Of a DNA stretch of 64,000 nt, positions 1 to 64,000 are shown one piece after another. Position 1 is the stretch's first letter. Every line of letters starts with the position of its first letter. Source of the stretch: Brevibacterium epidermidis NBRC 14811 (GTDB lineage Bacteria > Actinomycetota > Actinomycetes > Actinomycetales > Brevibacteriaceae); NCBI RefSeq assembly GCF_001570805.1, contig NZ_BCSJ01000003.1, positions 310,001-374,000 on the forward strand, written 5' to 3'. The notes beneath the pieces are model-generated. The model saw nothing but the letters and a program-made list of their open reading frames with translations, ran no database searches and was not told where the DNA came from. Both the position numbers and the translations under genes were made by a program.

Positions 1-76
1 TCCTGGAGTCGAACCCCACGCTACCTGGAGTTGCCGGACGATTGTGGATTCGGGCCGGCTGGCCTAGGTTGGTTGC

Positions 77-721
77 ATGATCGGCTACCCGCCATTGCAG
101 ATCCGGGTGAAGACTCCCCGACTCGAACTCGTCGGCGCCGACGATGAGATGCTCGCGGCGCTCGCCCCTCTCGTGCGGGACGGCAAGGTCTTCGCGGAAC
201 CCGCCCCCTACGACGATCCGATGTCGTTCTACGAGTCCGACCCGGACGTGCGGGTGAGCAGGTGGCTCCAGAGCGTATGGCGTGGACGGGGACGCTTCTC
301 TCCTTCTGACTTCCGGTTGGCCTTCGCTGTCCTCGTCGATGGTGAGGCAGTGGGGATGCAGGATCTCATTGCGGAGAAATTCGACTCCTGCGGGACGTTC
401 GCGTCATTCTCCTGGCTGTCGACGGATGTGCGCGGTCGCGGCCTCGGCACCGAGATGCGCAGTGCTCTGTTGCATCTCGCGTTCGCGGGGCTCGGGGCGA
501 GTGAGGCCGGTTCCGATGCGTTCGTCGACAACATCGGATCGAACAAGGTGTCTGAAGCCTTGGGGTACGAGCGCAACGGCGTCGACTGGGACATCCGCCG
601 AGGCGAGCCGGGACGCATCCAACGCTGGCGCCTGACCCGCGAGGCGTGGGAAACCAGACGGCGGAACGACATCGAGCTCAGCGGAGTCGAGGACTTCTGC
701 ACTTTCCTAGACCACCACTAA
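77..721 (+). CDS. GNAT-family N-acetyltransferase
   Basis: 214 residues. The N-terminal VKTPRLELVGADD resembles the opening of the RimJ/RimL branch of GNAT acetyltransferases, and the acetyl-CoA-binding loop appears as DVRGRGLGTEMRSALL around residues 117-132 (the R/Q-x-x-G-x-G/A motif), followed by the family's N-IGSNKVSEALGY helix. This indicates acetyl transfer from acetyl-CoA to an amine; the substrate cannot be read from sequence. The stop codon TAA at 719-721 is itself the first base triplet of a long palindrome (719-786), so the repeat probably ends transcription. It converges on a second, unrelated GNAT gene. Confident in family, not in substrate. Confidence 0.85.
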   Translation: MIGYPPLQIRVKTPRLELVGADDEMLAALAPLVRDGKVFAEPAPYDDPMSFYESDPDVRVSRWLQSVWRGRGRFSPSDFRLAFAVLVDGEAVGMQDLIAEKFDSCGTFASFSWLSTDVRGRGLGTEMRSALLHLAFAGLGASEAGSDAFVDNIGSNKVSEALGYERNGVDWDIRRGEPGRIQRWRLTREAWETRRRNDIELSGVEDFCTFLDHH

Positions 722-786
722 TTGCTACCTGACGGCGGCCCAGCAACCTCGCGCGAGGTATCTGGGCCCCCGTCAGGTAGCAATTA
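719..786. repeat. Palindromic intergenic repeat, copy 1 (nested inverted repeat)
   Basis: Outer 17-bp arms TAATTGCTACCTGACGG (719-735) and its exact complement (770-786), then a 7-bp arm GGCCCAG (737-743)/CTGGGCC (762-768), then a self-complementary core ACCTCGCGCGAGGT (746-759). The whole could fold as one long hairpin in RNA or a cruciform in DNA. It lies between two convergent genes and starts at the stop codon of the first, so it may act as a bidirectional terminator. A second, truncated copy lies at 1602-1657. Confidence 0.85.
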
Positions 787-792
787 GGGCGG

Positions 793-1368
793 TCACAGGC
801 CCAGGGAGAACACCTCGTGGTCGGGGGACTTGTGTCGGAGTTCGGGGTTGCGCTGCATCCCGAGCTTCTCTGCCACTCGCTGCGACGGTCGATTGTCTCG
901 GTGGATGATGGCGGTCAGTGTTGCAGCCACCTCGAGCTCACGAGCGTGATCGACGCAGGCCAGAGCCGCCTCGGTGGCGAACCCATTACCTTGGTCGGAC
1001 GGCTTCACATGAAAACCGACCTCAAGGTGAGGTGCGCCGTTGACGGTCTGCCAAGTCAGGCCGCAGTCGCCGAGGAACTCACCTTTGTGCGTCTCCACGA
1101 TCCACAGACCGAACCCGTGCTCTGCGTAATTGCGTCGGTTCCACCGGATCCACGCAGCCGCCTCGGTGCGGTCTTTGGGGTGAGGGTAATACTCCATCAC
1201 CTGCGGATCGCCGAGGAGGGCGGCCATATCGTCGAGATCGTCGTCGGTCATCTCCCGCAGGCGCAGACGAGGAGTGTCGCAGGGCGGCATGAGTTCAGGA
1301 TAACCGGGCGGGCCGAAGTGCGTGAAGCTGCCGGAGTGTTCAGCCAGATCGGCGTCGTCGACGGTCAC
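793..1368 (-). CDS. GNAT-family N-acetyltransferase (RimJ/RimL type)
   Basis: 191 residues, GTG start at 1368. TPRLRLREMTDDDLDDMAAL, HGFGLWIVE and the CoA loop KPSDQGNGFATEAAL are typical of ribosomal-protein-alanine acetyltransferase-like GNATs, which acetylate N-terminal or small-molecule amines. The first ~30 residues precede the domain, so translation may start later (ATG of the MPPCDTPRL segment). The small membrane protein gene upstream overlaps it by 29 bp on the same strand, suggesting translational coupling. The two genes together are bracketed by the two copies of the palindromic repeat. Confidence 0.82.
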   Translation of the reverse strand: MTVDDADLAEHSGSFTHFGPPGYPELMPPCDTPRLRLREMTDDDLDDMAALLGDPQVMEYYPHPKDRTEAAAWIRWNRRNYAEHGFGLWIVETHKGEFLGDCGLTWQTVNGAPHLEVGFHVKPSDQGNGFATEAALACVDHARELEVAATLTAIIHRDNRPSQRVAEKLGMQRNPELRHKSPDHEVFSLGL

Positions 1369-1528
1369 GAATGACCGCGAGTGTCGTGGCGGTGATCATG
1401 AGTACGAGGGCCAAGAGCCACAGAAATGCGGCGAAGTCATGGAACGGCGCCGCCTGGGAACTCAGTATGCAGGCGGCGGCGAACAGGATGAATGCGACGA
1501 TCCAACGGGTGAGTACCGAGTGCTTCAT
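1340..1528 (-). CDS. Small membrane protein (two TM segments), unknown function
   Basis: 62 residues if started at the ATG at 1528, chosen because GGAGGAGC lies just upstream; an upstream in-frame start has no such site. Two hydrophobic stretches (WIVAFILFAAACIL and FAAFLWLLALVLMITATTLAV) separated by a short loop, ending in a basic tail RDRRRRRSG that would lie in the cytoplasm. No family recognised. It overlaps the start of the downstream acetyltransferase, so the two are probably co-expressed. Confidence 0.6.
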   Translation of the reverse strand: MKHSVLTRWIVAFILFAAACILSSQAAPFHDFAAFLWLLALVLMITATTLAVIRDRRRRRSG

Positions 1529-1601
1529 CGCTCCTCCAACGTCAGGGTTCACGGCCGTTGGCACTGACTCTAAGTAGAGCAAGGGTGCCTGTCAACGCCG
1601 G

Positions 1602-1657
1602 TGACGGCGGCCCAGCAACCTGGCGCCAGGTATCTAGGCCCCCGTCAGGTAGCAATT
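1602..1657. repeat. Palindromic intergenic repeat, copy 2 (left arm truncated)
   Basis: Same orientation as the copy at 719-786 and near-identical from TGACGG to GCAATT, but the outer left arm AATTGCTACC is missing. The core reads ACCTGGCGCCAGGT (1618-1631) against ACCTCGCGCGAGGT in copy 1: two changes that keep the pairing intact. One middle-arm pair is lost (CTAGGCC instead of CTGGGCC). Confidence 0.8.
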
Positions 1658-1670
1658 GGGGAGGAGATGA

Positions 1671-1715
1671 CAGCGACCCTGCGTTCACACCAAGTGGGTG
1701 AACGCAGGGTCGCTG
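1671..1715 (-). terminator. Long hairpin downstream of the cold-shock gene
   Basis: Perfect 18-bp inverted repeat: CAGCGACCCTGCGTTCAC (1671-1688) pairs with 1698-1715 across a 9-nt loop. It lies past the 3' end of cspA on the minus strand. No strong U-tract follows, which is common for actinobacterial terminators. Confidence 0.6.
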
Positions 1716-1737
1716 GTGAATCTCAGAAGTCTCTAGG

Positions 1738-1758
1738 TGAGACTCTCAAAGAGTCTCA
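1738..1758 (-). terminator. Hairpin overlapping the cspA stop codon
   Basis: 9-bp arms TGAGACTCT (1738-1746) and AGAGTCTCA (1750-1758) with a 3-nt loop; the second arm contains the cspA stop (1756-1758). It could be a 3'-end stabilising or terminating structure working with the larger hairpin at 1671-1715. Confidence 0.45.
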
Positions 1759-1959
1759 GAGGCCGCGGACGCGAGTCGCCTGCAGGCCCTTGGAGCCCAT
1801 CTCCGAGTCGAACTCGACGTTCTGACCCTCGGTGAGCTCGCGGTAGCCGGAGGCTTCGATCGCGGAGAAGTGAGTGAACACGTCAGCCGAACCGTCGTCA
1901 GGCTGGATGAATCCGAAACCCTTTTCCGCGTTGAACCATTTCACGGTACCTGTTGCCAT
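1756..1959 (-). CDS. cspA: Cold-shock protein (CspA family)
   Basis: 67 residues, the standard size of a single cold-shock domain. It begins [18 protein letters not shown] and contains both RNA-binding motifs, KGFGFI (RNP1) and DVFTHFSAI (RNP2-like), so it should bind single-stranded RNA or DNA as an RNA chaperone in the cytoplasm. AAGGA precedes the ATG by about 13 nt. The several hundred bases upstream are unusually AT-rich for the window and could form the long 5' leader typical of csp mRNAs. Confidence 0.95.
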
Positions 1960-2415
1960 AATCTTTGTATCCTTATTTTTTAACTGATGACCGCTGCTGC
2001 GATCGTGATGGTCGAACCCATTGCTGGATTCGGCTTTCCCGCTGGCTGGACTGGATCTTCAGACGCAGATCCAACGAAAATCTGTGGGTGAACCGAGGAC
2101 TTGGAATTCATGGTGAGGATGAGTTCTCCGATGAGAGGTCTCTGTCTCAGACGAAATCGTGGGGATACTCGGTTTCGATCATGCACTCGAAAGTGCTGGA
2201 CGGAAGTCGAAAAACGACTGAACTGGAAAATCATGAGGGGCGCGGAAGGCAGACACGCGCCGACGGACAAACACATGGTGACGAGCGAATCTACCTACTC
2301 TTCAGACACCATCTGCTCCGCACATTTCTGTACGGGAACGATTCAAGCTTAACAGAGCGATCGCCCCTCTGGTGATTTCGACCAAGAGATTTCTATCGAG
2401 AGATGACACACAGTG
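1960..2415. other. AT-rich intergenic region between cspA and the LCP gene
   Basis: No convincing coding sequence: the open frames have atypical composition and no ribosome binding site. The lower GC and position fit a long cspA 5' untranslated leader on the minus strand. I could not identify a clean -10/-35 pair for cspA here. Confidence 0.4.
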
Positions 2416-2472
2416 TTGTGCGCTCGACCGTGCGGCTGTTTAGGATTGTATACATTCCGTTTTGTATGCAAT
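2416..2472 (+). promoter_or_regulatory. Candidate promoter and double operator upstream of the LCP gene
   Basis: A weak -35 TTGTGC (2416-2421) and -10 TAGGAT (2441-2446, 19-nt spacer) are followed by ATTGTATACATT (2445-2456) and TTTGTATGCAAT (2461-2472). Each is a near-palindrome and together they form an imperfect inverted repeat. ATTGTATACAAT-like sites are typical of GntR-family regulators. If this is promoter DNA, the coding start must lie downstream, which supports the GTG at 2505. Confidence 0.4.
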
Positions 2473-2504
2473 CCGCCATGCCCCGGACGCAGGAGCACCC
2501 GACC

Positions 2505-3596
2505 GTGGACAACCGAGAGACACCAGCGCCGCCAGGACCCCGCCGACAGCAACGCCTCGCCGCGAAGTACCGGCGCCGACGCACCTTCGTCGCCGTGGCT
2601 GCGGTCCTCATCATCGCTGCCCCGGTGACGATCGCGGTGGCGGTGCACAACCTCGGCGCGAACATCTCCTCCTCACCGCTGCGCGCTCATGGCGGCGACG
2701 TTCCGGAGAAGCTCACCGATGAGACGAACGTCCTCATCATCGGTTCTGATACCCGCGATCTCGACTCGGCGAAGGAAACCACCGATGATACAGACTCGGG
2801 TTCCGATGTGGACTCCGGGACCTCCTCGGTGAAGGGATTCGGCAGCGCCGAGGGAGCCCGCAGCGATGCGATGATCCTCGCCCACGTCGCCGCCGACGGC
2901 GACCGCATCGACGCCGTGCAGATCCCACGTGACACGATCATGGACATTCCGGCTTGCGACGACACCGGCCACGGCGCATCAGCGGCCACGCACGGGATGA
3001 TCAACTCGGCCCTCAACGGCGGACCTGCCTGCTCGGTCTCGGCCGCCGAGGTGCTCACCGGGGTGCGTGTCGACCACTTCATCAACGTCGACTTCGACGG
3101 ATTCGCTGCGATCGTCGACGCACTCGATGGGATCACCGTCGACCTAGATGAACCGCTCACGGACCCGAAGGCGAACCTCGACCTGCCCGCAGGCGAGCAG
3201 ACGATCGGCGGTGACGACGCCCTCGCATTGGCTCGGACGCGGCACGCCGTGGGCGATGGCAGCGACATCTCCCGCATGGGCAATCAGCAGATGGTCATGG
3301 AAGCCATCATCGACCGCGCCAAGAGCGGCCAAGTCCTCACCCGGCCCGACCGCCTCTACGGATTCCTCGACGCCGTGACCTCGACGATCGGCGTCGACGA
3401 CGAACTCGACTCCATGCGAGCGCTCGCCTCCCTCGCCACGACGGTGGCCTCAGTTCCCGAGGACGACATCACCTTCGAGATCATGCCGTGGGCACCCGCG
3501 CCGGAGAACCCCAACCGGGTGGTCAAATCCGCCGAGGCGGACGACGTGTTCACCGCCATCATCGACGACTCACCGATCGCCGACGTCCTCGGCTGA
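2505..3596 (+). CDS. LytR-CpsA-Psr (LCP) family cell-wall glycopolymer ligase
   Basis: 363 residues. The start is set at GTG 2505 because CAGGAG lies 9 nt upstream and earlier in-frame ATGs fall inside the putative promoter/operator. A basic cytoplasmic tail (RRQQRLAAKYRRRR), one TM segment (TFVAVAAVLIIAAPVTIAVAV) and an extracellular LCP domain follow: NVLIIGSDTRD, DAMILAHV, AVQIPRDTIMDIP and DHFINVDFDGFAAIVDALDG match the polyprenyl-phosphate-binding core with its Arg and Asp residues. LCP proteins transfer teichoic-acid- or arabinogalactan-like polymers from lipid carriers to peptidoglycan on the outer membrane face. An acidic insertion (residues ~85-110, DSAKETTDDTDSGSDVDSG) interrupts the domain after the first motif. 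Confidence 0.9.
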   Translation: MDNRETPAPPGPRRQQRLAAKYRRRRTFVAVAAVLIIAAPVTIAVAVHNLGANISSSPLRAHGGDVPEKLTDETNVLIIGSDTRDLDSAKETTDDTDSGSDVDSGTSSVKGFGSAEGARSDAMILAHVAADGDRIDAVQIPRDTIMDIPACDDTGHGASAATHGMINSALNGGPACSVSAAEVLTGVRVDHFINVDFDGFAAIVDALDGITVDLDEPLTDPKANLDLPAGEQTIGGDDALALARTRHAVGDGSDISRMGNQQMVMEAIIDRAKSGQVLTRPDRLYGFLDAVTSTIGVDDELDSMRALASLATTVASVPEDDITFEIMPWAPAPENPNRVVKSAEADDVFTAIIDDSPIADVLG

Positions 3597-3689
3597 AGCC
3601 AGCCCGGGCTGACCCGACTGAACCCGGCAGAGAGCCGTCGAGCACCACTGTCCAGGCGATATTCATCCGCGGCTCCTAGACTGGACGAC

Positions 3690-4127
3690 ATGTCTACGAT
3701 CGAAATCACGCAAGACAACTTCGAGTCGACCATCAACGACAACGAGATCATCCTCCTCGACTTCTGGGCCGATTGGTGCGGCCCCTGCAAGCAGTTCGCC
3801 CCGGTCTTCGAACAGGCCGCCGAGGCCAACCCCGACATCGTCTTCGGCAAGATCGACACCGAAGCCCAACAGCAGCTGGCCGGTCTCTTCGCGATCTCCT
3901 CGATCCCGACCCTCGTTGCCTTCCGCCAGGGAATCGTCGTCTTCGCACAACCCGGTGCGCTCGCCGCCCCGCAGCTCGAACAGGTCATCACCGCCGTCAA
4001 GGGACTCGACATGGACGAAGTCCGTGCCGAACTGGCCAAGCAGGAAGCCGCCGCTGCCGCAGAGACCGACGGCGCCGACGGTGCCGCACCCGATTCGATC
4101 CCGGCGGACCCGGGCGTCGACAAGTGA
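3690..4127 (+). CDS. trxA: Thioredoxin with C-terminal extension
   Basis: 145 residues. Thioredoxin fold with the catalytic WCGPCK (residues ~30-35), the cis-proline loop SIPT and LDFWADWC. It should act as a cytoplasmic disulfide reductant. The last ~35 residues (AAAAAETDGADGAAPD...) are an alanine/acidic tail absent from the ~105-residue standard thioredoxin. The stop overlaps the GTG start of the next gene (GTGA), implying co-translation with the methyltransferase. Confidence 0.93.
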   Translation: MSTIEITQDNFESTINDNEIILLDFWADWCGPCKQFAPVFEQAAEANPDIVFGKIDTEAQQQLAGLFAISSIPTLVAFRQGIVVFAQPGALAAPQLEQVITAVKGLDMDEVRAELAKQEAAAAAETDGADGAAPDSIPADPGVDK

Positions 4128-4831
4128 CCGCGACCAGAAGCCACAACGATCACAGCCACGCCGACAACTCCGGCGTGCCCGATTCCGTGGCCGCCTGGGA
4201 AGAGCGCTACGCCGACTCCGACGACGCCATCTGGTCCGGAAACCCGAACGAGTCCCTCGTGGCCATCGTCTCGGAGATGACCGCCGGCCGCGTCCTCGAC
4301 GTCGGCTGCGGTGAAGGCGCCGACGTCGTCTGGATGGCCGAGAACGGGTGGGACGCCACCGGTATCGACCTCTCGACCACGGCCATCGACCGTGCCCGCC
4401 GGGCCGCCGAATCCCGCGGCGTCTCCGCCGAATTCGCCGTCGCCGACGTCTCCACCTGGGAACCTGAGGACGACAATCGCCGAGGCGGCTTCGACCTCGT
4501 CACCGGATCATTCCTCCACACCCGGTTGCCCGACACCCGAGAAGAGCTCCTGACCCGCGTCGCCGCACACGTGGCACCGGGCGGGGCCCTCCTGCTCGTC
4601 TCCCATGCGACGATGCCGCCGTGGGCCGCCGAACACAATGAGAAGTTCGACCACGGCATGGAACACCACCACGAACCGGTCAGCCCGAACGGAGACTTCG
4701 CACTCCTCATCGGCGCCAGCCCGGACCGGTGGGAGATCGAACTCGCCGACACCCGCACCCGCCAGGTGACCTCACCGTCGGGCGAGCCTGCCGAACTCGA
4801 GGACGCGATCCTCCTGGCCCGCCGGGTCTGA
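4124..4831 (+). CDS. Class I SAM-dependent methyltransferase
   Basis: 235 residues from the GTG at 4124 that overlaps the thioredoxin stop. WEERYADSDDAIWSGNPNESL is the opening found in TehB/thiopurine-type small-molecule methyltransferases; motif I is VLDVGCGEGADVVWMAENGW and motif II GIDLSTTAIDRAR, which bind S-adenosylmethionine. HDHSHAD and HGMEHHHEP are histidine-rich stretches of unknown meaning. Substrate unknown; linkage to thioredoxin hints at a thiol or metalloid role but this is only inference. A strong hairpin follows at 4862-4903. Confidence 0.82.
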   Translation: MTATRSHNDHSHADNSGVPDSVAAWEERYADSDDAIWSGNPNESLVAIVSEMTAGRVLDVGCGEGADVVWMAENGWDATGIDLSTTAIDRARRAAESRGVSAEFAVADVSTWEPEDDNRRGGFDLVTGSFLHTRLPDTREELLTRVAAHVAPGGALLLVSHATMPPWAAEHNEKFDHGMEHHHEPVSPNGDFALLIGASPDRWEIELADTRTRQVTSPSGEPAELEDAILLARRV

Positions 4832-4861
4832 ACTCAACGAACCGTACAAGGCACCCAACGA

Positions 4862-4903
4862 CGAGGCGGCTGCACGGTCGATCCTGACCGCGCAGCCGCC
4901 TCG
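4862..4903 (+). terminator. Rho-independent-like terminator after trxA-methyltransferase
   Basis: Arms CGAGGCGGCTGC (4862-4873) and GCAGCCGCCTCG (4892-4903) plus an inner CGGTC/GACCG pair, about 17 bp in total. No U-tract. It separates the thioredoxin operon from the formate dehydrogenase operon. Confidence 0.7.
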
Positions 4904-4994
4904 GCGATCCGGGTGATTCCCACCCCCTGGGACGCGGCCGAAAACCCGGTCTCACCTGGTGCATTTCCGACCTCTGAGGGGCTATGGTGGTCCC

Positions 4995-7900
4995 ATGGCT
5001 CGGTTCAGCTTCCTCGAGTGGCCGGTACTCCGGCAATTCCGCACGTCGGACAAGACGGGACGCGGCGAATCCGTGGTGTCCCAGCAGACTCGAGACACCA
5101 CCCCACGCACGGTCACGGCCGACAAGGTCGTCCAATCCGTGTGCCCGTACTGCGCCGTCGGCTGCGGACAGAAGATCTTCGTCAAGGACGACAAGGTCGT
5201 GCAGATCGAAGGCGACCCGGACTCACCGATCTCGCGCGGACGCCTATGCCCGAAGGGTGCAGCCAGCGAACAGCTCGTCAACAACCCGGGCCGAGTCACC
5301 GACGTCCTCTACCGGGCCCCGAAGGCCAAGGACTGGACGAAGATCGACCTGCCGACCGCGATCGACATGATCGCCGACCGGTTCATCGAAGCCCGCCGCA
5401 ACCACTGGGAGGACTTCGACGACAAAGGCCACCCGCTGCGGCGGACGATGGGCATCGCCAGCCTCGGCGGAGCAACGATCGACAACGAGGAGAACTACCT
5501 CGCGAAGAAGCTCTACACCGCGGCCGGGGCAATACAGATCGAGAACCAGGCGCGTATTTGACACTCCGCCACGGTTCCCAGTTTGGGAACCTCGTTCGGG
5601 CGCGGCGGCGCCACACAACCCGTCCAGGATATGGCGAATGCGGACTGCATCATCATCCAGGGTTCCAATATGGCCGAGTGCCACCCCGTGGGCTTCCAAT
5701 GGGTGACCGAGGCCAAGGCCCGTGGTGCCCGCATCATCCACGTCGATCCTCGTTTCACGCGCACCACCGCGATCGCCGATAAGCATGTGCCCATCCGGGC
5801 CGGCTCCGACATCGTGCTGCTCGGTGCGCTCATCAACCGTGTCCTGACCGAGGGACGCTACTTCGACGAGTACGTGCGCGCCTACACCAACGCCGCGAAC
5901 CTCATCAGCGACGACTATGTCGACACCGAGGATCTCGACGGACTGTTCTCCGGATTCGACCCGGACACGAACTCGTACGAGAACTCGACGTGGTCTTATC
6001 AGACGGATGAGCACGGTGCACCGCTCAAGGACCCCAGCCTGGAGAACCCGAAGTCGGTCTTCCAGATCCTGCGGCACCACTACTCGCGCTACACGCCCGA
6101 AATGGTCGAGGAGAACTGCGGAATCAAGCCCGCTGACTTCGACTACCTCTACGAATCGGTGACCGAGAACTCGGGCCGGGAACGGACCACGTGCTTCGCC
6201 TACGCGGTCGGCTGGACTCAGCACACCCTCGGCGCGCAATTCATCCGCACCGCCTCGATCCTCCAGCTCCTGCTGGGCAATATGGGTCGTCCGGGCGGCG
6301 GAATCATGGCGCTGCGCGGGCACGCGACGATTCAGGGATCGACCGATATCCCGACCCTGTTCAACCTGTTGCCCGGCTACCTGCCGATGCCCAGCGCCGG
6401 AGTCCACGACACCTTCGACGACTACGTCGCAGCCGTCGGCACCCCGGAGACCCATAAGGGCTACTGGGCCAACGGTCGCGCCTACGCCACCAGCCTGCTG
6501 AAGGCCTGGTGGGGCGATGCGGCGACGAAAGACAACGACTTCGCCTATGACTATCTGCCGCGCATCAACGGCGCCCACGGCACCTACCAGACCGCGGTGC
6601 GCATGCTCAACGACGGCGTCGACGGCTATTTCCTGCTCGGACAGAACCCGGCCGTGGGATCGGCCAACGGGCGCATGCAGCGCATGGCGATGAGCCACCT
6701 GAAGTGGATGGTTGTGCGCGACTTCAGCCTCATCGAATCCGCCACCTGGTGGAAGGACGGCCCCGAGATCGAGACCGGGGAGCTGAAGACCGAGGACATC
6801 GACACCGAGATGTTCTTCCTGCCGGCGGCCAACCACACGGAGAAGGCCGGCACGTTCACGCAGACTCAGCGTCTCGTGCAGTGGCGCCACAAGGCCGTCA
6901 ATCCGCCCGGGGACGCACAGAGCGAGCTCGACTTCTTCTTCGAACTCGGCCAAGCCGTGCGCGAGAAGCTGAAGGACTCCGACGACCCCCGAGATCGGCC
7001 GCTGCTCGACATGACCTGGGACTACCCGGTCGACGACGAGGGCGAAGTCGACGCCGAGGCGGTCGTCAAGGAGATCAACGGCTACTTCATCGGCGGTGAG
7101 CGCGACGGTGAGCCGCTGGAGAACTTCAACCAGATGACCGACGACGGTGCCACCGCAGGAGGCTGCTGGATCTACGCTGGTGTCTACGCGGGAGGCCAGA
7201 ACATGGCCGCGCGCCGCAAACCGCGCGACGAGCAGGACGAGACCGCCGCCGAATGGGCGTGGGCATGGCCGGCGAACCGTCGGATCCTGTACAACCGTGC
7301 CTCCGCCGCACCCGACGGAACTCCCTGGTCGGAGCGGAAGAAGTTCGTGTGGTGGGACGAGGAGACCGGGAAGTGGACCGGCAAGGACGTGCCCGACTTC
7401 CCGATCGACCGAGCCCCTGCCGCCCGATCGGATGCCGCCTACGGGGGTCCCGCGAACCTCGACGGCGATGATCCCTTCATCATGCAGGCCGACGGCAAAG
7501 GGTGGCTGTTCGCACCCAGCGGCATGATCGACGGACCGATTCCCACTCATTACGAACCGCAGGAATCGACGGTCACGAACCCGCTGTACTCACAGCAGAA
7601 CAGCCCGACCCGGATGGTCATGCGCCGCGAGGACAACCTGTCCGCACCCGGTGCCGGAGTGCCCGGATCCGAGGTCTTCCCCTATGTGTTCACCACCTAC
7701 CGTCTCACCGAGCACCACACCGCCGGAGGCATGTCCCGGTGGCTGCCGTACCTGTCGGAGTTGCAGCCGGAGATGTTCTGCGAGATCTCACCGGAACTCG
7801 CCGCCGAGGTGGGTCTCGAACCCTACGGATGGGCGACCCTGGTCTCCCCGCGGGCGGCCATCGAGGCCCGCGTCCTCGTGACCCGCCGCATGACCCCGCT

Positions 7901-8576
7901 GACGATCGGCGGGAAGACGGTCCACCAGATCGGCCTGCCCTATCACTGGGGCGTGGGCGGCACGGGAGCCGTCGTCGAAGGCGACTCCGCCAACGACCTG
8001 CTCGGTGTGACGATGGACCCCAACGTCTACATCCAGAACAGCAAGTACGTGGCCGGAACGATCATGCCCGGCCGCCGTCCCCGCGGACCCGAACTCGTCG
8101 ACTTCGTCGAGAAGTACCAGCGAGAGGCCGGGCTCAGCCCCGAATCGGGCAACCAGCAGGTCACGGTGTCCGCCGAGGATGTCGAGACCTCCCACGACGC
8201 CGGACATGGTCGCAGCTCTGGTGGGCACGCTCACCGAGGCGGCGACTCGGCCGTCGGCGTCACCCCCGGAAAGACCCTGGACGGGGGACCGCAGGGAAGT
8301 TCCGATCGGAACGATACGACCGCCTCGGCGACGGTCGACAGCGCCGAGGATCGCAGCGGCAGGATCACCATCGAACCCGCCGAGGCGACCGAGTCCGCCG
8401 AACCGACTGAGACGGCTGTGGCGAACCGCGCCGACGACGGGGACCCCACCGACGGGGACCCCGACCACGGACGGCACGCCGACGGCAGTGCGATCGCCGA
8501 CACCGAGGTGGCCGAAGCGGAATCTCGCGCCCGCGCTGCCCGGGACCGGCAGGAGAACGAGGAGGAGGACGACTGA
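4995..8576 (+). CDS. fdhA: Formate dehydrogenase, selenocysteine-containing catalytic (alpha) subunit
   Basis: 1193 residues read through an in-frame TGA at 5559-5561 as selenocysteine (residue 189). Both halves are in the same frame and the context NQARI-Sec-HSATV...TSFGRGG matches the active site of molybdenum/tungsten bis-pterin formate dehydrogenases. The N-terminal [4Fe-4S] motif is CPYCAVGCGQ with RGRLCPKG. Later landmarks: GNMGRPGGG, ALRGHATIQGSTD and the C-terminal MopB domain with TYRLTEHHTAGGMSRW. Start at ATG 4995 gives the conserved N-terminus MARFSFLEWPVLRQFR; an upstream in-frame ATG at 4959 is possible. It oxidises formate to CO2 and passes electrons to the ferredoxin-like subunit encoded next (overlap of one base at 8576). 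No Tat signal is seen, so the enzyme is probably cytoplasmic. The last ~140 residues (from about 8150) are a Ser/Thr/Glu/Asp-rich tail with no homology I recognise. Confidence 0.93.
5559..5591 (+). promoter_or_regulatory. UGA selenocysteine codon with bacterial SECIS-like hairpin
   Basis: The UGA (5559-5561) is followed after exactly 11 nt by a perfect 7-bp hairpin, GGTTCCC (5573-5579), loop AGTTT (5580-5584), GGGAACC (5585-5591). Spacing and a GU-containing apical loop match the minimal SECIS recognised by SelB in Escherichia coli fdhF/fdnG. It is inside the coding sequence and is translated as well. Confidence 0.88.
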
Positions 8577-9703
8577 TGTCGACACCGACGATCGATGGGG
8601 GCGCGCTCGCGGACGGGCACTGGCACGATTCCGCGCACAACCGCAAGGGATTCTTCACCGACACCTCGATCTGCATCGGCTGCAAAGCCTGCGAGGTTGC
8701 GTGCAAGGAGTGGAACAACAACCCTCAGGACGGCACCTTCGAACTGCTCGGCTCCTCCTACGACAACACTGGCAGCCTCGGTGCGAACACCTGGCGGCAC
8801 GTCGCGTTCATCGAACAGGATTCAGAACGCATCGAGCAGGCGCGGGAATCCGGACGCAAACTCGTCAACCTCGGCATGCCCACGATCCGCCCGCGCACCG
8901 ATGAGAACGCTGGTGCACAACCGTTGGACGGGGCTTTGGGAGCCGCTGCCGAGGGCCGGAACTCCGCCGGACTGCCGACGACTCCTGAACTGAACGTCGA
9001 CCTCTTGGCCCCCGGAGCCTTGGAGCCGACCGACCTGTCCGGCGTCGACACGACCCCTCCGGACACCGCTGACTTCCGGTGGCTGATGTCCTCTGACGTG
9101 TGCAAACACTGCACTCACGCCGGCTGCCTCGACGTCTGCCCGACCGGTGCGCTCTTCCGCACCGAATTCGACACCGTCGTCGTTCAGAACGACGTCTGCA
9201 ACGGCTGTGGCACCTGCGTGGCCGGCTGCCCCTTCGGCGTCATCGAACGCCGCGACGACGGCACGATCAACACCCCCACCGACCGCGATGACCGCAAAGC
9301 CGCGGACATGGACGTGCCGAACGCGGGCACAGCGAACAAGTGCACCCTCTGCTACGACCGCCTCGTCGAAGGTCAGGAACCCGCCTGCGCGCAGACCTGC
9401 CCGACCCAGTCGATCAAGTTCGGCGACCGTCAGGACATGGTCGACCAGGCACATGAGCGCGTGGCCGAACTCCACGCGAAGGGCCTGACCGAGGCCCGCC
9501 TGTACGGGGCGAACCCGAACGACGGGGTCGGCGGCACCGGATCCGTGTTCCTCCTCCTCGACGAACCCGAGGTCTACGGCCTGCCGCCCGACCCGCGGGT
9601 CGCGACGAAGGACCTGCCGAAGATGTACGCCAACGCCGGAATCGCGGCGCTGGGCATGGTCGCCGCCGCCGGACTCGCGTTCCTCGGGAGCCGCCGTTCA
9701 TGA
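8576..9703 (+). CDS. Formate dehydrogenase iron-sulfur (beta) subunit
   Basis: 375 residues with four cysteine clusters for [4Fe-4S] centres: CIGCKACEVACKEWN (~residue 33), CKHCTHAGCLDVCPTG (~180), CNGCGTCVAGCPFG and CTLCYDRL...ACAQTCP. It moves electrons from the catalytic subunit to the membrane partner. About 80 residues between the first and second clusters are linker-like. A C-terminal hydrophobic helix (GIAALGMVAAAGLAFLG) could anchor it to the membrane, with the clusters facing the cytoplasm. Starts within the fdhA stop and ends overlapping the next start by 4 bp, so the three genes form one translation-coupled operon. Confidence 0.93.
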   Translation: MSTPTIDGGALADGHWHDSAHNRKGFFTDTSICIGCKACEVACKEWNNNPQDGTFELLGSSYDNTGSLGANTWRHVAFIEQDSERIEQARESGRKLVNLGMPTIRPRTDENAGAQPLDGALGAAAEGRNSAGLPTTPELNVDLLAPGALEPTDLSGVDTTPPDTADFRWLMSSDVCKHCTHAGCLDVCPTGALFRTEFDTVVVQNDVCNGCGTCVAGCPFGVIERRDDGTINTPTDRDDRKAADMDVPNAGTANKCTLCYDRLVEGQEPACAQTCPTQSIKFGDRQDMVDQAHERVAELHAKGLTEARLYGANPNDGVGGTGSVFLLLDEPEVYGLPPDPRVATKDLPKMYANAGIAALGMVAAAGLAFLGSRRS

Positions 9704-10989
9704 GCACATCAGAATACGATTCCTACCGCCCACCCGAGCCCGAAGGCGGACGCAGAAAACGTCGCCGAGGCGGCCGTGGAGGTCCCGGCGGACCTGGCGG
9801 TTCCGGTGGTCGACGGGGCGGCGGGTGGAAGAACCGCGGAGCCGATGGCAACCGTGAGATGCCGATGGTCGAGGACGTCGAATTCACCTCGTATTACGGC
9901 CGACCGATCGTCAAGGCTCCACCGTGGGGCGACGAGATCGGTGCGTACCTGTTCCTCGGCGGTCTGGCCGGGGGCTCATCTCTGCTGGGCTTCGGCGCAC
10001 AACTGACCGACCGGCCCGGCATGCGCATCGCCTCCCGGATGACCGCGATCGCCGCGACCGGCATCGGCGGTGCCGCACTCGTGGCCGACCTCGGCCGGCC
10101 CGAACGGTTCCTCAACATGATGCGCGTGGTCAAAGTGTCGTCGCCGATGAGCTTGGGCACGTGGATCCTCTCGGGCTTCGGCGTCGGATCGGGTGTGACC
10201 TTCGCGATCGAACTCGACCGAATCACGGGTGAGAAGCTGCTGCCCCTGGGCCCGCTGCGCAAGGTGCTCCACGGTCTGGAGACGCCAGCCGCTGTTGAGT
10301 CCGCCTTCTTTGCCACACCGCTGGCCGCATATACCGCCGTGCTTCTGGGGGCGACGGCCGTTCCGACGTGGAACGCTGCCGGTCGCAATGGTCTGCCGTT
10401 TGTGTTCGTGTCCTCGGCTTCCATGGCCGCCGGAGGCGCCGCGATGGCATTGGCGCCGGTCGCCGAGACCGGACCGGCCAGGCTGCTCGCGCTCGCCGGG
10501 ACTGCCGGTGAGGCCTATGCGATGTCGGCGATGAAGAAGCGCATGCACCCGGCCGAGGTCGATCCGATGGACGACGGCGAACCCGGACACAAGCTCCACC
10601 GGGCCGAGAAGCTGCTCATCGCCGGAGCCGTCGGTGCCGCCGCCGTCGAGGTGGGGGCGCGCGTGTTCGCGAAGAAGCTGGGTGGGCGTAGCTCTGGCGG
10701 CTCAGCGAGTGCTTCAGGTGTGGCTGGCGCAGTTGCTGAGGCTGTCGGAAGTGCAGGCTCTGCTGGGGTAGCAAAGCGGAGCTGGAAGACGCGTGCTGTG
10801 CTGCGCGGACTGTCCGTCGTCTCCGGTGCGGCCTTGGCGGCCGCCTCGGCGTATACGCGCTTCGGAATGCTCGAGGCCGGCATCGAATCGACGAAGGACC
10901 CGCGTCACGTGGTCGAACCGCAGCGCGCTCGCCTCGAAGAGCGTCGCGCGGCGGGCATCACCGACGACTCCATCACCACCGGGCGGTAG
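9700..10989 (+). CDS. NrfD/PsrC-like membrane subunit of formate dehydrogenase
   Basis: 429 residues. After a strikingly Arg/Gly-rich cytoplasmic N-terminus (residues ~15-50, GGRRKRRRGGRGGPGGPGG) come several hydrophobic segments with NrfD hallmarks (GAYLFLGGLAGGSSLLG, ALVADLGRPERFLNMMRV, SPMSLGTWIL). NrfD proteins pass electrons between an iron-sulfur subunit and the quinone pool, so this is the likely quinone link of the complex. The region ~325-365 is Ser/Gly/Ala-rich. Last gene of the fdh operon. Confidence 0.88.
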   Translation: MSTSEYDSYRPPEPEGGRRKRRRGGRGGPGGPGGSGGRRGGGWKNRGADGNREMPMVEDVEFTSYYGRPIVKAPPWGDEIGAYLFLGGLAGGSSLLGFGAQLTDRPGMRIASRMTAIAATGIGGAALVADLGRPERFLNMMRVVKVSSPMSLGTWILSGFGVGSGVTFAIELDRITGEKLLPLGPLRKVLHGLETPAAVESAFFATPLAAYTAVLLGATAVPTWNAAGRNGLPFVFVSSASMAAGGAAMALAPVAETGPARLLALAGTAGEAYAMSAMKKRMHPAEVDPMDDGEPGHKLHRAEKLLIAGAVGAAAVEVGARVFAKKLGGRSSGGSASASGVAGAVAEAVGSAGSAGVAKRSWKTRAVLRGLSVVSGAALAAASAYTRFGMLEAGIESTKDPRHVVEPQRARLEERRAAGITDDSITTGR

Positions 10990-11079
10990 GCGCGCGGGCG
11001 GGACATCACCGCTAAGCGCGAGCGCCCCCACCGTGAGCACCCCTCACTGTTCGTGTTGCTGGGCGCCGGTAGTGCCAGC

Positions 11080-11097
11080 ACCCACTCGCGAGTGGGT
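11080..11097 (+). terminator. Palindrome after the formate dehydrogenase operon
   Basis: ACCCACT-CGCG-AGTGGGT followed by CTTCCT, 90 bp past the NrfD stop. The rest of the 316-bp gap (10990-11306) turns AT-rich towards its right end; TTGCAA near 11270 and TAGCGT near 11293 are weak promoter-like hexamers for the following small gene. Nothing else was recognised there. Confidence 0.5.
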
Positions 11098-11306
11098 CTT
11101 CCTACAGTTCCTATGGAACCCCTCGCCTTTAGTGCCAAAACACCTCGGTGCAACGGGGTGGTTTGTGAGGACCGATAAAGGATGCTCGATATCGTCGCGA
11201 AATTTCCCTCGGCGAACGCCGATTGGTCTCAAAAACAGCCTCACCAGGCACCTTATTCAGCAACAGTGCTTGCAAATTGAAGTGCGTCGGGTAGCGTGAG
11301 AGAACT

Positions 11307-11528
11307 ATGAAGAAGTTGCTTAAGGACCGCCAGAGCATCAAGCTCGGTGTGTTTGTGGCAATGGCCTTCCCGTTGATCTACTTCGGGATGAATTTCCTCG
11401 GTTGGAGCAATGAGATGTTCAACTGGTGGCAGACACTCCTGGCCGGTCTCTTCACCGGTGCCTTCTTCTGGTTCTTCACGTCCAGCTTCCGCCAGTTCCG
11501 CGACGAGGACGTCACCCCGCGCCGATAG
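11307..11528 (+). CDS. Small membrane protein, unknown function
   Basis: 73 residues with two hydrophobic segments (LGVFVAMAFPLIYFGMNFLGW and WWQTLLAGLFTGAFFWFFTSSF), a basic N-terminus and an acidic/basic C-terminal tail. Both termini are probably cytoplasmic. No family recognised. It converges on selD with 6 bp between stop codons. Confidence 0.65.
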   Translation: MKKLLKDRQSIKLGVFVAMAFPLIYFGMNFLGWSNEMFNWWQTLLAGLFTGAFFWFFTSSFRQFRDEDVTPRR

Positions 11529-11534
11529 TGCCCC

Positions 11535-12521
11535 TCACCGCACGTGCACGCCTGAGCCGGCGACGATCTCGCCGATAACGGGGTGACCAGGCAGTTCGCC
11601 CACGACCAGCAGTCCACCCGACGTCTGCGCATCGGCCAGGAGCAGCAGGTCGTCCTCACTTACCGAATCATCGGCAGTAAGGTTCGGCCGCACCCAGTCG
11701 AGGTTGCGCCGGGTCCCACCGGAGACATATCCGGCAGCGATCGACTCATCGACTCCGTCGAGGCGGGGCACCGCAGCCGCATCGATGACCGCTCCGACTC
11801 CGGAGGCCCGTGCCATCTTGAACAGGTGCCCGAGCAGGCCGAAACCGGTGACGTCCGTGGCTGCCCGCACGCCTGCAGCCACAGCCGCCCGTGAGGCCTC
11901 GGCGTTGAGCGCGGTCATCGTGGCGATCGCCTCGTCGAAGGTCTCACCGGTGACTTTGTGTCGGTTGTTGAGGATCCCCACCCCGATCGGCTTCGTCAAT
12001 GTCAGCGGCAGACCCGCCTCGGCGGAATCATTGCGCATGAGCTCATCCGGGTGGGCCACGCCCGTCACGGCCATCCCGTACTTCGGCTCGGGATCGTCGA
12101 TCGAATGACCGCCGGCGACGGGGCAGTTCGCCTGCGCCGCAACATCGAGCCCGCCGCGCAGAACCTCGGTGAGCAGCTCCATCGGCAGCTTCTCCCGCGG
12201 CCATCCGACGAGGTTGATCGCCGTGACCGGGGTCCCGCCCATCGCGTAGATGTCGGACAGGGCATTGGCCGCGGCGATGCGCCCCCAGTCGTAGGCATTG
12301 TCGATGACAGGGGTGAAGAAGTCCGCCGTCGAGAGCACCGCGAGGTCGTCTCGGACCCGCACCGCCGAGGCATCATCGCCGTCGTCGAGGCCGACGAGGA
12401 CATCGGGACCGGACTGACCGACCAACCCGCGCACCGCATCCTCGAGCTCGCCGGGGGGAATCTTGCAGGCGCATCCTCCACCGTGGGCGAACGAGGTCAG
12501 ACGGTCCTGAATCGCAGTCAT
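11535..12521 (-). CDS. selD: Selenide, water dikinase (selenophosphate synthetase)
   Basis: 328 residues, family length. Makes selenophosphate from selenide and ATP, the selenium donor for SelA. The N-terminus carries the catalytic pair as GGGCACK with Cys17 and Lys20, the same numbering as the E. coli enzyme. ATP/Mg sites: GLDDGDDASAV, STADFFTPVIDNAYDWG, ANALSDIYAMGGTP, AGGHSIDDPEPKYG, TDVTGFGLLGH and AQTSGGLL. The cysteine (not selenocysteine) form is present, so synthesis does not depend on itself. Transcribed opposite to the fdh operon and to selAB. Confidence 0.96.
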   Translation of the reverse strand: MTAIQDRLTSFAHGGGCACKIPPGELEDAVRGLVGQSGPDVLVGLDDGDDASAVRVRDDLAVLSTADFFTPVIDNAYDWGRIAAANALSDIYAMGGTPVTAINLVGWPREKLPMELLTEVLRGGLDVAAQANCPVAGGHSIDDPEPKYGMAVTGVAHPDELMRNDSAEAGLPLTLTKPIGVGILNNRHKVTGETFDEAIATMTALNAEASRAAVAAGVRAATDVTGFGLLGHLFKMARASGVGAVIDAAAVPRLDGVDESIAAGYVSGGTRRNLDWVRPNLTADDSVSEDDLLLLADAQTSGGLLVVGELPGHPVIGEIVAGSGVHVR

Positions 12522-12632
12522 ACTGCGAGACTAACACCGGCGGTCAAGGCCGTCGGCGGACGCCCGATTCCATTCTGTCACCGAGGCGACCGTGCACCTC
12601 CGTACGGGCGCACGGCCGGTCGTTCGCCCGGG

Positions 12633-15600
12633 TCAGTGCCTCCCCGCCGGACGGCCGGCCCGCCGCGCGCGGGCCGCGCGGACGGCGATGATTCCGCCGA
12701 TGACCAGCAACGCGCCGAGCAGTGCGGTGAGCAGAACCGGTCCGCCGGTGCGTGGCAGATCCCCACCCCCGTCGGACGATCCGCCCCCGTCGGACGATCC
12801 GTCCACGTTTGCGCCGCTTCCTGACGAGGCACTCGAAGAGGCATTCGACGAGGCTCCGGCCGAACCGCTTCCCGCCGAGGAATCCTCATCGGCACCGGCC
12901 GAGGCCTTGGTCGAGGCGCCGTCATCGTCCGACCCCTCCGATGAGCCGTCCTCGCCTCCCGTGGAGGAAGCGTCGGAGCCGTCCTCAGCTCCCGCACTGT
13001 CGGCGGATCCGCCGCTGTCGGCCGATCCGTCGTCATCGCCGGGACCCGGAGGCGGTTCTTCCCCCGCGACCTCGACGGTGGCCTTCGCAGTCTTGCCGTT
13101 GACGGTGACCTCGAGGACCGCGGTTCCCGGGTTCTCCGCGGTGATCTGACCCGTCGCCGGGTTGACGCGGACGACGTCGGAGGCCGCCTCGGGGACCCCT
13201 GATTTCACTGACTGGGCACTGACCTTCGCACCCGTCGCCTGCTGCATGTCCACCTCGGCGCCGGAATCGACCACGACACCGTCGCCGCCCCATTGGGCGG
13301 TCGCCGGCCACCCGACGGGAACGGTGCGCTCACCCTGTGTGAAGGACGCCGCGACGTCCGCGGACTGGCCCGGGGCCAGGGAGCCGGGTGCCTCGAGTGA
13401 GATCGAATCGACGCGCGGCTTCGTCTCCGCGGCCAGCCAGCCGACCCTATCGGCTGTGGTCGGATCGTCCCCGACGTCGCCGACGCCGGGATCGATGCCG
13501 AGCATCGTCCACCCGGTGAATCCGCCGGTCGCCGGGGTGCCGGCCGGATCCTTCCCGGAATTGCCGTTGATCAGGTAGCTCACGCCCTCCATCGCGGACC
13601 CGTGGAATGCTCCTACGTGGCCGTTGATCACGGCCGCGGACTTCCCGCTGTCCTTGCGGAACTCTCCGAGCTTCTTCTCGAGTTCCGCGGCCTCCCGTCG
13701 GTCCCCGAGCTGGCTCGTCTCCGACGGCAGCGGATCCTGCGGGGGATGGTGGAAGAACACGGTGATGCCGGTCAGCTCGTCACGTTCGGCCACCTCGTCG
13801 AGGGCGTCTTCGAGCATGTTCAACTGCGAATCATCGCTGCCGTTGAGGGTCCCGTCCGAGGAATTCAGGGTCACGATCTTCGTCCGCCCCACGGTGTGCT
13901 CGCCCGTCGGGGAACCGAATGCGGCCTCGAAGTTGTCGATCTCCCCACCCATGATCTCGTGGTTGCCAGGCACGTAGATGTAGGGGATCGACTCATCCCA
14001 CTCCTCGTCGATGATCGTCTTCGCCAGGTCGAAATCCTCCTGAGAGGCCTCGTCGACGAGGTCGCCGTTGATGACGAGCAGATCCGGCTTTGCGGCACGG
14101 ATCTCCTTGAGCGTCCGCCTGGCACCCTTGACAGCTTCGGAATCCGGGTCGGTGGCGACGAACTGGGCGTCGCTCATCACGGCGATGTTCTGCGGACGGT
14201 CAGCGACGGTCCCGGTCGTCAGCAGCGCCGGATCATGCCGCGCCGAGGTGGCCGGATCGTCGGTCTCAGGCGTGGAGATCGCCTGGAGGTCGGAGATCGA
14301 AATGTCCCCCTTGTACTTCTCGGCAGACCGGGTCTCCATCATCCGGATTCGTTCGAGGGTGAGCGGTTGGGAGAGCCCCTCGGGGACGGTGAAGCGGACC
14401 TTCTGCCACCCGTCGAAGGTGATGTGGTCGCCGTCGATGTTCGTCACTGTGCCGTCGGGAGTGCTCACCTGCAGCCTCGGCCAGGCCCCGGTGCCGTCGC
14501 CGCGGACCATCATCTCGAACGCCACCGTGTTGCCTTCCAGCTTCACCGGCTCCTTCGGGATGAGGTAGTAGCCGCGCGTCGCCGAGGAGGTGGAGAAGTC
14601 ATATGTGAGATCGATGCTCGGCTTGCCATCAGGGCTGGGCTCACCTGCGGTGAATGAGCCGGTGGCCCGATCGTGGCCGTCGGTGAACGCCGAGGTGTCG
14701 GAGAAGTCGAGGACCTCGGTCGTTTCGGTGCCGACGGTCACCGGGATCGTCGTTGTCACGTCTCCGACGGTGAGCTTCACGTTCCCGGACGTCGGTTCGT
14801 CGTCGCGGGAGTCCTTGCCTTTCCCAGCCGTCGACGAATCGGCGGAGACGACGAGTTCGCCGAGTCCGTCGGTGTCGACCGTCAGCCCTTCGTCGGCGTC
14901 GACGTCGATGTCGCCGGTTTCGATGAGAGAACGCCTGCCCTCGGAGTCGAAGCCGGTCAGGGACACCGTCTGCGAGTCCTGGGCGTCCTCGAGGTTGATG
15001 CTCCGCGCGCTCGGCCAGAGTCCGACCGGTTCGCCGAGCACATCGAGGTCCTGTCGCGCGGTGTGCCCGTCGACGGCATAGCTCACGCGACCCTTGCCGG
15101 TGGTCTCACCGGTCACGCGGGCGTTCGACTCATCGGAGTCGGCGAGCTTCACTCCGCCGTCGGCGGAGAACGTTCCGGAGGAGGCGATCGGTTCGAGATT
15201 CTTACCGAGCCCGGTACCCCTCATCGATCGGCTCAGCCCCTTGAGCACGGTGGTCTGTCCGTCGAGTTCGGGTTCGATCTGCGCATCGGCCAGCTGCTCT
15301 GCGGGGGCGTCTGAGTAGAAGACGAGGGCATTGGCGACGGTGCGCTGCTTACCGTCGGACGGGTCGTTCTGCAGTGCCGGAGCATCTGCGCCGGCTGTGC
15401 GGGCGAGCATCGTCGTCGACCCGCCGCCGTCGAGGTTGACCGCGTTGTAGGCGCCGATGTCAGCGAAGAACTCGCCCATGTCCTCGAGACTCATGCCTCC
15501 CGAGGACTCGCTGCGTCCGTCGATGGTGGTGACGAACAGCTCCGAACCGTCCTTGCTGATGCCCACCGCGGTGCGCGGGTGTTCGGTGTCTTCGAGGTCG

Positions 15601-16580
15601 CCGGCGGGGAGGTCGGGAACCGAGCCGTCGGCCAGGATCTGGTGGCTGCCCGCGATCCCCATGTCGACATCCTCGCTCGGTCCGATCTCGACATCGACGT
15701 CGTCGCCGACTTCGAGTTCCGACAGCGTCTTCGCCCCGGCATCGCGGCCGAGTAGGACCTGTCCGTCTGCCGGGATTTCCGGGTCGCCCGCTTCGTCCAC
15801 CATGCCCGAGGTTTCGGTGACCTTTCCGTCGACGACAGTGACGCGGGCGACCTCGGCGGCTATGTCATCGGGGCCGCCGACCGGACGGTCGAGCGTATGG
15901 TCTCCCCACGCCTCGTTGTACACACCGATGGTGTCGGGACTCAGCTCCGGGTTGTTCAATCCGCCGAGTTCCGTCTCCTGCCCGTCATGGGTCAGCGTTC
16001 CCGCCGCGGAGAGCATCGACACGGCTGCCTTCTTGTCCTCGAGCGTGAGCGCCGGTTTGGCCTCCTTCGAGCCGATGCGCATTCCCTCCCGAGACACCGA
16101 GGTGTAGATCGGTGCCCACGACTGGTTGATGTCGAAGAACGTGCCGTTGACGGCGGCCACGGCCTTCTTCCCCTCGGGTCCGCCCGCCATGATCTCGCTG
16201 GTGGTACCGGCGCCGGCGACCTTTCCCGTGTCGCGGACGTCCATCGACAGGGAGTCCGTGGTGAGGTCCGCGGTGAGCACATTGCCGTTGTTCCACCCTC
16301 CGTCCTCGAGACGGGAGAAGTTCGTCAGGTCGAGTCCCGGAGCCACGCGTTTGGTTTCGACGTCGCGCAGTGCCGACCCGTCCCTGCCGAGGTCGTCATC
16401 ACTCTGCGGTGCCGCATAGGCCGGCGTTGAGGCGGGACCCGGAAGACTGGGAAGCGATCCGGTGGGTGCGATAGGGGCAGCGAGGACCGCCAGTGTGGCG
16501 AGGATGGCGGGGATGAAAAGTCGCGCTCCGGCGGGATGGGATCGGCGGTGTGACCAGGCAGGATGAAGCGAAGAGGGCAT
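12633..16580 (-). CDS. LPxTG-anchored phosphodiester glycosidase / metallophosphatase surface protein
   Basis: 1315 residues. An N-terminal signal peptide (LFIPAILATLAVLAAPIAP) leads into a phosphodiester glycosidase (NAGPA/DUF2233) domain at roughly residues 130-430 (AVNGTFFDI, VNLDGGGSTTM). A central beta-rich region follows, then a calcineurin-like metallophosphatase at ~780-1020: SDAQF, VINGDLVDE, VPGNHEI, FFHHPPQD, VINGHVGAFH. In the first metal motif the usual D-x-H is D-A-Q. A bacterial Ig-like segment, a long Ser/Gly/Asp linker and the sortase signal LPRTG plus TM helix and basic tail finish the protein. It should be covalently fixed to peptidoglycan and cleave sugar-phosphodiester and phosphoester bonds outside the cell; substrate unknown. 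It lies between selD and tRNA-Sec without obvious link to selenium. Confidence 0.88.
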   Translation of the reverse strand: MPSSLHPAWSHRRSHPAGARLFIPAILATLAVLAAPIAPTGSLPSLPGPASTPAYAAPQSDDDLGRDGSALRDVETKRVAPGLDLTNFSRLEDGGWNNGNVLTADLTTDSLSMDVRDTGKVAGAGTTSEIMAGGPEGKKAVAAVNGTFFDINQSWAPIYTSVSREGMRIGSKEAKPALTLEDKKAAVSMLSAAGTLTHDGQETELGGLNNPELSPDTIGVYNEAWGDHTLDRPVGGPDDIAAEVARVTVVDGKVTETSGMVDEAGDPEIPADGQVLLGRDAGAKTLSELEVGDDVDVEIGPSEDVDMGIAGSHQILADGSVPDLPAGDLEDTEHPRTAVGISKDGSELFVTTIDGRSESSGGMSLEDMGEFFADIGAYNAVNLDGGGSTTMLARTAGADAPALQNDPSDGKQRTVANALVFYSDAPAEQLADAQIEPELDGQTTVLKGLSRSMRGTGLGKNLEPIASSGTFSADGGVKLADSDESNARVTGETTGKGRVSYAVDGHTARQDLDVLGEPVGLWPSARSINLEDAQDSQTVSLTGFDSEGRRSLIETGDIDVDADEGLTVDTDGLGELVVSADSSTAGKGKDSRDDEPTSGNVKLTVGDVTTTIPVTVGTETTEVLDFSDTSAFTDGHDRATGSFTAGEPSPDGKPSIDLTYDFSTSSATRGYYLIPKEPVKLEGNTVAFEMMVRGDGTGAWPRLQVSTPDGTVTNIDGDHITFDGWQKVRFTVPEGLSQPLTLERIRMMETRSAEKYKGDISISDLQAISTPETDDPATSARHDPALLTTGTVADRPQNIAVMSDAQFVATDPDSEAVKGARRTLKEIRAAKPDLLVINGDLVDEASQEDFDLAKTIIDEEWDESIPYIYVPGNHEIMGGEIDNFEAAFGSPTGEHTVGRTKIVTLNSSDGTLNGSDDSQLNMLEDALDEVAERDELTGITVFFHHPPQDPLPSETSQLGDRREAAELEKKLGEFRKDSGKSAAVINGHVGAFHGSAMEGVSYLINGNSGKDPAGTPATGGFTGWTMLGIDPGVGDVGDDPTTADRVGWLAAETKPRVDSISLEAPGSLAPGQSADVAASFTQGERTVPVGWPATAQWGGDGVVVDSGAEVDMQQATGAKVSAQSVKSGVPEAASDVVRVNPATGQITAENPGTAVLEVTVNGKTAKATVEVAGEEPPPGPGDDDGSADSGGSADSAGAEDGSDASSTGGEDGSSEGSDDDGASTKASAGADEDSSAGSGSAGASSNASSSASSGSGANVDGSSDGGGSSDGGGDLPRTGGPVLLTALLGALLVIGGIIAVRAARARRAGRPAGRH

Positions 16581-16779
16581 GACGACCTTCGAGCGGTGAT
16601 GGCTGGGAACCTTGTCACCTTAAGCCGCGCTCGGAGAAGCCTGAGCGAATGGTGAGTGAACTCGGTCGGAAGATCGGTACCGGCGCGCTCGATACTGGTT
16701 CGTTTGGTCAAACGAGCGCCGCCCCGGCCGCATCGGCCCTTCGCTTCACCTCGCTCACACCCGCGATAGGATTCCTTAT

Positions 16780-16874
16780 GGAGGCGTCCGTGTCCTGGTG
16801 GGCGCCCTGGTCTTCAAAACCAGTGAGACCGAGTATCTCGGTCTGGCGGGTTCGATTCCCGTCCGCCTCCGCCA
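16780..16874 (+). tRNA. selC: tRNA-Sec (anticodon UCA)
   Basis: 95 nt with encoded CCA. Acceptor GGAGGCG (16780-16786) pairs with CGCCTCC (16864-16870); an eighth opposed position is U-C. Anticodon stem CTGGT/ACCAG with loop CTTCAAA puts TCA at 16814-16816. A long variable arm (AGACCGAG-TAT-CTCGGTCT) and T-stem GCGGG/CCCGT with a basal G-U pair, as in E. coli selC, are specific to tRNA-Sec. Its UCA anticodon reads the UGA of fdhA. selA starts 64 bp downstream on the same strand. Confidence 0.97.
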
Positions 16875-16937
16875 ACCGTTTCGCGGTCCCGCCGACTCAG
16901 CGGCCCCGCCGTGACCCCGCATCGAGGAGGAGGTCAG

Positions 16938-18317
16938 ATGGTCGAGTCCGACCCGCGCCGGTCCATTCCGCGCACGGATCATCTCCTCGCCCTGCCCGAG
17001 GTCATCGCCGCAGGTGAGCGCCTCAACCAGGCGACCATCAAGGCGATCATCTCCGAGGTGCAGACCGCGGCCCGAGCCGGTGAGATCCCTGTCGCTGAGG
17101 TGGCCCCCACCATTGTCTCCTCGCTCGCTTCCCGTTCGGCCTCCTCCCTGACCCCGGTGCTCAACGCCACCGGCATCCTCGTCCACACGAACCTCGGCCG
17201 GGCACCGCTCTCACCTGCGGCGACACAGGCCATCACCGAGGCGGCCGGCTACGTCGACGTCGAAATGGACCTCGGCACCGGCAAACGCAGCAAGCGGGGG
17301 ACCGGAGCGAAAGCCGCCCTGCTGCGGGCCTGCCCGGCGGCCGAGGACGCCCTTGTCGTCAACAACGGAGCCGCCGCCCTGCTGCTGGCTGTCACTGCAC
17401 TGCGCGGCCGCGGCAGTTCCGGCACCGCGGCCTCGGCGAATATCGATCCTGTGCGGAAATCAGCATCCCCCACCGCCGAGCCCGGCGAGATCATCATCAG
17501 CCGCGGCGAACTCATCGAAATCGGCGCCGGATTCCGCCTCACCGACCTCATGACGACGACCGGCGCCAGGCTGCGCGAGGTCGGCACGACGAACCGCACC
17601 CACCTGGCCGACTACGCCGAGGCCATCAACGACGACACGTCCTGCCTGCTCAAGGTGCATACGAGCAACTTCCGCGTCGAAGGATTCACCTCCTCCGTCG
17701 AGGTCGCCGAACTTTGCACACTCGCCGACGAACACGAGCTGCCGCTCCTAGTCGACCTTGGCTCCGGACTCTTCACCCCCGACCCGGCTCTGCCCGACGA
17801 ACCCGACATCGACACCGCCCTGCGCGCCGGCGCCGACCTCGTCATCGTCTCCGGCGACAAACTCCTCGGCGGCCCGCAGGCCGGCCTCATCCTCGGCCGC
17901 ACCGAAGCAGTGCAGACACTGGCCAAACACCCCCTGGCCAGAGCGCTGCGCACGGACAAACTCACCCTCGCCGCACTCGAAGCCACGATCACGCACACGG
18001 CGAACCCGATCCACGACGCCCTCCACATCGACCCGGACCGTCTGCGCGAACGCACCGAAACCCTCGCCGAGGCGGTCGGTGCCACGATCGTCGAACACGA
18101 CGGACGAGTCGGCGGAGGGGGAGCTCCCGGCGTGCCCCTGCCCGGCTGGGCAGTCGAACTTCCCGAAGCCTGTGCCGCGCCGCTGCGCCGCGGCGATCCT
18201 GCGATCGTCGCCCGAGTCCACCGGGGACGATGCTTGGTCGACCTGCGTTGCGTACCCGATAGCGAAGACAACCGCATCGCTACCGCCATCAAGCGAGTCC
18301 GTGCTGACAATGCCTGA
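16938..18317 (+). CDS. selA: L-seryl-tRNA(Sec) selenium transferase
   Basis: 459 residues. PLP enzyme that converts Ser-tRNA-Sec to Sec-tRNA-Sec using selenophosphate. ATG 16938 is chosen because GAGGAGG lies 7 nt upstream; an earlier GTG at 16911 sits before that site. Motifs: PVLNATGILVHTNLGRAPL, the GxGxKR-like MDLGTGKRSKRGTGAKAALL, VNNGAAALLL, and the PLP-lysine segment SGDKLLGGPQAGLILG. Overlaps selB by 8 bp, consistent with translational coupling, and follows tRNA-Sec. Confidence 0.97.
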   Translation: MVESDPRRSIPRTDHLLALPEVIAAGERLNQATIKAIISEVQTAARAGEIPVAEVAPTIVSSLASRSASSLTPVLNATGILVHTNLGRAPLSPAATQAITEAAGYVDVEMDLGTGKRSKRGTGAKAALLRACPAAEDALVVNNGAAALLLAVTALRGRGSSGTAASANIDPVRKSASPTAEPGEIIISRGELIEIGAGFRLTDLMTTTGARLREVGTTNRTHLADYAEAINDDTSCLLKVHTSNFRVEGFTSSVEVAELCTLADEHELPLLVDLGSGLFTPDPALPDEPDIDTALRAGADLVIVSGDKLLGGPQAGLILGRTEAVQTLAKHPLARALRTDKLTLAALEATITHTANPIHDALHIDPDRLRERTETLAEAVGATIVEHDGRVGGGGAPGVPLPGWAVELPEACAAPLRRGDPAIVARVHRGRCLVDLRCVPDSEDNRIATAIKRVRADNA

Positions 18318-20214
18318 CACTTTCGTCATCGCCACCGCCGGACACGTCGATCACGGGAAGTCGACCCTGGTCAACGCCCTCACCGGGATGGAACCCGACC
18401 GGTGGGCCGAAGAGAAGAAGCGCGGGCTGACCATCGACCTCGGTTTCGCCTGGACGACCCTGCCCTCGGGGCGCGAACTCGCCTTCGTCGACGTTCCGGG
18501 GCACGAAAAATTCCTCTCGAACATGCTCGCCGGGCTCGGCCCGGCCCCCATCGCCTGCTTCGTCATCGCCGCCGACAAAGGCTGGCAAGCCCAATCGAGT
18601 GACCACCGCGACGCGATCAATGCCCTCGGCATCACCCACGGCCTCGTCGTCATCACCCGCGCCGACCTCGCCCCCGACTCCGTCGACACTACAAAAGCCC
18701 AGGTCAGCGCGCAGCTGCGTGGAACAACGCTCGAAGCTGCGCCGATCGTCACGGTCTCGGCCACGACCGGAGAAGGCCTGCCCGAACTCATCAGCGTTCT
18801 CGACGAGGTCACGGCCACGGCCAAGTCCCCGGCCGCCTCGGGGAGGGTTCGCCTGTGGGTCGACCGCGCGTTCACGATTAGGGGCGCCGGCACCGTCGTC
18901 ACCGGAACCCTCACCGCAGGCACCCTGACCACCGGCGATACCGTCGAACTGCGCGGTGAGACCATCGACCGGACCGTGGGTGTGCGGGGTCTGCAATCCC
19001 GGAATTCCACCACCAACGAGGTGGCCCCACAGGCTCGCGTGGCCGTCAACCTCCGCGACGTTCCCGCCGACGACCTCCACCGCGGCGACGCCTTGCTCAC
19101 TGCCGGAGCTTGGACGATCATCGACACGATCGACGTGCGCCGCACCATGGGCGAGCCACTCGATTCCGGCATCCACGAACTCATGGCCCATATCGGCACC
19201 GCCGCCGTGCCTGCCAGGCTGCGATCCTTCGACGCCGATCACGCCCGGCTCACCCTCGACCGACCACTTCCTGTGCAGGTCAGCGACCGGATCGTGCTGC
19301 GCGCCCCGGGCAGCCGCAACGTATTCGCGGGTCTCCTCGTCCTCGACGTCGACCCGCCCGAACTGACCCGGCGCGGCGACGGTGCCAGGCTGGCTCGGGA
19401 GCTCGCCGAGCGTCCCATCGAAGGCGACATCCTCGCCGAGGCGTCCCGCCGAGGAGCCGTCGAACGCTCTGTCCTCACCCGGTTCGGACTCCAAGTGCCC
19501 GAAGCCGGCTCCCTGCCGGCCGAGGTAGAGGAGGTGGGCGGCTGGATCGTCCACGCGCCGGCGCTGACAGCCTGGGTCGAGTCGGCGAAATCACTGGTCA
19601 GCCGTGAACTCGCCGCCTCGCCGATGGCCGCGGGAGTGCCCGTCAAAGCCGTCGCAGAGGCACTTCAGCGAACTCCGGATTCAGGTCGCAGACGCGGCGC
19701 CGAATCGAAACGCGACTCCCCGGCGAAGGCGAAAATCCAACCGGCTCTGCCTCTGCCCGAAGGCTCCGGCGGCGCGATTCGCGCACTGCTCAACCAGATC
19801 ATCTCCCGCGCCGGGCTCGAAGCCGTCGACGGAATGGTCCGCCCGCCCGGGCATACCTCGGGACTCGGTGCCGCAGAAGCCGGGATCGCCGAGATCGAGC
19901 GCCGACTTGCAGCCGACCCGTTCGCGGCACCGGAAGCCGACGACCTGCGCGAACTCGGTCTCGGAGCGCGGGAGCTTGCGGTCGCCGAGAAGGCGGGACG
20001 GATCCTGCGCCTCGGCGACGGAATCATCGTGTCTCCGCGCACTCCCGCGCAGGCGATGCGGATCCTCGCCGGTCTCGCCCAGCCCTTCACCACGAGCCAG
20101 GCGAGGCAGGCGCTGGGGACGACCCGACGCGTCGTCATCCCTCTCCTCGAACATCTCGACGGCCGGGGCTGGACGCGCCGACTCGACACCACACACCGCG
20201 AAGTCGTGCGCTGA
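18310..20214 (+). CDS. selB: Selenocysteine-specific elongation factor
   Basis: 634 residues from the ATG 18310. EF-Tu-like GTPase that delivers Sec-tRNA-Sec to the ribosome at UGA and binds the SECIS hairpin through C-terminal winged helices. G1 is GHVDHGKST (residues 10-18), G3 DVPGHEKF, and the NKxD-type position reads TRAD. The C-terminal third (from ~residue 390) is the winged-helix region typical of bacterial SelB. Length is normal for the family. Downstream no further sel gene is seen. Confidence 0.97.
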   Translation: MPDTFVIATAGHVDHGKSTLVNALTGMEPDRWAEEKKRGLTIDLGFAWTTLPSGRELAFVDVPGHEKFLSNMLAGLGPAPIACFVIAADKGWQAQSSDHRDAINALGITHGLVVITRADLAPDSVDTTKAQVSAQLRGTTLEAAPIVTVSATTGEGLPELISVLDEVTATAKSPAASGRVRLWVDRAFTIRGAGTVVTGTLTAGTLTTGDTVELRGETIDRTVGVRGLQSRNSTTNEVAPQARVAVNLRDVPADDLHRGDALLTAGAWTIIDTIDVRRTMGEPLDSGIHELMAHIGTAAVPARLRSFDADHARLTLDRPLPVQVSDRIVLRAPGSRNVFAGLLVLDVDPPELTRRGDGARLARELAERPIEGDILAEASRRGAVERSVLTRFGLQVPEAGSLPAEVEEVGGWIVHAPALTAWVESAKSLVSRELAASPMAAGVPVKAVAEALQRTPDSGRRRGAESKRDSPAKAKIQPALPLPEGSGGAIRALLNQIISRAGLEAVDGMVRPPGHTSGLGAAEAGIAEIERRLAADPFAAPEADDLRELGLGARELAVAEKAGRILRLGDGIIVSPRTPAQAMRILAGLAQPFTTSQARQALGTTRRVVIPLLEHLDGRGWTRRLDTTHREVVR

Positions 20215-20540
20215 GGACCCTCGCGGCATTATCGGATGTGCGGCCACGACGACGAACCGATCGCCGGGTCGGTGGGCGGCCGCCTCGGCGAAACTCAGTG
20301 ACCTGTATTACGATCAAGTCGGAATGATCGTTCGCGCCGATTCGGGCGCTTTCGTCGATGGTATGGGTGATAACTGACTGCGGTGATGGGGCCGCAGCGA
20401 CGCCATTCATCGCCTCATGATCCCCATATCCGGGCGCGCTGCCCTGATCGCAGCACTGACCGTCCACCAGAAATTCTCACCATTGACCGTCTCCGGTCGC
20501 GCAGATGCGATTCCGACCCGAGACTTCCGAAGGAGCAACC
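20215..20540. other. Intergenic region selB to aldehyde dehydrogenase
   Basis: No coding sequence recognised. Holds a hairpin CTGCGG (20378-20383)/CCGCAG (20392-20397) that could end the selAB transcript, one CCGCCTCGG element, and GAAGGAG upstream of the next start. No clear promoter. Confidence 0.4.
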
Positions 20541-21917
20541 ATGTCGAACTATCGTGTTCAGAATCCCGCCACGGGCGAGGTCGTCGAGACCTTCCCCGAG
20601 GCAACGAATGCCGAGATCGAAACCACCGTGACTGCCGCCCACTCCACGTACCTGACGTGGAAGGACACCGATATTCAGGAGCGGGCGTCGGTTGTGCGCA
20701 GGGCTGCGGAGATCTTCCATGAGCGCAAGGACGAACTTGCCAGAACGATCTCGGTGGAGATGGGCAAGTCGTATGCCGAGTCTGTTGACGAGGTCGAGTT
20801 CGCTGCCGACATCATCGACTACTACGGCGTCCACGGGCCCAGTCTGGTCACGGATTACCAGATCCCGTCGACCATCCCCGGTATCGCACGCATCGAGTCT
20901 CTGCCGGTCGGTGCTCTGTTGGGTGTGATGCCGTGGAACTTCCCTTACTACCAGGTGGCCCGGTTCGCTGCCCCGAATCTGGTGTTGGGCAATACGATCA
21001 TGCTCAAACATGCCGATATCTGTGGACGGTCGGCGCTGTTGATCGAGGAGATCTTCCTCGCCGCCGGTGTCCCTGCCGGCGGATATAGCCACTTGTTTGC
21101 CAACCATGATCAGATCGCTGCGATGATCGCTGACTCCCGGGTTCAGGGAGTGTCGTTGACCGGGTCGGAGCGGGCGGGTGCGATCATCGGTGCCCAGGCC
21201 GGACAGAACCTGAAGAAAGCTGTGCTCGAGCTTGGTGGCATCGATCCGATGGTCGTCCTCGATGCCGACGATGTGGCGGCGGTCGCGCGTGAGGCGTGGG
21301 AGTTTCGGACGTATAACGCCGGTCAGGTGTGCAACTCGAATAAGCGCCTCATCGTTATGGATGACATCTATGACGACTTCGTTGCCGAGCTCGTGAAGTT
21401 GGGGACCGGGTTGACGCCGGGGGATCCGCTGAATCTGGGTGAGGGTGAGTATGTGCCGTTGTCGAGTCGTGCCGCTGCCGAAACCCTTGATGCGCAGGTG
21501 AAGAAGGCCGTTGCTGAAGGTGCTCGTGTGCTCATCGGTGGTGAGTTGGGTGAGGGCCCGGCGGCTTATTATGCGCCGACGGTGCTCGTCGATGTGCCCC
21601 GAGGCTCGGAGTCGTATGGTGAGGAGCTCTTCGGACCGGTGGCGACTGTGTTCAAAGTGTCCAGCGATGAGGAAGCGCTCGAGTTGGCGAATGATTGTGC
21701 CCTTGGTTTGGGTGGATCGGTGTTCTCGTCTGATGAGGGCCGTGCTGATCGTGTGGCGTCTCGTCTTGAGGTGGGGATGACGCATGTGAACACGATTGCT
21801 GCTGAGGCGGCTGAGTTGCCCTTCGGTGGGGTGAAGCGGTCTGGTTTCGGTCGTGAGATGGGTCCGATCGGGATGGGCGAGTTCGTGAATAAGCGCCTCC
21901 ACTTCATCGCGAAATAA
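20541..21917 (+). CDS. NAD(P)-dependent aldehyde dehydrogenase, succinate-semialdehyde type
   Basis: 458 residues from ATG 20541, which follows GAAGGAGCAACC; an in-frame ATG at 20505 has no such site. It belongs to the short (~460-residue) Sad/YneI-like branch of aldehyde dehydrogenases. Landmarks: MPWNFPYYQVARFAAPNL for cofactor binding, catalytic base in LELGGIDPMVV, catalytic cysteine in YNAGQVCNSNKR (about residue 263), and the C-terminal PFGGVKRSGFGREMG. Likely oxidises succinate semialdehyde (GABA or polyamine breakdown) or a similar aldehyde. It stands alone; the second half uses more T-ending codons than its neighbours. Confidence 0.85.
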   Translation: MSNYRVQNPATGEVVETFPEATNAEIETTVTAAHSTYLTWKDTDIQERASVVRRAAEIFHERKDELARTISVEMGKSYAESVDEVEFAADIIDYYGVHGPSLVTDYQIPSTIPGIARIESLPVGALLGVMPWNFPYYQVARFAAPNLVLGNTIMLKHADICGRSALLIEEIFLAAGVPAGGYSHLFANHDQIAAMIADSRVQGVSLTGSERAGAIIGAQAGQNLKKAVLELGGIDPMVVLDADDVAAVAREAWEFRTYNAGQVCNSNKRLIVMDDIYDDFVAELVKLGTGLTPGDPLNLGEGEYVPLSSRAAAETLDAQVKKAVAEGARVLIGGELGEGPAAYYAPTVLVDVPRGSESYGEELFGPVATVFKVSSDEEALELANDCALGLGGSVFSSDEGRADRVASRLEVGMTHVNTIAAEAAELPFGGVKRSGFGREMGPIGMGEFVNKRLHFIAK

Positions 21918-21995
21918 GGGCAGATCGGCTCACCCCAAGACCACCGCAACCGTCGTCGAGCTCCCGGCGGCCGCTCAACCCACTGCGGTCGTCGG

Positions 21996-22856
21996 TCAGC
22001 TGAGTGATGCGGTGATCATGTCCTCCATCGCCGAGGCAGTCAGTCCTCGCCACTGCTCACGTGACGGTGCGGACGGGATCCGCGCGCCGCGCACCTTGGC
22101 CAAGGCCACCTCGGTGATGGGGGCATGCTGCGGAAACGCGTTCAACACGTGACGTCCGGCTTCGTCCTTGCCGATGATCTCCCCGGTACTGAGCGTGTGA
22201 TGCATGCGCGCGGGACCGAGCACACACCACTCGACGGTGCTCGCGGTCAGCCCCCTCGGGGACGTCAGCAGTCGCCGCAGCACAGCCTTCGGATCTTGCG
22301 GCGGACGCTCGTGCAGCTGCGTTGCCAGCGGGATCCAATACTCCCGCAGATTCGTGCGGATCCACGGTTGAAGAGCCTCCGGCTGCGCATCGAGATCCCA
22401 TGCAGCGATCGGTCGTCCCCGCACCGTGATGCCGCCGTCGACGAGCTCCTTCCAGATCACTGGATTGACGTCGAACGCGCCGTGCGCATCGAAGATCTCA
22501 CCCGTATGGGAGGCGATCGGACGGATCTCGGTGACGGGGCGACTGACCTCGGACTCGGCGATGAAGACGGTATTGCAGCACGCACTCACTCCTCGCCCGC
22601 GCACTGCTCCCACCGTCAGACGGGGTGCCTGTGAGAGGTGAAGCAGGCGCAGTCTCCGGATGAGATCCGGCCGCGTGCGCCAATCCTCGGCGATGACCGC
22701 GACGAGGTCGATGTCGCTGCGCCCGGGACGATAAGCGCCAAGCGCGATGGACCCGGTAACCCCGCAGGCGATGATGCCGCCGGGCAGGATCCGATCGGCA
22801 ATACGCAGGTAGGACCTGATGGCCTGCGCGGCGTCGACTGGCAACTTTGCGGTCAT
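21996..22856 (-). CDS. Nucleotidyltransferase, aminoglycoside adenylyltransferase-like
   Basis: 286 residues. The polymerase-beta-type motif GSIALGAYRPGRSDIDL (residues ~35-51, GS-x10-DxD) is the signature of ANT(3'')/AadA-like nucleotidyltransferases, and the C-terminal helical part resembles the DUF4111 domain of those enzymes. It would transfer AMP from ATP to a hydroxyl. Resistance activity cannot be asserted: chromosomal homologues of this type often have unknown substrates. No mobile element nearby. Confidence 0.7.
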   Translation of the reverse strand: MTAKLPVDAAQAIRSYLRIADRILPGGIIACGVTGSIALGAYRPGRSDIDLVAVIAEDWRTRPDLIRRLRLLHLSQAPRLTVGAVRGRGVSACCNTVFIAESEVSRPVTEIRPIASHTGEIFDAHGAFDVNPVIWKELVDGGITVRGRPIAAWDLDAQPEALQPWIRTNLREYWIPLATQLHERPPQDPKAVLRRLLTSPRGLTASTVEWCVLGPARMHHTLSTGEIIGKDEAGRHVLNAFPQHAPITEVALAKVRGARIPSAPSREQWRGLTASAMEDMITASLS

Positions 22857-23092
22857 GGAAACAGCGTAGCCCCGGCTCCATCCGGTATCCGTTCAGGGAA
22901 CGCTGAGGACAGGGAAACCTGCAGTTCAAAGCGAGTTGAAATCCCATTGCCTCTCCATTGACGGTCTGTTTGTTGAGCACGCTCTTCCGATCCGACAGCC
23001 TGGATTGCGGGCACGAGATCAGGGTCACGTTGAACTCGGTGGGAGGAAGCCGAGAGGACCCGACGCCCGATACAACTGGAAAGTGGGAACTG

Positions 23093-23683
23093 ATGAAACT
23101 CGTACGCAAGTTCGCGGTGACAGCCCTTTCCGCGGCTGTTATCGCCGGCGGTGTCTCCATGGCGACCGCTTCGTCTGCAGAGCCAGCCCCCGTCTCCAAG
23201 GAGGCCGCTCCGTTCACCAGCAAGGCCCTCGACGGCGGCAAGGTCCCGAGCACCCAGGACGCCACGCAGCTCACTCAGGAGCAGATCGACAATGCTCGCA
23301 CGATCATCGCTGTCGGCAAGGGTGCAGAACTGTCGACACAGGCGCAGAAGATCGCCGTGATGACGGCCCTGCAGGAGTCGAGTCTCATCAACGTCGACGG
23401 GGGTGACCGCGACTCCGCCGGTCTGTTCCAACAGCGTCCCTCCATGGGGTGGGGCACTCTGGCTCAGGTGACCGACCCGATCTACTCGTCGAAGTCGTTC
23501 TACGGAGTCAACCCCGAGGGCGCGAACCGCGGCCTCATCCAGGTCCCGGGGTGGGAGACGCTGTCCCCGGGAGCCGCCGCACAGGCAGTGCAGGGTTCCG
23601 CGTTCCCCGACGAATACGACAAGTGGGAGCCCCTGGCGACCGAGCTCGTCGAGGGCAACCAGGACGTCGACCCGATCAGCTGA
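23093..23683 (+). CDS. Secreted protein with lysozyme-like ALQESSL...GLFQQRPS motif (paralogue 1)
   Basis: 196 residues from ATG 23093. Signal peptide KFAVTALSAAVIAGGVSMATASSAEP. The mature part holds NARTIIAVGKGA, VMTALQESSLINVDGGDRDSAGLFQQRPSMGWGT and ITDPIYSSKSFYGV-like text; this module recurs in actinobacterial secreted proteins and looks like a lysozyme/transglycosylase-type fold with the Glu of QES as possible catalytic acid. Activity is inferred. A close paralogue lies at 24869-25462 with matching sequence even around the ribosome binding site (AAAGTGRGAAC-x-GATGAAAC), and an NlpC/P60-like gene sits between them. Confidence 0.75.
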   Translation: MKLVRKFAVTALSAAVIAGGVSMATASSAEPAPVSKEAAPFTSKALDGGKVPSTQDATQLTQEQIDNARTIIAVGKGAELSTQAQKIAVMTALQESSLINVDGGDRDSAGLFQQRPSMGWGTLAQVTDPIYSSKSFYGVNPEGANRGLIQVPGWETLSPGAAAQAVQGSAFPDEYDKWEPLATELVEGNQDVDPIS

Positions 23684-23770
23684 TACGCCCCAAAGCCGTA
23701 CTCCGGCCGTGCCCCGAAACCGAATGTTCCGACGTCACAAGTGCACATACGAGAAGCATCAGGAGAGAAG

Positions 23771-24361
23771 ATGACAATTTCGCGCACACTCACGACCACC
23801 GTTCTCACCGCGGGAATCCTCGCCGGAGGAACCATGATGACCACCGCACCGGCACAGGCCGACCAGACACCCGCCGCTCAGTCCTCCACTGCACAGTCCT
23901 CGGCTGCACAGGCAGAATCCGGCAGAACCGCCTCGGCGCAGTCAGATGACCGCCGCGACGAGATCATCAGTCGCGCCCAGACCTGGGTCGACCAGGGAGT
24001 GCCCTACAACTGGGACGCCACCCATCCGGATCCACAGGGCAAGCAGTACCGGATGGACTGCTCGGGTTTCGTTTCGATGGCCTGGGGACTCGATGACAGC
24101 CTCAACACCGTGACTCTGCCCGATGTCTCCCACAAGATCGACAAGGACGAACTGAAGCCCGGCGACGTCCTGATGAAGGGCGGCCCCGGCACCGAGGGCG
24201 CCAACGGCCATGTGGTCATCTTCAACGGCTGGGCCAATGACGACAAGACCGCCTACCACGCCCTCGAGGAGAACGGTTCGCTCGGCTCGGTCGCCCACGA
24301 AGTCTCCTACCCCTATGACCAGGACGACAGCTTCGTCCCCTACCGTCTGAACGGTCTGTGA
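23771..24361 (+). CDS. Secreted NlpC/P60-like (C40) protein
   Basis: 196 residues from ATG 23771, preceded by AGGAGAGAAG. Signal peptide TTTVLTAGILAGGTMMTTAPAQA, then an Ala/Ser/Gln-rich linker and a C40-type domain: DEIISRAQTWVDQGVPYNW, the nucleophile in RMDCSGFVSMAWGL, and the histidine in NGHVVIFNGW. C40 enzymes usually cut peptide bonds in peptidoglycan stems. The domain is somewhat divergent (amidase-like CHAP/NlpC border). Position between two secreted paralogues suggests a joint role in wall turnover. Confidence 0.8.
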   Translation: MTISRTLTTTVLTAGILAGGTMMTTAPAQADQTPAAQSSTAQSSAAQAESGRTASAQSDDRRDEIISRAQTWVDQGVPYNWDATHPDPQGKQYRMDCSGFVSMAWGLDDSLNTVTLPDVSHKIDKDELKPGDVLMKGGPGTEGANGHVVIFNGWANDDKTAYHALEENGSLGSVAHEVSYPYDQDDSFVPYRLNGL

Positions 24362-24422
24362 TCTGATCGGTTCGTGATCAGGCATTGAACAGCGGGCAGC
24401 GTTCCGCGCTCGAGCACCGATT

Positions 24423-24455
24423 CGTCGCCGCGTCCCACTCAGGGGCGCGGCGACG
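24423..24455 (+). terminator. Terminator in the gap before paralogue 2
   Basis: 14-bp stem: CGTCGCCGCGTCCC (24423-24436) pairs with 24442-24455 (one G-U), loop ACTCA. It follows the NlpC-like gene. The rest of the 507-bp gap (24362-24868) includes a small hairpin CTGATC/GATCAG near 24364-24382 and no recognised gene or riboswitch; it presumably contains the promoter of the next gene. Confidence 0.7.
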
Positions 24456-24868
24456 ATGCCTGCGCCGAGGATGTCAGACCGGAGGGACGGGATCGATGAG
24501 GCCCAGGTCACGTCCGGCTCCTGAAGTTTCCCTGGCCCCGGCCTGCAAACGGCCCGACGAGCCGATCGAGACCCCGATCACGGGAAGGTGAGAGCGCCGC
24601 TGGTGACCGCATGGCGTTCAGCGAATTCTGATCGCATGCACACGGATCCGTGACGATTCGTTGCGATGAGAGTAAGTCACCTCGAAGTCTCTCTGCATTG
24701 AACAGCGCCGATCGGTCCGTCAGTGTTGTGTGGGGCGATTCCACGGCACCTTCTGCTTTGGTGTTTCTGTGCCGACCACAGACCAAATGCCGCAGAACAA
24801 ACGACGTGTGCCGCGCACCAGGAATCGCCGACCGGGTCGATGACCCGATCAAGAGAAAGTGAGAACAG

Positions 24869-25462
24869 ATGAAACGTGCGCGCACTCTTGCGGTGACTGC
24901 ACTGTCCGCCGCCGTCCTCGCCGGGGGAGTCACCATGGCAACGGCGACCTCGGCTGCGGCCGGCCCGATCTCCGGAGGCGTCAGCCAGGAGGGTGAAGCA
25001 GCCCAGTCCGACGCCGGCTCGACCGGAGGAATCGACGACCCCGATGAGCTGAGCGAGGAGCAGATCGACAATGCGCGCACGATCATCGGCGTCGGCAAGG
25101 GCGCGGATCTCTCCGAACAGGCGCAGAAGATCGCAGTGATGACCGCACTGCAGGAATCCAGCCTCAACGACCTCGACGGCGGAGACCGAGATTCAGCCGG
25201 TGCCTTCCAGCAGCGTCCCTCGATGAACTGGGGATCGGTCGACGAAGTCACTGACACCGTGTACGCATCGAAAGCCTTCTACGGAGTCGACTCCGGAACC
25301 GACAATCCAGGGCTGACCCAGATCGACAACTGGGAGAGCATCGACCCCGGTGACGCCGCACAGGAAGTGCAGCATTCGGGCTACCCCGACGCCTACGACA
25401 AGTGGGAGCCGCTGGCCGAGAAGCTCGTCGACGACAACCAGGACGTCGACGCCATCGACTGA
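24869..25462 (+). CDS. Secreted protein with lysozyme-like ALQESSL...FQQRPS motif (paralogue 2)
   Basis: 197 residues. Signal peptide (LAVTALSAAVLAGGVTMATATSAAA), then ELSEEQIDNARTIIGVGKGA, VMTALQESSLNDLDGGDRDSAGAFQQRPSMNWG and a C-terminal YPDAYDKWEPLAEKLVDDNQDVD that nearly repeats the end of paralogue 1. The pair must come from a local duplication that spans the ribosome binding site. Function as for paralogue 1: probable cell-wall-active secreted protein, unproven. GLFQQ has become GAFQQ here. Confidence 0.75.
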   Translation: MKRARTLAVTALSAAVLAGGVTMATATSAAAGPISGGVSQEGEAAQSDAGSTGGIDDPDELSEEQIDNARTIIGVGKGADLSEQAQKIAVMTALQESSLNDLDGGDRDSAGAFQQRPSMNWGSVDEVTDTVYASKAFYGVDSGTDNPGLTQIDNWESIDPGDAAQEVQHSGYPDAYDKWEPLAEKLVDDNQDVDAID

Positions 25463-25471
25463 CTCCGACCG

Positions 25472-26737
25472 TCAGGCCAGGGCGCCGGCGGCGAGCCGGC
25501 GAACCACCTCGGTGAGGTGATGGAGACCCGAGACGAGATCTTCGTCCTTCGTGAATTCCTGCAGGCTGTGCGAGACCCCGTCGACGCTGGGAATGAAGAG
25601 CATGACGGTGGGCACCTCGTCCTTCATATTCGTCGAATCATGTCCGGCCACGGTCATCACCTTCGCCGAGGTGAGTCCCAGATCATTCGCAGCCGACCGT
25701 GCCAGCTCGACCCCGTCCTCGGAGTACGGGTTCTGATCCCAGCTGTGTTCGGCGACGATCTCGATCTCCACCCGGTCGTCCTCGCTGACCTGGGCGATCG
25801 TGGACATGAGCTTCTCATGGGCGGAGGCGATCACCTCGGCGCTGGGGGAGCGCAGATCGAGCAGCAGGCTGACCTCGCTGGCGACGACGACCGGAGAATT
25901 CGGGTACACCGTGAGCTGCCCGCATGCGGTGTGCAGAGCACCAGGCTCGAAGTCGTCGACGAGTTCACGTGCAGCCACGACCAGACGCGCCGCACCGAGC
26001 AGAGCATCCTGCCGATCGGCCATGAGAGTCGACCCGCTGTGCGCTTGAGCACCGGTGACCTTGAACTCGTACTTGTGGGCCGCCCACGTGGCGTTGACCA
26101 GGCCGATCGTCACCCCGTCCTCTTCCATGCTCCGACCCTGCTGGACATGGATCTCCGCATACGAGGCGATCTCGGGAACGGTGAAGTCCCCGCGCTCACC
26201 GATCGCATCGAGCGCCTCGGCGACGGTGGTCCCGGCAGCATCACGGGTGGTCAGGGCCGCTTCGAGCTCGGCCTTGCCGGTGAAGACATTGGACCCCATC
26301 ATCGACGGCTTGAACCGGGATCCCTCCTCGTTGAACCAATTGACCACGGCGAGGTTGAACTTCGCCTTCGACGGGTCCGCCCGCAGCTCATCGGCGACGG
26401 CGAAGCACGCATGTGCCGAGGACATCACCCCATAGGCGCCGTCGAAGCGCCCGGCCGTCGGCTGGGAATCCATATGCGAACCCGTGAGCACGTACGGGGC
26501 GCCGGGAACGAGCTCGAGGAGCCCGAACTGGTTGCCGATCGCGTCCCGGTGGACGGTGAAACCGTGCTTGACCAGCAGGTCTTCGAACCATTTCCGCTGC
26601 TGACCATCGGCGGCGCTCGCCGCCTGTCGGTCGACCCCGTTCGTGCCCTCGACGGCTCCGAAACGCGAATGCACGGCCCAATCGGCGAGGAACTCGGCTT
26701 CGCGATCGGCGCTGATCAGAGAGGGTGAAACGGTCAT
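25472..26737 (-). CDS. M20-family amidohydrolase (N-carbamoyl-amino-acid / allantoate hydrolase type)
   Basis: 421 residues, ATG at 26737 preceded by TCGAAAGGAC. Metal ligands are visible as GSHMDSQPTAGRFDGAYG (His, Asp), NEEGSRF (Glu) and AEIHVQQG (His), with the terminal His in SVDGVSHS and a GHDSTNM segment. This pattern is that of the hydantoinase/carbamoylase (AmaB/AllC) branch, which splits carbamoyl groups from amino acids or allantoate. It lies next to and in line with a thiamine-diphosphate enzyme and an MHS transporter, presumably one catabolic operon; substrate not identified. Confidence 0.85.
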   Translation of the reverse strand: MTVSPSLISADREAEFLADWAVHSRFGAVEGTNGVDRQAASAADGQQRKWFEDLLVKHGFTVHRDAIGNQFGLLELVPGAPYVLTGSHMDSQPTAGRFDGAYGVMSSAHACFAVADELRADPSKAKFNLAVVNWFNEEGSRFKPSMMGSNVFTGKAELEAALTTRDAAGTTVAEALDAIGERGDFTVPEIASYAEIHVQQGRSMEEDGVTIGLVNATWAAHKYEFKVTGAQAHSGSTLMADRQDALLGAARLVVAARELVDDFEPGALHTACGQLTVYPNSPVVVASEVSLLLDLRSPSAEVIASAHEKLMSTIAQVSEDDRVEIEIVAEHSWDQNPYSEDGVELARSAANDLGLTSAKVMTVAGHDSTNMKDEVPTVMLFIPSVDGVSHSLQEFTKDEDLVSGLHHLTEVVRRLAAGALA

Positions 26738-26866
26738 AGCGGGTCCTTTCGAGACGGTGTCGCGGGCGGGTGGTCCGCGACTGTGAGGGGGAGGGGTGCG
26801 GCGCCGGCAGTGCTGGTGTCGATGAGGTGCGGCGACCTCCCGAGACGGGTGATCGCCGCACAGGGA

Positions 26867-28615
26867 TCAGGAGGTTTCGTCGGCGGCGGGTGGCATCGTC
26901 GCCGGATCGATGAGCACATGGATGAGCGCGGGCCCGTCGTGGGCAAGCGCTCTGTCGAGCGCCGGCCCGAATTCCTCCGTCGTTTCGACGCGCTCCCCGT
27001 GCCCGGTCAGCCCGGACTTGGACGAGCCGGTGCCGGTCGAGGACGCATCGCCCGCCGAGGCGGCCCCGGAGCTGCTGAGATCGAATGCCGACATCCACGC
27101 GGCGAAGTTCGGGTTGACCATCCGCGTGCCCGAGGGCCGCCCTGGATAGTGATTCTCCTGGTGAGACACGATCGTGCCGTACACGCCGTTGTCGATGACG
27201 ATGATCAGCGGTGATCCGCTGTGGGCGAAGGCCGTGGCGATCTCCTGGCCGTTCATGAGGAAGTCCCCATCGCCGCAGATCGCGACCGCGCGCCGCTCCG
27301 GGTACGCCAGAGAAGCCGCGACTGCCGCGGGAACGGCGAGACCCATCGCCCCGTTGCGGGCTCCGACGAGACTGGCCGGACGTTCATGCCGGATGAACCG
27401 GTGCCCCCAGATCGTGGCATTGCCCGCCCCATAGGTGAGGATCGCATCCCCGCCGAGGCGGTCATCGAGAATCCCGAACGCCACCCCGAGATCGACCCCG
27501 GCACGGTCCGCGTTCTCCGGTGCCGCCTCGGCGTCGGGGCGATGAGCGGCGAACCGGAACTGCACGTCCGCTCGCCCCTGCATCCACTCGTCCGTTCGGG
27601 TTCCGCGCAGCTGGCTCGCATCCCGAGCCGCGCCGGCTTCGGTCCTGGTCAAGGCTCGAGTGAAGGAGTCCGGGGAGGCGATGATGTGCTCGTCGATGCG
27701 CCCTGCGTGCTGGGCGGCCTCCATGTCGAGGGAGACGAGCACGGTCTCGGCGTCGAAGCCGATCGTGTACCCGTCGCTTAAGACATCGGAGCGGGTGCAG
27801 CCGACGAAGACGATGAGGTCCGCCGCGGCGAATCCGGCCGCCACCGCATCGGCGCGACCGTAGCCGAGCCACCCCGCCCACGCCGGCGAGGAATGCGGAA
27901 TCGCATCGTAGGCGCGCCAATCGCAGAAGATCGGCACCCCTGCCGAGGCGGCCAGACCGGCCAGCTCGGCTCCGCAGCCGTTGTGCCACCCATCCCCGCC
28001 GAGGACGAATGCGGGACGCTTCGCCGCCGCGATCCGGGAAGCCAAGCCATCGATGACGGCGGGGGCAGGGGTCGGTGGGGCCACCTCGGGGAGGATCGGA
28101 GTGGGGGCCTCGGTGAGACGGACGAGGACATCCTCGGGCAGGCCGACGACGACGGGGCCGGGGCGACCGGATGCGGCGATGCGCAGGGCATCGGCGGTGA
28201 TCTCACCGGCACGGTCCTCATCATCGATGGTGAGCACGCGCTTCGCCGTCGAGGAGAACCACTCGGGAAGGCTGAACTCCTGGAAGGATTCGCGGGAGCG
28301 ATCGTTGAGCGGGACGAGGCCGACGAAGAGGACGAGCGCGGTCGCGTCCTGCCAGGCGGTGTGGACAGAGATCATCGCATTCGCCGCCCCTGGACCGCGG
28401 GTGACCATGGCGATTCCGGGACGGCCGGTCAGCCGGGATTCGGCCAGCGCCATGAACCCGGCACCGCCCTCCTGCCGGCACACGACGGTCTCGATCTTCG
28501 CATCATACAGTCCGTCGAGGACGTCGAGGTAGGACTCGCCGGGGACCGCGTAGACGCGTTCGATGCCCGCGCTCTCCAGAGTGTCGACGATGAGGTGGCC
28601 GGCGGAACGCGACAT
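26867..28615 (-). CDS. Thiamine-diphosphate-dependent enzyme, acetolactate-synthase-like
   Basis: 582 residues, ATG at 28615 after GAAAGGACACC. Three-domain ThDP enzyme: N-terminal VYAVPGESYLDVLDGL with the catalytic glutamate in VVCRQEGGAGFMA, a middle domain, and the ThDP/Mg motif GDGDFLMNGQEIATA...IVIDNGVYG. Relatives include acetolactate synthase and various 2-oxo-acid decarboxylases. It is not the biosynthetic IlvB, since no small subunit follows and the gene sits among catabolic genes. Near the C-terminus (~residues 515-540) an insertion SSSGAASAGDASSTGTGSSK breaks the domain with a low-complexity linker. Confidence 0.82.
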   Translation of the reverse strand: MSRSAGHLIVDTLESAGIERVYAVPGESYLDVLDGLYDAKIETVVCRQEGGAGFMALAESRLTGRPGIAMVTRGPGAANAMISVHTAWQDATALVLFVGLVPLNDRSRESFQEFSLPEWFSSTAKRVLTIDDEDRAGEITADALRIAASGRPGPVVVGLPEDVLVRLTEAPTPILPEVAPPTPAPAVIDGLASRIAAAKRPAFVLGGDGWHNGCGAELAGLAASAGVPIFCDWRAYDAIPHSSPAWAGWLGYGRADAVAAGFAAADLIVFVGCTRSDVLSDGYTIGFDAETVLVSLDMEAAQHAGRIDEHIIASPDSFTRALTRTEAGAARDASQLRGTRTDEWMQGRADVQFRFAAHRPDAEAAPENADRAGVDLGVAFGILDDRLGGDAILTYGAGNATIWGHRFIRHERPASLVGARNGAMGLAVPAAVAASLAYPERRAVAICGDGDFLMNGQEIATAFAHSGSPLIIVIDNGVYGTIVSHQENHYPGRPSGTRMVNPNFAAWMSAFDLSSSGAASAGDASSTGTGSSKSGLTGHGERVETTEEFGPALDRALAHDGPALIHVLIDPATMPPAADETS

Positions 28616-28673
28616 GGTGGGGGTGTCCTTTCGAGGATCGAACGGTGTGAGGTCCGGGGCTCCCGGCCCGGTT

Positions 28674-28695
28674 CAGCGCTGGGTTCTCAGCGCTG
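28674..28695 (-). terminator. Repeated palindrome between transporter and ThDP genes
   Basis: CAGCGCTG at 28674-28681 and again at 28688-28695, 6 nt apart. Each is self-complementary and the two can pair as an 8-bp hairpin. It lies just beyond the transporter stop on the minus strand and may attenuate transcription into the ThDP gene. Confidence 0.4.
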
Positions 28696-28703
28696 TGCGA
28701 GTC

Positions 28704-30035
28704 TCAGTGTTTGAAGCCGGGCAGGTCGACGCTCATGCGCGGAGCGACAAAGCCGGCGAACGCCGTGAACAGGGAGAGGAAGACGAGCATCGCGGCGGCC
28801 GGCCACCAGTGGTCGCCGGTGGAGGCGACGAAGCTCGTGGCCAGCAGCGGAATGAACCCGGAGAGCATGCCTGCGGCGTTCTGCGCCATGCCGACACCCG
28901 TGTAGCGGGTGGTGGCGGGGAACAGCCCGGTGAGCACGGTGCCCGAGGCCGCGTAGGGCAGGGACAGGGTGGACACGGCCAGGGTCATGGCGATGACGAC
29001 GAGGACCGGGTTGCCGGACTCGAACATGAAGAACGCGGGAACCGCGACGATCGCCGAGGCGACTCCGCCCCAGAGGATGACCTTCGAGGCTCCGTACTTC
29101 GTGCCCAGGGCACCGCCCCAGAGGAGGGCGAGGATTTCGACGGCGGCGGCGACCATGCTGCCGAGCAGGAGGAGCGAATCGTCGTAGCCGAGGACGTTGA
29201 CGCCGTACCAGACGCAGAATGCGGTGACGAGGTAGAAGCCGCCGACGCCGAGCAGGGCCGCGGCCATGCCGATGATGATCTGCTTCCACGAGTCACGGAA
29301 GGTGGTGCGGATGGGGCTCTTCTCGACCTCGCCGGACTCTTCGAGCTGACGGAAGACCGGGGACTCTTCGAGGCGGGAGCGGAGGTAGACGGCGACGACG
29401 AGCAGCGGCAGGGCCACGAGGAATGGGATCCTCCAGCCGAACGAGTCGAAGCTGTCCTGTGAGAACACCAGGGTCATGATGAAGAAGCCGCCGGAGGACA
29501 GGATCGTGCCGATCGGGGAGCCGATCTGCGGGATCGCTGCATAACGGGCACGCAGGTGGAGCGGGGCGTTCTCGACGACGAGCGTCATCGCGCCCGACCA
29601 TTCGCCGCCGACGAAGAGACCCTGGAGGATGCGCAGGAGCACGAGCAGGGCGGGGGCGGCGAAGCCGATCGCAGCATAGGTCGGCAGGAGGCCGATGAGT
29701 CCGGTGACGATGCCGATGCCGATGATCGTGATGAGCAGGACCTTGCGCCGACCGATCTTGTCGCCCATGCGGCCGAAGATCAGACCGCCGATGGGACGAG
29801 CGGCCAGCCCGACTCCGAAGGTGGCGAAGGAGGCCATGGCGGCGGCCGTGGCGTTCTCGCTGGTGAAGTACTGGACGTTGAAGACCAGGGCGGCCGCTGC
29901 CGAGAAGAGGAAGAAGTCGTACCACTCGAGGGCGGTGCCGATCAGGGCGCCGGCGGCGACCTTGTTCGCGTCCTTGATGCTCAGTTCCGTTGTGGCATTG
30001 AGCTCGGCGGACGCCGTGGTGTTCTGCTCGCTCAT
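28704..30035 (-). CDS. MHS-type MFS transporter (metabolite:H+ symporter)
   Basis: 443 residues from the ATG at 30035, which has GGAGAG just upstream; a longer open frame exists but its first part is not protein-like. Twelve hydrophobic segments; the MHS family signature is clear: GTALEWYDFFLFSAAAALVFN, GRMGDKIGRRKVLL, RILQGLFVGGEWSGA. Relatives import citrate, 2-oxoglutarate, proline, betaine, shikimate or similar solutes with protons. First gene of the leftward unit that continues with the ThDP enzyme and M20 hydrolase; divergent from a PucR regulator. Confidence 0.88.
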   Translation of the reverse strand: MSEQNTTASAELNATTELSIKDANKVAAGALIGTALEWYDFFLFSAAAALVFNVQYFTSENATAAAMASFATFGVGLAARPIGGLIFGRMGDKIGRRKVLLITIIGIGIVTGLIGLLPTYAAIGFAAPALLVLLRILQGLFVGGEWSGAMTLVVENAPLHLRARYAAIPQIGSPIGTILSSGGFFIMTLVFSQDSFDSFGWRIPFLVALPLLVVAVYLRSRLEESPVFRQLEESGEVEKSPIRTTFRDSWKQIIIGMAAALLGVGGFYLVTAFCVWYGVNVLGYDDSLLLLGSMVAAAVEILALLWGGALGTKYGASKVILWGGVASAIVAVPAFFMFESGNPVLVVIAMTLAVSTLSLPYAASGTVLTGLFPATTRYTGVGMAQNAAGMLSGFIPLLATSFVASTGDHWWPAAAMLVFLSLFTAFAGFVAPRMSVDLPGFKH

Positions 30036-30143
30036 GGATTCTCTCCGTCGAGTCCGGGGACCTGGGCCTGGTCGGCCGAGTCCGGGTGCGGGTGGTGCAT
30101 CGGTCGATCGTTGCGATCGACCGGCAGGTATCGACCTTACAGA

Positions 30144-30208
30144 GTGCCACATGTCCTGATCCAGGCACATTTGTCGCCGAAAAGTGGGCAGTGCTTGTGC
30201 AGATGCAC
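30144..30208. promoter_or_regulatory. Candidate operator region between MHS transporter and PucR gene
   Basis: Inverted repeats GTGCC (30144-30148)/GGCAC (30164-30168) and GTGCA-GA-TGCAC (30197-30208), with the shared word GCACAT in both. These are possible binding sites for the divergent PucR regulator. No firm -10/-35. Confidence 0.3.
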
Positions 30209-30225
30209 ATATTCTGGAGTGTGTG

Positions 30226-31407
30226 ATGGATGAACAGGTTGGAATTGCGGGCACACGACAGCTTCGGGACCGTCCGGAGCCCGGAGACGAACGTCGCTGG
30301 CTCGAGCTCCTCGACGCTCTCGATCTCGACGAGCTGACCGAGCGGTTCATGACCCGCGTCGTCACGGTCTCCGGCTACGATCCCGCACCGATTCCGGTCT
30401 CGGAGCTGCGGCGGACCGGTCGGCTCTCCTTCTCCACCCTCATCGAGGGACTGCGCGCCGGTGGGTTCGACGGCCCCGTGGCGGTGTCGACGGAGGTCGG
30501 GGTCTCCCGGGCACGGGCTGGAATTCCGCTCGAGGCGCTGATGACCGCGATCCGCCACGATTTCAATGTGCTCTGGGAGGTGCTCACCCGTGTGGCGAAT
30601 CAGGAGGATGCGGAACTCGTCATCCGGCACACCGGCATCGTCTTATCCACCGTCGACGAATACGTCTCTCAGGTCCAACAGGCCTATACCGCCGAGCGCA
30701 CCCGGATGCGCGCGGAAGAGGATTCGGTGCACGCCGGACTCATCGCGAGCCTCTTCGACGACCCCGATCCGACGAGTGAGCGTCTGTCGAGGATCGCGAC
30801 CGGCCTCGGACTCGATGTGGACTCACCGCTGCTCGTCGTCGCCGCCACCGGGGACGATGTCTGGGCCCTGCGGGTGATCATCTCCGATCATGTCCGCGCG
30901 GGCGGGACCATGTTCACGCACCACCTCGGCGAGGTTCTCATCGCTTTCAGTCCGGTGCCGGGCGGTGCCGGTCATCCGTCGACGGCGCTCGCCACCAGGA
31001 TCGCCGAGGCGAGGGTGGGGTATGTGCGCGCCGAGGGGATCGGGACCCTGCGGCGTTCGGCGCTGACGGCCCGCGACCTCGCCGACGTCATCGCCGTTGA
31101 TGAGGCGTCCGCGATGACGTGGCGCAGCGGATGGGCGCGGCTGGCGGCCCGGTCGCTCAACGCCGCCGGCAATCCGATCCTCGTCGATGTCGAGTCGGCG
31201 CTCGCTGCCTGCGGTCCGGTTGAGCGGGAGCGCCTCGTCGAAGCGGTGCGCGCCTATCTGGCCTCGGGCAGCATCGGTGCGTCTGCCGGTCAGCTGTTCT
31301 GTCACCGCAATACGGTGGCCAATCGTCTGCGCCGTTTCGCTGAACTCACCGGAGTCGATCCGATGATCCCCGCCGAGGCGGCCCGCCTCGTCGTCGGTTG
31401 GGCGTGA
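30226..31407 (+). CDS. PucR-family transcriptional regulator
   Basis: 393 residues from ATG 30226 (an upstream GTG at 30184 adds 14 residues). The C-terminal HTH_30 domain of the PucR/CdaR type is clear: RLVEAVRAYLASGSIGASAGQLFCHRNTVANRLRRFAELTGVDP. The N-terminal part is the usual helical sensing region (LEALMTAIRHDFNVLWEVL). PucR members generally activate neighbouring catabolic genes; divergence from the transporter points to control of the 25.5-30 kb unit. Confidence 0.88.
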   Translation: MDEQVGIAGTRQLRDRPEPGDERRWLELLDALDLDELTERFMTRVVTVSGYDPAPIPVSELRRTGRLSFSTLIEGLRAGGFDGPVAVSTEVGVSRARAGIPLEALMTAIRHDFNVLWEVLTRVANQEDAELVIRHTGIVLSTVDEYVSQVQQAYTAERTRMRAEEDSVHAGLIASLFDDPDPTSERLSRIATGLGLDVDSPLLVVAATGDDVWALRVIISDHVRAGGTMFTHHLGEVLIAFSPVPGGAGHPSTALATRIAEARVGYVRAEGIGTLRRSALTARDLADVIAVDEASAMTWRSGWARLAARSLNAAGNPILVDVESALAACGPVERERLVEAVRAYLASGSIGASAGQLFCHRNTVANRLRRFAELTGVDPMIPAEAARLVVGWA

Positions 31408-31580
31408 GCTGCCGGGCGGGTTGCGGATTCCGGCGCAACAACTGCTTCAAAGTGTGTTTGCGCAGCATTTGCGTGGGGCATCTGCACGTTGAACCCGCGG
31501 GTGTGCCCGCCGTCGCAGATTCGACGTCGCGAGGGGGTGTGAGCGAGGGCGTCTGACCGCAGACCAGCGCTCAGCTAGCT

Positions 31581-32600
31581 CTACGGCAGTCCGGTATAGC
31601 TCTGCCCGTGCGGTCCAGTCAGAGCGACAGCTCGGCCGTCGACGCTGAGGTCGAATCGCCCATCGGCTTCGACCCCGAGCGTCTCGAGCTGCGCAGGAGT
31701 GTCAGGCAGGACGCCCGCTCCCTCGTTGCTGATCCACACGACGTCATCACGCGATCGCATGAGCGAAGCGAAGCAGGCACGCACCTCGGCGTCGACATAG
31801 GCCAGTACCGCGCTGTGGAAGACGACCGGCTGGGTCCCGGCGGGCACCTCGGCAAGCAGGGATTCGACGGTGTCGAGCAGGTCGCCGCGGACGAGATGCG
31901 GGGGATCGGCGGCCGCGATCGAGGCAGCGGCGAGGAGGCGCTCCCGCCTCGCCTCATGTTCGGGCCAGATCAGCGACGTCAGCCATTCCCGCTGGTCAAC
32001 ATCGGTGATATCAAGGGGATTGAGATCGATTCCGGCGCGCCACGCGACCTCGGGGAGGCGCTCTGGCACCGAGATATTCGTCAGTTCGCAGTCGAGCACG
32101 ACCGCGCTCGGACCATCCGCAGGGTCGAGCGTCGTCGACTGCGCGAACTCCGCGCCGACCGCCCCGGTGACGGTGAATCGGTAGCTGTATCGGTCGGGAT
32201 AGAGGCAGAGCCCCGCCGAGGCGCCGACCTCCATGAGCGCGAGCGGGCCGGGAATCCGTGCGAGCGCGGGGAGCAGCGTCGCACAGCGACCGGCCTCGTT
32301 CGTCTGTGTCGACCGGGCAAGCATGAGCTCCCGAACGTCGTTCCAATGCCTGAGCAGCCATGCGCGCAGGTCAGCATAGGTGCCCTCACCGGCGCCGAGG
32401 TGGCGGGCCGCGGCGAAGAGAAGGTTGGCTTGGCGCTTCGGTCGGGGAAGCTCGAGCAACAGGGCGATGACATCGTCATCGGCGGCCACGCCTTCAGCCC
32501 AAGCGGTATAGATCGGGGAGGTTCCGGACGCCTCGAGGCGGGCGAACTTGCCGTAGTAGTCGCGCAGAGTCTCGGCATCGAGCTCGGTCATCGGCTGCAT
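31581..32600 (-). CDS. DUF2332 family protein
   Basis: 339 residues. Recognised by the overall DUF2332 pattern: YYGKFARLEASGTSPIYTAWAEGVA, PRPKRQANLLFAAARHLG, GRCATLLPAL, LMEVGASAGLCLYPDRY (a methyltransferase-like glycine loop), and VVFHSAVLAYV. The family is common in Actinobacteria and its function is not established; the Rossmann-like glycine loop suggests a relation to SAM-binding enzymes. Stands alone, divergent from the next transporter. Confidence 0.8.
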   Translation of the reverse strand: MQPMTELDAETLRDYYGKFARLEASGTSPIYTAWAEGVAADDDVIALLLELPRPKRQANLLFAAARHLGAGEGTYADLRAWLLRHWNDVRELMLARSTQTNEAGRCATLLPALARIPGPLALMEVGASAGLCLYPDRYSYRFTVTGAVGAEFAQSTTLDPADGPSAVVLDCELTNISVPERLPEVAWRAGIDLNPLDITDVDQREWLTSLIWPEHEARRERLLAAASIAAADPPHLVRGDLLDTVESLLAEVPAGTQPVVFHSAVLAYVDAEVRACFASLMRSRDDVVWISNEGAGVLPDTPAQLETLGVEADGRFDLSVDGRAVALTGPHGQSYTGLP

Positions 32601-32815
32601 CGGTTTCCCTTCGTCGGCGTGGTCTCATCGTAGCCGCGTCCCGGTATTCGGTACTTTCGCCGCGAACTCTAGGCGAGACCGAGCCACTGTCGTAATGTGT
32701 TGCCGTGATGCGCTGGCCGCCGCCCCAACGCACCCGATAACGCACCCGCACCGAACCGCCGACGCGGCACGAGTTCGAGCCACCACAGTGGCCCGCCCTG
32801 ATCGAAGGAGATCAC

Positions 32816-34180
32816 ATGTCATCCGAGGTGAGCCCGCCGACCAGCGGACAGACCCCCGCCGATTCGGCACTGGAGAAGAGGACGCTGCGCAAGGTCCTCA
32901 TCCGACTCATCCCGTTCATCATCGCGATGTACTTCATCAACTACCTCGACCGGACGAACCTCGGCATCGCCGGGCCCGGCGGAATGAACGAAGACCTCGC
33001 GATGAACGCGACCCAATTCGGGTTCGCCGCCGGCATCTTCTTCTTCGGCTACCTCATCCTCGAGGTGCCCTCGAACCTCGCTCTGCACAAGTTCGGTGCC
33101 CGGATCTGGCTCGCCCGGATCCTCATCAGCTGGGGCATCGTGGCCGCGGCCATGGCTTTCGTGCCCAGCCACGGTTGGCTTTACGTCCTGCGGTTCCTCC
33201 TCGGCGTCGCCGAAGCCGGATTCTTCCCCGGCATCATCCTCTACCTCACCTACTGGTTCCCGACCTCGATGCGCGCCCGGGCCACCGCCCTGTTCATGCT
33301 CGCCATCCCGCTTTCCAGCGTCGTCGGCACCCCTGTGTCCTCCTGGCTGATCTCCAGCGGTAACACGATCTTCGAGAACTTCGCCGGCTGGCGCTTCATG
33401 TTCATCATCGAAGGCGTGCCCGCAATCCTGCTGGGCCTCATGTGCATCTTCTACCTCACCGACCGCCCGCGCGACGCGAAGTGGCTGAGCCCCGAAGAAC
33501 GCAACTGGCTGCAGGCGACGATGGACGCCGAAGAGAAGAGCAAGGAAGAGTCCTTCCACTACCCGGTCCGCCGCTCCCTGCTGCAGCCGCGCGTCTGGGC
33601 GCTGTCCTTCGTCTACTTCGGCATGGTCTACGGCCTCTACGCCATGAGCTTCTTCCTGCCCACCATCATCTCCGGCTTCCAGGAGACCTTCGGCGTCGAA
33701 TACTCAATCGTTCAGATCGGCTTCATCACCGCGATCCCGTATGTCTTCGGCGCCCTGGCCATGTACTTCTGGTCCCGCCACGGCGACCGCACCGGCGAAC
33801 GAGTCTGGCACGTCGCTCTGCCGCTGTTCGTCGGCGGAGTAGCAATCCCGATCGCCCTCTACCTGTCCTCACCGTTCACCACGATGATCGCCGTGACCAT
33901 CACCTGCATGGCCATCTGCGCGGCCCTGCCCACGTTCTGGCCGCTGCCGCAGACCTTCCTTGCCGGAGCCGGTGCCGCAGCCGGTCTGGCGCTGATCAAC
34001 TCACTTGGCAATTCGTCGGGATTCTTCGCCCCGTACATCACCGGCTGGCTCGCCGATCTCACCGGAACCCAGAACGCCGGAATGTGGGTCGTGGGCGCAG
34101 TCATGGTCGCCGCCGGAATCGTCACCCTCATCCTCAAGGCCGCTCCCGCGCCCGATAACCTGGACGCGAAGATGAAGTGA
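32816..34180 (+). CDS. MFS transporter, anion:cation symporter (ACS) type
   Basis: 454 residues. MYFINYLDRTNLGIAGPGGMNEDL is the N-terminal hallmark of the ACS family (phthalate, tartrate, glucarate, allantoate, other carboxylates). FGYLILEVPSNLALHKFGARIW and WRFMFIIEGVPAILLGL agree. Twelve membrane segments are expected. GAAGGAG precedes the start. Its stop overlaps or nearly touches the following FAD oxidase, so it probably imports that enzyme's 2-hydroxy acid substrate. Confidence 0.88.
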   Translation: MSSEVSPPTSGQTPADSALEKRTLRKVLIRLIPFIIAMYFINYLDRTNLGIAGPGGMNEDLAMNATQFGFAAGIFFFGYLILEVPSNLALHKFGARIWLARILISWGIVAAAMAFVPSHGWLYVLRFLLGVAEAGFFPGIILYLTYWFPTSMRARATALFMLAIPLSSVVGTPVSSWLISSGNTIFENFAGWRFMFIIEGVPAILLGLMCIFYLTDRPRDAKWLSPEERNWLQATMDAEEKSKEESFHYPVRRSLLQPRVWALSFVYFGMVYGLYAMSFFLPTIISGFQETFGVEYSIVQIGFITAIPYVFGALAMYFWSRHGDRTGERVWHVALPLFVGGVAIPIALYLSSPFTTMIAVTITCMAICAALPTFWPLPQTFLAGAGAAAGLALINSLGNSSGFFAPYITGWLADLTGTQNAGMWVVGAVMVAAGIVTLILKAAPAPDNLDAKMK

Positions 34181-34254
34181 CGGCCCTCGCGGTCACCACA
34201 CCTCGCCGAGGCGGGCCACCGTCCGCCTTCGCCCCACCGATCCGAGGAGCAGAA

Positions 34255-35691
34255 TTGACGACCCCGACGTCCACCGCACCCGACTTCACCGCCCTCGACC
34301 CGGCGGACCTCGACGAGCTCGCCGCACGACTGAGTCCGGGAGCGCTGACGACGGATCCCGACGTCATCGACGCACACTCCAGCGACGAAGCCCTGTTCTG
34401 CCCGAGGGAAGGGGCGATCGCCCTGGTCAGGGCCGCCTCGGCGGAGGACGTCCAGGAGGTCATGCGGTTCGCCAGCGCACATCGGGTGCCGGTCGTCCCG
34501 CAGGGGGCCCGGTCCGGGATCTCGGGCGGCGCGAACGCCTCACCCGGGGCGATCCTGCTCAACGTGTCGAAGATGAAGGACGTCGTGGCAGTCAACGAGG
34601 CCGAACGCCTCGTCACCGTCCAGCCGGGCATCATCAACCAGGACCTCAAGGACCACCTCGCCCCGTTCGGCCTGTCCTACCCGCCGGATCCGGGCTCGGT
34701 GGCACTGTCATCGATCGGCGGGAACATTGCGACGAACGCCGGCGGACTCTGCTGCGTGAAATACGGTGTGACCAGGGACTATGTCCGCTCACTCAAGGTG
34801 GTTCTCGCCGACGGGACCATCACCACGCTCGGCCCGCAGACGGCGAAAGGCGTGGCCGGACTCGATATGCGCCAACTCTTCGTCGGCTCCGAAGGCACCC
34901 TGGGCATCGTCATCGAGGCGACGCTGCGCCTCGTGCCCGCCCTGCCCGACCCGTTCACCGCGATCGCAACCTTCCCGGATGAGCGCAGCGGACTGCAGAC
35001 CGTCGCCGATTTCATGGCCGGCGGCGGGGTGCCGAGTCTGTTCGAGTTCCTCGACGGGGCGAGCCTGCGCATGCTCAACGACTTCGGCGACTTCGGCCTC
35101 GACGGCGATGCCGGAGCGATGCTCATCATGCAGGTCGACGACAACCCGACCGATGCGGAAGCCGCGATGTCGACCTTCACCGAGGTGGCTCAGCGCTGCG
35201 GTGCCCTCGACGTCGCGTACTCCGACGACCCGAGCGACTCCGCGGCACTCATCACCGCCAGGCGGATGATCCAGCCGGCCTACGAGAAGTTCGCCAACGC
35301 CCACGGCGGCGGTCAGCTGCTCGACGATGTGTGCCTGCCGCGCACCGCCGTGCCCGAGTTCTGCGACCGGCTGGCCGAGCTGCGGGCATCCTCCGGACTC
35401 GAGATCGCCCTCGTCGCGCACGCCGGCGATGGCAATATGCATCCCTCAGTGTTCTTCGACTCCTCGGACGCGGCCGAGACAGAGAAGGCCGAGGACGTGT
35501 TCGCAGAGATCATGCGCGTCGGTCTCGAACTCGGCGGCACGATCACCGGCGAACATGGGGTCGGATTCCTCAAGCGGGCTTGGCTGCCGAACGAACTCGA
35601 CGAAGGATCACGCCGGATCCAACTGGCTGTGAAGAACGCGCTCGATCCGCTGGGCATCCTCAACCCCGGCAAGATGCTCGCCGAGATCTGA
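34255..35691 (+). CDS. GlcD-like FAD-dependent 2-hydroxy-acid dehydrogenase
   Basis: 478 residues from TTG 34255, which lies 5 nt after GAGGAG; the longer GTG start at 34177 overlapping the permease stop is also open. PCMH-type FAD domain (VPVVPQGARSGISGGANAS, PPDPGSVALSSIGGNIATNAGG, GSEGTLGIV) and C-terminal FAD-oxidase domain with HAGDGNMHPS and GTITGEHGVGFLKR. This is the glycolate/D-lactate dehydrogenase (GlcD/Dld) family. Paired with the ACS permease and near a LysR gene, it probably degrades an imported hydroxy acid. Confidence 0.88.
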   Translation: MTTPTSTAPDFTALDPADLDELAARLSPGALTTDPDVIDAHSSDEALFCPREGAIALVRAASAEDVQEVMRFASAHRVPVVPQGARSGISGGANASPGAILLNVSKMKDVVAVNEAERLVTVQPGIINQDLKDHLAPFGLSYPPDPGSVALSSIGGNIATNAGGLCCVKYGVTRDYVRSLKVVLADGTITTLGPQTAKGVAGLDMRQLFVGSEGTLGIVIEATLRLVPALPDPFTAIATFPDERSGLQTVADFMAGGGVPSLFEFLDGASLRMLNDFGDFGLDGDAGAMLIMQVDDNPTDAEAAMSTFTEVAQRCGALDVAYSDDPSDSAALITARRMIQPAYEKFANAHGGGQLLDDVCLPRTAVPEFCDRLAELRASSGLEIALVAHAGDGNMHPSVFFDSSDAAETEKAEDVFAEIMRVGLELGGTITGEHGVGFLKRAWLPNELDEGSRRIQLAVKNALDPLGILNPGKMLAEI

Positions 35692-35765
35692 GGGCGTCCG
35701 AGCCGCCGGCGCATGTGCCGACACGGCGTGCCCTGAGGTGAGAAGGCGCTGTTCCTGCCGCACAC

Positions 35766-36650
35766 TCAACTGGTGGCGAGTTCGCACAAGGCCGTGACCG
35801 CATCCTCGATGAGGTCCTGCTGCGGGTGGCCCGGATCGCTGATCGCGTGGATATAGCGGATCGGTTCGGGCGCTGCCAGCCGGATGACGGCCACCCCGGG
35901 AGGCAGGGGATCGACGCCGAGCCGGGGCAGCAGAGTCAGACCCAGACCCCGACTGACCATGTGCAGTGCCGTGACGAAACTGTGCGCTTCGTGCTTGAAG
36001 TGCACTCGCACTCCTGCGCGGGAACAGGCATCGAAGAGAATCGTCCGGCACGGGCCGTCCCCGGTGTCATTGTCGATCCAGGGGTATCTCTCCAGCTCAC
36101 TGAGGCTCACCTCCGTACGCGAGGCCAGGGGATGGTCGTCCGGCACCGCGACCACGTACGGGTCCTCGGTGAGGAAATGGCCCTTCACCTGCGGCGGGAA
36201 CTGCGGTGTCGCGGTCTCCGAGATCACCAGGTGCAGATCGGAGTAAAACTCGTCCCACGGACCTTCGGCCAGATTGAGCTGCACTGTGACATCGGGGTGG
36301 CGGTTCTCGAGGTAAGCGACGAGTTCCGGCAGCCACCGTGTTCCCGCCGTCGCGAAGTACCCGATCGACAGATGGCCGATTCGATTCTCATGCAGGTCCG
36401 AGATGCGCTGCCCCAATCGCCCCGAGCTCTCGAGCACGGAGTCGACGTCGGACATGATCGCCGAGCCAGTGTCGGTCAGGCACAGACCGCGCCCCTGCCG
36501 CTGAAAGAGCGTCAGGCCGGTGTCCTGTTCGAGAAGTTTCAGGTGATGACTGACCGCAGATGGGGAGAGCCCGAGATGCTGCGCGGCGGAACGGACGGAC
36601 CCGGTGAGGGCGACCGATTTGAACGATTTCAGGTGCGCGACGTTGTACAC
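35766..36650 (-). CDS. LysR-family transcriptional regulator
   Basis: 294 residues. N-terminal HTH HLKSFKSVALTGSVRSAAQHLGLSPSAVSHHLKLLEQDTGLTLF, then the periplasmic-binding-protein-like effector domain (IGHLSIGYFATAGTRWLPEL, VSRGLGLTLLPRLG). It is divergent from the EamA exporter, with 82 bp between, and convergent with the FAD oxidase; by the usual LysR layout it most likely controls the exporter. Confidence 0.9.
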   Translation of the reverse strand: MYNVAHLKSFKSVALTGSVRSAAQHLGLSPSAVSHHLKLLEQDTGLTLFQRQGRGLCLTDTGSAIMSDVDSVLESSGRLGQRISDLHENRIGHLSIGYFATAGTRWLPELVAYLENRHPDVTVQLNLAEGPWDEFYSDLHLVISETATPQFPPQVKGHFLTEDPYVVAVPDDHPLASRTEVSLSELERYPWIDNDTGDGPCRTILFDACSRAGVRVHFKHEAHSFVTALHMVSRGLGLTLLPRLGVDPLPPGVAVIRLAAPEPIRYIHAISDPGHPQQDLIEDAVTALCELATS

Positions 36651-36732
36651 AACTGAACCGTACGCATATCACGTACAGTCGTGCAATAGTGTGCGCTTTT
36701 CTTTCATGGTCAAGCAACGAATAATCATCCAT

Positions 36733-37686
36733 ATGAACAGATCAGCCGTCAGCACTCGAGTCGCGAGCCCGAATCCCCGACAGATGAGCGTGCCCCGTGT
36801 CCTGCCCTGGATCGCTGCCCTGCTCACCATGACCTTCTGGGCCTCGTCCTTCGTCGTCATCCGCGACGCCGGCGAAGCGTTTTCGCCCGGGCCGATGGCG
36901 CTGCTGCGGGGCGCGTCCGCGGCCGTGGTGCTCTCCGTCTGGATGCTCTTCCGCCGTCCGCGGTTCCCCTCCGGGAAGGTTGTCTGGCTGATCCTCGCCC
37001 TCTGGGGCATTGCCTGGTTCTCGGCTTACGTCGTCGTCCTCAATGCCGCGGAACGGTCGATCGATGCGGGAACCGCCTCGATGATCGTCAATATCGCACC
37101 GCTCATCATCGCCGTCTTCGCCGGCCTCGTCTTCGGGGAAGGGCTGCCGAAGCGCCTGCTCATCGGCATCTTCGTCTCCCTGCTGGGAATCGGGATGATC
37201 ACGGCCGCCAGCTTCACCGGGTTCTTCACGGTGGGCGGTCTCGTCCTCAGTCTCGTCGCCGCAGTGCTCTACGCCGCCTGCGTGCTGCTGCAGAAGCACT
37301 TCCTGTCCGGGGAGGACTCGGTGACCGTCACCTGGATGGGAATTCTCATCGGCGCACTCGTCAGTCTCGTCTTCGCACCGGGCCTCATCGACGAGGTGGC
37401 CGCGGCACCCATCAACCTGACACTGCAGGTCGTCTACCTGGGAGTCGTTCCGACCGCTATCGCCTTCAATCTCTGGGGATATGCGCTGAAGTTCCTGCCG
37501 GCGGGACTGCTCAGCTCGTCGAGCCTCCTCGTCCCCGCCATCGTCGTGGTGATGGCCTGGATCGTTCTCGGGGAGGTTCCGCCTCCGCTGGCCGCATTGG
37601 GTGGTGTGCTCTGCCTGGCAGGTGCTGCCGCTGCGATAGGACCGCAGATCATTCAGGCTCTGCGGCGGTCACCGGTTCGGGCCTGA
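36733..37686 (+). CDS. EamA/DMT-family permease
   Basis: About 317 residues. Ten hydrophobic segments arranged as two EamA repeats: WIAALLTMTFWASSFVVIRDAGEAFSPGPMALLRG begins the first and LVLSLVAAVLYAACVLLQK the second. DMT permeases usually export amino acids or other small metabolites. The start is uncertain: ATG 36733 lacks a good ribosome site, and ATGs at 36706 and 36784 are alternatives. Confidence 0.85.
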   Translation: MNRSAVSTRVASPNPRQMSVPRVLPWIAALLTMTFWASSFVVIRDAGEAFSPGPMALLRGASAAVVLSVWMLFRRPRFPSGKVVWLILALWGIAWFSAYVVVLNAAERSIDAGTASMIVNIAPLIIAVFAGLVFGEGLPKRLLIGIFVSLLGIGMITAASFTGFFTVGGLVLSLVAAVLYAACVLLQKHFLSGEDSVTVTWMGILIGALVSLVFAPGLIDEVAAAPINLTLQVVYLGVVPTAIAFNLWGYALKFLPAGLLSSSSLLVPAIVVVMAWIVLGEVPPPLAALGGVLCLAGAAAAIGPQIIQALRRSPVRA

Positions 37687-37742
37687 TCCCGGCCGCAGCC
37701 CTAGCCGCAGCCCCAGTCGCGGCCCAAGTCTCGGGCCTAGGC

Positions 37743-38756
37743 TCAGCCTTCGGCCTTGCCCTGACGCCAGTAGCCCATGAACGCGATCTGTTTGCGGTCG
37801 ACTCCGACTTCCTGGACGAGGTAGCGGCGCAGACGCTTGACCGGTCCGGCCTCTCCTGCGATCCAAGCGTAGAAGGGGCGGTCGTCCTTCTCCGTGGCAC
37901 TCGAACTGCCCTGAGCCGCCTCGGTGAGGGCCGCTGGAACATCCCAGAGGATCTCTTCGTCGATGTTGACATCGTCGAGTTCCCGGACCTGACCATCCGG
38001 CCCGCCGGCCGACCCTGCCGCTCCGGCCCCGATGGGGATCCGGGTCTCCGACCGCACCGCCTCGCGGACGGCGGGTTCGAGGAGCTGACCGAAGTCGGCC
38101 TCCCCGCGCGGCAGCCATTCGATCTCGAAGCCGGTGGGCGCGGTGATATCGATGATGTCCTCGGCATTCGGGACCTCGAGAACGGCCTTGCCTCGGGCCT
38201 GGCTGTCCTTGAGCGAATCGAGGATCGAGGCGATGGCGGGCACGGCGGTCTCGTCGCCGGCGAGCAGGATCTGGTGGGCATCGCCAGGGGCGAACTCGAT
38301 CCCGGCGCACGGAGTCTCCGAGGCACGGGAGGGGCCGATGATATGGAGGCGGTGTCCCACCTCGGCGGATTCGGCCCACTCGGCGGCCGGGCCCGAGTGA
38401 CCATGCTCATCGGTGTGGAGGACCATGTCGATGACGAGCCTGCGGTCGGCGTCGTTCCATTCGCGCACGGTGTAGGTGCGCATCGCACCGCGCTCCTCGG
38501 GGCTGACCTGCAGCCAAGCCTGGTACCACGACACTCCGGCGGCTTCCTGCTCGGTGAGGAATGCCGGCAGATCGAACTGCGGCGCGGCGGCGCGCTGAGG
38601 CGGGATGACGAGTTTGATCCGCAGATCACGAGGGTGGGTGTTCGGACCGAAATCCTCGAGTCCCACACCCCCGAATGTCACCCGACGGAAAGACGGGCTG
38701 AGATCTTCGACAGCGAGGACCTCTGCTTCGAAGGCGCCGATGGGAGCTCGTGACAC
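37743..38756 (-). CDS. Siderophore-interacting protein (FAD/NAD(P)H ferric-siderophore reductase)
   Basis: 337 residues from GTG 38756, chosen for the GGAGA 5 nt upstream. FAD-binding 9 domain and SIP C-terminal domain: SPSFRRVTFGG, the FAD motif RTYTVREW, HTDEHGHSGPAAEWAESAEVG and LAGDETAVPAIASIL, ending with FYAWIAGEAGPVKRLRRYL and YWRQGKAEG. It releases iron from ferric siderophores in the cytoplasm. Divergent from a siderophore-binding lipoprotein across a DtxR/IdeR-like box. A Gly/Ala-rich stretch (IPIGAGAAGSAGGPDG) enlarges the C-terminal domain. Confidence 0.92.
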   Translation of the reverse strand: MSRAPIGAFEAEVLAVEDLSPSFRRVTFGGVGLEDFGPNTHPRDLRIKLVIPPQRAAAPQFDLPAFLTEQEAAGVSWYQAWLQVSPEERGAMRTYTVREWNDADRRLVIDMVLHTDEHGHSGPAAEWAESAEVGHRLHIIGPSRASETPCAGIEFAPGDAHQILLAGDETAVPAIASILDSLKDSQARGKAVLEVPNAEDIIDITAPTGFEIEWLPRGEADFGQLLEPAVREAVRSETRIPIGAGAAGSAGGPDGQVRELDDVNIDEEILWDVPAALTEAAQGSSSATEKDDRPFYAWIAGEAGPVKRLRRYLVQEVGVDRKQIAFMGYWRQGKAEG

Positions 38757-38796
38757 TGATTCTCCTTCGCATCCCCACGGCCCGTGGTCGTGAGGT

Positions 38797-38812
38797 CGTC
38801 CCCGCGGGGACG
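38797..38812. repeat. 16-bp perfect palindrome, copy A
   Basis: CGTCCCCGCGGGGACG, perfectly self-complementary, 40 bp upstream of the siderophore-reductase start on the minus strand. An identical copy (38996-39011) sits in front of the divergent lipoprotein gene. Each would fall in the 5' untranslated part of its transcript. Confidence 0.75.
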
Positions 38813-38879
38813 CGTTCTGTTCGTGTGTGTAGCTGTCGTGATGTCGGAACATCCGCAACGATACTCTACCCTAATTTAG

Positions 38880-38898
38880 TAAGGCTAGCCTTTCCAAA
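38880..38898. promoter_or_regulatory. DtxR/IdeR-like iron box
   Basis: TAAGGCTAGCCTTTCCAAA fits the consensus TWAGGTTAGSCTAACCTWA at 15 of 19 positions by hand alignment, with a perfect inner palindrome AAGGCTAGCCTT. It lies in an AT-rich stretch centred between two divergent iron-acquisition genes, so iron-loaded DtxR/IdeR should repress both. Confidence 0.75.
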
Positions 38899-38995
38899 TA
38901 ATGCTACGGTGGTTTCGACCTCACTGCAGAAGTCCGCAGCAAGTCCAGCAATTCAGCACTCTGACCAGCACTTTCGCCGCACCTCCACGTCCAAA

Positions 38996-39011
38996 CGTCC
39001 CCGCGGGGACG
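38996..39011. repeat. 16-bp perfect palindrome, copy B
   Basis: Second copy of CGTCCCCGCGGGGACG, ending 18 bp before the ATG of the lipoprotein gene. With copy A it brackets the iron box almost symmetrically. Confidence 0.75.
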
Positions 39012-39029
39012 CTCACCGAAAGGCCTTCG

Positions 39030-40010
39030 ATGCGTCGTCGTCAGCTTCTTGCCCTGTCCGTTCTCGCCCCGTTCGCCCTCGTCGCCTGTCGAGGCGAGGG
39101 TGACGGTGAAGCGGGAAGCGGTGCTTCCGGCGCCGCGGACAGCACCCCGAACTTCACATATTCGCCGGAAGGCTATGACGGGCTGACGATCGAACTCGAC
39201 CGGCCGGCGAAGCGCATCGCCGCGGACTTCTACTCGGCAGCCGGTCTCGCGCAGTACGGAATCACGCCTGTGGCGGTCTTCGGCTTCGGTCAGAACGAAT
39301 CCCCGGGCAAGGCCTTCGACCAAGAAGGCGTCGAGGTCGTCGGCACCGATATGGAACTCGACATCGAAGCGCTCGCCGTCGCCGAACCGGACATCCTCGT
39401 CGCCTACGGCAATGAGGCCGGAGACGGGTGGACCTGGTGGGACGAGAAGGTGAAAGGCCAGGTCAGTGAGCTCGTACCCTTCGTCCCGGTCAAACTCAGC
39501 GGGCAGAGCCCCGACGCGATGTTCGCGCAATATGCGGCCATCGCGAAGGCTCTGGGCAGGGACACAGAGACCGGCGCCATCGCGGACAAACGGAAGGCCT
39601 TCGACGACGCGCGAGCACGCATCCGCAGCGTCGCGAAGAAACAGGACGATCTGACAGTGCTGCTGGCGAACTTCACCGCAGAGATCAACTACACCTCGAA
39701 CTCTCTGGGCATCGCCGAGATGCTCAGCGAGGACGGACTCACCCTCGTCGGACCTGACGCCACGGGAGACAGCAGCTGGGCCGAAGTCTCCTGGGAGAAG
39801 ATGTCGGACTATCCGGCCGACGTCGTCCTCGTCCATGACGCCTCGACCGATTATGAGGACAATCCCGTCTATAAGCGGCTGCCCGCAGTCGAGGCAGGGC
39901 AGCTGGGCACCTGGGACGACAAACGCGCCTACACCTATGACGGCTACGCGAAATGGCTGAACGAACTCGCCGACGTCCTCGACTCCGCGAAGAAGATCGT
40001 CAAGAACTGA
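39030..40010 (+). CDS. Iron-siderophore ABC transporter substrate-binding lipoprotein
   Basis: 326 residues from ATG 39030. A basic start (MRRRQLLALSVLAPFALVAC) with lipobox LVAC marks a membrane-anchored lipoprotein. The FepB/FhuD-type domain is seen in RIAADFYSAAGLAQYGITPVAVFGFG, AVAEPDILVAYG and DVVLVHDASTDYEDNPVYKRLPAV. It captures ferric siderophores outside the cell. No permease or ATPase lies next to it; it must use a transporter encoded elsewhere. Divergent from the siderophore reductase and under the same putative iron box. Confidence 0.88.
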   Translation: MRRRQLLALSVLAPFALVACRGEGDGEAGSGASGAADSTPNFTYSPEGYDGLTIELDRPAKRIAADFYSAAGLAQYGITPVAVFGFGQNESPGKAFDQEGVEVVGTDMELDIEALAVAEPDILVAYGNEAGDGWTWWDEKVKGQVSELVPFVPVKLSGQSPDAMFAQYAAIAKALGRDTETGAIADKRKAFDDARARIRSVAKKQDDLTVLLANFTAEINYTSNSLGIAEMLSEDGLTLVGPDATGDSSWAEVSWEKMSDYPADVVLVHDASTDYEDNPVYKRLPAVEAGQLGTWDDKRAYTYDGYAKWLNELADVLDSAKKIVKN

Positions 40011-40040
40011 GGCCCGCACCCCACGGGCTACGATCGGTGA

Positions 40041-41396
40041 ATGACCGCACTGCCTGACGAACTCAGCACCGACGAGATCATCCGATCCCTGGCATCGGGC
40101 CGACCGACCACGTGGCTTCGCTCCACCCCCACCGAGGCGGCCCTGCCCGACCTCGGCACGGTCATGGATTCCGCGGCAGCCCGGTTCGACCGCTTCGCAC
40201 CCTGGTTCGCGTCGACCTTCCCGGAGACGTCGACCGTCCCGGCCGAGCTCGCCGAGGCGTTCCCCGAGGCCGGCGGCGGAATGATCGAATCGTCCCTGGT
40301 CCCGGCGCCTGCGGCGCAGCGTCGCCTCGATGATCTGTTCGGATCCGAAATCAACGGGCGGCTGTGGCTCAAACGCGACGACACCCTGCCGGTCAGCGGA
40401 TCGATCAAGGCACGCGGTGGATTCCACGAGGTCCTCGAATTCGCCGAGGCGGTCGCCGCCGACCATGGCCTCGACGCAATGGATCCCGCCACCTATTCGA
40501 GCCCACAGTTCCGTGAGATCGCCGCGAACCACCGCATCGTCGTCGGCTCGACCGGCAACCTCGGACTGTCGATCGGGATCCTCAGCGCTCGCCTCGGGTT
40601 CGCCGCCTCGGTGCATATGTCCGCCGATGCCCGCGAATGGAAGAAGACGATGCTGCGCGACCACGGAGTCGACGTCATCGAACACGCCGGCGACTTCGTC
40701 GAAGCCGTCGAGGCCGGCCGCGCCTCGGCGGAAGCCGCTGAGAACACGCAGTTCGTCGACGATGAGGACTCGGTGAGCCTGTTCGCCGGATACTCGGTGG
40801 CAGCGCTGCGACTCCAACGCCAGTTCGCCGCGGCCGGAGTGACCATCGATGAGCAGAATCCATTCACCGTCTATCTGCCGTGCGGAATCGGAGGCGGGCC
40901 CGGGGGAGTGACCTTCGGACTCAAGCGCGTCTTCGGCACTGCCGTGCGATGCATCTTCGTCGAACCCAGTCAGGCACCGGCGATGTTCCTCGGCGTGCGC
41001 ACCGGTCGGCACAGCGGCATCGCCGTTCATGATATCGGCCTGTCCGGAGCCACCGCTGCCGACGGATTGGCGGTCGCCCGCCCGTCACGATTCATCGGAC
41101 CCACGATCGGGCCGCTGATCTCCGGTTTCGCCGCGGTCCCTGACGAGGTCATCCGGGCAGGGGTCGGGGTTCTCCACGAGACAGAAAGTATCGACGTCGA
41201 ACCATCGGCAACCGCCGGGCTGACCATCCCGTGGCGGATGGGTGAGGCGGCGGCAGAATCTCCGACCGGCATCCACCTCGTATGGCTCACCGGTGGGGCG
41301 ATGGTCCCCGACGATGAGCGCGCCTCCTACGTCGAGGAAGGACGAGGGCTCGTCGAACGGATCGGCACCACCGCCTCGGCGATCTTCACCGACTGA
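40041..41396 (+). CDS. dsdA: D-serine dehydratase
   Basis: 451 residues, the DsdA length. PLP enzyme deaminating D-serine to pyruvate and ammonia. Landmarks: LWLKRDDTLPVSGSIKARGG with the PLP lysine, VGSTGNLGLSIGILSARLGF, VHMSADAREWKK, YLPCGIGGGPGGVTFGLK, and LTGGAMVPD. It follows the iron lipoprotein by 30 bp on the same strand, which looks fortuitous rather than functional. Confidence 0.94.
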   Translation: MTALPDELSTDEIIRSLASGRPTTWLRSTPTEAALPDLGTVMDSAAARFDRFAPWFASTFPETSTVPAELAEAFPEAGGGMIESSLVPAPAAQRRLDDLFGSEINGRLWLKRDDTLPVSGSIKARGGFHEVLEFAEAVAADHGLDAMDPATYSSPQFREIAANHRIVVGSTGNLGLSIGILSARLGFAASVHMSADAREWKKTMLRDHGVDVIEHAGDFVEAVEAGRASAEAAENTQFVDDEDSVSLFAGYSVAALRLQRQFAAAGVTIDEQNPFTVYLPCGIGGGPGGVTFGLKRVFGTAVRCIFVEPSQAPAMFLGVRTGRHSGIAVHDIGLSGATAADGLAVARPSRFIGPTIGPLISGFAAVPDEVIRAGVGVLHETESIDVEPSATAGLTIPWRMGEAAAESPTGIHLVWLTGGAMVPDDERASYVEEGRGLVERIGTTASAIFTD

Positions 41397-41429
41397 ACGG
41401 CGTGACCCGGTCGGGCCACGCCGTGTCGG

Positions 41430-44400
41430 TCACCAGTCCCAGGGGTCGTCTCTGACGGTGATGACAACCTTGCCGTCGACGATCTCGGCCGTGCCGTTGA
41501 GGTCGAAGTTCACGGTGTCATCGAAGGGTTCTGACTCGTCGAACATGTCGTAGCTGCCGGTTACGAGCGCTTCACCGGTGGTGTCCGAGGAGATCAGCCA
41601 CGCCGGACCGCCATTCGGGCCGGTCGCGTCCTCGGGGTTCGAGTACTGGTCAGCGCCCATGGTGTCATCGGCGACGGTCACCGTCGGATATGACGAGATC
41701 GACCATTTGAGGTCGGTGGCGTCATAGCTGTCGGCCAGCGATGATCCGAACGGGCATCCGTCGGGCTGGGCGACGGACTTCTTCGCGCAGCTATCGATGA
41801 GGGTCTTGACCTGCTTGTCGACCTCGGCGCGGAACGCATCCGAGGGGTGGGCCGAGAGCAGCGGCGTCTCCTCGCCCTCCATGTTCGCGTCATCGCCGAG
41901 GAAGGCCCGCACCTCGACCGCGTCGGCGGTGATGAGATCGGACTTCTCGGCCAGGTCGATCGTGTAGAGACCGGGGAATGCCGGCAGGGACAGAGTCGAC
42001 CCGTCGCTGTCGACGTCGATTCCGTTGACCTTGACCTTCTTCAGGCCGGGAGTGTCGACGGTGAGAGTGAGCAGATCCGGGCTCTTGAGCGCCCAATCGT
42101 CGAAGAACAGCGCCTTCTTCCCCGCCTTGTGCAAAGTCAGGGTGCTGTTGCCCTTGGAGCCGCCGACATCGTAGGAGACTGCGACCGTCGCCGTGTCTCC
42201 GGAGATCTCGGCATCCTCGACGGTGACATCGTCGGGCAGCGCTTTCGAGCCGCCGAGGACGTCGTTGGTCAGCAGGGTGCGTGACTCCTGTGGAACATCG
42301 ACGTCGGCGACCTTGAGTGCACCTTCGGCGTCACCGTCGGAGAGTTCCCCGAAGTACTTCTCCACCGTCGCTTCGGGACCGAACATGTGCCCGTTGAGCT
42401 GGGTGACGACGATGAGCGCGGCCACGAGGAGGAGGACGGCACCTCCGGCGACCACCGAGACGAGCTTCGCCTTCTTCTTGTCGAAGGGTTGGGCCGGACC
42501 TGCGTACGGCTGCGCGGCGTACATTCCCTGCGGAGCCGAGTACGACTGCTGCCCGGCGGAACCCTGTGGCCAGGCGTAAGTCTGCTGACCGGCCGAGCCC
42601 TGCGGCCAGGCATAAGCCTGTTGGCCGGACGGAGTCGGAGGCGGTGGTGGCCCCTGTTGTGGGCCGCCCGGAGCGGAGTACTGCTGGGGACCCTGCTGCG
42701 GGCCGCCCGGTTGGCCCTGCTGTGGACTACCCGGCTGTCCCTGCGAGCTGAACGCTTGCGGCGATGCGGGCTGAGCCTGATAGCCGGCAGGCCCCTGTTG
42801 TCCGACTTCGCCGGGGCCGGGAGCGACCGGCGGCGGTGTCGGAGCTGCAGCCTGAGCCAGATCGGGATGGACGAACGCGAACTGCGGTTCGCTCATCCCC
42901 AGATACGGTCCCCAGTGCGGGTGCACGGTCCGTCCGGCGGCGATCCGTGCCACCGCTGGGAAGGTGAGAGCGAGACGTGGGCCGAGGGTGCGCGAGAGCA
43001 CCTCGATGATCCCACCCCAGAGGGCGAAGATGAGGAACGTCCAGGCCAGCGAGCCGATCCCGGCGCGGGCCGCACCGGAACCGCCGAAGAACATCGCCGC
43101 CTCGGCGGATCCGGACATCGACATCTTCGCGGGAATGGCCAGCAGCGACAGCAGACCCCAGACCAGGCAGAACGCCACCGGCAGTTTCCATGCACTCGAC
43201 CACTGCTGCTTGTCCTGCTCGATCACGGTCCAGGCCGGACGACGCGTGACGGTGGCGACGATCGTGGCGACCAGCACCGCGACCGCAACGACGAGCAGTC
43301 CCAGCCACAGCAGGCCGGGAGCTTCACGGCTGAACAGGGTGAGGCTCTCGCTGAAGGAGTCCGAGTAGAAGCCCAAATCGCCCTGGGCGGTGGCGCTGAT
43401 TCCGCCGAGGTGGGTCAGCGAAGTGAGGATGAGACCCATGTTGACGAACGTCAGCGGGACCAGCTGGCCCGGCATCTCGACCGACAGCGGCAGCACGAAG
43501 AGCGCGACGATCGAGAACACGGCCACGGTGAGGGCAAGGTGGATCCAGGTCACCAGCAGGGGCGGAACGGCCCAGCGGAGGAATGGCGCACCGATCGCCT
43601 CGGTGCCCTTGAAGTGCCCGGCGACCCGGCCGGCGATGCTCGTGATGAGGATGACGAGCAGCGGCAGGAAGAACGAGCGGGCGGTGACGGCCGAGAAGGA
43701 GAAGGTGAACGACCCTTCATCTTCGAGAGCGGTGGCGCGAGCGGCGAAGATGACCTGGAGGAGGAAGAGCACGAGCGTCATCGCCAGGGTTGCGACTCCG
43801 ATCCGGATCCACGTGGACACCCGGTTGGGCGCAGGGGACCGGCGTTCGCTGATCTTCGTCATCCACCACAGCAGACCCACGATGACGATGGTGACCACCA
43901 GAGGTGCCCCGGTCGTGAAGATGTTCAGCTGGGCATTGAAGCTGTCAGGGGCGTTGATGTCCAGACGCAGCGCCGCCGAGCCGAACAGAGACAGAGCCAT
44001 AAAGATGAACGGCAGGGCGTAGTTGAGGCTGTCGAGGTTGAGGCCGGTCTCCTCCGTCACGGAGCCGAACTCCGACATCGACGTGAGGATGACAGTGAGG
44101 ATGATGGAGACGATGATGCCGCCGAGGAGGGCGATCCCCGGTGGGATCAGGGCCGTTTTCCACGTGGATCCCTTCGCCAGCGCCGAGGCGAATTTCGACT
44201 TCGGGGCGTTCGCCGGGTAACCCGGTGGCGCGGGGTACGGCATGGGACCGGATTGGCCAGGCTGATAGGGACCCTGCTGTTGAGGAACCTGCTGATAGGG
44301 GCCGGAGCCTTCCGCGTAGGCTCCCTGTTGGTACGGGCCGGAGCCTTGCGGGAAGGCTCCCTGCTGGTAAGCGCCTTGTTGATAGGTGCCTTGTTGGTAC

Positions 44401-44912
44401 GGATCGGGTTGGTAGGGGCCGGGCCCTTGGGCGTAGTACGGACCTGCGGTCTGCGTATGTGAATCCGATCCCTGGTGGTGAGCGCTCGCCGCCTGGGGTT
44501 GAGAGCCGGAGCTCGCAGAGTCGTTCTCGGCGGCCTTTTCGTATGGGTCGACTGTCTGCTTGGCTGTGGGCGTGCCGTCTTCCGGCGGCGCCCAGCGAGC
44601 GGTCTCCTCGGTGGAATCGGACTCGGATCCGACGGGATCCATCACCTCGGTCGCGTCACCATCCTGAGCACCCTGGGCCTCAGGTTCGTCCGAGGTCTCG
44701 ACATCGGGGCTCTTCTTGGAACTCTTCTCCGACTCGGGCTCGGCGTCCGACTCAGCGGGGGTCTTTTCAGCTTTCGCCTCAGCGGATTTTTCGGCGTTCG
44801 ACTCGTCAGAAGGCTCGGGACTCTCTTGGTCCTCAGCAGCCTGGTCCTCGGCGGTCTGATCCTTCGGATCCTCGGCGGCGGTCGGTGTCGTCTCGTCGGA
44901 TTCGTCGTGCAT
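41430..44912 (-). CDS. Large multi-pass membrane protein with Pro/Gln/Gly-rich and acidic N-terminus, unknown function
   Basis: 1160 residues. Residues ~1-110 are acidic (Glu/Asp/Ser repeats); ~150-230 are Gln/Tyr/Gly/Pro repeats (YQQGAYQQGAFPQGSGPYQQ). Then follow about nine hydrophobic segments (WKTALIPPGIALLGGIIVSIILT onward) to ~residue 690, a second Pro/Gln-rich stretch with tandem YAWPQGSAGQQ units (~700-800), a single TM helix (VSVVAGGAVLLLVAALIVV), and a ~320-residue extracytoplasmic C-terminal region with a GPEATVEKYFGELSDGDAEGALK segment like DUF4878-type repeats. I do not recognise the protein. Its divergent neighbour shares the disordered-N-terminus/TM plan. Possibly an envelope-stress or wall-assembly scaffold, but nothing in the sequence proves it. 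Confidence 0.75.
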   Translation of the reverse strand: MHDESDETTPTAAEDPKDQTAEDQAAEDQESPEPSDESNAEKSAEAKAEKTPAESDAEPESEKSSKKSPDVETSDEPEAQGAQDGDATEVMDPVGSESDSTEETARWAPPEDGTPTAKQTVDPYEKAAENDSASSGSQPQAASAHHQGSDSHTQTAGPYYAQGPGPYQPDPYQQGTYQQGAYQQGAFPQGSGPYQQGAYAEGSGPYQQVPQQQGPYQPGQSGPMPYPAPPGYPANAPKSKFASALAKGSTWKTALIPPGIALLGGIIVSIILTVILTSMSEFGSVTEETGLNLDSLNYALPFIFMALSLFGSAALRLDINAPDSFNAQLNIFTTGAPLVVTIVIVGLLWWMTKISERRSPAPNRVSTWIRIGVATLAMTLVLFLLQVIFAARATALEDEGSFTFSFSAVTARSFFLPLLVILITSIAGRVAGHFKGTEAIGAPFLRWAVPPLLVTWIHLALTVAVFSIVALFVLPLSVEMPGQLVPLTFVNMGLILTSLTHLGGISATAQGDLGFYSDSFSESLTLFSREAPGLLWLGLLVVAVAVLVATIVATVTRRPAWTVIEQDKQQWSSAWKLPVAFCLVWGLLSLLAIPAKMSMSGSAEAAMFFGGSGAARAGIGSLAWTFLIFALWGGIIEVLSRTLGPRLALTFPAVARIAAGRTVHPHWGPYLGMSEPQFAFVHPDLAQAAAPTPPPVAPGPGEVGQQGPAGYQAQPASPQAFSSQGQPGSPQQGQPGGPQQGPQQYSAPGGPQQGPPPPPTPSGQQAYAWPQGSAGQQTYAWPQGSAGQQSYSAPQGMYAAQPYAGPAQPFDKKKAKLVSVVAGGAVLLLVAALIVVTQLNGHMFGPEATVEKYFGELSDGDAEGALKVADVDVPQESRTLLTNDVLGGSKALPDDVTVEDAEISGDTATVAVSYDVGGSKGNSTLTLHKAGKKALFFDDWALKSPDLLTLTVDTPGLKKVKVNGIDVDSDGSTLSLPAFPGLYTIDLAEKSDLITADAVEVRAFLGDDANMEGEETPLLSAHPSDAFRAEVDKQVKTLIDSCAKKSVAQPDGCPFGSSLADSYDATDLKWSISSYPTVTVADDTMGADQYSNPEDATGPNGGPAWLISSDTTGEALVTGSYDMFDESEPFDDTVNFDLNGTAEIVDGKVVITVRDDPWDW

Positions 44913-45085
44913 ACCCAGTCCTCAAGTGCAGTTGCCCGACAGCTGCGCAATGTAGTTCAAATCGAAACAATCAACTGTGCAGATCAAGCATGTGTAGTTC
45001 ACAACTTATATTAGGCTGTTAATGCAAGAGAAGTTCTATATTGGGACTTTTTCTGAAATACGGCGTGATCGATCTGGAGTTGCGG
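44913..45085. promoter_or_regulatory. AT-rich divergent promoter region with direct repeats
   Basis: Between two divergent membrane-protein genes. TGTAGTTCA occurs at 44951 and again at 44993, exactly 42 bp apart (about four helical turns), which would suit a shared regulator. TATATT (near 45008 and 45040) may serve as -10 elements. GGAG precedes the rightward ATG. Confidence 0.4.
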
Positions 45086-46099
45086 ATGAGTACGAACCCT
45101 CCCGGACGCGGGGATGAGAACGAATGGGACGTCAACGACCGGTCGGGAAGCCAATGGTCGTCGCAACCCGGATCCCAGTCCGGACCCCCGTCGGGACCCC
45201 CATCGGGATCCCAGCCGGGACCTCAGACGGGCAACGGCTGGGGCGCACCTCCGCCGCCTCCGTCGTCTCAACCGCAGCGTCCCTATATCCAGACCCCGCA
45301 TCCGCAGAGCGGCCCGCCCCACCGCTCTGGTCAGCCGCCTCACCAACAGAGCGGACCCGCACAGGCTCAGGGCGCCCAAGCTTTCCCGGCTGGCGGCCAA
45401 GCGGCCGCCGCTGGAATGCAGCCGCAGCCCGGACAGCCCGCGTACCAGCAGCCCCAAGGCTATGGCCCGGGTCCCTATCAGCAGGCAGGACCGCCTCCGC
45501 AGAAGAAGCGCGGCGGACTCATCGCACTTCTCGTCATCGTCGGCATCGTCCTCGCCGGGGGAATCGGATGGGGCGCAGCGAACTTCTTCTCGAAGGACTC
45601 CGAGGATCCGGCCACCGTCGCCTCCACCGATGAGCCGACGAGCACCGCCAGTGATGACAGTTCGGCTGCGGCCAGCGACTCACCCGAACCAACAGAGGCC
45701 GAATCGGCGCTTCCCGACGACCCGAAGAAGGCGCTCGAGCAGCTCGCTGACTCCGACGGACAGTTGGCGAAGAGCGAACTCAACGGCAAATGGGTGCCGC
45801 AGCTGAGCTCGAAGAGAGTCGGCCTCGAAGCCGAAGGAAAAACCTGGGACGAAGAATCGATCCTCGAAGAATTCGAAGGACTGCGCGAAGAATACCCCCG
45901 CGTGAAACTGATCTGGTCCGGCGACTTCAGCAGCTTCAAGGAAGACAACTTCTGGGTCACCGTCGTCGGCATCGGCTACGACGATCCCGAAGACGCCCTG
46001 TCCTGGTGCTCATCGCATGGTCTCGGCCCCGACAGCTGCTACGCCAAACAGCTCAACACCTCCGGCGGCCACGAAGGAACGACCCGCCTGCAGGACTGA
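45086..46099 (+). CDS. Single-pass membrane protein with Pro/Gln/Gly-rich N-terminus
   Basis: 337 residues from ATG 45086 (GGAG 7 nt upstream). About 150 cytoplasmic residues are rich in Ser/Gly/Pro/Gln with repeats SGPPSGPPSGSQPGPQ; one TM helix (GGLIALLVIVGIVLAGGIGWGAA) follows; then a Ser/Thr/Asp/Glu linker and a ~140-residue extracytoplasmic domain (KKALEQLADSDGQLAKSELNGKWVPQLSSKR, FWVTVVGIGYDDPEDALSWC). Two cysteines in the last 40 residues could form a disulfide. Similar modular proteins are common in Actinobacteria without assigned roles. Divergent to the large membrane protein. Confidence 0.75.
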   Translation: MSTNPPGRGDENEWDVNDRSGSQWSSQPGSQSGPPSGPPSGSQPGPQTGNGWGAPPPPPSSQPQRPYIQTPHPQSGPPHRSGQPPHQQSGPAQAQGAQAFPAGGQAAAAGMQPQPGQPAYQQPQGYGPGPYQQAGPPPQKKRGGLIALLVIVGIVLAGGIGWGAANFFSKDSEDPATVASTDEPTSTASDDSSAAASDSPEPTEAESALPDDPKKALEQLADSDGQLAKSELNGKWVPQLSSKRVGLEAEGKTWDEESILEEFEGLREEYPRVKLIWSGDFSSFKEDNFWVTVVGIGYDDPEDALSWCSSHGLGPDSCYAKQLNTSGGHEGTTRLQD

Positions 46100-46220
46100 G
46101 AACCCGCCAGTACGACCGACGACTCCATCGCCGAGGCGGTCCGGCCCCACCCTCAACCGATCGGCCTGATGATGGGCCACCGAGGCGGCTCAACCGTGGG
46201 TGCGTAAGGGTCCCGTGATC

Positions 46221-47630
46221 TCAAGCTCGGAGTTTGCGCCGGTTATTCACCGCGAACACCGCAAGGCCGATGACGAGCCAGACGCAGCCGATGACCAGAG
46301 CCAGCGGGTTCGCGCTGACGAGCACGGCGATGAGCAGACCGGCACCGATCACCGGGATGACGCCGTGGTTGAACCAGTTCGGAGCCTCGCTGCCCTGTTT
46401 CTTCACGAGGAAGTATCCGACTACCGAGGCCTGGAGGAACACGAACGCCGTCAGCGCCCCGACGTTGACGATCGAGGTCAGTTGGTCGAGGCCGTCGGCG
46501 CGGGTCGCCGCCCACCCGGCCACGATGACATTGCCCCCGGCGGCCACGAGGATCCCCTTCCATGGAACACCGGTCTTCGGGGCCACCTCGGCGAGGAATT
46601 TCGGCACCTGACGGGACCGTCCCATGTCCATGAGGATGCGGGAGCCGGCGGCCTGACCGATCATCGCGGAGAACGCCGCGCCCACGGCCTTGGCCAGGGC
46701 GAGCAACCAGTGCAGCCACGAGCCGAGGGTCGAGTCGACGGCGCTGTAGTAGGCGGCTCCCTCGAGCGCGGGATCGGCCTTCAGCTCCGCGGGAGTCAGC
46801 GGTGAGAGCAGACTGCCCACCCAGGTCTGCGCGACGAAGAAGACGCCGGCCAGCACGAGGCAGATGAGCGTGGCCCGGCCGACGATCCGCGGCCCGCCCT
46901 TGGCCTCCTCGGAGAACGTCGCGAGCGAATCGAAGCCGAGATACGACAGCACCGCCACGGACACGGCCGCAAGCACCGCGGTCACGGAGAACGCATCGAC
47001 CCCGGTCAGCGGGGTCAGCCATCCCCGCGTCGGTCCATTCTGGACGAGGTAGACGATGCCGAGGACGAGGACCAGGGCGAGGACGGCCACCTCGGCGAGG
47101 ACGACTCCGGTGATCACACGGGAGGCGACCTTGACCCCGGCGAGGTTGAGCCCGGTGGTGAGGACGACGGCCGCGGCCACGAACACCCAGACGGGCAAGG
47201 CCGGGAAGATCGAGTTCAGGGCGATCCCGGTGAACAGATAGGCGACCGAGGGGATGAAGAGATAGTCGAGGAGGATCATCCACCCGGCGATGAAGCCGAC
47301 CGGTTTCCCGATGCCCGCCGAGGCGTAGGCGAAGACCGTGCCCGCGCGAGGGACCTCCCGTGACATGCGCATATAGCTGATCGCGGTGAAGGCCATGACG
47401 ATCGTCGCGACGATATAGACCAGGGCCACGGCCCCGCCCGACCGGGCATCGAGCGTGCCGAACACTCCGACGGCCGCGGCGGGGCCGATGAAGACGAGTC
47501 CGAAGAAGACGAGTTCGCTCAGACCGATCGTCCGCCGCAGGCTTCCACCACTCGCCGAGGCGGCCGTGCCCTCGGGTGCTGACGGATCGGTCCCGGTTCC
47601 GGATCGGTCGTCGGCAGTCGTGTCGTCCAT
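46221..47630 (-). CDS. APC-family amino-acid permease
   Basis: 469 residues from ATG 47630 (AAAGGA 10 nt upstream; a longer start at 47675 is open). Twelve hydrophobic segments; RTIGLSELVFFGLVFIGPAAAVGVFG, AISYMRMSREVPRAGTVFAYAS and LSYLGFDSLATFSEEAKGG are typical of the APC superfamily (amino acid/amine-H+ symport). Substrate unknown; near-neighbour Rieske oxygenase genes suggest an amine, but this is weak. Confidence 0.88.
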   Translation of the reverse strand: MDDTTADDRSGTGTDPSAPEGTAASASGGSLRRTIGLSELVFFGLVFIGPAAAVGVFGTLDARSGGAVALVYIVATIVMAFTAISYMRMSREVPRAGTVFAYASAGIGKPVGFIAGWMILLDYLFIPSVAYLFTGIALNSIFPALPVWVFVAAAVVLTTGLNLAGVKVASRVITGVVLAEVAVLALVLVLGIVYLVQNGPTRGWLTPLTGVDAFSVTAVLAAVSVAVLSYLGFDSLATFSEEAKGGPRIVGRATLICLVLAGVFFVAQTWVGSLLSPLTPAELKADPALEGAAYYSAVDSTLGSWLHWLLALAKAVGAAFSAMIGQAAGSRILMDMGRSRQVPKFLAEVAPKTGVPWKGILVAAGGNVIVAGWAATRADGLDQLTSIVNVGALTAFVFLQASVVGYFLVKKQGSEAPNWFNHGVIPVIGAGLLIAVLVSANPLALVIGCVWLVIGLAVFAVNNRRKLRA

Positions 47631-47776
47631 CGTGATGCCGTCCTTTCGACGCGAGGCCCGATCTGCTGGGTTCATTGACCGGTGTGCGATCGGTGAGTGT
47701 GCGCTTCAACTTTACGCGCAGGTCATGGGGTGGTCTCCGGTCCCCGATAGGATCGGGGGTGACGAAGGAGGACCGG

Positions 47777-48169
47777 ATGACGCATCACCCGCATATGATC
47801 CAGCCCGGTGGGTTCCCGCCGGGAGGGGCGCCTGCGAAGAAGCTGTCCGTGGTGCCGGGAATCCTCCTCATCATCGCCGGAGTCCTCGGGCTCGGGGTGG
47901 GGGTGTGCATCCTCGTCATCCCCATGTTCCTGTTCCTCCTCGGAGGCGGCGGGAACGTCGATGCCTTCGACGATTTCGCGTCGGGCTTCTTCATCACCGG
48001 ATTCGTCGTCGCCGGCGTATCCGTTCTGGTGCTGATCGCCGGGATCGTGCTGACCACCGTCGTCGCCAGAAAGCGACGCAGAATGCGACCGCAGGTCTGG
48101 ATGGTCATGCCCCCCGGCGGGCCGCAGTTTCAGCAGACTCCCGGAGGGCCTCCAACGCCGAGGCGATGA
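47777..48169 (+). CDS. Small membrane protein, unknown function
   Basis: 130 residues from ATG 47777, with GAAGGAGGA immediately upstream. Pro/Gly-rich N-terminus, two TM helices (VVPGILLIIAGVLGLGVGVCILVIPMF and FFITGFVVAGVSVLVLIAGIVLTTVVA), then a basic stretch and a Met/Pro/Gln-rich tail. No family recognised. Its 3' end overlaps the convergent LysR gene by 65 bp. Confidence 0.6.
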   Translation: MTHHPHMIQPGGFPPGGAPAKKLSVVPGILLIIAGVLGLGVGVCILVIPMFLFLLGGGGNVDAFDDFASGFFITGFVVAGVSVLVLIAGIVLTTVVARKRRRMRPQVWMVMPPGGPQFQQTPGGPPTPRR

Positions 48170-49031
48170 TCGGCTGAGTGCCCGAGCCGCGGCGGATGCC
48201 CGAGAGGATCTTCCGCGACGGCACCGGATCCCCGCGCAGCGGCACGCGCACCACATCGAAGCCGTCCGGCAGGCGTGCCAGTCGAGGGATGAGTGCGACC
48301 CCGAGTCCCGCCGAGACCAACGATGCCCCCGTCTCCCACTCGCGTGACTGGTGGGCCTGTTCCGGTTGGAAGCCGGCTGCCGCACATGCCGTGCGCACCA
48401 AGCGGTGATACGGCGAACCCGCCCGATCGAGGATCCAGGACTCCTCGGCGGCTTCGCTCAGCGCCACCGCTGATTTCTCTGCCAGAGGGTGTCCCACGGG
48501 GACCAGCAGATCGAGGCGATCGCTGAACAGCGCCGACTGCTCGAAACGGGGATCGCTGCGCGGCGGCAGCGGATCGGTGGCGACGACCACGGCGACATCG
48601 GCGTGCTCGGAGACGAGAAGGTCGAAGCACTCCTCGGGGTCGGCTTCGATGATCGTGACCTCGGCGCCGGGGAACCGCTCCATCACGGTCAGGGCCGTCG
48701 GTGGAAGCAGCGCGGCCGCGGCAGTGGAGAACCCGCATAGACGCAGCCGTCTGCTGCGTGTATCGAGCCCGGAGTCGAGGCCGTCGAGTTCACCGCGGAT
48801 CTCCTCCCACCGGGTGAAGAGCTCCTGCGAGCGTTCGAGGAGGAGCTGACCGGCACGAGTGAGGACGAGGCCGCGTCCGCGCGGTTCGACGACACGGACA
48901 CCGAGCTCCTTCGATAAGCCTCTGAGCTGGTGCGATACGGCCGAAGGAGTATATCCGAGGCGGTGTGCCGCCTCGGTGAGGGTGCCGACTTCGGCAAGGA
49001 CCCGAAGGACGTGGAGACGCGGATCGATCAT
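48105..49031 (-). CDS. LysR-family regulator, divergent from Rieske oxygenase genes
   Basis: 308 residues from ATG 49031 (longer open frame upstream is not protein-like). HTH MIDPRLHVLRVLAEVGTLTEAAHRLGYTPSAVSHQLRGL, then the LysR effector domain. A perfect 15-bp palindrome abuts its start codon. By position it should control the divergent Rieske oxygenase/reductase genes and itself. Confidence 0.9.
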   Translation of the reverse strand: MIDPRLHVLRVLAEVGTLTEAAHRLGYTPSAVSHQLRGLSKELGVRVVEPRGRGLVLTRAGQLLLERSQELFTRWEEIRGELDGLDSGLDTRSRRLRLCGFSTAAAALLPPTALTVMERFPGAEVTIIEADPEECFDLLVSEHADVAVVVATDPLPPRSDPRFEQSALFSDRLDLLVPVGHPLAEKSAVALSEAAEESWILDRAGSPYHRLVRTACAAAGFQPEQAHQSREWETGASLVSAGLGVALIPRLARLPDGFDVVRVPLRGDPVPSRKILSGIRRGSGTQPIIASALEALRESAETAARRGA

Positions 49032-49045
49032 GCAATAGTATTGCA
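49031..49045. promoter_or_regulatory. Palindromic LysR operator candidate
   Basis: TGCAATA-G-TATTGCA, a perfect odd palindrome that begins at the LysR start codon and lies about 140 bp before the oxygenase. The half TGCAATAGT also occurs at 36682-36690, upstream of the other LysR-type gene. Confidence 0.55.
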
Positions 49046-49186
49046 CGTTTCGGATGAAGAAGATTTGCTTTTCTTCACCAAACCTCTGGCGGACACTGGG
49101 AGCAGGAGCACGAACTCCCGGGCCGCGGCCGGCGAAGGGGCCGACACGAGACGCGGTCGAGACACGACGACGAGGTGGTGGACGAA

Positions 49187-50539
49187 TTGACTCTGGCACC
49201 AGAGCAGAAGCGGACCGATTCCGGCATGCATGAGCCCGGTGCGGCCGCCGGATCGGGCGGGCACGGCAGGACCGATATCGACCGGCTCATCGACGAACGT
49301 GTGCCCGGCTATTCGCTGGCGGCACCGTTCTACATCAGTCCGGAATTCTTCGCGCGCGATATCGAGGCGATCTTCGCCTCGACGTGGATCTTCGTTGCAT
49401 CAAGCGCCGAAGTACCAGAGCCCGGCGACTACCTCACGATCGACATCGGTGCCTATTCGGTCATCGTCATCCGCGATGACGACGGTGAGATCCGGGCACA
49501 CCACAATGTCTGCCGCCACCGGGGTACGCGGCTGCTCAATGATCTGTCCGGTTCCGTGGGCAACATCGTCTGCGGCTACCACCAGTGGACGTACACGCCG
49601 TCGGGCGAACTCATCTCCGCCGGTGTCCAAGCTCCCGGTTTTGATCGGTCCTGCTTCTCGCTGCGCTCGGTGAACCTCCGCGTCATCGGCGGGCTGATCT
49701 TCATCTGTCTCAGCCCCACCCCACCGGACGACATCGACGAGGTGGCCAAGGTCATCGAGCCCTATCTGGCCGGGCATGACATCGCCGGGACGAAGGTGGC
49801 CGCGCAGAGTGACCTCATCGAGGACTCGAACTGGAAGCTCGTCATGGAGAACAACCGCGAGTGCTACCACTGCGAAGCCGGGCACCCGGAGCTGACCTGC
49901 ACGTTCTTCCCCACCTACGGCTACGATCCCGACGAGATTCCCAAGCGTCTGCAGCCGGCCTACCAGCGCTACCTCGACGCGGAGGACCAGTTGCACGCCA
50001 ACTGCGACCGCAACGGCCTGCCCTATGCACTCGTCGAGGAACTGACCGGACGACCCACCGGGTTCCGGATCGAACGGGCCGCGCTCGACGGGAAGGGCGA
50101 GTCGTACACGATGGACGGATCGGCCGCCTCGGCGAAATTGTTGGGAGACCTCGACACCTTCGTTCTGGGGCGGGCGTCGCTGCATGTGCAGCCGAACATG
50201 TGGTTCCACGCGATGGGCGACCATGTGGTGACCTTCAGCCTGTTGCCGTTGGCCGAGGACAAGACGCTGGTGCGCACGACCTGGCTCGTCCATGCTGATG
50301 CGGAGGAGGGCGTCGACTACGACCTCGACAACCTCACCACGGTGTGGATCAAGACGAACGAGCAGGACGCGACCTTCTGCGAGCGTGGGCACCTGGGAAT
50401 CTCGTCGCCGGCGTACGTGCCGGGCCCCTATGCCCCCACCGAATCGCAGGTCGATGACTTCGTCACCTGGTACATCGAACGTCTCAAAGCCCATCGAGAA
50501 CAGCGGACCGTGCAGTTGGAAGGAGTTGAGCGACGATGA
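49187..50539 (+). CDS. Rieske non-heme iron oxygenase, glycine-betaine/stachydrine demethylase type
   Basis: About 450 residues; TTG 49187 has GAGGTGG upstream, with GTG 49175 and ATG 49226 as alternatives. Rieske [2Fe-2S] ligands are CRHRG and CGYHQWTY; the mononuclear iron site is ENNRECYHCEAGHPEL, the form found in GbcA and Stc2 that remove one N-methyl group from glycine betaine or proline betaine with O2. Its stop overlaps the reductase start (ATGA). A divergent LysR gene probably controls it. The choice between betaine substrates cannot be made from sequence alone. Confidence 0.88.
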   Translation: MTLAPEQKRTDSGMHEPGAAAGSGGHGRTDIDRLIDERVPGYSLAAPFYISPEFFARDIEAIFASTWIFVASSAEVPEPGDYLTIDIGAYSVIVIRDDDGEIRAHHNVCRHRGTRLLNDLSGSVGNIVCGYHQWTYTPSGELISAGVQAPGFDRSCFSLRSVNLRVIGGLIFICLSPTPPDDIDEVAKVIEPYLAGHDIAGTKVAAQSDLIEDSNWKLVMENNRECYHCEAGHPELTCTFFPTYGYDPDEIPKRLQPAYQRYLDAEDQLHANCDRNGLPYALVEELTGRPTGFRIERAALDGKGESYTMDGSAASAKLLGDLDTFVLGRASLHVQPNMWFHAMGDHVVTFSLLPLAEDKTLVRTTWLVHADAEEGVDYDLDNLTTVWIKTNEQDATFCERGHLGISSPAYVPGPYAPTESQVDDFVTWYIERLKAHREQRTVQLEGVERR

Positions 50540-51810
50540 GGTACCGCCATTCGACATTCGCCCAGGCTGCATCCGCGCCCGTGGGCAAGGCGACGTTCCG
50601 AGTGCCCACTCGGGACGGGCGGCCCGCACTCGCGGCCGCCGCCCCGCTGGTCGTCGATACGGCGGTCGAGCCTGTGCTCGCAGCGCCGGTCGACCGGGTG
50701 CCCGCTGAATCAGCTGGCCCCGTGCTCGCCGAACTTCAGCTCGACCCGGAGCTGCTCACCGGCCCCGTCGAGGTCACCGGCATCACCCAAGTGACCCACG
50801 ACGTGAAGACCTTCGAGCTGCGGGCGGGATGGATGACCGCCGTCGACTTCGCGCCGGGTCAGTACGTGACGATGCGCATCCCCGAGCTCGGACTCGAGCG
50901 CTGCTATTCGATCTCCTCGGCGCCCTTCGGCACGAACCTCTTCACCATTACGGTCAAGCGCGTGCCCGGGGGAGTGGTGTCGAGCCATCTGCATGACAAT
51001 GTGCGGGTCGGCGATCGGCTGCACGTGGACGGGCCGTACGGGCTGTTCAGCACGAGCTTCCATCAGGCCGAACGTCACCTCTTCCTCTCCGCCGGCTCCG
51101 GAATCACCCCGATCATGTCGATGGTGCGCAGTCTGCTGGCCAGGCAGGGAGGGTTCGGCACCGACATCGTCTTCGTCCACAGCGCCTCGACGCCGGAAGG
51201 CATCATCTTCCGTGCCGAACTCGAACAGCTTGCCGAGGTCGCCGGAGTCAGCGTCACCATCCTGTGCTCCAGGGATTCCGAGGCCGAGACCTGGGCCGGT
51301 CGGCGGGGTCGGATTGATGCGTCCACCCTCGCCGAGGTGGTCCCCGACGCGGCCGACCGCGAAACCTTCGTGTGTGGGCCGGGGCCGTATATGGAGGCCG
51401 TGCGACCCCTGCTCGCCGAGGCGGGGGTGGCATCGGCGCGGATGCATGAGGAGTCGTTCGTCTTCGCCACTTCACCTGCCGATCGTTTGGCCAAGGCCGG
51501 TGCGAGAGCCAAAGCTGCCGGAGTCGGCGTCGTCGGCGGCACTGGAATGAGCCACCTCGTCGAGTTCGCTGTCTCCGGGCGCGTGGTCGACTGCGATGAG
51601 TCCACGACCGTCCTCGATTCTGCTCTGGACGCCGGACTGTCCGTGCCCTCATCCTGCTCGGAAGGCGCGTGCGGAACCTGCAAGTCCGTGCTCGTCAGCG
51701 GCGAAGTCGAGATGAAGCATGCGGGCGGAATCCGGCCGAAGGAGATCGCCGCAGGAAAGTTCCTGCCCTGCTGCTCGACTCCGCTGACCGACATCGTCGT
51801 CGACAGGTGA
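50536..51810 (+). CDS. Oxygenase reductase: FAD/NAD domain plus C-terminal [2Fe-2S] ferredoxin
   Basis: 424 residues. After ~70 low-complexity Ala/Pro residues come the flavin motif RCYSISSAP, the NAD motif SAGSGITPIMSM and CGPGPYM, and a plant-type ferredoxin with CSEGACGTCKS and a last cysteine in LPCCS. It feeds NADH electrons to the Rieske oxygenase encoded immediately upstream (4-bp overlap), as GbcB does for GbcA. Confidence 0.9.
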   Translation: MRYRHSTFAQAASAPVGKATFRVPTRDGRPALAAAAPLVVDTAVEPVLAAPVDRVPAESAGPVLAELQLDPELLTGPVEVTGITQVTHDVKTFELRAGWMTAVDFAPGQYVTMRIPELGLERCYSISSAPFGTNLFTITVKRVPGGVVSSHLHDNVRVGDRLHVDGPYGLFSTSFHQAERHLFLSAGSGITPIMSMVRSLLARQGGFGTDIVFVHSASTPEGIIFRAELEQLAEVAGVSVTILCSRDSEAETWAGRRGRIDASTLAEVVPDAADRETFVCGPGPYMEAVRPLLAEAGVASARMHEESFVFATSPADRLAKAGARAKAAGVGVVGGTGMSHLVEFAVSGRVVDCDESTTVLDSALDAGLSVPSSCSEGACGTCKSVLVSGEVEMKHAGGIRPKEIAAGKFLPCCSTPLTDIVVDR

Positions 51811-51863
51811 GCTGAGATTTGTCCAATAGCACCTATGAGGAATGCTTTGGGCAAAGGATGAAC

Positions 51864-52850
51864 TCAGGATTTGTTGACGGAAAGACTGGCCGACAATACC
51901 AAGTGTTGTGCTTGGTGGGGCGGTCGTTGTTGAAGCTCTTCGTGGCTACCAGAAATCAATGCCAGGATGATGCCTGCGCTCTTTTGCCCGACTTCAGTCA
52001 TAGGCTGAGTGATAGCTGTAACAGTGGGAAGTGAGAGTCCAATATCGATCAAATCGTCGACTGCTGTAACAGTGAGATCCCGTGGGACGTTGAGTCCCTC
52101 GCTTACTGCGGCAAGCATCAGACCGTGTGCAACTAGAGCGTTGTACGCGATCACGGCGGACACGTTTGACAGTTGAATAGCAGACAGGGTCTCTGCGCCT
52201 GCCTGCGCATTCGGTTGGACTGGTCCAATTCGCAGTGCAGTCCCGTTGCCGGCCTCCATCGCGGCCTCGACAGATTGAAATCGTCCGTCGTCGGCCAGAG
52301 AGCCAGGTGGTCCGCCGATGTAGGCAATTCGCTGGTGGCCGTGGTCGAGTAGAAATCTGCATAGATCGGCTAGCCCGTCGGAGACGTCAATGCTGACAGA
52401 ATCGATTCCCGGCAACTCGCGGTTAACCGTCACGATTGGTAGGCGCCTGGCGATTGAAATGAGGACTGAGTCTGTGTTTCGAGGACTGGCTAGGATCAGT
52501 CCGTCAACTCTGCCCTGAAGCCGTTGAACAATCTCGTGCTCAGTCTCGGGAACTCCACGGGAGTCGGAGACGATGAGTTCAAAGCCCCTGCCTTCAATCT
52601 CAGTCTGAATTGCTGAAATGAGTGGAGCGAAGTAGGGACTCGACAAGTCGGGAACTATCAGTCCGAGGAGCCCGGAACTTCCAGTGGCCAGGGCTCGAGC
52701 GGTTGGATTCGCGACATACCCAAGCGCCGCCGCTGCATTTCGAACTTTCGCTGTTGTGTCGGGGCCAACCATTGCGGGCTTGCCAAATACGCGTGAGGCG
52801 GTCGCCAATGAGACTCCTGCGGAGCGGGCGACATCAGCCAGGGTTACCAA
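51864..52850 (-). CDS. LacI-family repressor of the purine cassette
   Basis: 328 residues. N-terminal HTH MVTLADVARSAGVSLATASRVFGKPAMVG and hinge VANPTARALATGSSGLLGLIVPDLSSPYF, then the sugar/nucleoside-binding domain. Divergent from the purine permease, whose promoter carries a perfect 16-bp LacI-type palindrome. LacI members with purine ligands (PurR-like) exist, so a purine or nucleoside effector is a fair inference. The gene has clearly lower GC and more varied codon use than the DNA on its left. Confidence 0.9.
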   Translation of the reverse strand: MVTLADVARSAGVSLATASRVFGKPAMVGPDTTAKVRNAAAALGYVANPTARALATGSSGLLGLIVPDLSSPYFAPLISAIQTEIEGRGFELIVSDSRGVPETEHEIVQRLQGRVDGLILASPRNTDSVLISIARRLPIVTVNRELPGIDSVSIDVSDGLADLCRFLLDHGHQRIAYIGGPPGSLADDGRFQSVEAAMEAGNGTALRIGPVQPNAQAGAETLSAIQLSNVSAVIAYNALVAHGLMLAAVSEGLNVPRDLTVTAVDDLIDIGLSLPTVTAITQPMTEVGQKSAGIILALISGSHEELQQRPPHQAQHLVLSASLSVNKS

Positions 52851-52932
52851 ATCTCGCCTTCCTTGTGGTCACTTCAATGCCAAGATACCTCAGAATTCAT
52901 GGACGCATATATGAGCTGGTAGTGGAAACCGG

Positions 52933-52978
52933 TTGACGGGTATGCGGGTTATCAGCATACTGATGAAAGCGCTTTCAT
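52933..52978 (+). promoter_or_regulatory. Promoter with overlapping LacI-type operator
   Basis: -35 TTGACG (52933-52938), 17-nt spacer, -10 CATACT (52956-52961), and the perfect palindrome ATGAAAGCGCTTTCAT (52963-52978) covering the expected transcription start. The centre AAAGCGCTTT with a CG dyad is the LacI/PurR/CcpA operator type. It should drive the permease and deaminase under control of the divergent LacI protein. Confidence 0.8.
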
Positions 52979-53043
52979 TTCGGGATTCATCGTCTCGTAT
53001 GTACGTGGGCGCGCTAGAGATTGACCACAGCGAGGGGGCACTT

Positions 53044-54396
53044 GTGGCAAGAGAGCAGAAGAGCGAAGTAGATCAGAAGTCTGTCAACGGTGCGACGCCG
53101 AGGCTGATGAAGTTTGGAGTGAATGAGCGAGGCTCAACTCCCGTACGCGAACTTGTTGCCGGTCTGAGCATGTTTCTCGCAACTGCTTATACGGTCGTGG
53201 TCATTCCCGGAATGTTGACTGACGCAGGGCTGCCCAGCGGTGCGGTTACGACGAGCGTAATTGTCGTTGTCATTCTTGGAACTGCCGCTATGGGGCTCTT
53301 CGGAAACTTGCCAATGGTACTCGCACCAGGTCTTGGTGGTGTCTCGCTGGTCGCCTACACACTAGTGCTTGATGGTGACGTGCCATACCCCGCCGCGATG
53401 GGTATGGTCTTTTGGTCAGGCATTATCTTCCTGCTCTTAACGCTCTTTGGTATCCGCAGCCTGATTACCCGGATCATTCCAGAGACCATTCGAATCGCTA
53501 TCGGTCCAGCGATTGGTATCTTCATTACCTTTGTCGGGTTCCGATCCGCTGGTCTCGTGCAACCTGGCGACAGCTCACTCGAGTTGGGTGACCTGGCAAG
53601 CCCGGCCGCGATTGTGACTCTGGTTGGGGTTGTTGTTCTGATCGCGCTCAATTCGAGGAAAGTCCCTGGCAGTTTCATCATTGTCATCATTGCTGCAACG
53701 ATCGTCGGCATTCCTTTGGGTCTCACCCAACTCGAAGGGTCGCCCATTGCCTTGCCCACTTTTGACGGATCACTTTTCATGCACGTGGACTTGGTCGGTT
53801 CACTTTCGCCTCACTATCTACCGTTCCTCTTTGCCTTCTTCGCCTCGGAGTTCTTCTCCACGACAGGCGTGATCATGACCGTGACGGACTACATGGGCCA
53901 AAAGTCGTCATCGAAGCGCGGTCCGTCGATCGACCTCAGGCGCCCGTTCATTGTCGACTCTTGCACAATCGTTGGCGGATCACTGTTCGCTGCGCCGTCC
54001 GTGACTACCTATGCCGAATCGACCGCTGGCGCTGAAGCTGGCGGCAGGACCGGAATATCCTCTCTGTGGGCGGCTGCCTGTTTCGCACTTCTGCTCTTTG
54101 CGACTCCGTTGGCAGCGGCCATCCCATCGGCCGCTACTGCCCCAGTTGTGATTGTGGTGGGACTAACCATTACAGCTGGCTTCCGGCGCGTTGCATCGGA
54201 TGATTTGACGGAACTCATACCAGCCGTACTCGTCCTTGTCTGCACGATACTGTGGGGAAATTTTGGTACAGGAATCGCTGCTGGTCTCGTGGCATATGTG
54301 CCAGTCAAGCTATTGGCCGGAAAGTGGAGAGAAATTCACCCCGGAATGTGGATCATGGCTCCGATTCTTATCTACTTCTTCGTTGCCATCGCATGA
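53044..54396 (+). CDS. NCS2/AzgA-type purine permease
   Basis: About 450 residues from GTG 53044 (GAGGGGG 5 nt upstream). The longer open frame begins inside the promoter, so the later start is required; ATG 52999 is a fallback. Multiple TM segments with FLATAYTVVVIPGMLTDAG, GLFGNLPMVLAPGLGGVSLVAYTLV, GPAIGIFITFVGF, FFSTTGVIMTVTDYMG and SVTTYAESTAGAEAGGRTG, the pattern of hypoxanthine/guanine/adenine:H+ symporters. Followed by adenosine deaminase, giving a purine uptake and salvage unit. Confidence 0.88.
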   Translation: MAREQKSEVDQKSVNGATPRLMKFGVNERGSTPVRELVAGLSMFLATAYTVVVIPGMLTDAGLPSGAVTTSVIVVVILGTAAMGLFGNLPMVLAPGLGGVSLVAYTLVLDGDVPYPAAMGMVFWSGIIFLLLTLFGIRSLITRIIPETIRIAIGPAIGIFITFVGFRSAGLVQPGDSSLELGDLASPAAIVTLVGVVVLIALNSRKVPGSFIIVIIAATIVGIPLGLTQLEGSPIALPTFDGSLFMHVDLVGSLSPHYLPFLFAFFASEFFSTTGVIMTVTDYMGQKSSSKRGPSIDLRRPFIVDSCTIVGGSLFAAPSVTTYAESTAGAEAGGRTGISSLWAAACFALLLFATPLAAAIPSAATAPVVIVVGLTITAGFRRVASDDLTELIPAVLVLVCTILWGNFGTGIAAGLVAYVPVKLLAGKWREIHPGMWIMAPILIYFFVAIA

Positions 54397-54424
54397 ACCT
54401 CAAATCCTTGGCACTTGAGCAGTA

Positions 54425-54437
54425 AACGGCAACCGTT
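54425..54437 (+). promoter_or_regulatory. Inverted repeat upstream of adenosine deaminase
   Basis: AACGG-CAA-CCGTT in the 77-bp gap between permease and deaminase. It may be a second, weaker LacI-type operator or just an intercistronic structure. Confidence 0.3.
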
Positions 54438-54473
54438 CCTAGGTCACTCCGATAACTACGAAAGGGCGCAATT

Positions 54474-55478
54474 TTGTTGCCACTTATTGATCTGCACCTC
54501 CACCTTCCTGGAACCGTTCGGTCCCAGACGTTGGCTGAATTGGCGGCGAAACATGAAGTGGCCCTGCCGCTCCCTGCCGATGAGCTGTACTCGCGTATCA
54601 ATTCAGACCCGACGGACGACGAAAAAGGGCGGGGACCGTGGTTCCCGTTGTTGCGTGTGTACGAACTCATTTCGGCCAGCTTGCGTACTCGAGATGACTT
54701 TGCGCGAGTCGTATTCGAAGCCCTGGAAGACGGAAAGTATGACAGCGGCATTTGCTATGCCGAATTAGCTTTCAGCCCATCTGTTCATATCCAAGCTGGA
54801 ACGGCTTACACCGAGATGACTGCTGGAATCGAACTTGGGTTAGCGCGGGCAAGGCAGGAGCTGGGAGTTGATGGCCGTGCGATCGCGGCGATCAATCGCG
54901 AAGACAGCGCCGAAGTCGCTGTCGACATGGTCAAAACCGTTGTCGAGAACCCGAGTCCAGACGTCGTTGGCATTGGACTAGATTTCTACGAGTTGGCGGG
55001 GTTGCCGGAGAAGTTCGTTGAAGCATTTCAATTGGCAGGTGAGCACGGTCTGCACCGAACGGCACATGCAGGTGAGCATGCGCCGACCGCCAGCACAGTG
55101 CAAATTGCAATTGAAAAGCTTGGTTGTGAACGAATAGATCATGGATATCAGATTCTGCGAAGTCCTGAGATCGTAGCTCGGTGCGCAGAACTGGGCACTA
55201 TCTTCAATGTGGCTTTTACAACCTCTCGTCGTGCCCTTATCGGTTGGCGCAGAGAATCAGTGGCGGCGATGATTGAGTCCGGCCTTCGGGTATCGATCAA
55301 CTCGGACGATCCGGCCTTGTTTCCAACGACTCTCCGCAGAGAGATGGGTATCGCTCGTGAAGTAGCTCCGTCAGTCAATGAAACTTGGTTTGTCGAGAAT
55401 TCTATAGATGCGGCTTTTCTCGATGGGTTCGAGAAAGCCAAACTGAGGGAACGTATCTTTGGTTCGTCGAATGCATAG
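54474..55478 (+). CDS. Adenosine (or adenine) deaminase
   Basis: 334 residues, TTG start at 54474 preceded by GAAAGGG. Zinc-dependent deaminase: LIDLHLHLPGT (two His ligands), HRTAHAGEHAP (His and the catalytic Glu), RIDHGYQI and INSDDPALF (Asp ligand). It converts adenosine to inosine or adenine to hypoxanthine; DLHLHLPG instead of the common HLDG leaves the exact substrate open. Last gene of the low-GC cassette, ending 5 bp from the convergent ABC operon. Confidence 0.9.
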   Translation: MLPLIDLHLHLPGTVRSQTLAELAAKHEVALPLPADELYSRINSDPTDDEKGRGPWFPLLRVYELISASLRTRDDFARVVFEALEDGKYDSGICYAELAFSPSVHIQAGTAYTEMTAGIELGLARARQELGVDGRAIAAINREDSAEVAVDMVKTVVENPSPDVVGIGLDFYELAGLPEKFVEAFQLAGEHGLHRTAHAGEHAPTASTVQIAIEKLGCERIDHGYQILRSPEIVARCAELGTIFNVAFTTSRRALIGWRRESVAAMIESGLRVSINSDDPALFPTTLRREMGIAREVAPSVNETWFVENSIDAAFLDGFEKAKLRERIFGSSNA

Positions 55479-55483
55479 CCTGC

Positions 55484-57025
55484 TCAGTGCTTGAGCTTCG
55501 TCTCCTTCAGCCCATAGGTGCCGAGAACATAGGGCTCGAAGTCGACGACGTCCCTGCTCATCCCGAACAGGGCCTTCTGGTAGGCGATCGGAACGATCGG
55601 GGCATCCTCGGCGACTTTCTGCTGGATCTTGGCGTACAGCTCTTTCTGCCGGTCCTGGTCTTCTTCGGCCACGGCCTGCTCAGCCCACTTCTCCACATCG
55701 GGGTCGGCATAGCCCGAACGAACCCCGGAGTCGTCGGTGACGGCGAGGAAGTTGATCATCTGTGACGTGTCGGAGACATCGGAAGTCGCGTAGCTGACTT
55801 GGACTTGGAAGTCGCCGTTCGTCCGATTCGTCGTCAGCGTCGCATCGTCGAGTTTCTGGACGTGGACGGTCAAGCCGATGTCCTGCCACGCCTGCTGAGC
55901 AATTTGTGCGAGCAGCTCACGATCGGCGACACCCGAGGGGATCTGGATGGTGATGTCGATTCCGTCCGGATGGTCCGACTCCTTGACCAGCTGTTTGGCC
56001 TTCTCCATGTCGAATTGGCTGCTGTCGACCTTGTCCGAATGACCGGCAAGTCCCGGTGAGATGAATGAGGTCGCGGGCTCGGCGTAACCGGCGTACACCA
56101 CCTCGACGATGGACTTTCTGTCGACCGCATAGGACATTGCGCGTCGCAGCTTGGGATCGTCGAGTCCCTTCTCCTTGTTGTTGATGTTGAAGTAGAGGAT
56201 CTTCGTCGAGGTGAATGCCTGGGCGTTGATGTCCTGAGAGCGTGAGAGCTGACTCATGCTCAACGGGGCGGGCTCCTGATTGATATCGGCCTGCCCGCCC
56301 TGCAGCTGCAGACGACGGGTATTGTCGTCGGCGACGACGTTGAAGGCCACGGAGTCCAATGAGGGGACGCCCTCTTCCCAGTAGTTCGGGTTCTTCACCA
56401 GTTCGAGGCTCTGCCCCTTATTCCACTTGCCGACCTTGAACGGGCCAGTTCCGTCTGCATGTGAGGCCATGTACTCGGCGTCGTGTCCGCCGAAGTCGTC
56501 GGGGTAGATCGATGCGGCGAACAGCGCCATATAGCTCGGCAGGGGACCCCATGGCTGCTTCAGGTCGATGCGCACCGTCTGGTCGTCGACCTTCTTCACG
56601 TCTTTGATCGGGTCGAATTCGGCGGCCCAGAGGTTGTTCTCATCTTCCTGATCCCGCGCATAGTTGAGGGAGAAGACGACATCGTCGGCGTCGAGTGTCT
56701 TGCCGCTGTGGAACTTCACTCCCTCGCGCAGATGGAAGGTCCAGGACATCTTGTCCTCGGATTCCTCCCAATCGGTTGCCAGACCCGGGTCGACCCCCGA
56801 CCCGTCGGGTTTGTTGAGAGTGAGAGTCTCGTAGACCTGCTGCAGCGTCCAGATGTCCTCATTCTGGGTCGTCGTCGGTGGCAGCAGAGTCGTCGCATCG
56901 GCGGCGCGAGCGAAGACGAGGTCGCCGCCGGGGCGAGCGGTCTTCTCTCCTCCCGAACCGCACCCTGCGAGGATCAGAAGGCAGGCGCAGAATGCTGCCG
57001 TCACCGCAGTGAATCGTCTGGCCAT
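55484..57025 (-). CDS. ABC transporter substrate-binding lipoprotein (peptide/opine/nickel SBP_bac_5 family)
   Basis: 513 residues from ATG 57025. Signal and lipobox FCACLLILAGCGSG. SBP_bac_5 features: ETLTLNKPDGSGVDPGLATDWEES, WTFHLREGVKFHSGKTLDADDVVFSL, GTGPFKVGKW, KNPNYWEEGVPSLDSVAFNVV. It binds an extracellular oligopeptide or similar solute for the permease/ATPases encoded upstream. Being last in the operon is unusual for this family, where the binding protein usually comes first. Confidence 0.9.
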   Translation of the reverse strand: MARRFTAVTAAFCACLLILAGCGSGGEKTARPGGDLVFARAADATTLLPPTTTQNEDIWTLQQVYETLTLNKPDGSGVDPGLATDWEESEDKMSWTFHLREGVKFHSGKTLDADDVVFSLNYARDQEDENNLWAAEFDPIKDVKKVDDQTVRIDLKQPWGPLPSYMALFAASIYPDDFGGHDAEYMASHADGTGPFKVGKWNKGQSLELVKNPNYWEEGVPSLDSVAFNVVADDNTRRLQLQGGQADINQEPAPLSMSQLSRSQDINAQAFTSTKILYFNINNKEKGLDDPKLRRAMSYAVDRKSIVEVVYAGYAEPATSFISPGLAGHSDKVDSSQFDMEKAKQLVKESDHPDGIDITIQIPSGVADRELLAQIAQQAWQDIGLTVHVQKLDDATLTTNRTNGDFQVQVSYATSDVSDTSQMINFLAVTDDSGVRSGYADPDVEKWAEQAVAEEDQDRQKELYAKIQQKVAEDAPIVPIAYQKALFGMSRDVVDFEPYVLGTYGLKETKLKH

Positions 57026-57846
57026 CACCCTTCCCCTCCTCGGAGACGATCGAGATAGTCGCTGTGGAAGGTCGGTATCGCCCTCAGCAGCGTCTTCGTA
57101 TAGCCGTCGCGCGGAGACGTGAAGATCTCCTCGGTCGTGTTCTCCTCGACGAGGCGGCCGTTGTGGATGACGTAGATCCGCTCGCACAGCTTCCTGACGA
57201 CGGCCAGGTCATGGGAAATGAAGAGAATTGATAGGTCGAGTTCCTCGCGCAGCCGGGCGAAGAGCGCGACGATCTCCGCCTGAACACTGACGTCGAGGGC
57301 GGAGACGGCTTCGTCGGCGACGATGATCCTGGGTTCGACGGCCAGCGCTCGAGCGATCGCCACCCTCTGCCTCTGGCCTCCCGACATGGCGGTCGGGGTG
57401 CGGTCGAGGAACTCCTCGGGCAGCCGCACCATCTCCATCAGTTCCGCACACCTGGCCCGCAGAGCGGCACCGGAAGCGAGACGATGGTGGCGGATCACCT
57501 CGGCGAGCGTCGCCCGCACCGTGTAGCGGGGATCGAGGGAGGCGAAAGGGTCCTGGAAGACCATCTGCACGATCCGCCACTGTGCGCTCGTGCGTTTCTG
57601 TGCGAACTCTCGACCGTCGACGCTCACTGTTCCGTCGTAGTCGCGTTGGAGTCCGCAGATGACTCGTGACAGAGTCGATTTTCCCGAACCCGATTCGCCG
57701 ACGAGTCCGACGATCTCGCCGGGCCGGACGTGCAGGTCTGCGGAATCGACTGCGGTGAACGCACGGTCACCGCGGCCGAAGGTGACGGTGACGTTCTCGG
57801 CATGCAGTCCGCGCGCGGGCGCCGTCGAAGGTTGTGTCTCGGTCAT
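57025..57846 (-). CDS. ABC transporter ATP-binding protein (DppF/OppF type)
   Basis: 273 residues. Walker [13 protein letters not shown], signature MSGGQRQRVAIARALA and Walker B IIVADEAVSALD, with the C-terminal peptide-transporter ATPase extension. Powers import together with the DppD-type partner. Overlaps the binding-protein gene by one base and the upstream ATPase gene by four, so the operon is tightly coupled. Confidence 0.93.
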   Translation of the reverse strand: MTETQPSTAPARGLHAENVTVTFGRGDRAFTAVDSADLHVRPGEIVGLVGESGSGKSTLSRVICGLQRDYDGTVSVDGREFAQKRTSAQWRIVQMVFQDPFASLDPRYTVRATLAEVIRHHRLASGAALRARCAELMEMVRLPEEFLDRTPTAMSGGQRQRVAIARALAVEPRIIVADEAVSALDVSVQAEIVALFARLREELDLSILFISHDLAVVRKLCERIYVIHNGRLVEENTTEEIFTSPRDGYTKTLLRAIPTFHSDYLDRLRGGEG

Positions 57847-58658
57847 CGCGTCTCCTCGGCAATGCCCTCATCGATTCGCGGAGTCGCCGTGAGCAGTCGA
57901 CGCGTGTACTCCTCCTGGGGATCGTCGAAGACCTCCTGCAGCACACCGTGCTCGATGATCTGCCCGTCCTTCATCACGCTGATCGACGAACACAGCTGAG
58001 CGACCACCGCGAGGTCATGGGTGACATAGAGCAGGCCGAGGCCCTCATCCTGCTGCATGGTGCGGAAGAGATCGAGCACCTGCGCCTGGATCGTCACGTC
58101 GAGCGCCGTCGTCGGTTCGTCGCAGAGCAGAACCTGCGGCTCCTGGGCCAGCGCCGCTGCGATCATCACGCGCTGACGCATACCGCCGGAGAGCTGGAAA
58201 GGGTAGTTCCTGGCTCTGCGGTCCGGTTCGGCGATGCCGACACGGTCCATGAGCTCGACGGCGAGGTCGTGGGCCTGCTTCTTCGACATCCCTTTGCGTT
58301 CGGCGATGGCATCGGTGATCTGACGGCCGACCTTCATCACCGGGTTGAGGGCGATGGCAGGTTCCTGGAACACCATCGAGATGCCCGTGCCGCGGATGCG
58401 CTGATCGAATCGCCCACCCGGCCCGGAGCTGAGGACATTGCGACCGTCGAACCGGATCTCTCCGTCGACGACGGTGGCACCGGGTGGGAGCATTCCGAGG
58501 ATGCTGCGCAGCGTCATCGACTTGCCCGATCCCGATTCGCCGACGAGCCCCATCGGCTCACCGGCCTCGAGACTGATCGACACATCGTCGAGGATCCGGC
58601 GTCGTCCGGCCTCTCCGTCGATGTCGACGGTGAGGGAGTCCACTTCGAGGATGGGCAT
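57843..58658 (-). CDS. ABC transporter ATP-binding protein (DppD/OppD type)
   Basis: 271 residues from ATG 58658, two bases after the upstream permease stop. Walker [14 protein letters not shown], signature [16 protein letters not shown], Walker [13 protein letters not shown]. Pairs with the DppF-type subunit. Confidence 0.93.
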
Positions 58659-58660
58659 GA

Positions 58661-59605
58661 TCACCTCTTCGGCTTCAGCGTGTTCGTCAGGCCGTCGCCG
58701 ATGAGCGCCAGTGCGAAGGACACGATGACGACGGCGAATCCCGGCCACAGGATGAGGCCGTAGTTGCCGGTGCCCATGTACTGCTGACCATCGTTCATCA
58801 TCTGACCCCAGTCGGCGGTCGGCGGGACGATGCCCATGCCGAAGTAGCTGAGGGTGACGACGACGCCGATGTTGAGCACGATGTCACTCATCGCATAGAT
58901 GACGCCCTGGCTGACGGTGTTCGGAATGATGTGGCGGGAGAGGATCCTTGGTGTGCTCAGGCCCGAAGCGCGGCAGGCGGAGATGAACTCCTGCTCTCTG
59001 AGGACGAGCACCTCGCCGCGGACGATGCGAGCGTAGGCCACCCAGGAAACGGCGCTGATGGCGACGAAGATGCTGCCCATTCCGTTGCCCATGACGAAGA
59101 CGAGCACGATGACCAGGACGTAGAACGGGAAAGCCGAGACGATATCGGCCAGACGCATGATGACGATGTCGACCCAGCGACCGAAGTAGCCGGCCAGCGA
59201 ACCGAGGACCGTACCGAGGATGAAGGGCACGATGACGGCGACGACAGCGACGATGAGGTCGACGCGACCGCCGTGAAGGAAGCGGGAGAGGACGTCTCGC
59301 CCGAGCTGATCGGTGCCCAACGGGTGCGCGACCGAAGACGGGGCGAAGGTGTTGAGCAGGTCCTGCCGATTGGGGTCGTCGGTGACGAAGAGCGGTCCGA
59401 CGGCGAGCAGCAGCACCATCGCACCGAGAATGAACGCACCGATCCACAGCTGCAGATTGTGCCGCCGCATGAACGCCGGCAGGGGAAGCGTGAACCGCGC
59501 GGTCGGCGTCGCCCGGGACGCCGTGCCGCCGCGAGTCCGCGGCGGTTTCCCGTTGGGGCCACCGGCACCGGTCGCCGTGGGGGAGGTCATCGGTTCGGTC
59601 ATCAT
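58661..59605 (-). CDS. ABC transporter permease (DppC/OppC type)
   Basis: 314 residues. Six membrane segments after a Pro/Arg-rich N-terminus; HPLGTDQLGRDVLSRFLHGGRVDL is the DppC landmark, and the EAA-like loop is RASGLSTPRILSRHIIPN. Start overlaps the DppB stop by 4 bp. Confidence 0.93.
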   Translation of the reverse strand: MMTEPMTSPTATGAGGPNGKPPRTRGGTASRATPTARFTLPLPAFMRRHNLQLWIGAFILGAMVLLLAVGPLFVTDDPNRQDLLNTFAPSSVAHPLGTDQLGRDVLSRFLHGGRVDLIVAVVAVIVPFILGTVLGSLAGYFGRWVDIVIMRLADIVSAFPFYVLVIVLVFVMGNGMGSIFVAISAVSWVAYARIVRGEVLVLREQEFISACRASGLSTPRILSRHIIPNTVSQGVIYAMSDIVLNIGVVVTLSYFGMGIVPPTADWGQMMNDGQQYMGTGNYGLILWPGFAVVIVSFALALIGDGLTNTLKPKR

Positions 59606-60546
59606 GCCCCCAACCGCACGCGTGGATCGACGATGCTGTAGACGACATCGGTGAGCAGGTAGACGAGGACGACGAGGACACCGAAGATCACTGTCAGCGC
59701 CTGCACGACGTCGTAGTCGCGAGCGAGGACGGCTTCCATGAGGAGTGAGCCGACACCGGGGATCGCGAAGACGTTCTCGACGACGAGGGCACCGCCGACG
59801 AGGTGACCGACCTGGATGCCGAGGATCGAAACACCTGTGATTCCGGCATTGCGGAAGGCATAGTCGATCACCGTCCGCTTCCTGCTCAGTCCCTTCGACA
59901 GGGCGAAGTTCGTGTACTCGGCCGACATCGAATCGTTCAGTGCCGCTGTGAGGCTGCGGATGAGTACGGGGCAGATCGTCAGCGCGACAGCGAGACCGGG
60001 CAGAACGAGGGAGTAGAGGTGCTCACCGAAGTTGCTGCCGTAGCCGCCGACCGGGAAGATGCCCAGGTTCACGCCGAGGACGAGGATGAGCAGGGTGCCG
60101 ACGAAGAACGCCGGCATGCCCTGGACGGTGGCGGCGAAGACCCTGGACACGATCGCCGAGGCGGCCGATCGTTTCGCCGCCACCCACAGTGACAGCGGGA
60201 CGGAGATGACGACAGCGAACACCAAGGACACGAGCATGAGCAGCAGGGTCGCCGGCATCCGCAGCTTCAGCAGCTCGAGGACTGAGGTCTGGAAGATGAA
60301 TGACTGTCCGAAGTCACCGACGAGGAGGCCTGCGAGGAACTGGAGATACTGGATGATCATTGGTTCGTCGAGTCCCCAGGCCTGACGAAGCTGAGCGACG
60401 TTCTCCGGAGTGGCTTTATCGCCGAGGTATGCGGCTGCGGGATCGCCGGGAGCCAGCTTCATGAGGATGAAGGACAGCGTGGCGACACCGAGGACGATCG
60501 GAATCATCAGCAGCACACGCCGGAGGATGTACTTGCCCACACCCAC
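59602..60546 (-). CDS. ABC transporter permease (DppB/OppB type)
   Basis: 314 residues from GTG 60546; GTG 60540 is slightly better spaced from AAGGGG. MGVGKYILRRVLLMIPIVLGVATLSFILMKLAPGDP-type start, then VPLSLWVAAKRS and the EAA-like loop. First gene of the operon; a CRP/GlxR-like palindrome lies just upstream. Confidence 0.93.
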   Translation of the reverse strand: MGVGKYILRRVLLMIPIVLGVATLSFILMKLAPGDPAAAYLGDKATPENVAQLRQAWGLDEPMIIQYLQFLAGLLVGDFGQSFIFQTSVLELLKLRMPATLLLMLVSLVFAVVISVPLSLWVAAKRSAASAIVSRVFAATVQGMPAFFVGTLLILVLGVNLGIFPVGGYGSNFGEHLYSLVLPGLAVALTICPVLIRSLTAALNDSMSAEYTNFALSKGLSRKRTVIDYAFRNAGITGVSILGIQVGHLVGGALVVENVFAIPGVGSLLMEAVLARDYDVVQALTVIFGVLVVLVYLLTDVVYSIVDPRVRLGA

Positions 60547-60556
60547 CCCTTCGCAG

Positions 60557-60584
60557 TGTGACCTGGATTACACCTGTCATTCTA
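60557..60584 (-). promoter_or_regulatory. Promoter with CRP/GlxR-like site for the peptide-type ABC operon
   Basis: TGTGA-CCTGGA-TTACA (60557-60572) matches the CRP/GlxR consensus TGTGA-N6-TCACA at 9 of 10 positions. On the minus strand TAGAAT (60579-60584) is a good -10, which places the start of transcription within the site and suggests repression. No clear -35. Confidence 0.5.
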
Positions 60585-60632
60585 TTCGCAATATTGCTTG
60601 TCGCGGTGGTCCGGGACGCGGCGTGTCGACCT

Positions 60633-61307
60633 CTACGGGGCGGCGATGGCGGAGACGATCGTCTGGATCTGCGGAATGAGTTCCTCGAGGGTGCGGCCCT
60701 GCCTGTTCAGCCACTGATCGAGCTGCGCGGCGGACAGAACTGCCATGACCGCCTCAGCGCGGGTCCGAACCGGATCGGACGGGTTCGCATCTGTCGGCTC
60801 GGGGGCCGTGGGCGTCCACATCTCGGCGATGAGGATCTCCACGTGGCGACGCCAGAAGGGGTAGCTCTGCCGGTCGAACCGGCCTTTCGGCGAGCTGCTC
60901 TCGGTGAGCAGGACGAGGTCGAGGTTGCCGGCGATGTGCCGCAGGTACGCATCGACGAAAGCGGTGAGGCGCTCGCCCCCTGGAGCACCCGGGCCCAGGG
61001 GCGGAGGGCCCTGGAGCATGCGGGCGTGCATGTCCCGGACCCGGTCGTCGAGCAGAGCCGAGGCAATCCCAGGCTTGTCGGTGAAGTTGCGGTAGAGAGT
61101 GCCTTTGCCGACCCCTGCCCGCCGGGCCAGCTCATCCATCGTCAGCCCGTCCACTCCCTTGTCGGCCAAGAGGTCGGTCGCGGCATCGAGGATCTTCCGA
61201 CGATTGCGCTGCGCATCGGCGCGCAGAGGGGCCTGCGAGGGCACCAGAGGGAGAAACTTCCCGTTCCCTCTTCCATAACCGGACTGCGGTCCGTTAATGT
61301 CGTCCAT
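60633..61307 (-). CDS. TetR-family repressor
   Basis: 224 residues from ATG 61307; GTG 61244 (203 residues) is possible and would place both operator-like palindromes outside the coding region. HTH RRKILDAATDLLADKGVDGLTMDELARRAGVGKGTLYRNF. Divergent from a quinone oxidoreductase gene with 45 bp between starts, the classic layout for a repressor of a redox or xenobiotic response gene. Confidence 0.9.
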   Translation of the reverse strand: MDDINGPQSGYGRGNGKFLPLVPSQAPLRADAQRNRRKILDAATDLLADKGVDGLTMDELARRAGVGKGTLYRNFTDKPGIASALLDDRVRDMHARMLQGPPPLGPGAPGGERLTAFVDAYLRHIAGNLDLVLLTESSSPKGRFDRQSYPFWRRHVEILIAEMWTPTAPEPTDANPSDPVRTRAEAVMAVLSAAQLDQWLNRQGRTLEELIPQIQTIVSAIAAP

Positions 61308-61324
61308 ATACGGACTATAGTCCG
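61280..61324. promoter_or_regulatory. Twin TetR operator candidates
   Basis: CGGAC-TGCG-GTCCG (61280-61293) and CGGAC-TATA-GTCCG (61311-61324): identical 5-bp arms with a 4-bp spacer, centres 31 bp apart (three helical turns). The second lies in the divergent promoter; the first falls inside the longest TetR reading frame. Confidence 0.75.
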
Positions 61325-61352
61325 GATCGGATTCGACTTCGAGGAGGCAGCA

Positions 61353-62327
61353 ATGACATCGATCATCGTCAACGAACACGGGGGACCCGAGAAGTACGAG
61401 GTCACCGACGACTCACCAGCGGGTGCCGCTGCGCCGGCCGATGGTCAGCTGCAGGTCGGCCTGAGTCTGGCCGGGGTGAATTTCCTCGACGTCGTCCAGC
61501 GCCGCGGAGGGACACCGGTCACAGCACCGTTCGCCCCAGGAGTCGAAGGGGTCGGCACGGTCACCGCCGTGGGCGCCGGAGTCGACGGCTTTTCCGTCGG
61601 CGATCGCGTCGGCTGGATGACCGGTGGACAGGGCAGCTTCTCATCCACTGCCCTCGTCAGGGCGGACAAAGCCGTTCCACTGCCGGACGATATCGATGAC
61701 GAGATCGCGGTTGCCGCTCTCATGCAGGGCATCACCGCCCACTACCTGACCACGAGCACCTTCCCCGTCTCGGCCAGCGACGTCGTGGTCGTCCACGCCG
61801 CGGCCGGCGGGCTCGGGCAGATGCTCACGCAGATCGCCGCGGCCAAGGGCGCCACCGTGATCGGCACGACCTCGACCGAAGAGAAGGCCGAGATCGCCCG
61901 AGCCAATGGCGCCGCCCACGTCTTCGGCTACGACGACTTCGCTGAGAAGGTCCGGGAGGTCTCAGATGGAGAAGGAGCCTCGGTGATCTTCGACGGCGTC
62001 GGCGCGACGACCTTCGAAGGCGACCTCAAGGCCCTGCGCACTCGCGGGACCCTCGTTGTCGTCGGCAATGCCAGCGGCCCTGTTCCCGCCGTCGAGGTCA
62101 ACACCCTCAGCGCCTCCGGCTCCCTCTTCCTCACCCGACCGACCGTCGTTGACCACGCCAGGACGCCCGAGGAGCTGCGCTCGCGCACCGACGAGATCTT
62201 CGAATGGATCCGCAGCGGAGACCTCACCGTTCACATCGGCGACCGGTTTCCCCTCACCGAGGTGGCCGCCGCCTTCACAGCACTCGAATCCCGGGCGACG
62301 ACCGGAAAGATCATCCTCGAACACTGA
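61353..62327 (+). CDS. NADPH:quinone oxidoreductase (zeta-crystallin/Qor type MDR)
   Basis: 324 residues from ATG 61353, preceded by GAGGAGGCAGCA; the long open frame upstream is not protein-like. Medium-chain reductase without zinc ligands: SLAGVNFLDVVQRRGG, FAPGVEGVGTVTAVG, VVHAAAGGLGQMLTQIAAAKGATVIG (NADPH site). One- or two-electron reduction of quinones or enones is likely. Divergent TetR gene and operators suggest induction by an electrophilic compound. Confidence 0.9.
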   Translation: MTSIIVNEHGGPEKYEVTDDSPAGAAAPADGQLQVGLSLAGVNFLDVVQRRGGTPVTAPFAPGVEGVGTVTAVGAGVDGFSVGDRVGWMTGGQGSFSSTALVRADKAVPLPDDIDDEIAVAALMQGITAHYLTTSTFPVSASDVVVVHAAAGGLGQMLTQIAAAKGATVIGTTSTEEKAEIARANGAAHVFGYDDFAEKVREVSDGEGASVIFDGVGATTFEGDLKALRTRGTLVVVGNASGPVPAVEVNTLSASGSLFLTRPTVVDHARTPEELRSRTDEIFEWIRSGDLTVHIGDRFPLTEVAAAFTALESRATTGKIILEH

Positions 62328-62345
62328 TCGAGGAGGAGCAGAGAC

Positions 62346-63407
62346 TCAGCGCAGCACGAACCCGGGCACGAGATCATCGAGCGGGTCGACCTCGAACGTC
62401 GAGGTGGCTACCCGGTAGGCGCTGCCGGTGACGACCGGGACGACGCTGTCATCGGTCTCTTCGAGCACTCGCGCCCGGAACGTCGTGCCGACGATCGACT
62501 CATGGACGAGCGTCTGCCCCGGGCGAAGCTCACCGGCGGCGTGGAGAGCGGCGACTCGAGCCGCCGTTCCCGATCCGCACGGCGAGCGGTCGACCTGACC
62601 GTCGGCGAAGACCGTGACATTGCGCTGATGCAGTTCGCCGCCGGGCAGAGTGCCGAACCGGTCGACGAAGATCGTGCCGTACACCCCGGAGAGCCGGTCA
62701 TCCTCGGGGTGGACCGTGTCCCGGTGATCGGCGAGACCTGCCCTGATCTCCCGGCCCACGGCGATGAGCGCGGTGAGGTTCTCGGGCACGACTTCGCAAC
62801 TCACCTCACCGAGGCGGCCCACCTCGTCGGCCTGAAAGGAACCGGCGGCAGCACCCAACTGAGCGACGTCGACGAGCGCATAGATCGCCCCGCCCCACGC
62901 GAGGTCGACCGTCACCTGGCCCAGGCTCGTATCCACCGTGATCCCCGAGGCGACGAGCCGGCTGGGCACGTTGACGAAGTCCACCGAGGTGGCCCGCCCT
63001 TTGGTGTCCGTGTGCACCTGCGCGCGCACTCGACCCGAGGGTACGTCGATCGTGACCTCCGTGGTCCCGGACGGATCGACGGCGACGATCCCGGAGGACA
63101 CTGCCCATGCGCCGAGCGCCATCGTCCCGTGACCGCAGGCCGTGGAGAAGCCGTCCTTGTGCCAGAACAGGACCCCGAAATCGGCCCCGTCGTCATCGGG
63201 TTCGGTGATGAATCCGCCGTACATGTCCGCATGACCGCGCGGCTCGAAGCACAGCAGCCTGCGCAGATCATCGACTTCCGAGCCCGGCACGGCCAGTTCC
63301 CGCCGTTCTGCCACGCTCGCGCCGGGGATCTCGACCGGAGGTTCGGCGACGGTTCGGAACGGTTCGCCGGCAGTATGGAAATCGAAACTCGTGCAGATCG
63401 TCTTCAC
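62346..63407 (-). CDS. Proline racemase / 4-hydroxyproline epimerase family
   Basis: 353 residues, GTG start overlapping the preceding stop. Both catalytic cysteines are present: Cys91 in STACGHGTMALG and Cys277 in RSPCGSGTAAR. Two cysteines mean a racemase or epimerase rather than trans-3-hydroxyproline dehydratase, in which the second is Thr. HTAGEPFR is the usual N-terminal signature. It probably epimerises a proline derivative in a betaine/hydroxyproline pathway, as its upstream partner is a flavin oxidoreductase. Confidence 0.88.
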   Translation of the reverse strand: MKTICTSFDFHTAGEPFRTVAEPPVEIPGASVAERRELAVPGSEVDDLRRLLCFEPRGHADMYGGFITEPDDDGADFGVLFWHKDGFSTACGHGTMALGAWAVSSGIVAVDPSGTTEVTIDVPSGRVRAQVHTDTKGRATSVDFVNVPSRLVASGITVDTSLGQVTVDLAWGGAIYALVDVAQLGAAAGSFQADEVGRLGEVSCEVVPENLTALIAVGREIRAGLADHRDTVHPEDDRLSGVYGTIFVDRFGTLPGGELHQRNVTVFADGQVDRSPCGSGTAARVAALHAAGELRPGQTLVHESIVGTTFRARVLEETDDSVVPVVTGSAYRVATSTFEVDPLDDLVPGFVLR

Positions 63408-64000
63408 AGTCCCATTCCCACTCTCAGTCCTTCCAAAACTGCCGCATGCACATTGCGGGAGGCGACGGCATCACCGATCCGGTACAGCGAAAACTTCGGC
63501 CCCGCCTCGGTGTCGGCGGATGATTGATCCGAACCGGCACCGGTATCCGGCTGGGGCTGTCCGCGCACCCACGCCTCAAGATCTGTAGCTCCGTGGTTCG
63601 TCGACTGCGACTTGAGCTCCACGTAGACCTCATCGTTCGGGGTCGTCCCGAAATCGACGACCACCGCATCCGTGACGAGCTCGGACTCCCGATCCGAATA
63701 GTCATTGCGCAGCAGCGCCACGATCTCTTTCCCCTCGATCCGCGGCTTCTGCGTCAGGCGCTCGCCGAGGCGGACCTCGACTCCGAATTCGGAGAACACC
63801 TGCAGATAAGCCGGGGAATTCATCGACCCCACGTCGATGCCGATCGTGCGTTCGGGACTGACGTAGGTGACCTGCTGGCCGTTTCGAGCCAATCGTTCGA
63901 CGGCATCGAGTGCCGGGTAGAATCCGTGGTCGTCGAAGACGAGTACCCGCTGCTTCGACTTCAGCCGGTCGTCCATGACGTCCCAGACGTCGAAGCTCGG
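63404..64000 (-). CDS. FAD/NADH:flavin oxidoreductase, C-terminal part (cut by window end)
   Basis: The frame is open to the window edge, giving ~198 codons of C-terminus. VLVFDDHGFYPALDAVERLARNGQQVTYVS is a Rossmann dinucleotide motif of the kind in the C-terminal half of Old-Yellow-type dehydrogenases (2,4-dienoyl-CoA reductase, trimethylamine or N-methylproline dehydrogenases). Late GDAVASRNVHAAVLEGLRVG is the FAD-closing motif. A Gln/Asp/Ser-rich loop (QPDTGAGSDQSSADT) interrupts the end. Overlaps the racemase start by 4 bp, so the two are co-translated. Confidence 0.8.
   Translation of the reverse strand, partial: PSFDVWDVMDDRLKSKQRVLVFDDHGFYPALDAVERLARNGQQVTYVSPERTIGIDVGSMNSPAYLQVFSEFGVEVRLGERLTQKPRIEGKEIVALLRNDYSDRESELVTDAVVVDFGTTPNDEVYVELKSQSTNHGATDLEAWVRGQPQPDTGAGSDQSSADTEAGPKFSLYRIGDAVASRNVHAAVLEGLRVGMGL

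Follow-up and report, generated by a model that had tools for sequence, protein, structure and literature searches.

RESULTS

An interrupted formate dehydrogenase gene and its neighbourhood

Within the window analysed here, a 64,000-nt stretch of the Brevibacterium epidermidis NBRC 14811 genome, the gene fdhA occupies positions 4995 to 8576 on the forward strand and encodes the alpha subunit of a formate dehydrogenase, a predicted selenoprotein of 1193 amino acids in which selenocysteine (Sec) would be residue 189. We took ATG 4995 as the start codon, the alternative being GTG 4959. The initial annotation had held that automatic gene callers split fdhA at position 5561 and that the two halves nevertheless share one reading frame. 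Indeed, the mechanical list of open reading frames breaks the gene there, and the frame running from ATG 4995 to 8576 is open throughout, with the in-frame TGA at 5559–5561 as its sole interruption.

The residues around this codon had been likened to the Sec active site of formate dehydrogenases, in good agreement with our alignments. FdhA matches PDB entries 1kqf (E. coli FdnG; E=2.9e-208) and 1h0h (E=1.2e-201); both have their solved selenocysteine, written X, at exactly the position of the TGA. The active-site motif reads NQARI-U-HSATV, in which U-H is conserved relative to the two structures, as is the region of the conserved Arg (MALRGHATIQG aligned with NALRGHSNIQG). The protein contains Pfam molybdopterin domains and scores 1838.3 bits against NCBIfam NF041513 (formate_DH_Act, type ‘exception’; curated cut-off 1400) and 932 against TIGR01553 (cut-off 814). 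FdhA thus passes the family cut-offs over the whole protein and retains the catalytic UGA, His and Arg expected of a selenoprotein formate dehydrogenase alpha subunit. Beyond the family profile it carries an acidic, low-complexity C-terminal tail of about 150 residues (8124–8573), and its N-terminus, near 4995, has no obvious twin-arginine signal, in which it differs from E. coli FdnG.

Immediately downstream on the forward strand lie fdhB (8576–9703), encoding an iron-sulphur beta subunit with Fer4 domains (TIGR01582, 1.3e-48, under the cut-off of that family), and a gene for an NrfD-like membrane subunit (9700–10989; PF03916, 6.6e-17) that is the likely gamma partner of the dehydrogenase. 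All the dedicated Sec genes, which the initial annotation had placed in this same window, were located by family and tRNA matches no more than 12 kb from the end of fdhA. The selenophosphate synthetase gene selD (11535–12521, reverse strand; TIGR00476, 1e-115) is of the Cys form, its translation containing no in-frame UGA. On the forward strand follow selC (16780–16874; RF01852, 76.7 bits), a tRNA-Sec with a UCA anticodon and an encoded CCA end; selA (16911–18317; TIGR00474, 3.9e-123), encoding L-seryl-tRNA(Sec) selenium transferase; and selB (18310–20214), encoding the Sec-specific elongation factor, whose start codon, ATG 18310, overlaps the end of selA. SelB, scored over 18271–20211, reaches 282 bits against TIGR00475 (cut-off 242) and ends in a C-terminal winged helix (SelB-wing_3). 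With selA, selB, selC and selD all present, the window carries the complete Sec-decoding trait. Between selD and selC the reverse strand (12633–16580) encodes a protein of 1315 aa containing domains of the NAGPA phosphodiester glycosidase and calcineurin-like phosphoesterase types.

A hairpin downstream of the UGA fits the bacterial SECIS model

In what follows, SECIS positions are numbered from the U of the UGA as position 1. After the UGA comes an 11-nt spacer (5562–5572, forward strand; CACTCCGCCAC), equal in length to that of E. coli fdhF and fdnG, and then the hairpin GGUUCCC-AGUUU-GGGAACC (5573–5591, forward strand), identified as the SECIS element by sequence, folding and conservation among orthologues. 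Its arms, GGTTCCC (5573–5579) and GGGAACC (5585–5591), enclose the loop AGTTT (5580–5584); positions 15–21 pair with 27–33 over 7 bp, and the loop, positions 22–26, includes G23-U24. The perfect 7-bp stem, the loop and the exact E. coli spacing described in the initial annotation were therefore all confirmed, the hairpin beginning at position 15 just as it does in fdhF and fdnG.

RNAfold adds one A-U pair, giving an 8-bp stem with a GUU loop and a predicted energy of −11.6 kcal/mol for the 19-mer. We compared the element with the bacterial SECIS model (bSECIS), taking its criteria as given in PMC13188914. Both foldings, one with 7 bp around a 5-nt loop and the other with 8 bp around a 3-nt loop, fall within the loop range of 3–9 nt and the upper-stem range of 4–16 bp, and either loop, AGUUU or GUU, has a G within its first two positions. 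The distance from the UGA to the apical loop is 18 nt (19 nt with the GUU loop; permitted range 16–37 nt), and the minimum free energy lies below the threshold of −7.5 kcal/mol. When the genome was searched with a model (R1) trained on fdhA alone, the fdhA hairpin was the only strong match (next E>1), a result that leaves room for other selenoproteins.

In its 64 kb the window contains 19 perfect 7-bp hairpins with a 5-nt loop; the stem by itself is common and unremarkable, its position and conservation being what decides. The abundance of such hairpins in so GC-rich a window favours a reading in which the UGA is read through independently of SelB, Trp, Cys or Arg being inserted by near-cognate suppression, and GC-rich coding sequence gives rise to the hairpin incidentally. 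With the protein and the local codon usage taken into account, the probability of a perfect hairpin at the SECIS site is 0.043, and that of a perfect hairpin with the GU loop is 0.0019.

The UGA and the hairpin are conserved among actinobacterial orthologues

Nearly all of the 57 Brevibacterium genomes searched carry fdhA, and TGA occupies the Sec site in every match that spans it. Among 194 sites located by motif, the codon is TGA in 186, TGC in 7 and TAG in 1, and UGA is conserved at this one catalytic codon across many genera of Actinobacteria. These counts bear on the reading suggested by the broken open reading frame, namely that the locus is a pseudogene or holds two distinct genes, the UGA being a true stop or a sequencing error. 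Such a reading is at odds with a UGA found in every site-spanning Brevibacterium match and in most of the actinobacterial orthologues, with the lack of a second disruption over about 1200 codons, and with strong constraint on the silent sites downstream of the UGA. We rejected it as exceedingly improbable, given that UGA is kept at a single catalytic codon across so many genera.

Some of the orthologous loci call for separate mention. Contigs labelled Dietzia (L105) and Brachybacterium MAG (L125) carry fdhA genes that closely resemble the Brevibacterium one (83% and 73%, respectively) and are possibly misbinned or transferred. Elsewhere, an orthologue has an apparent frameshift near residue 916 (G327, L214), a Cys-type orthologue has a Trp codon changed to TGA (G588, L215) and a further one has Glu changed to TAG (G664, L216); these additional disruptions probably stem from errors or from decay and not from a second Sec site.

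We then followed site changes within the hairpin on a tree of 152 Sec-type orthologues, with 93 distinct sequences. In each of the pairs 15-33, 18-30 and 21-27 both partners are third codon positions, as is position 24 in the loop. The synonymous sites 21, 24 and 27 show zero changes on this tree, and the flanking wobble sites 36, 39, 42 and 45 show 12 to 40 changes each. The third position of the His codon CAC directly after the UGA (position 6; codon at 5562–5564), which lies outside the hairpin, never changes either, and silent invariance alone is hence not peculiar to the hairpin. Codon choice within the element is nonetheless extreme: the Pro codon is CCC in 117/117 cases (background 37%), the loop codon for Ser or Gly is AGT or GGT in all 117 (background 4.3% of Ser and 17.7% of Gly codons, respectively), and G23-U24 is invariant in 93/93 distinct sequences.

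The covariance of the hairpin in orthologous genes, a check proposed in the initial annotation, is clearest at pair 18-30, which varies (UA, CG, UG, GU and GC) and remains paired in 92 of the 93 distinct sequences (shuffle mean 70.6; none of 5000 shuffles as high). Its covariation score is 0.283, compared with 0.147 for shuffled sequences and a maximum of 0.117 when the partners are slid. Just 2–3 independent T/C-A/G changes fall on well-supported branches, all in the expected direction. Because so few changes are supported, a phylogenetic sign test cannot reach significance, and the case for covariation therefore rests on the shuffles, the slid partners and the invariant silent sites. Taken together, the orthologue comparison shows selection on the hairpin at the RNA level. 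The loop U and the stem wobble sites either never vary or covary, contrary to codon bias, and this speaks against the SelB-independent readthrough outlined above.

The codon at the Sec site matches the Sec machinery

We compared the type of codon at this site with the Sec machinery of the genomes. A tRNA-Sec above the Rfam score was found in all six Sec-type genomes examined, including that of the B. epidermidis window. SelB of one Sec-type genome (G472) scores 228 bits, slightly below 242, and this cut-off is accordingly not absolute. Neither a tRNA-Sec above the Rfam gathering score nor a SelB above the cut-off was found in six Cys-type genomes (G105, G331, G364, G542, G595, G657) or in four Brevibacterium genomes in which fdhA was not detected (G022, G030, G037, G039).

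Orthologues with Cys and no hairpin had been put forward as a finding that would overturn the recoding. The 7 Cys (TGC) orthologues do lack both a U at loop position 24 and a hairpin at the SECIS place, but that argument was wrongly framed: since neither tRNA-Sec nor SelB scores above the cut-offs in the six of their genomes that were checked, these orthologues support Sec insertion. Finally, the one orthologue whose Sec codon is TAG (G681; L165, at G681:C7:184200-185400, and L212) comes from a genome with a CUA-anticodon tRNA that ARAGORN labels tRNA-Pyl and that scores 64 bits as an Rfam tRNA-Sec.

Both the distribution of selC, present in the Sec-type genomes checked and absent from the Cys-type or fdhA-less ones, and the TAG/CUA pair, in which codon and tRNA-Sec change together, run counter to SelB-free readthrough over a chance hairpin. 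Considering these together with the invariant or covarying loop and stem sites, we rejected that reading as very unlikely.

U17 faces a partner in the actinobacterial element

Positions U17, G23 and U24 of the SECIS have been described as non-variable, with U17 and G23 being SelB binding sites and U17 bulged from the 5' strand in E. coli-type elements (PMC8659212). The E. coli elements of fdhF (GGTTGCAGGTCTGCACC) and fdnG (GGTAGCAAGTCTTGCTCC) share with that of Brevibacterium the 11-nt spacer, a hairpin starting at position 15, U17 and the loop G23-U24. They differ in length: the Brevibacterium and other actinobacterial hairpins have 19 nt, compared with 17 or 18 nt in fdhF and fdnG, because one extra nucleotide, at position 31, faces U17. 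Consequently, U17 of the actinobacterial element is paired or mismatched, not bulged.

The B. epidermidis U17 pairs with A31. Of the 93 distinct sequences, 49 place A opposite U17, 31 place G and 13 place U; when both nucleotides are U, the folding prediction opens the stem precisely at U17, the site of the bulge in fdnG. The remark in the initial annotation that an obvious bulged U is lacking was thus correct as regards the bulge, but U17 itself is present at the E. coli position. The accompanying description of the element as unusually canonical does not hold: this is the normal fdhA element of Actinobacteria. By analogy, the Brevibacterium SECIS appears to work like the E. coli element, without structural identity. 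It is possible, though we lean slightly against it, that actinobacterial SelB recognises a variant with U17 in the helix (U-A, U.G or U.U), either by flipping U17 out or mainly through the G23-U24 loop.

DISCUSSION

In this study we have examined an in-frame UGA in B. epidermidis fdhA. Support for its recoding as Sec comes from homology to known selenoenzymes, conservation of the UGA in every site-spanning Brevibacterium match, covariation and constraint of the hairpin at synonymous sites, and the match between codon type and machinery across the genomes checked. On these sequence-based grounds we hold it to be nearly certain that fdhA encodes a Mo/W-pterin formate dehydrogenase alpha subunit with a UGA-encoded Sec189, made by means of SelA, SelD, selC, SelB and the hairpin. 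By analogy with known families, SelA and SelD would produce Sec-tRNA(Sec) from the selC tRNA; SelB would deliver it to the ribosome while binding the hairpin 11 nt past the UGA via G23-U24 and probably U17; Sec would be inserted at the UGA in place of release; and Sec189 would serve as an active-site metal ligand of the enzyme. The analysis upholds FdhA, whose gene simple callers break in two, as a selenoprotein; beyond annotation, it is of modest interest only, in how SelB copes with a U17 opposite a partner.

The Sec recoding and the SECIS of Brevibacterium fdhA are real and well supported; an arrangement of this kind was already known. A similar UGA-Sec FdhA clusters with sel genes in Corynebacterium aurimucosum (PMC2830990), and selA, selB, selD and fdnG have been recorded in strains of Brevibacterium (PMC12467314). 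Removal of formate by Actinomycetospora chiangmaiensis is selenium-dependent, its FdhA1 was detected by proteomics, and bSECISearch was used to look for SECIS elements (PMC7176365). Relative to the actinobacterial formate dehydrogenases of NF041513, whose curated cut-off B. epidermidis FdhA clears by a wide margin, nothing essential differs save the long acidic tail, and the hairpin is the standard actinobacterial fdhA SECIS, in an arrangement common to many related bacteria. Sec-UAG formate dehydrogenases have been reported in Geodermatophilaceae (PMC5330540); the G681 orthologue, with its TAG codon and CUA tRNA-Sec, is alike, whereas the Brevibacterium window combines UGA with a UCA anticodon.
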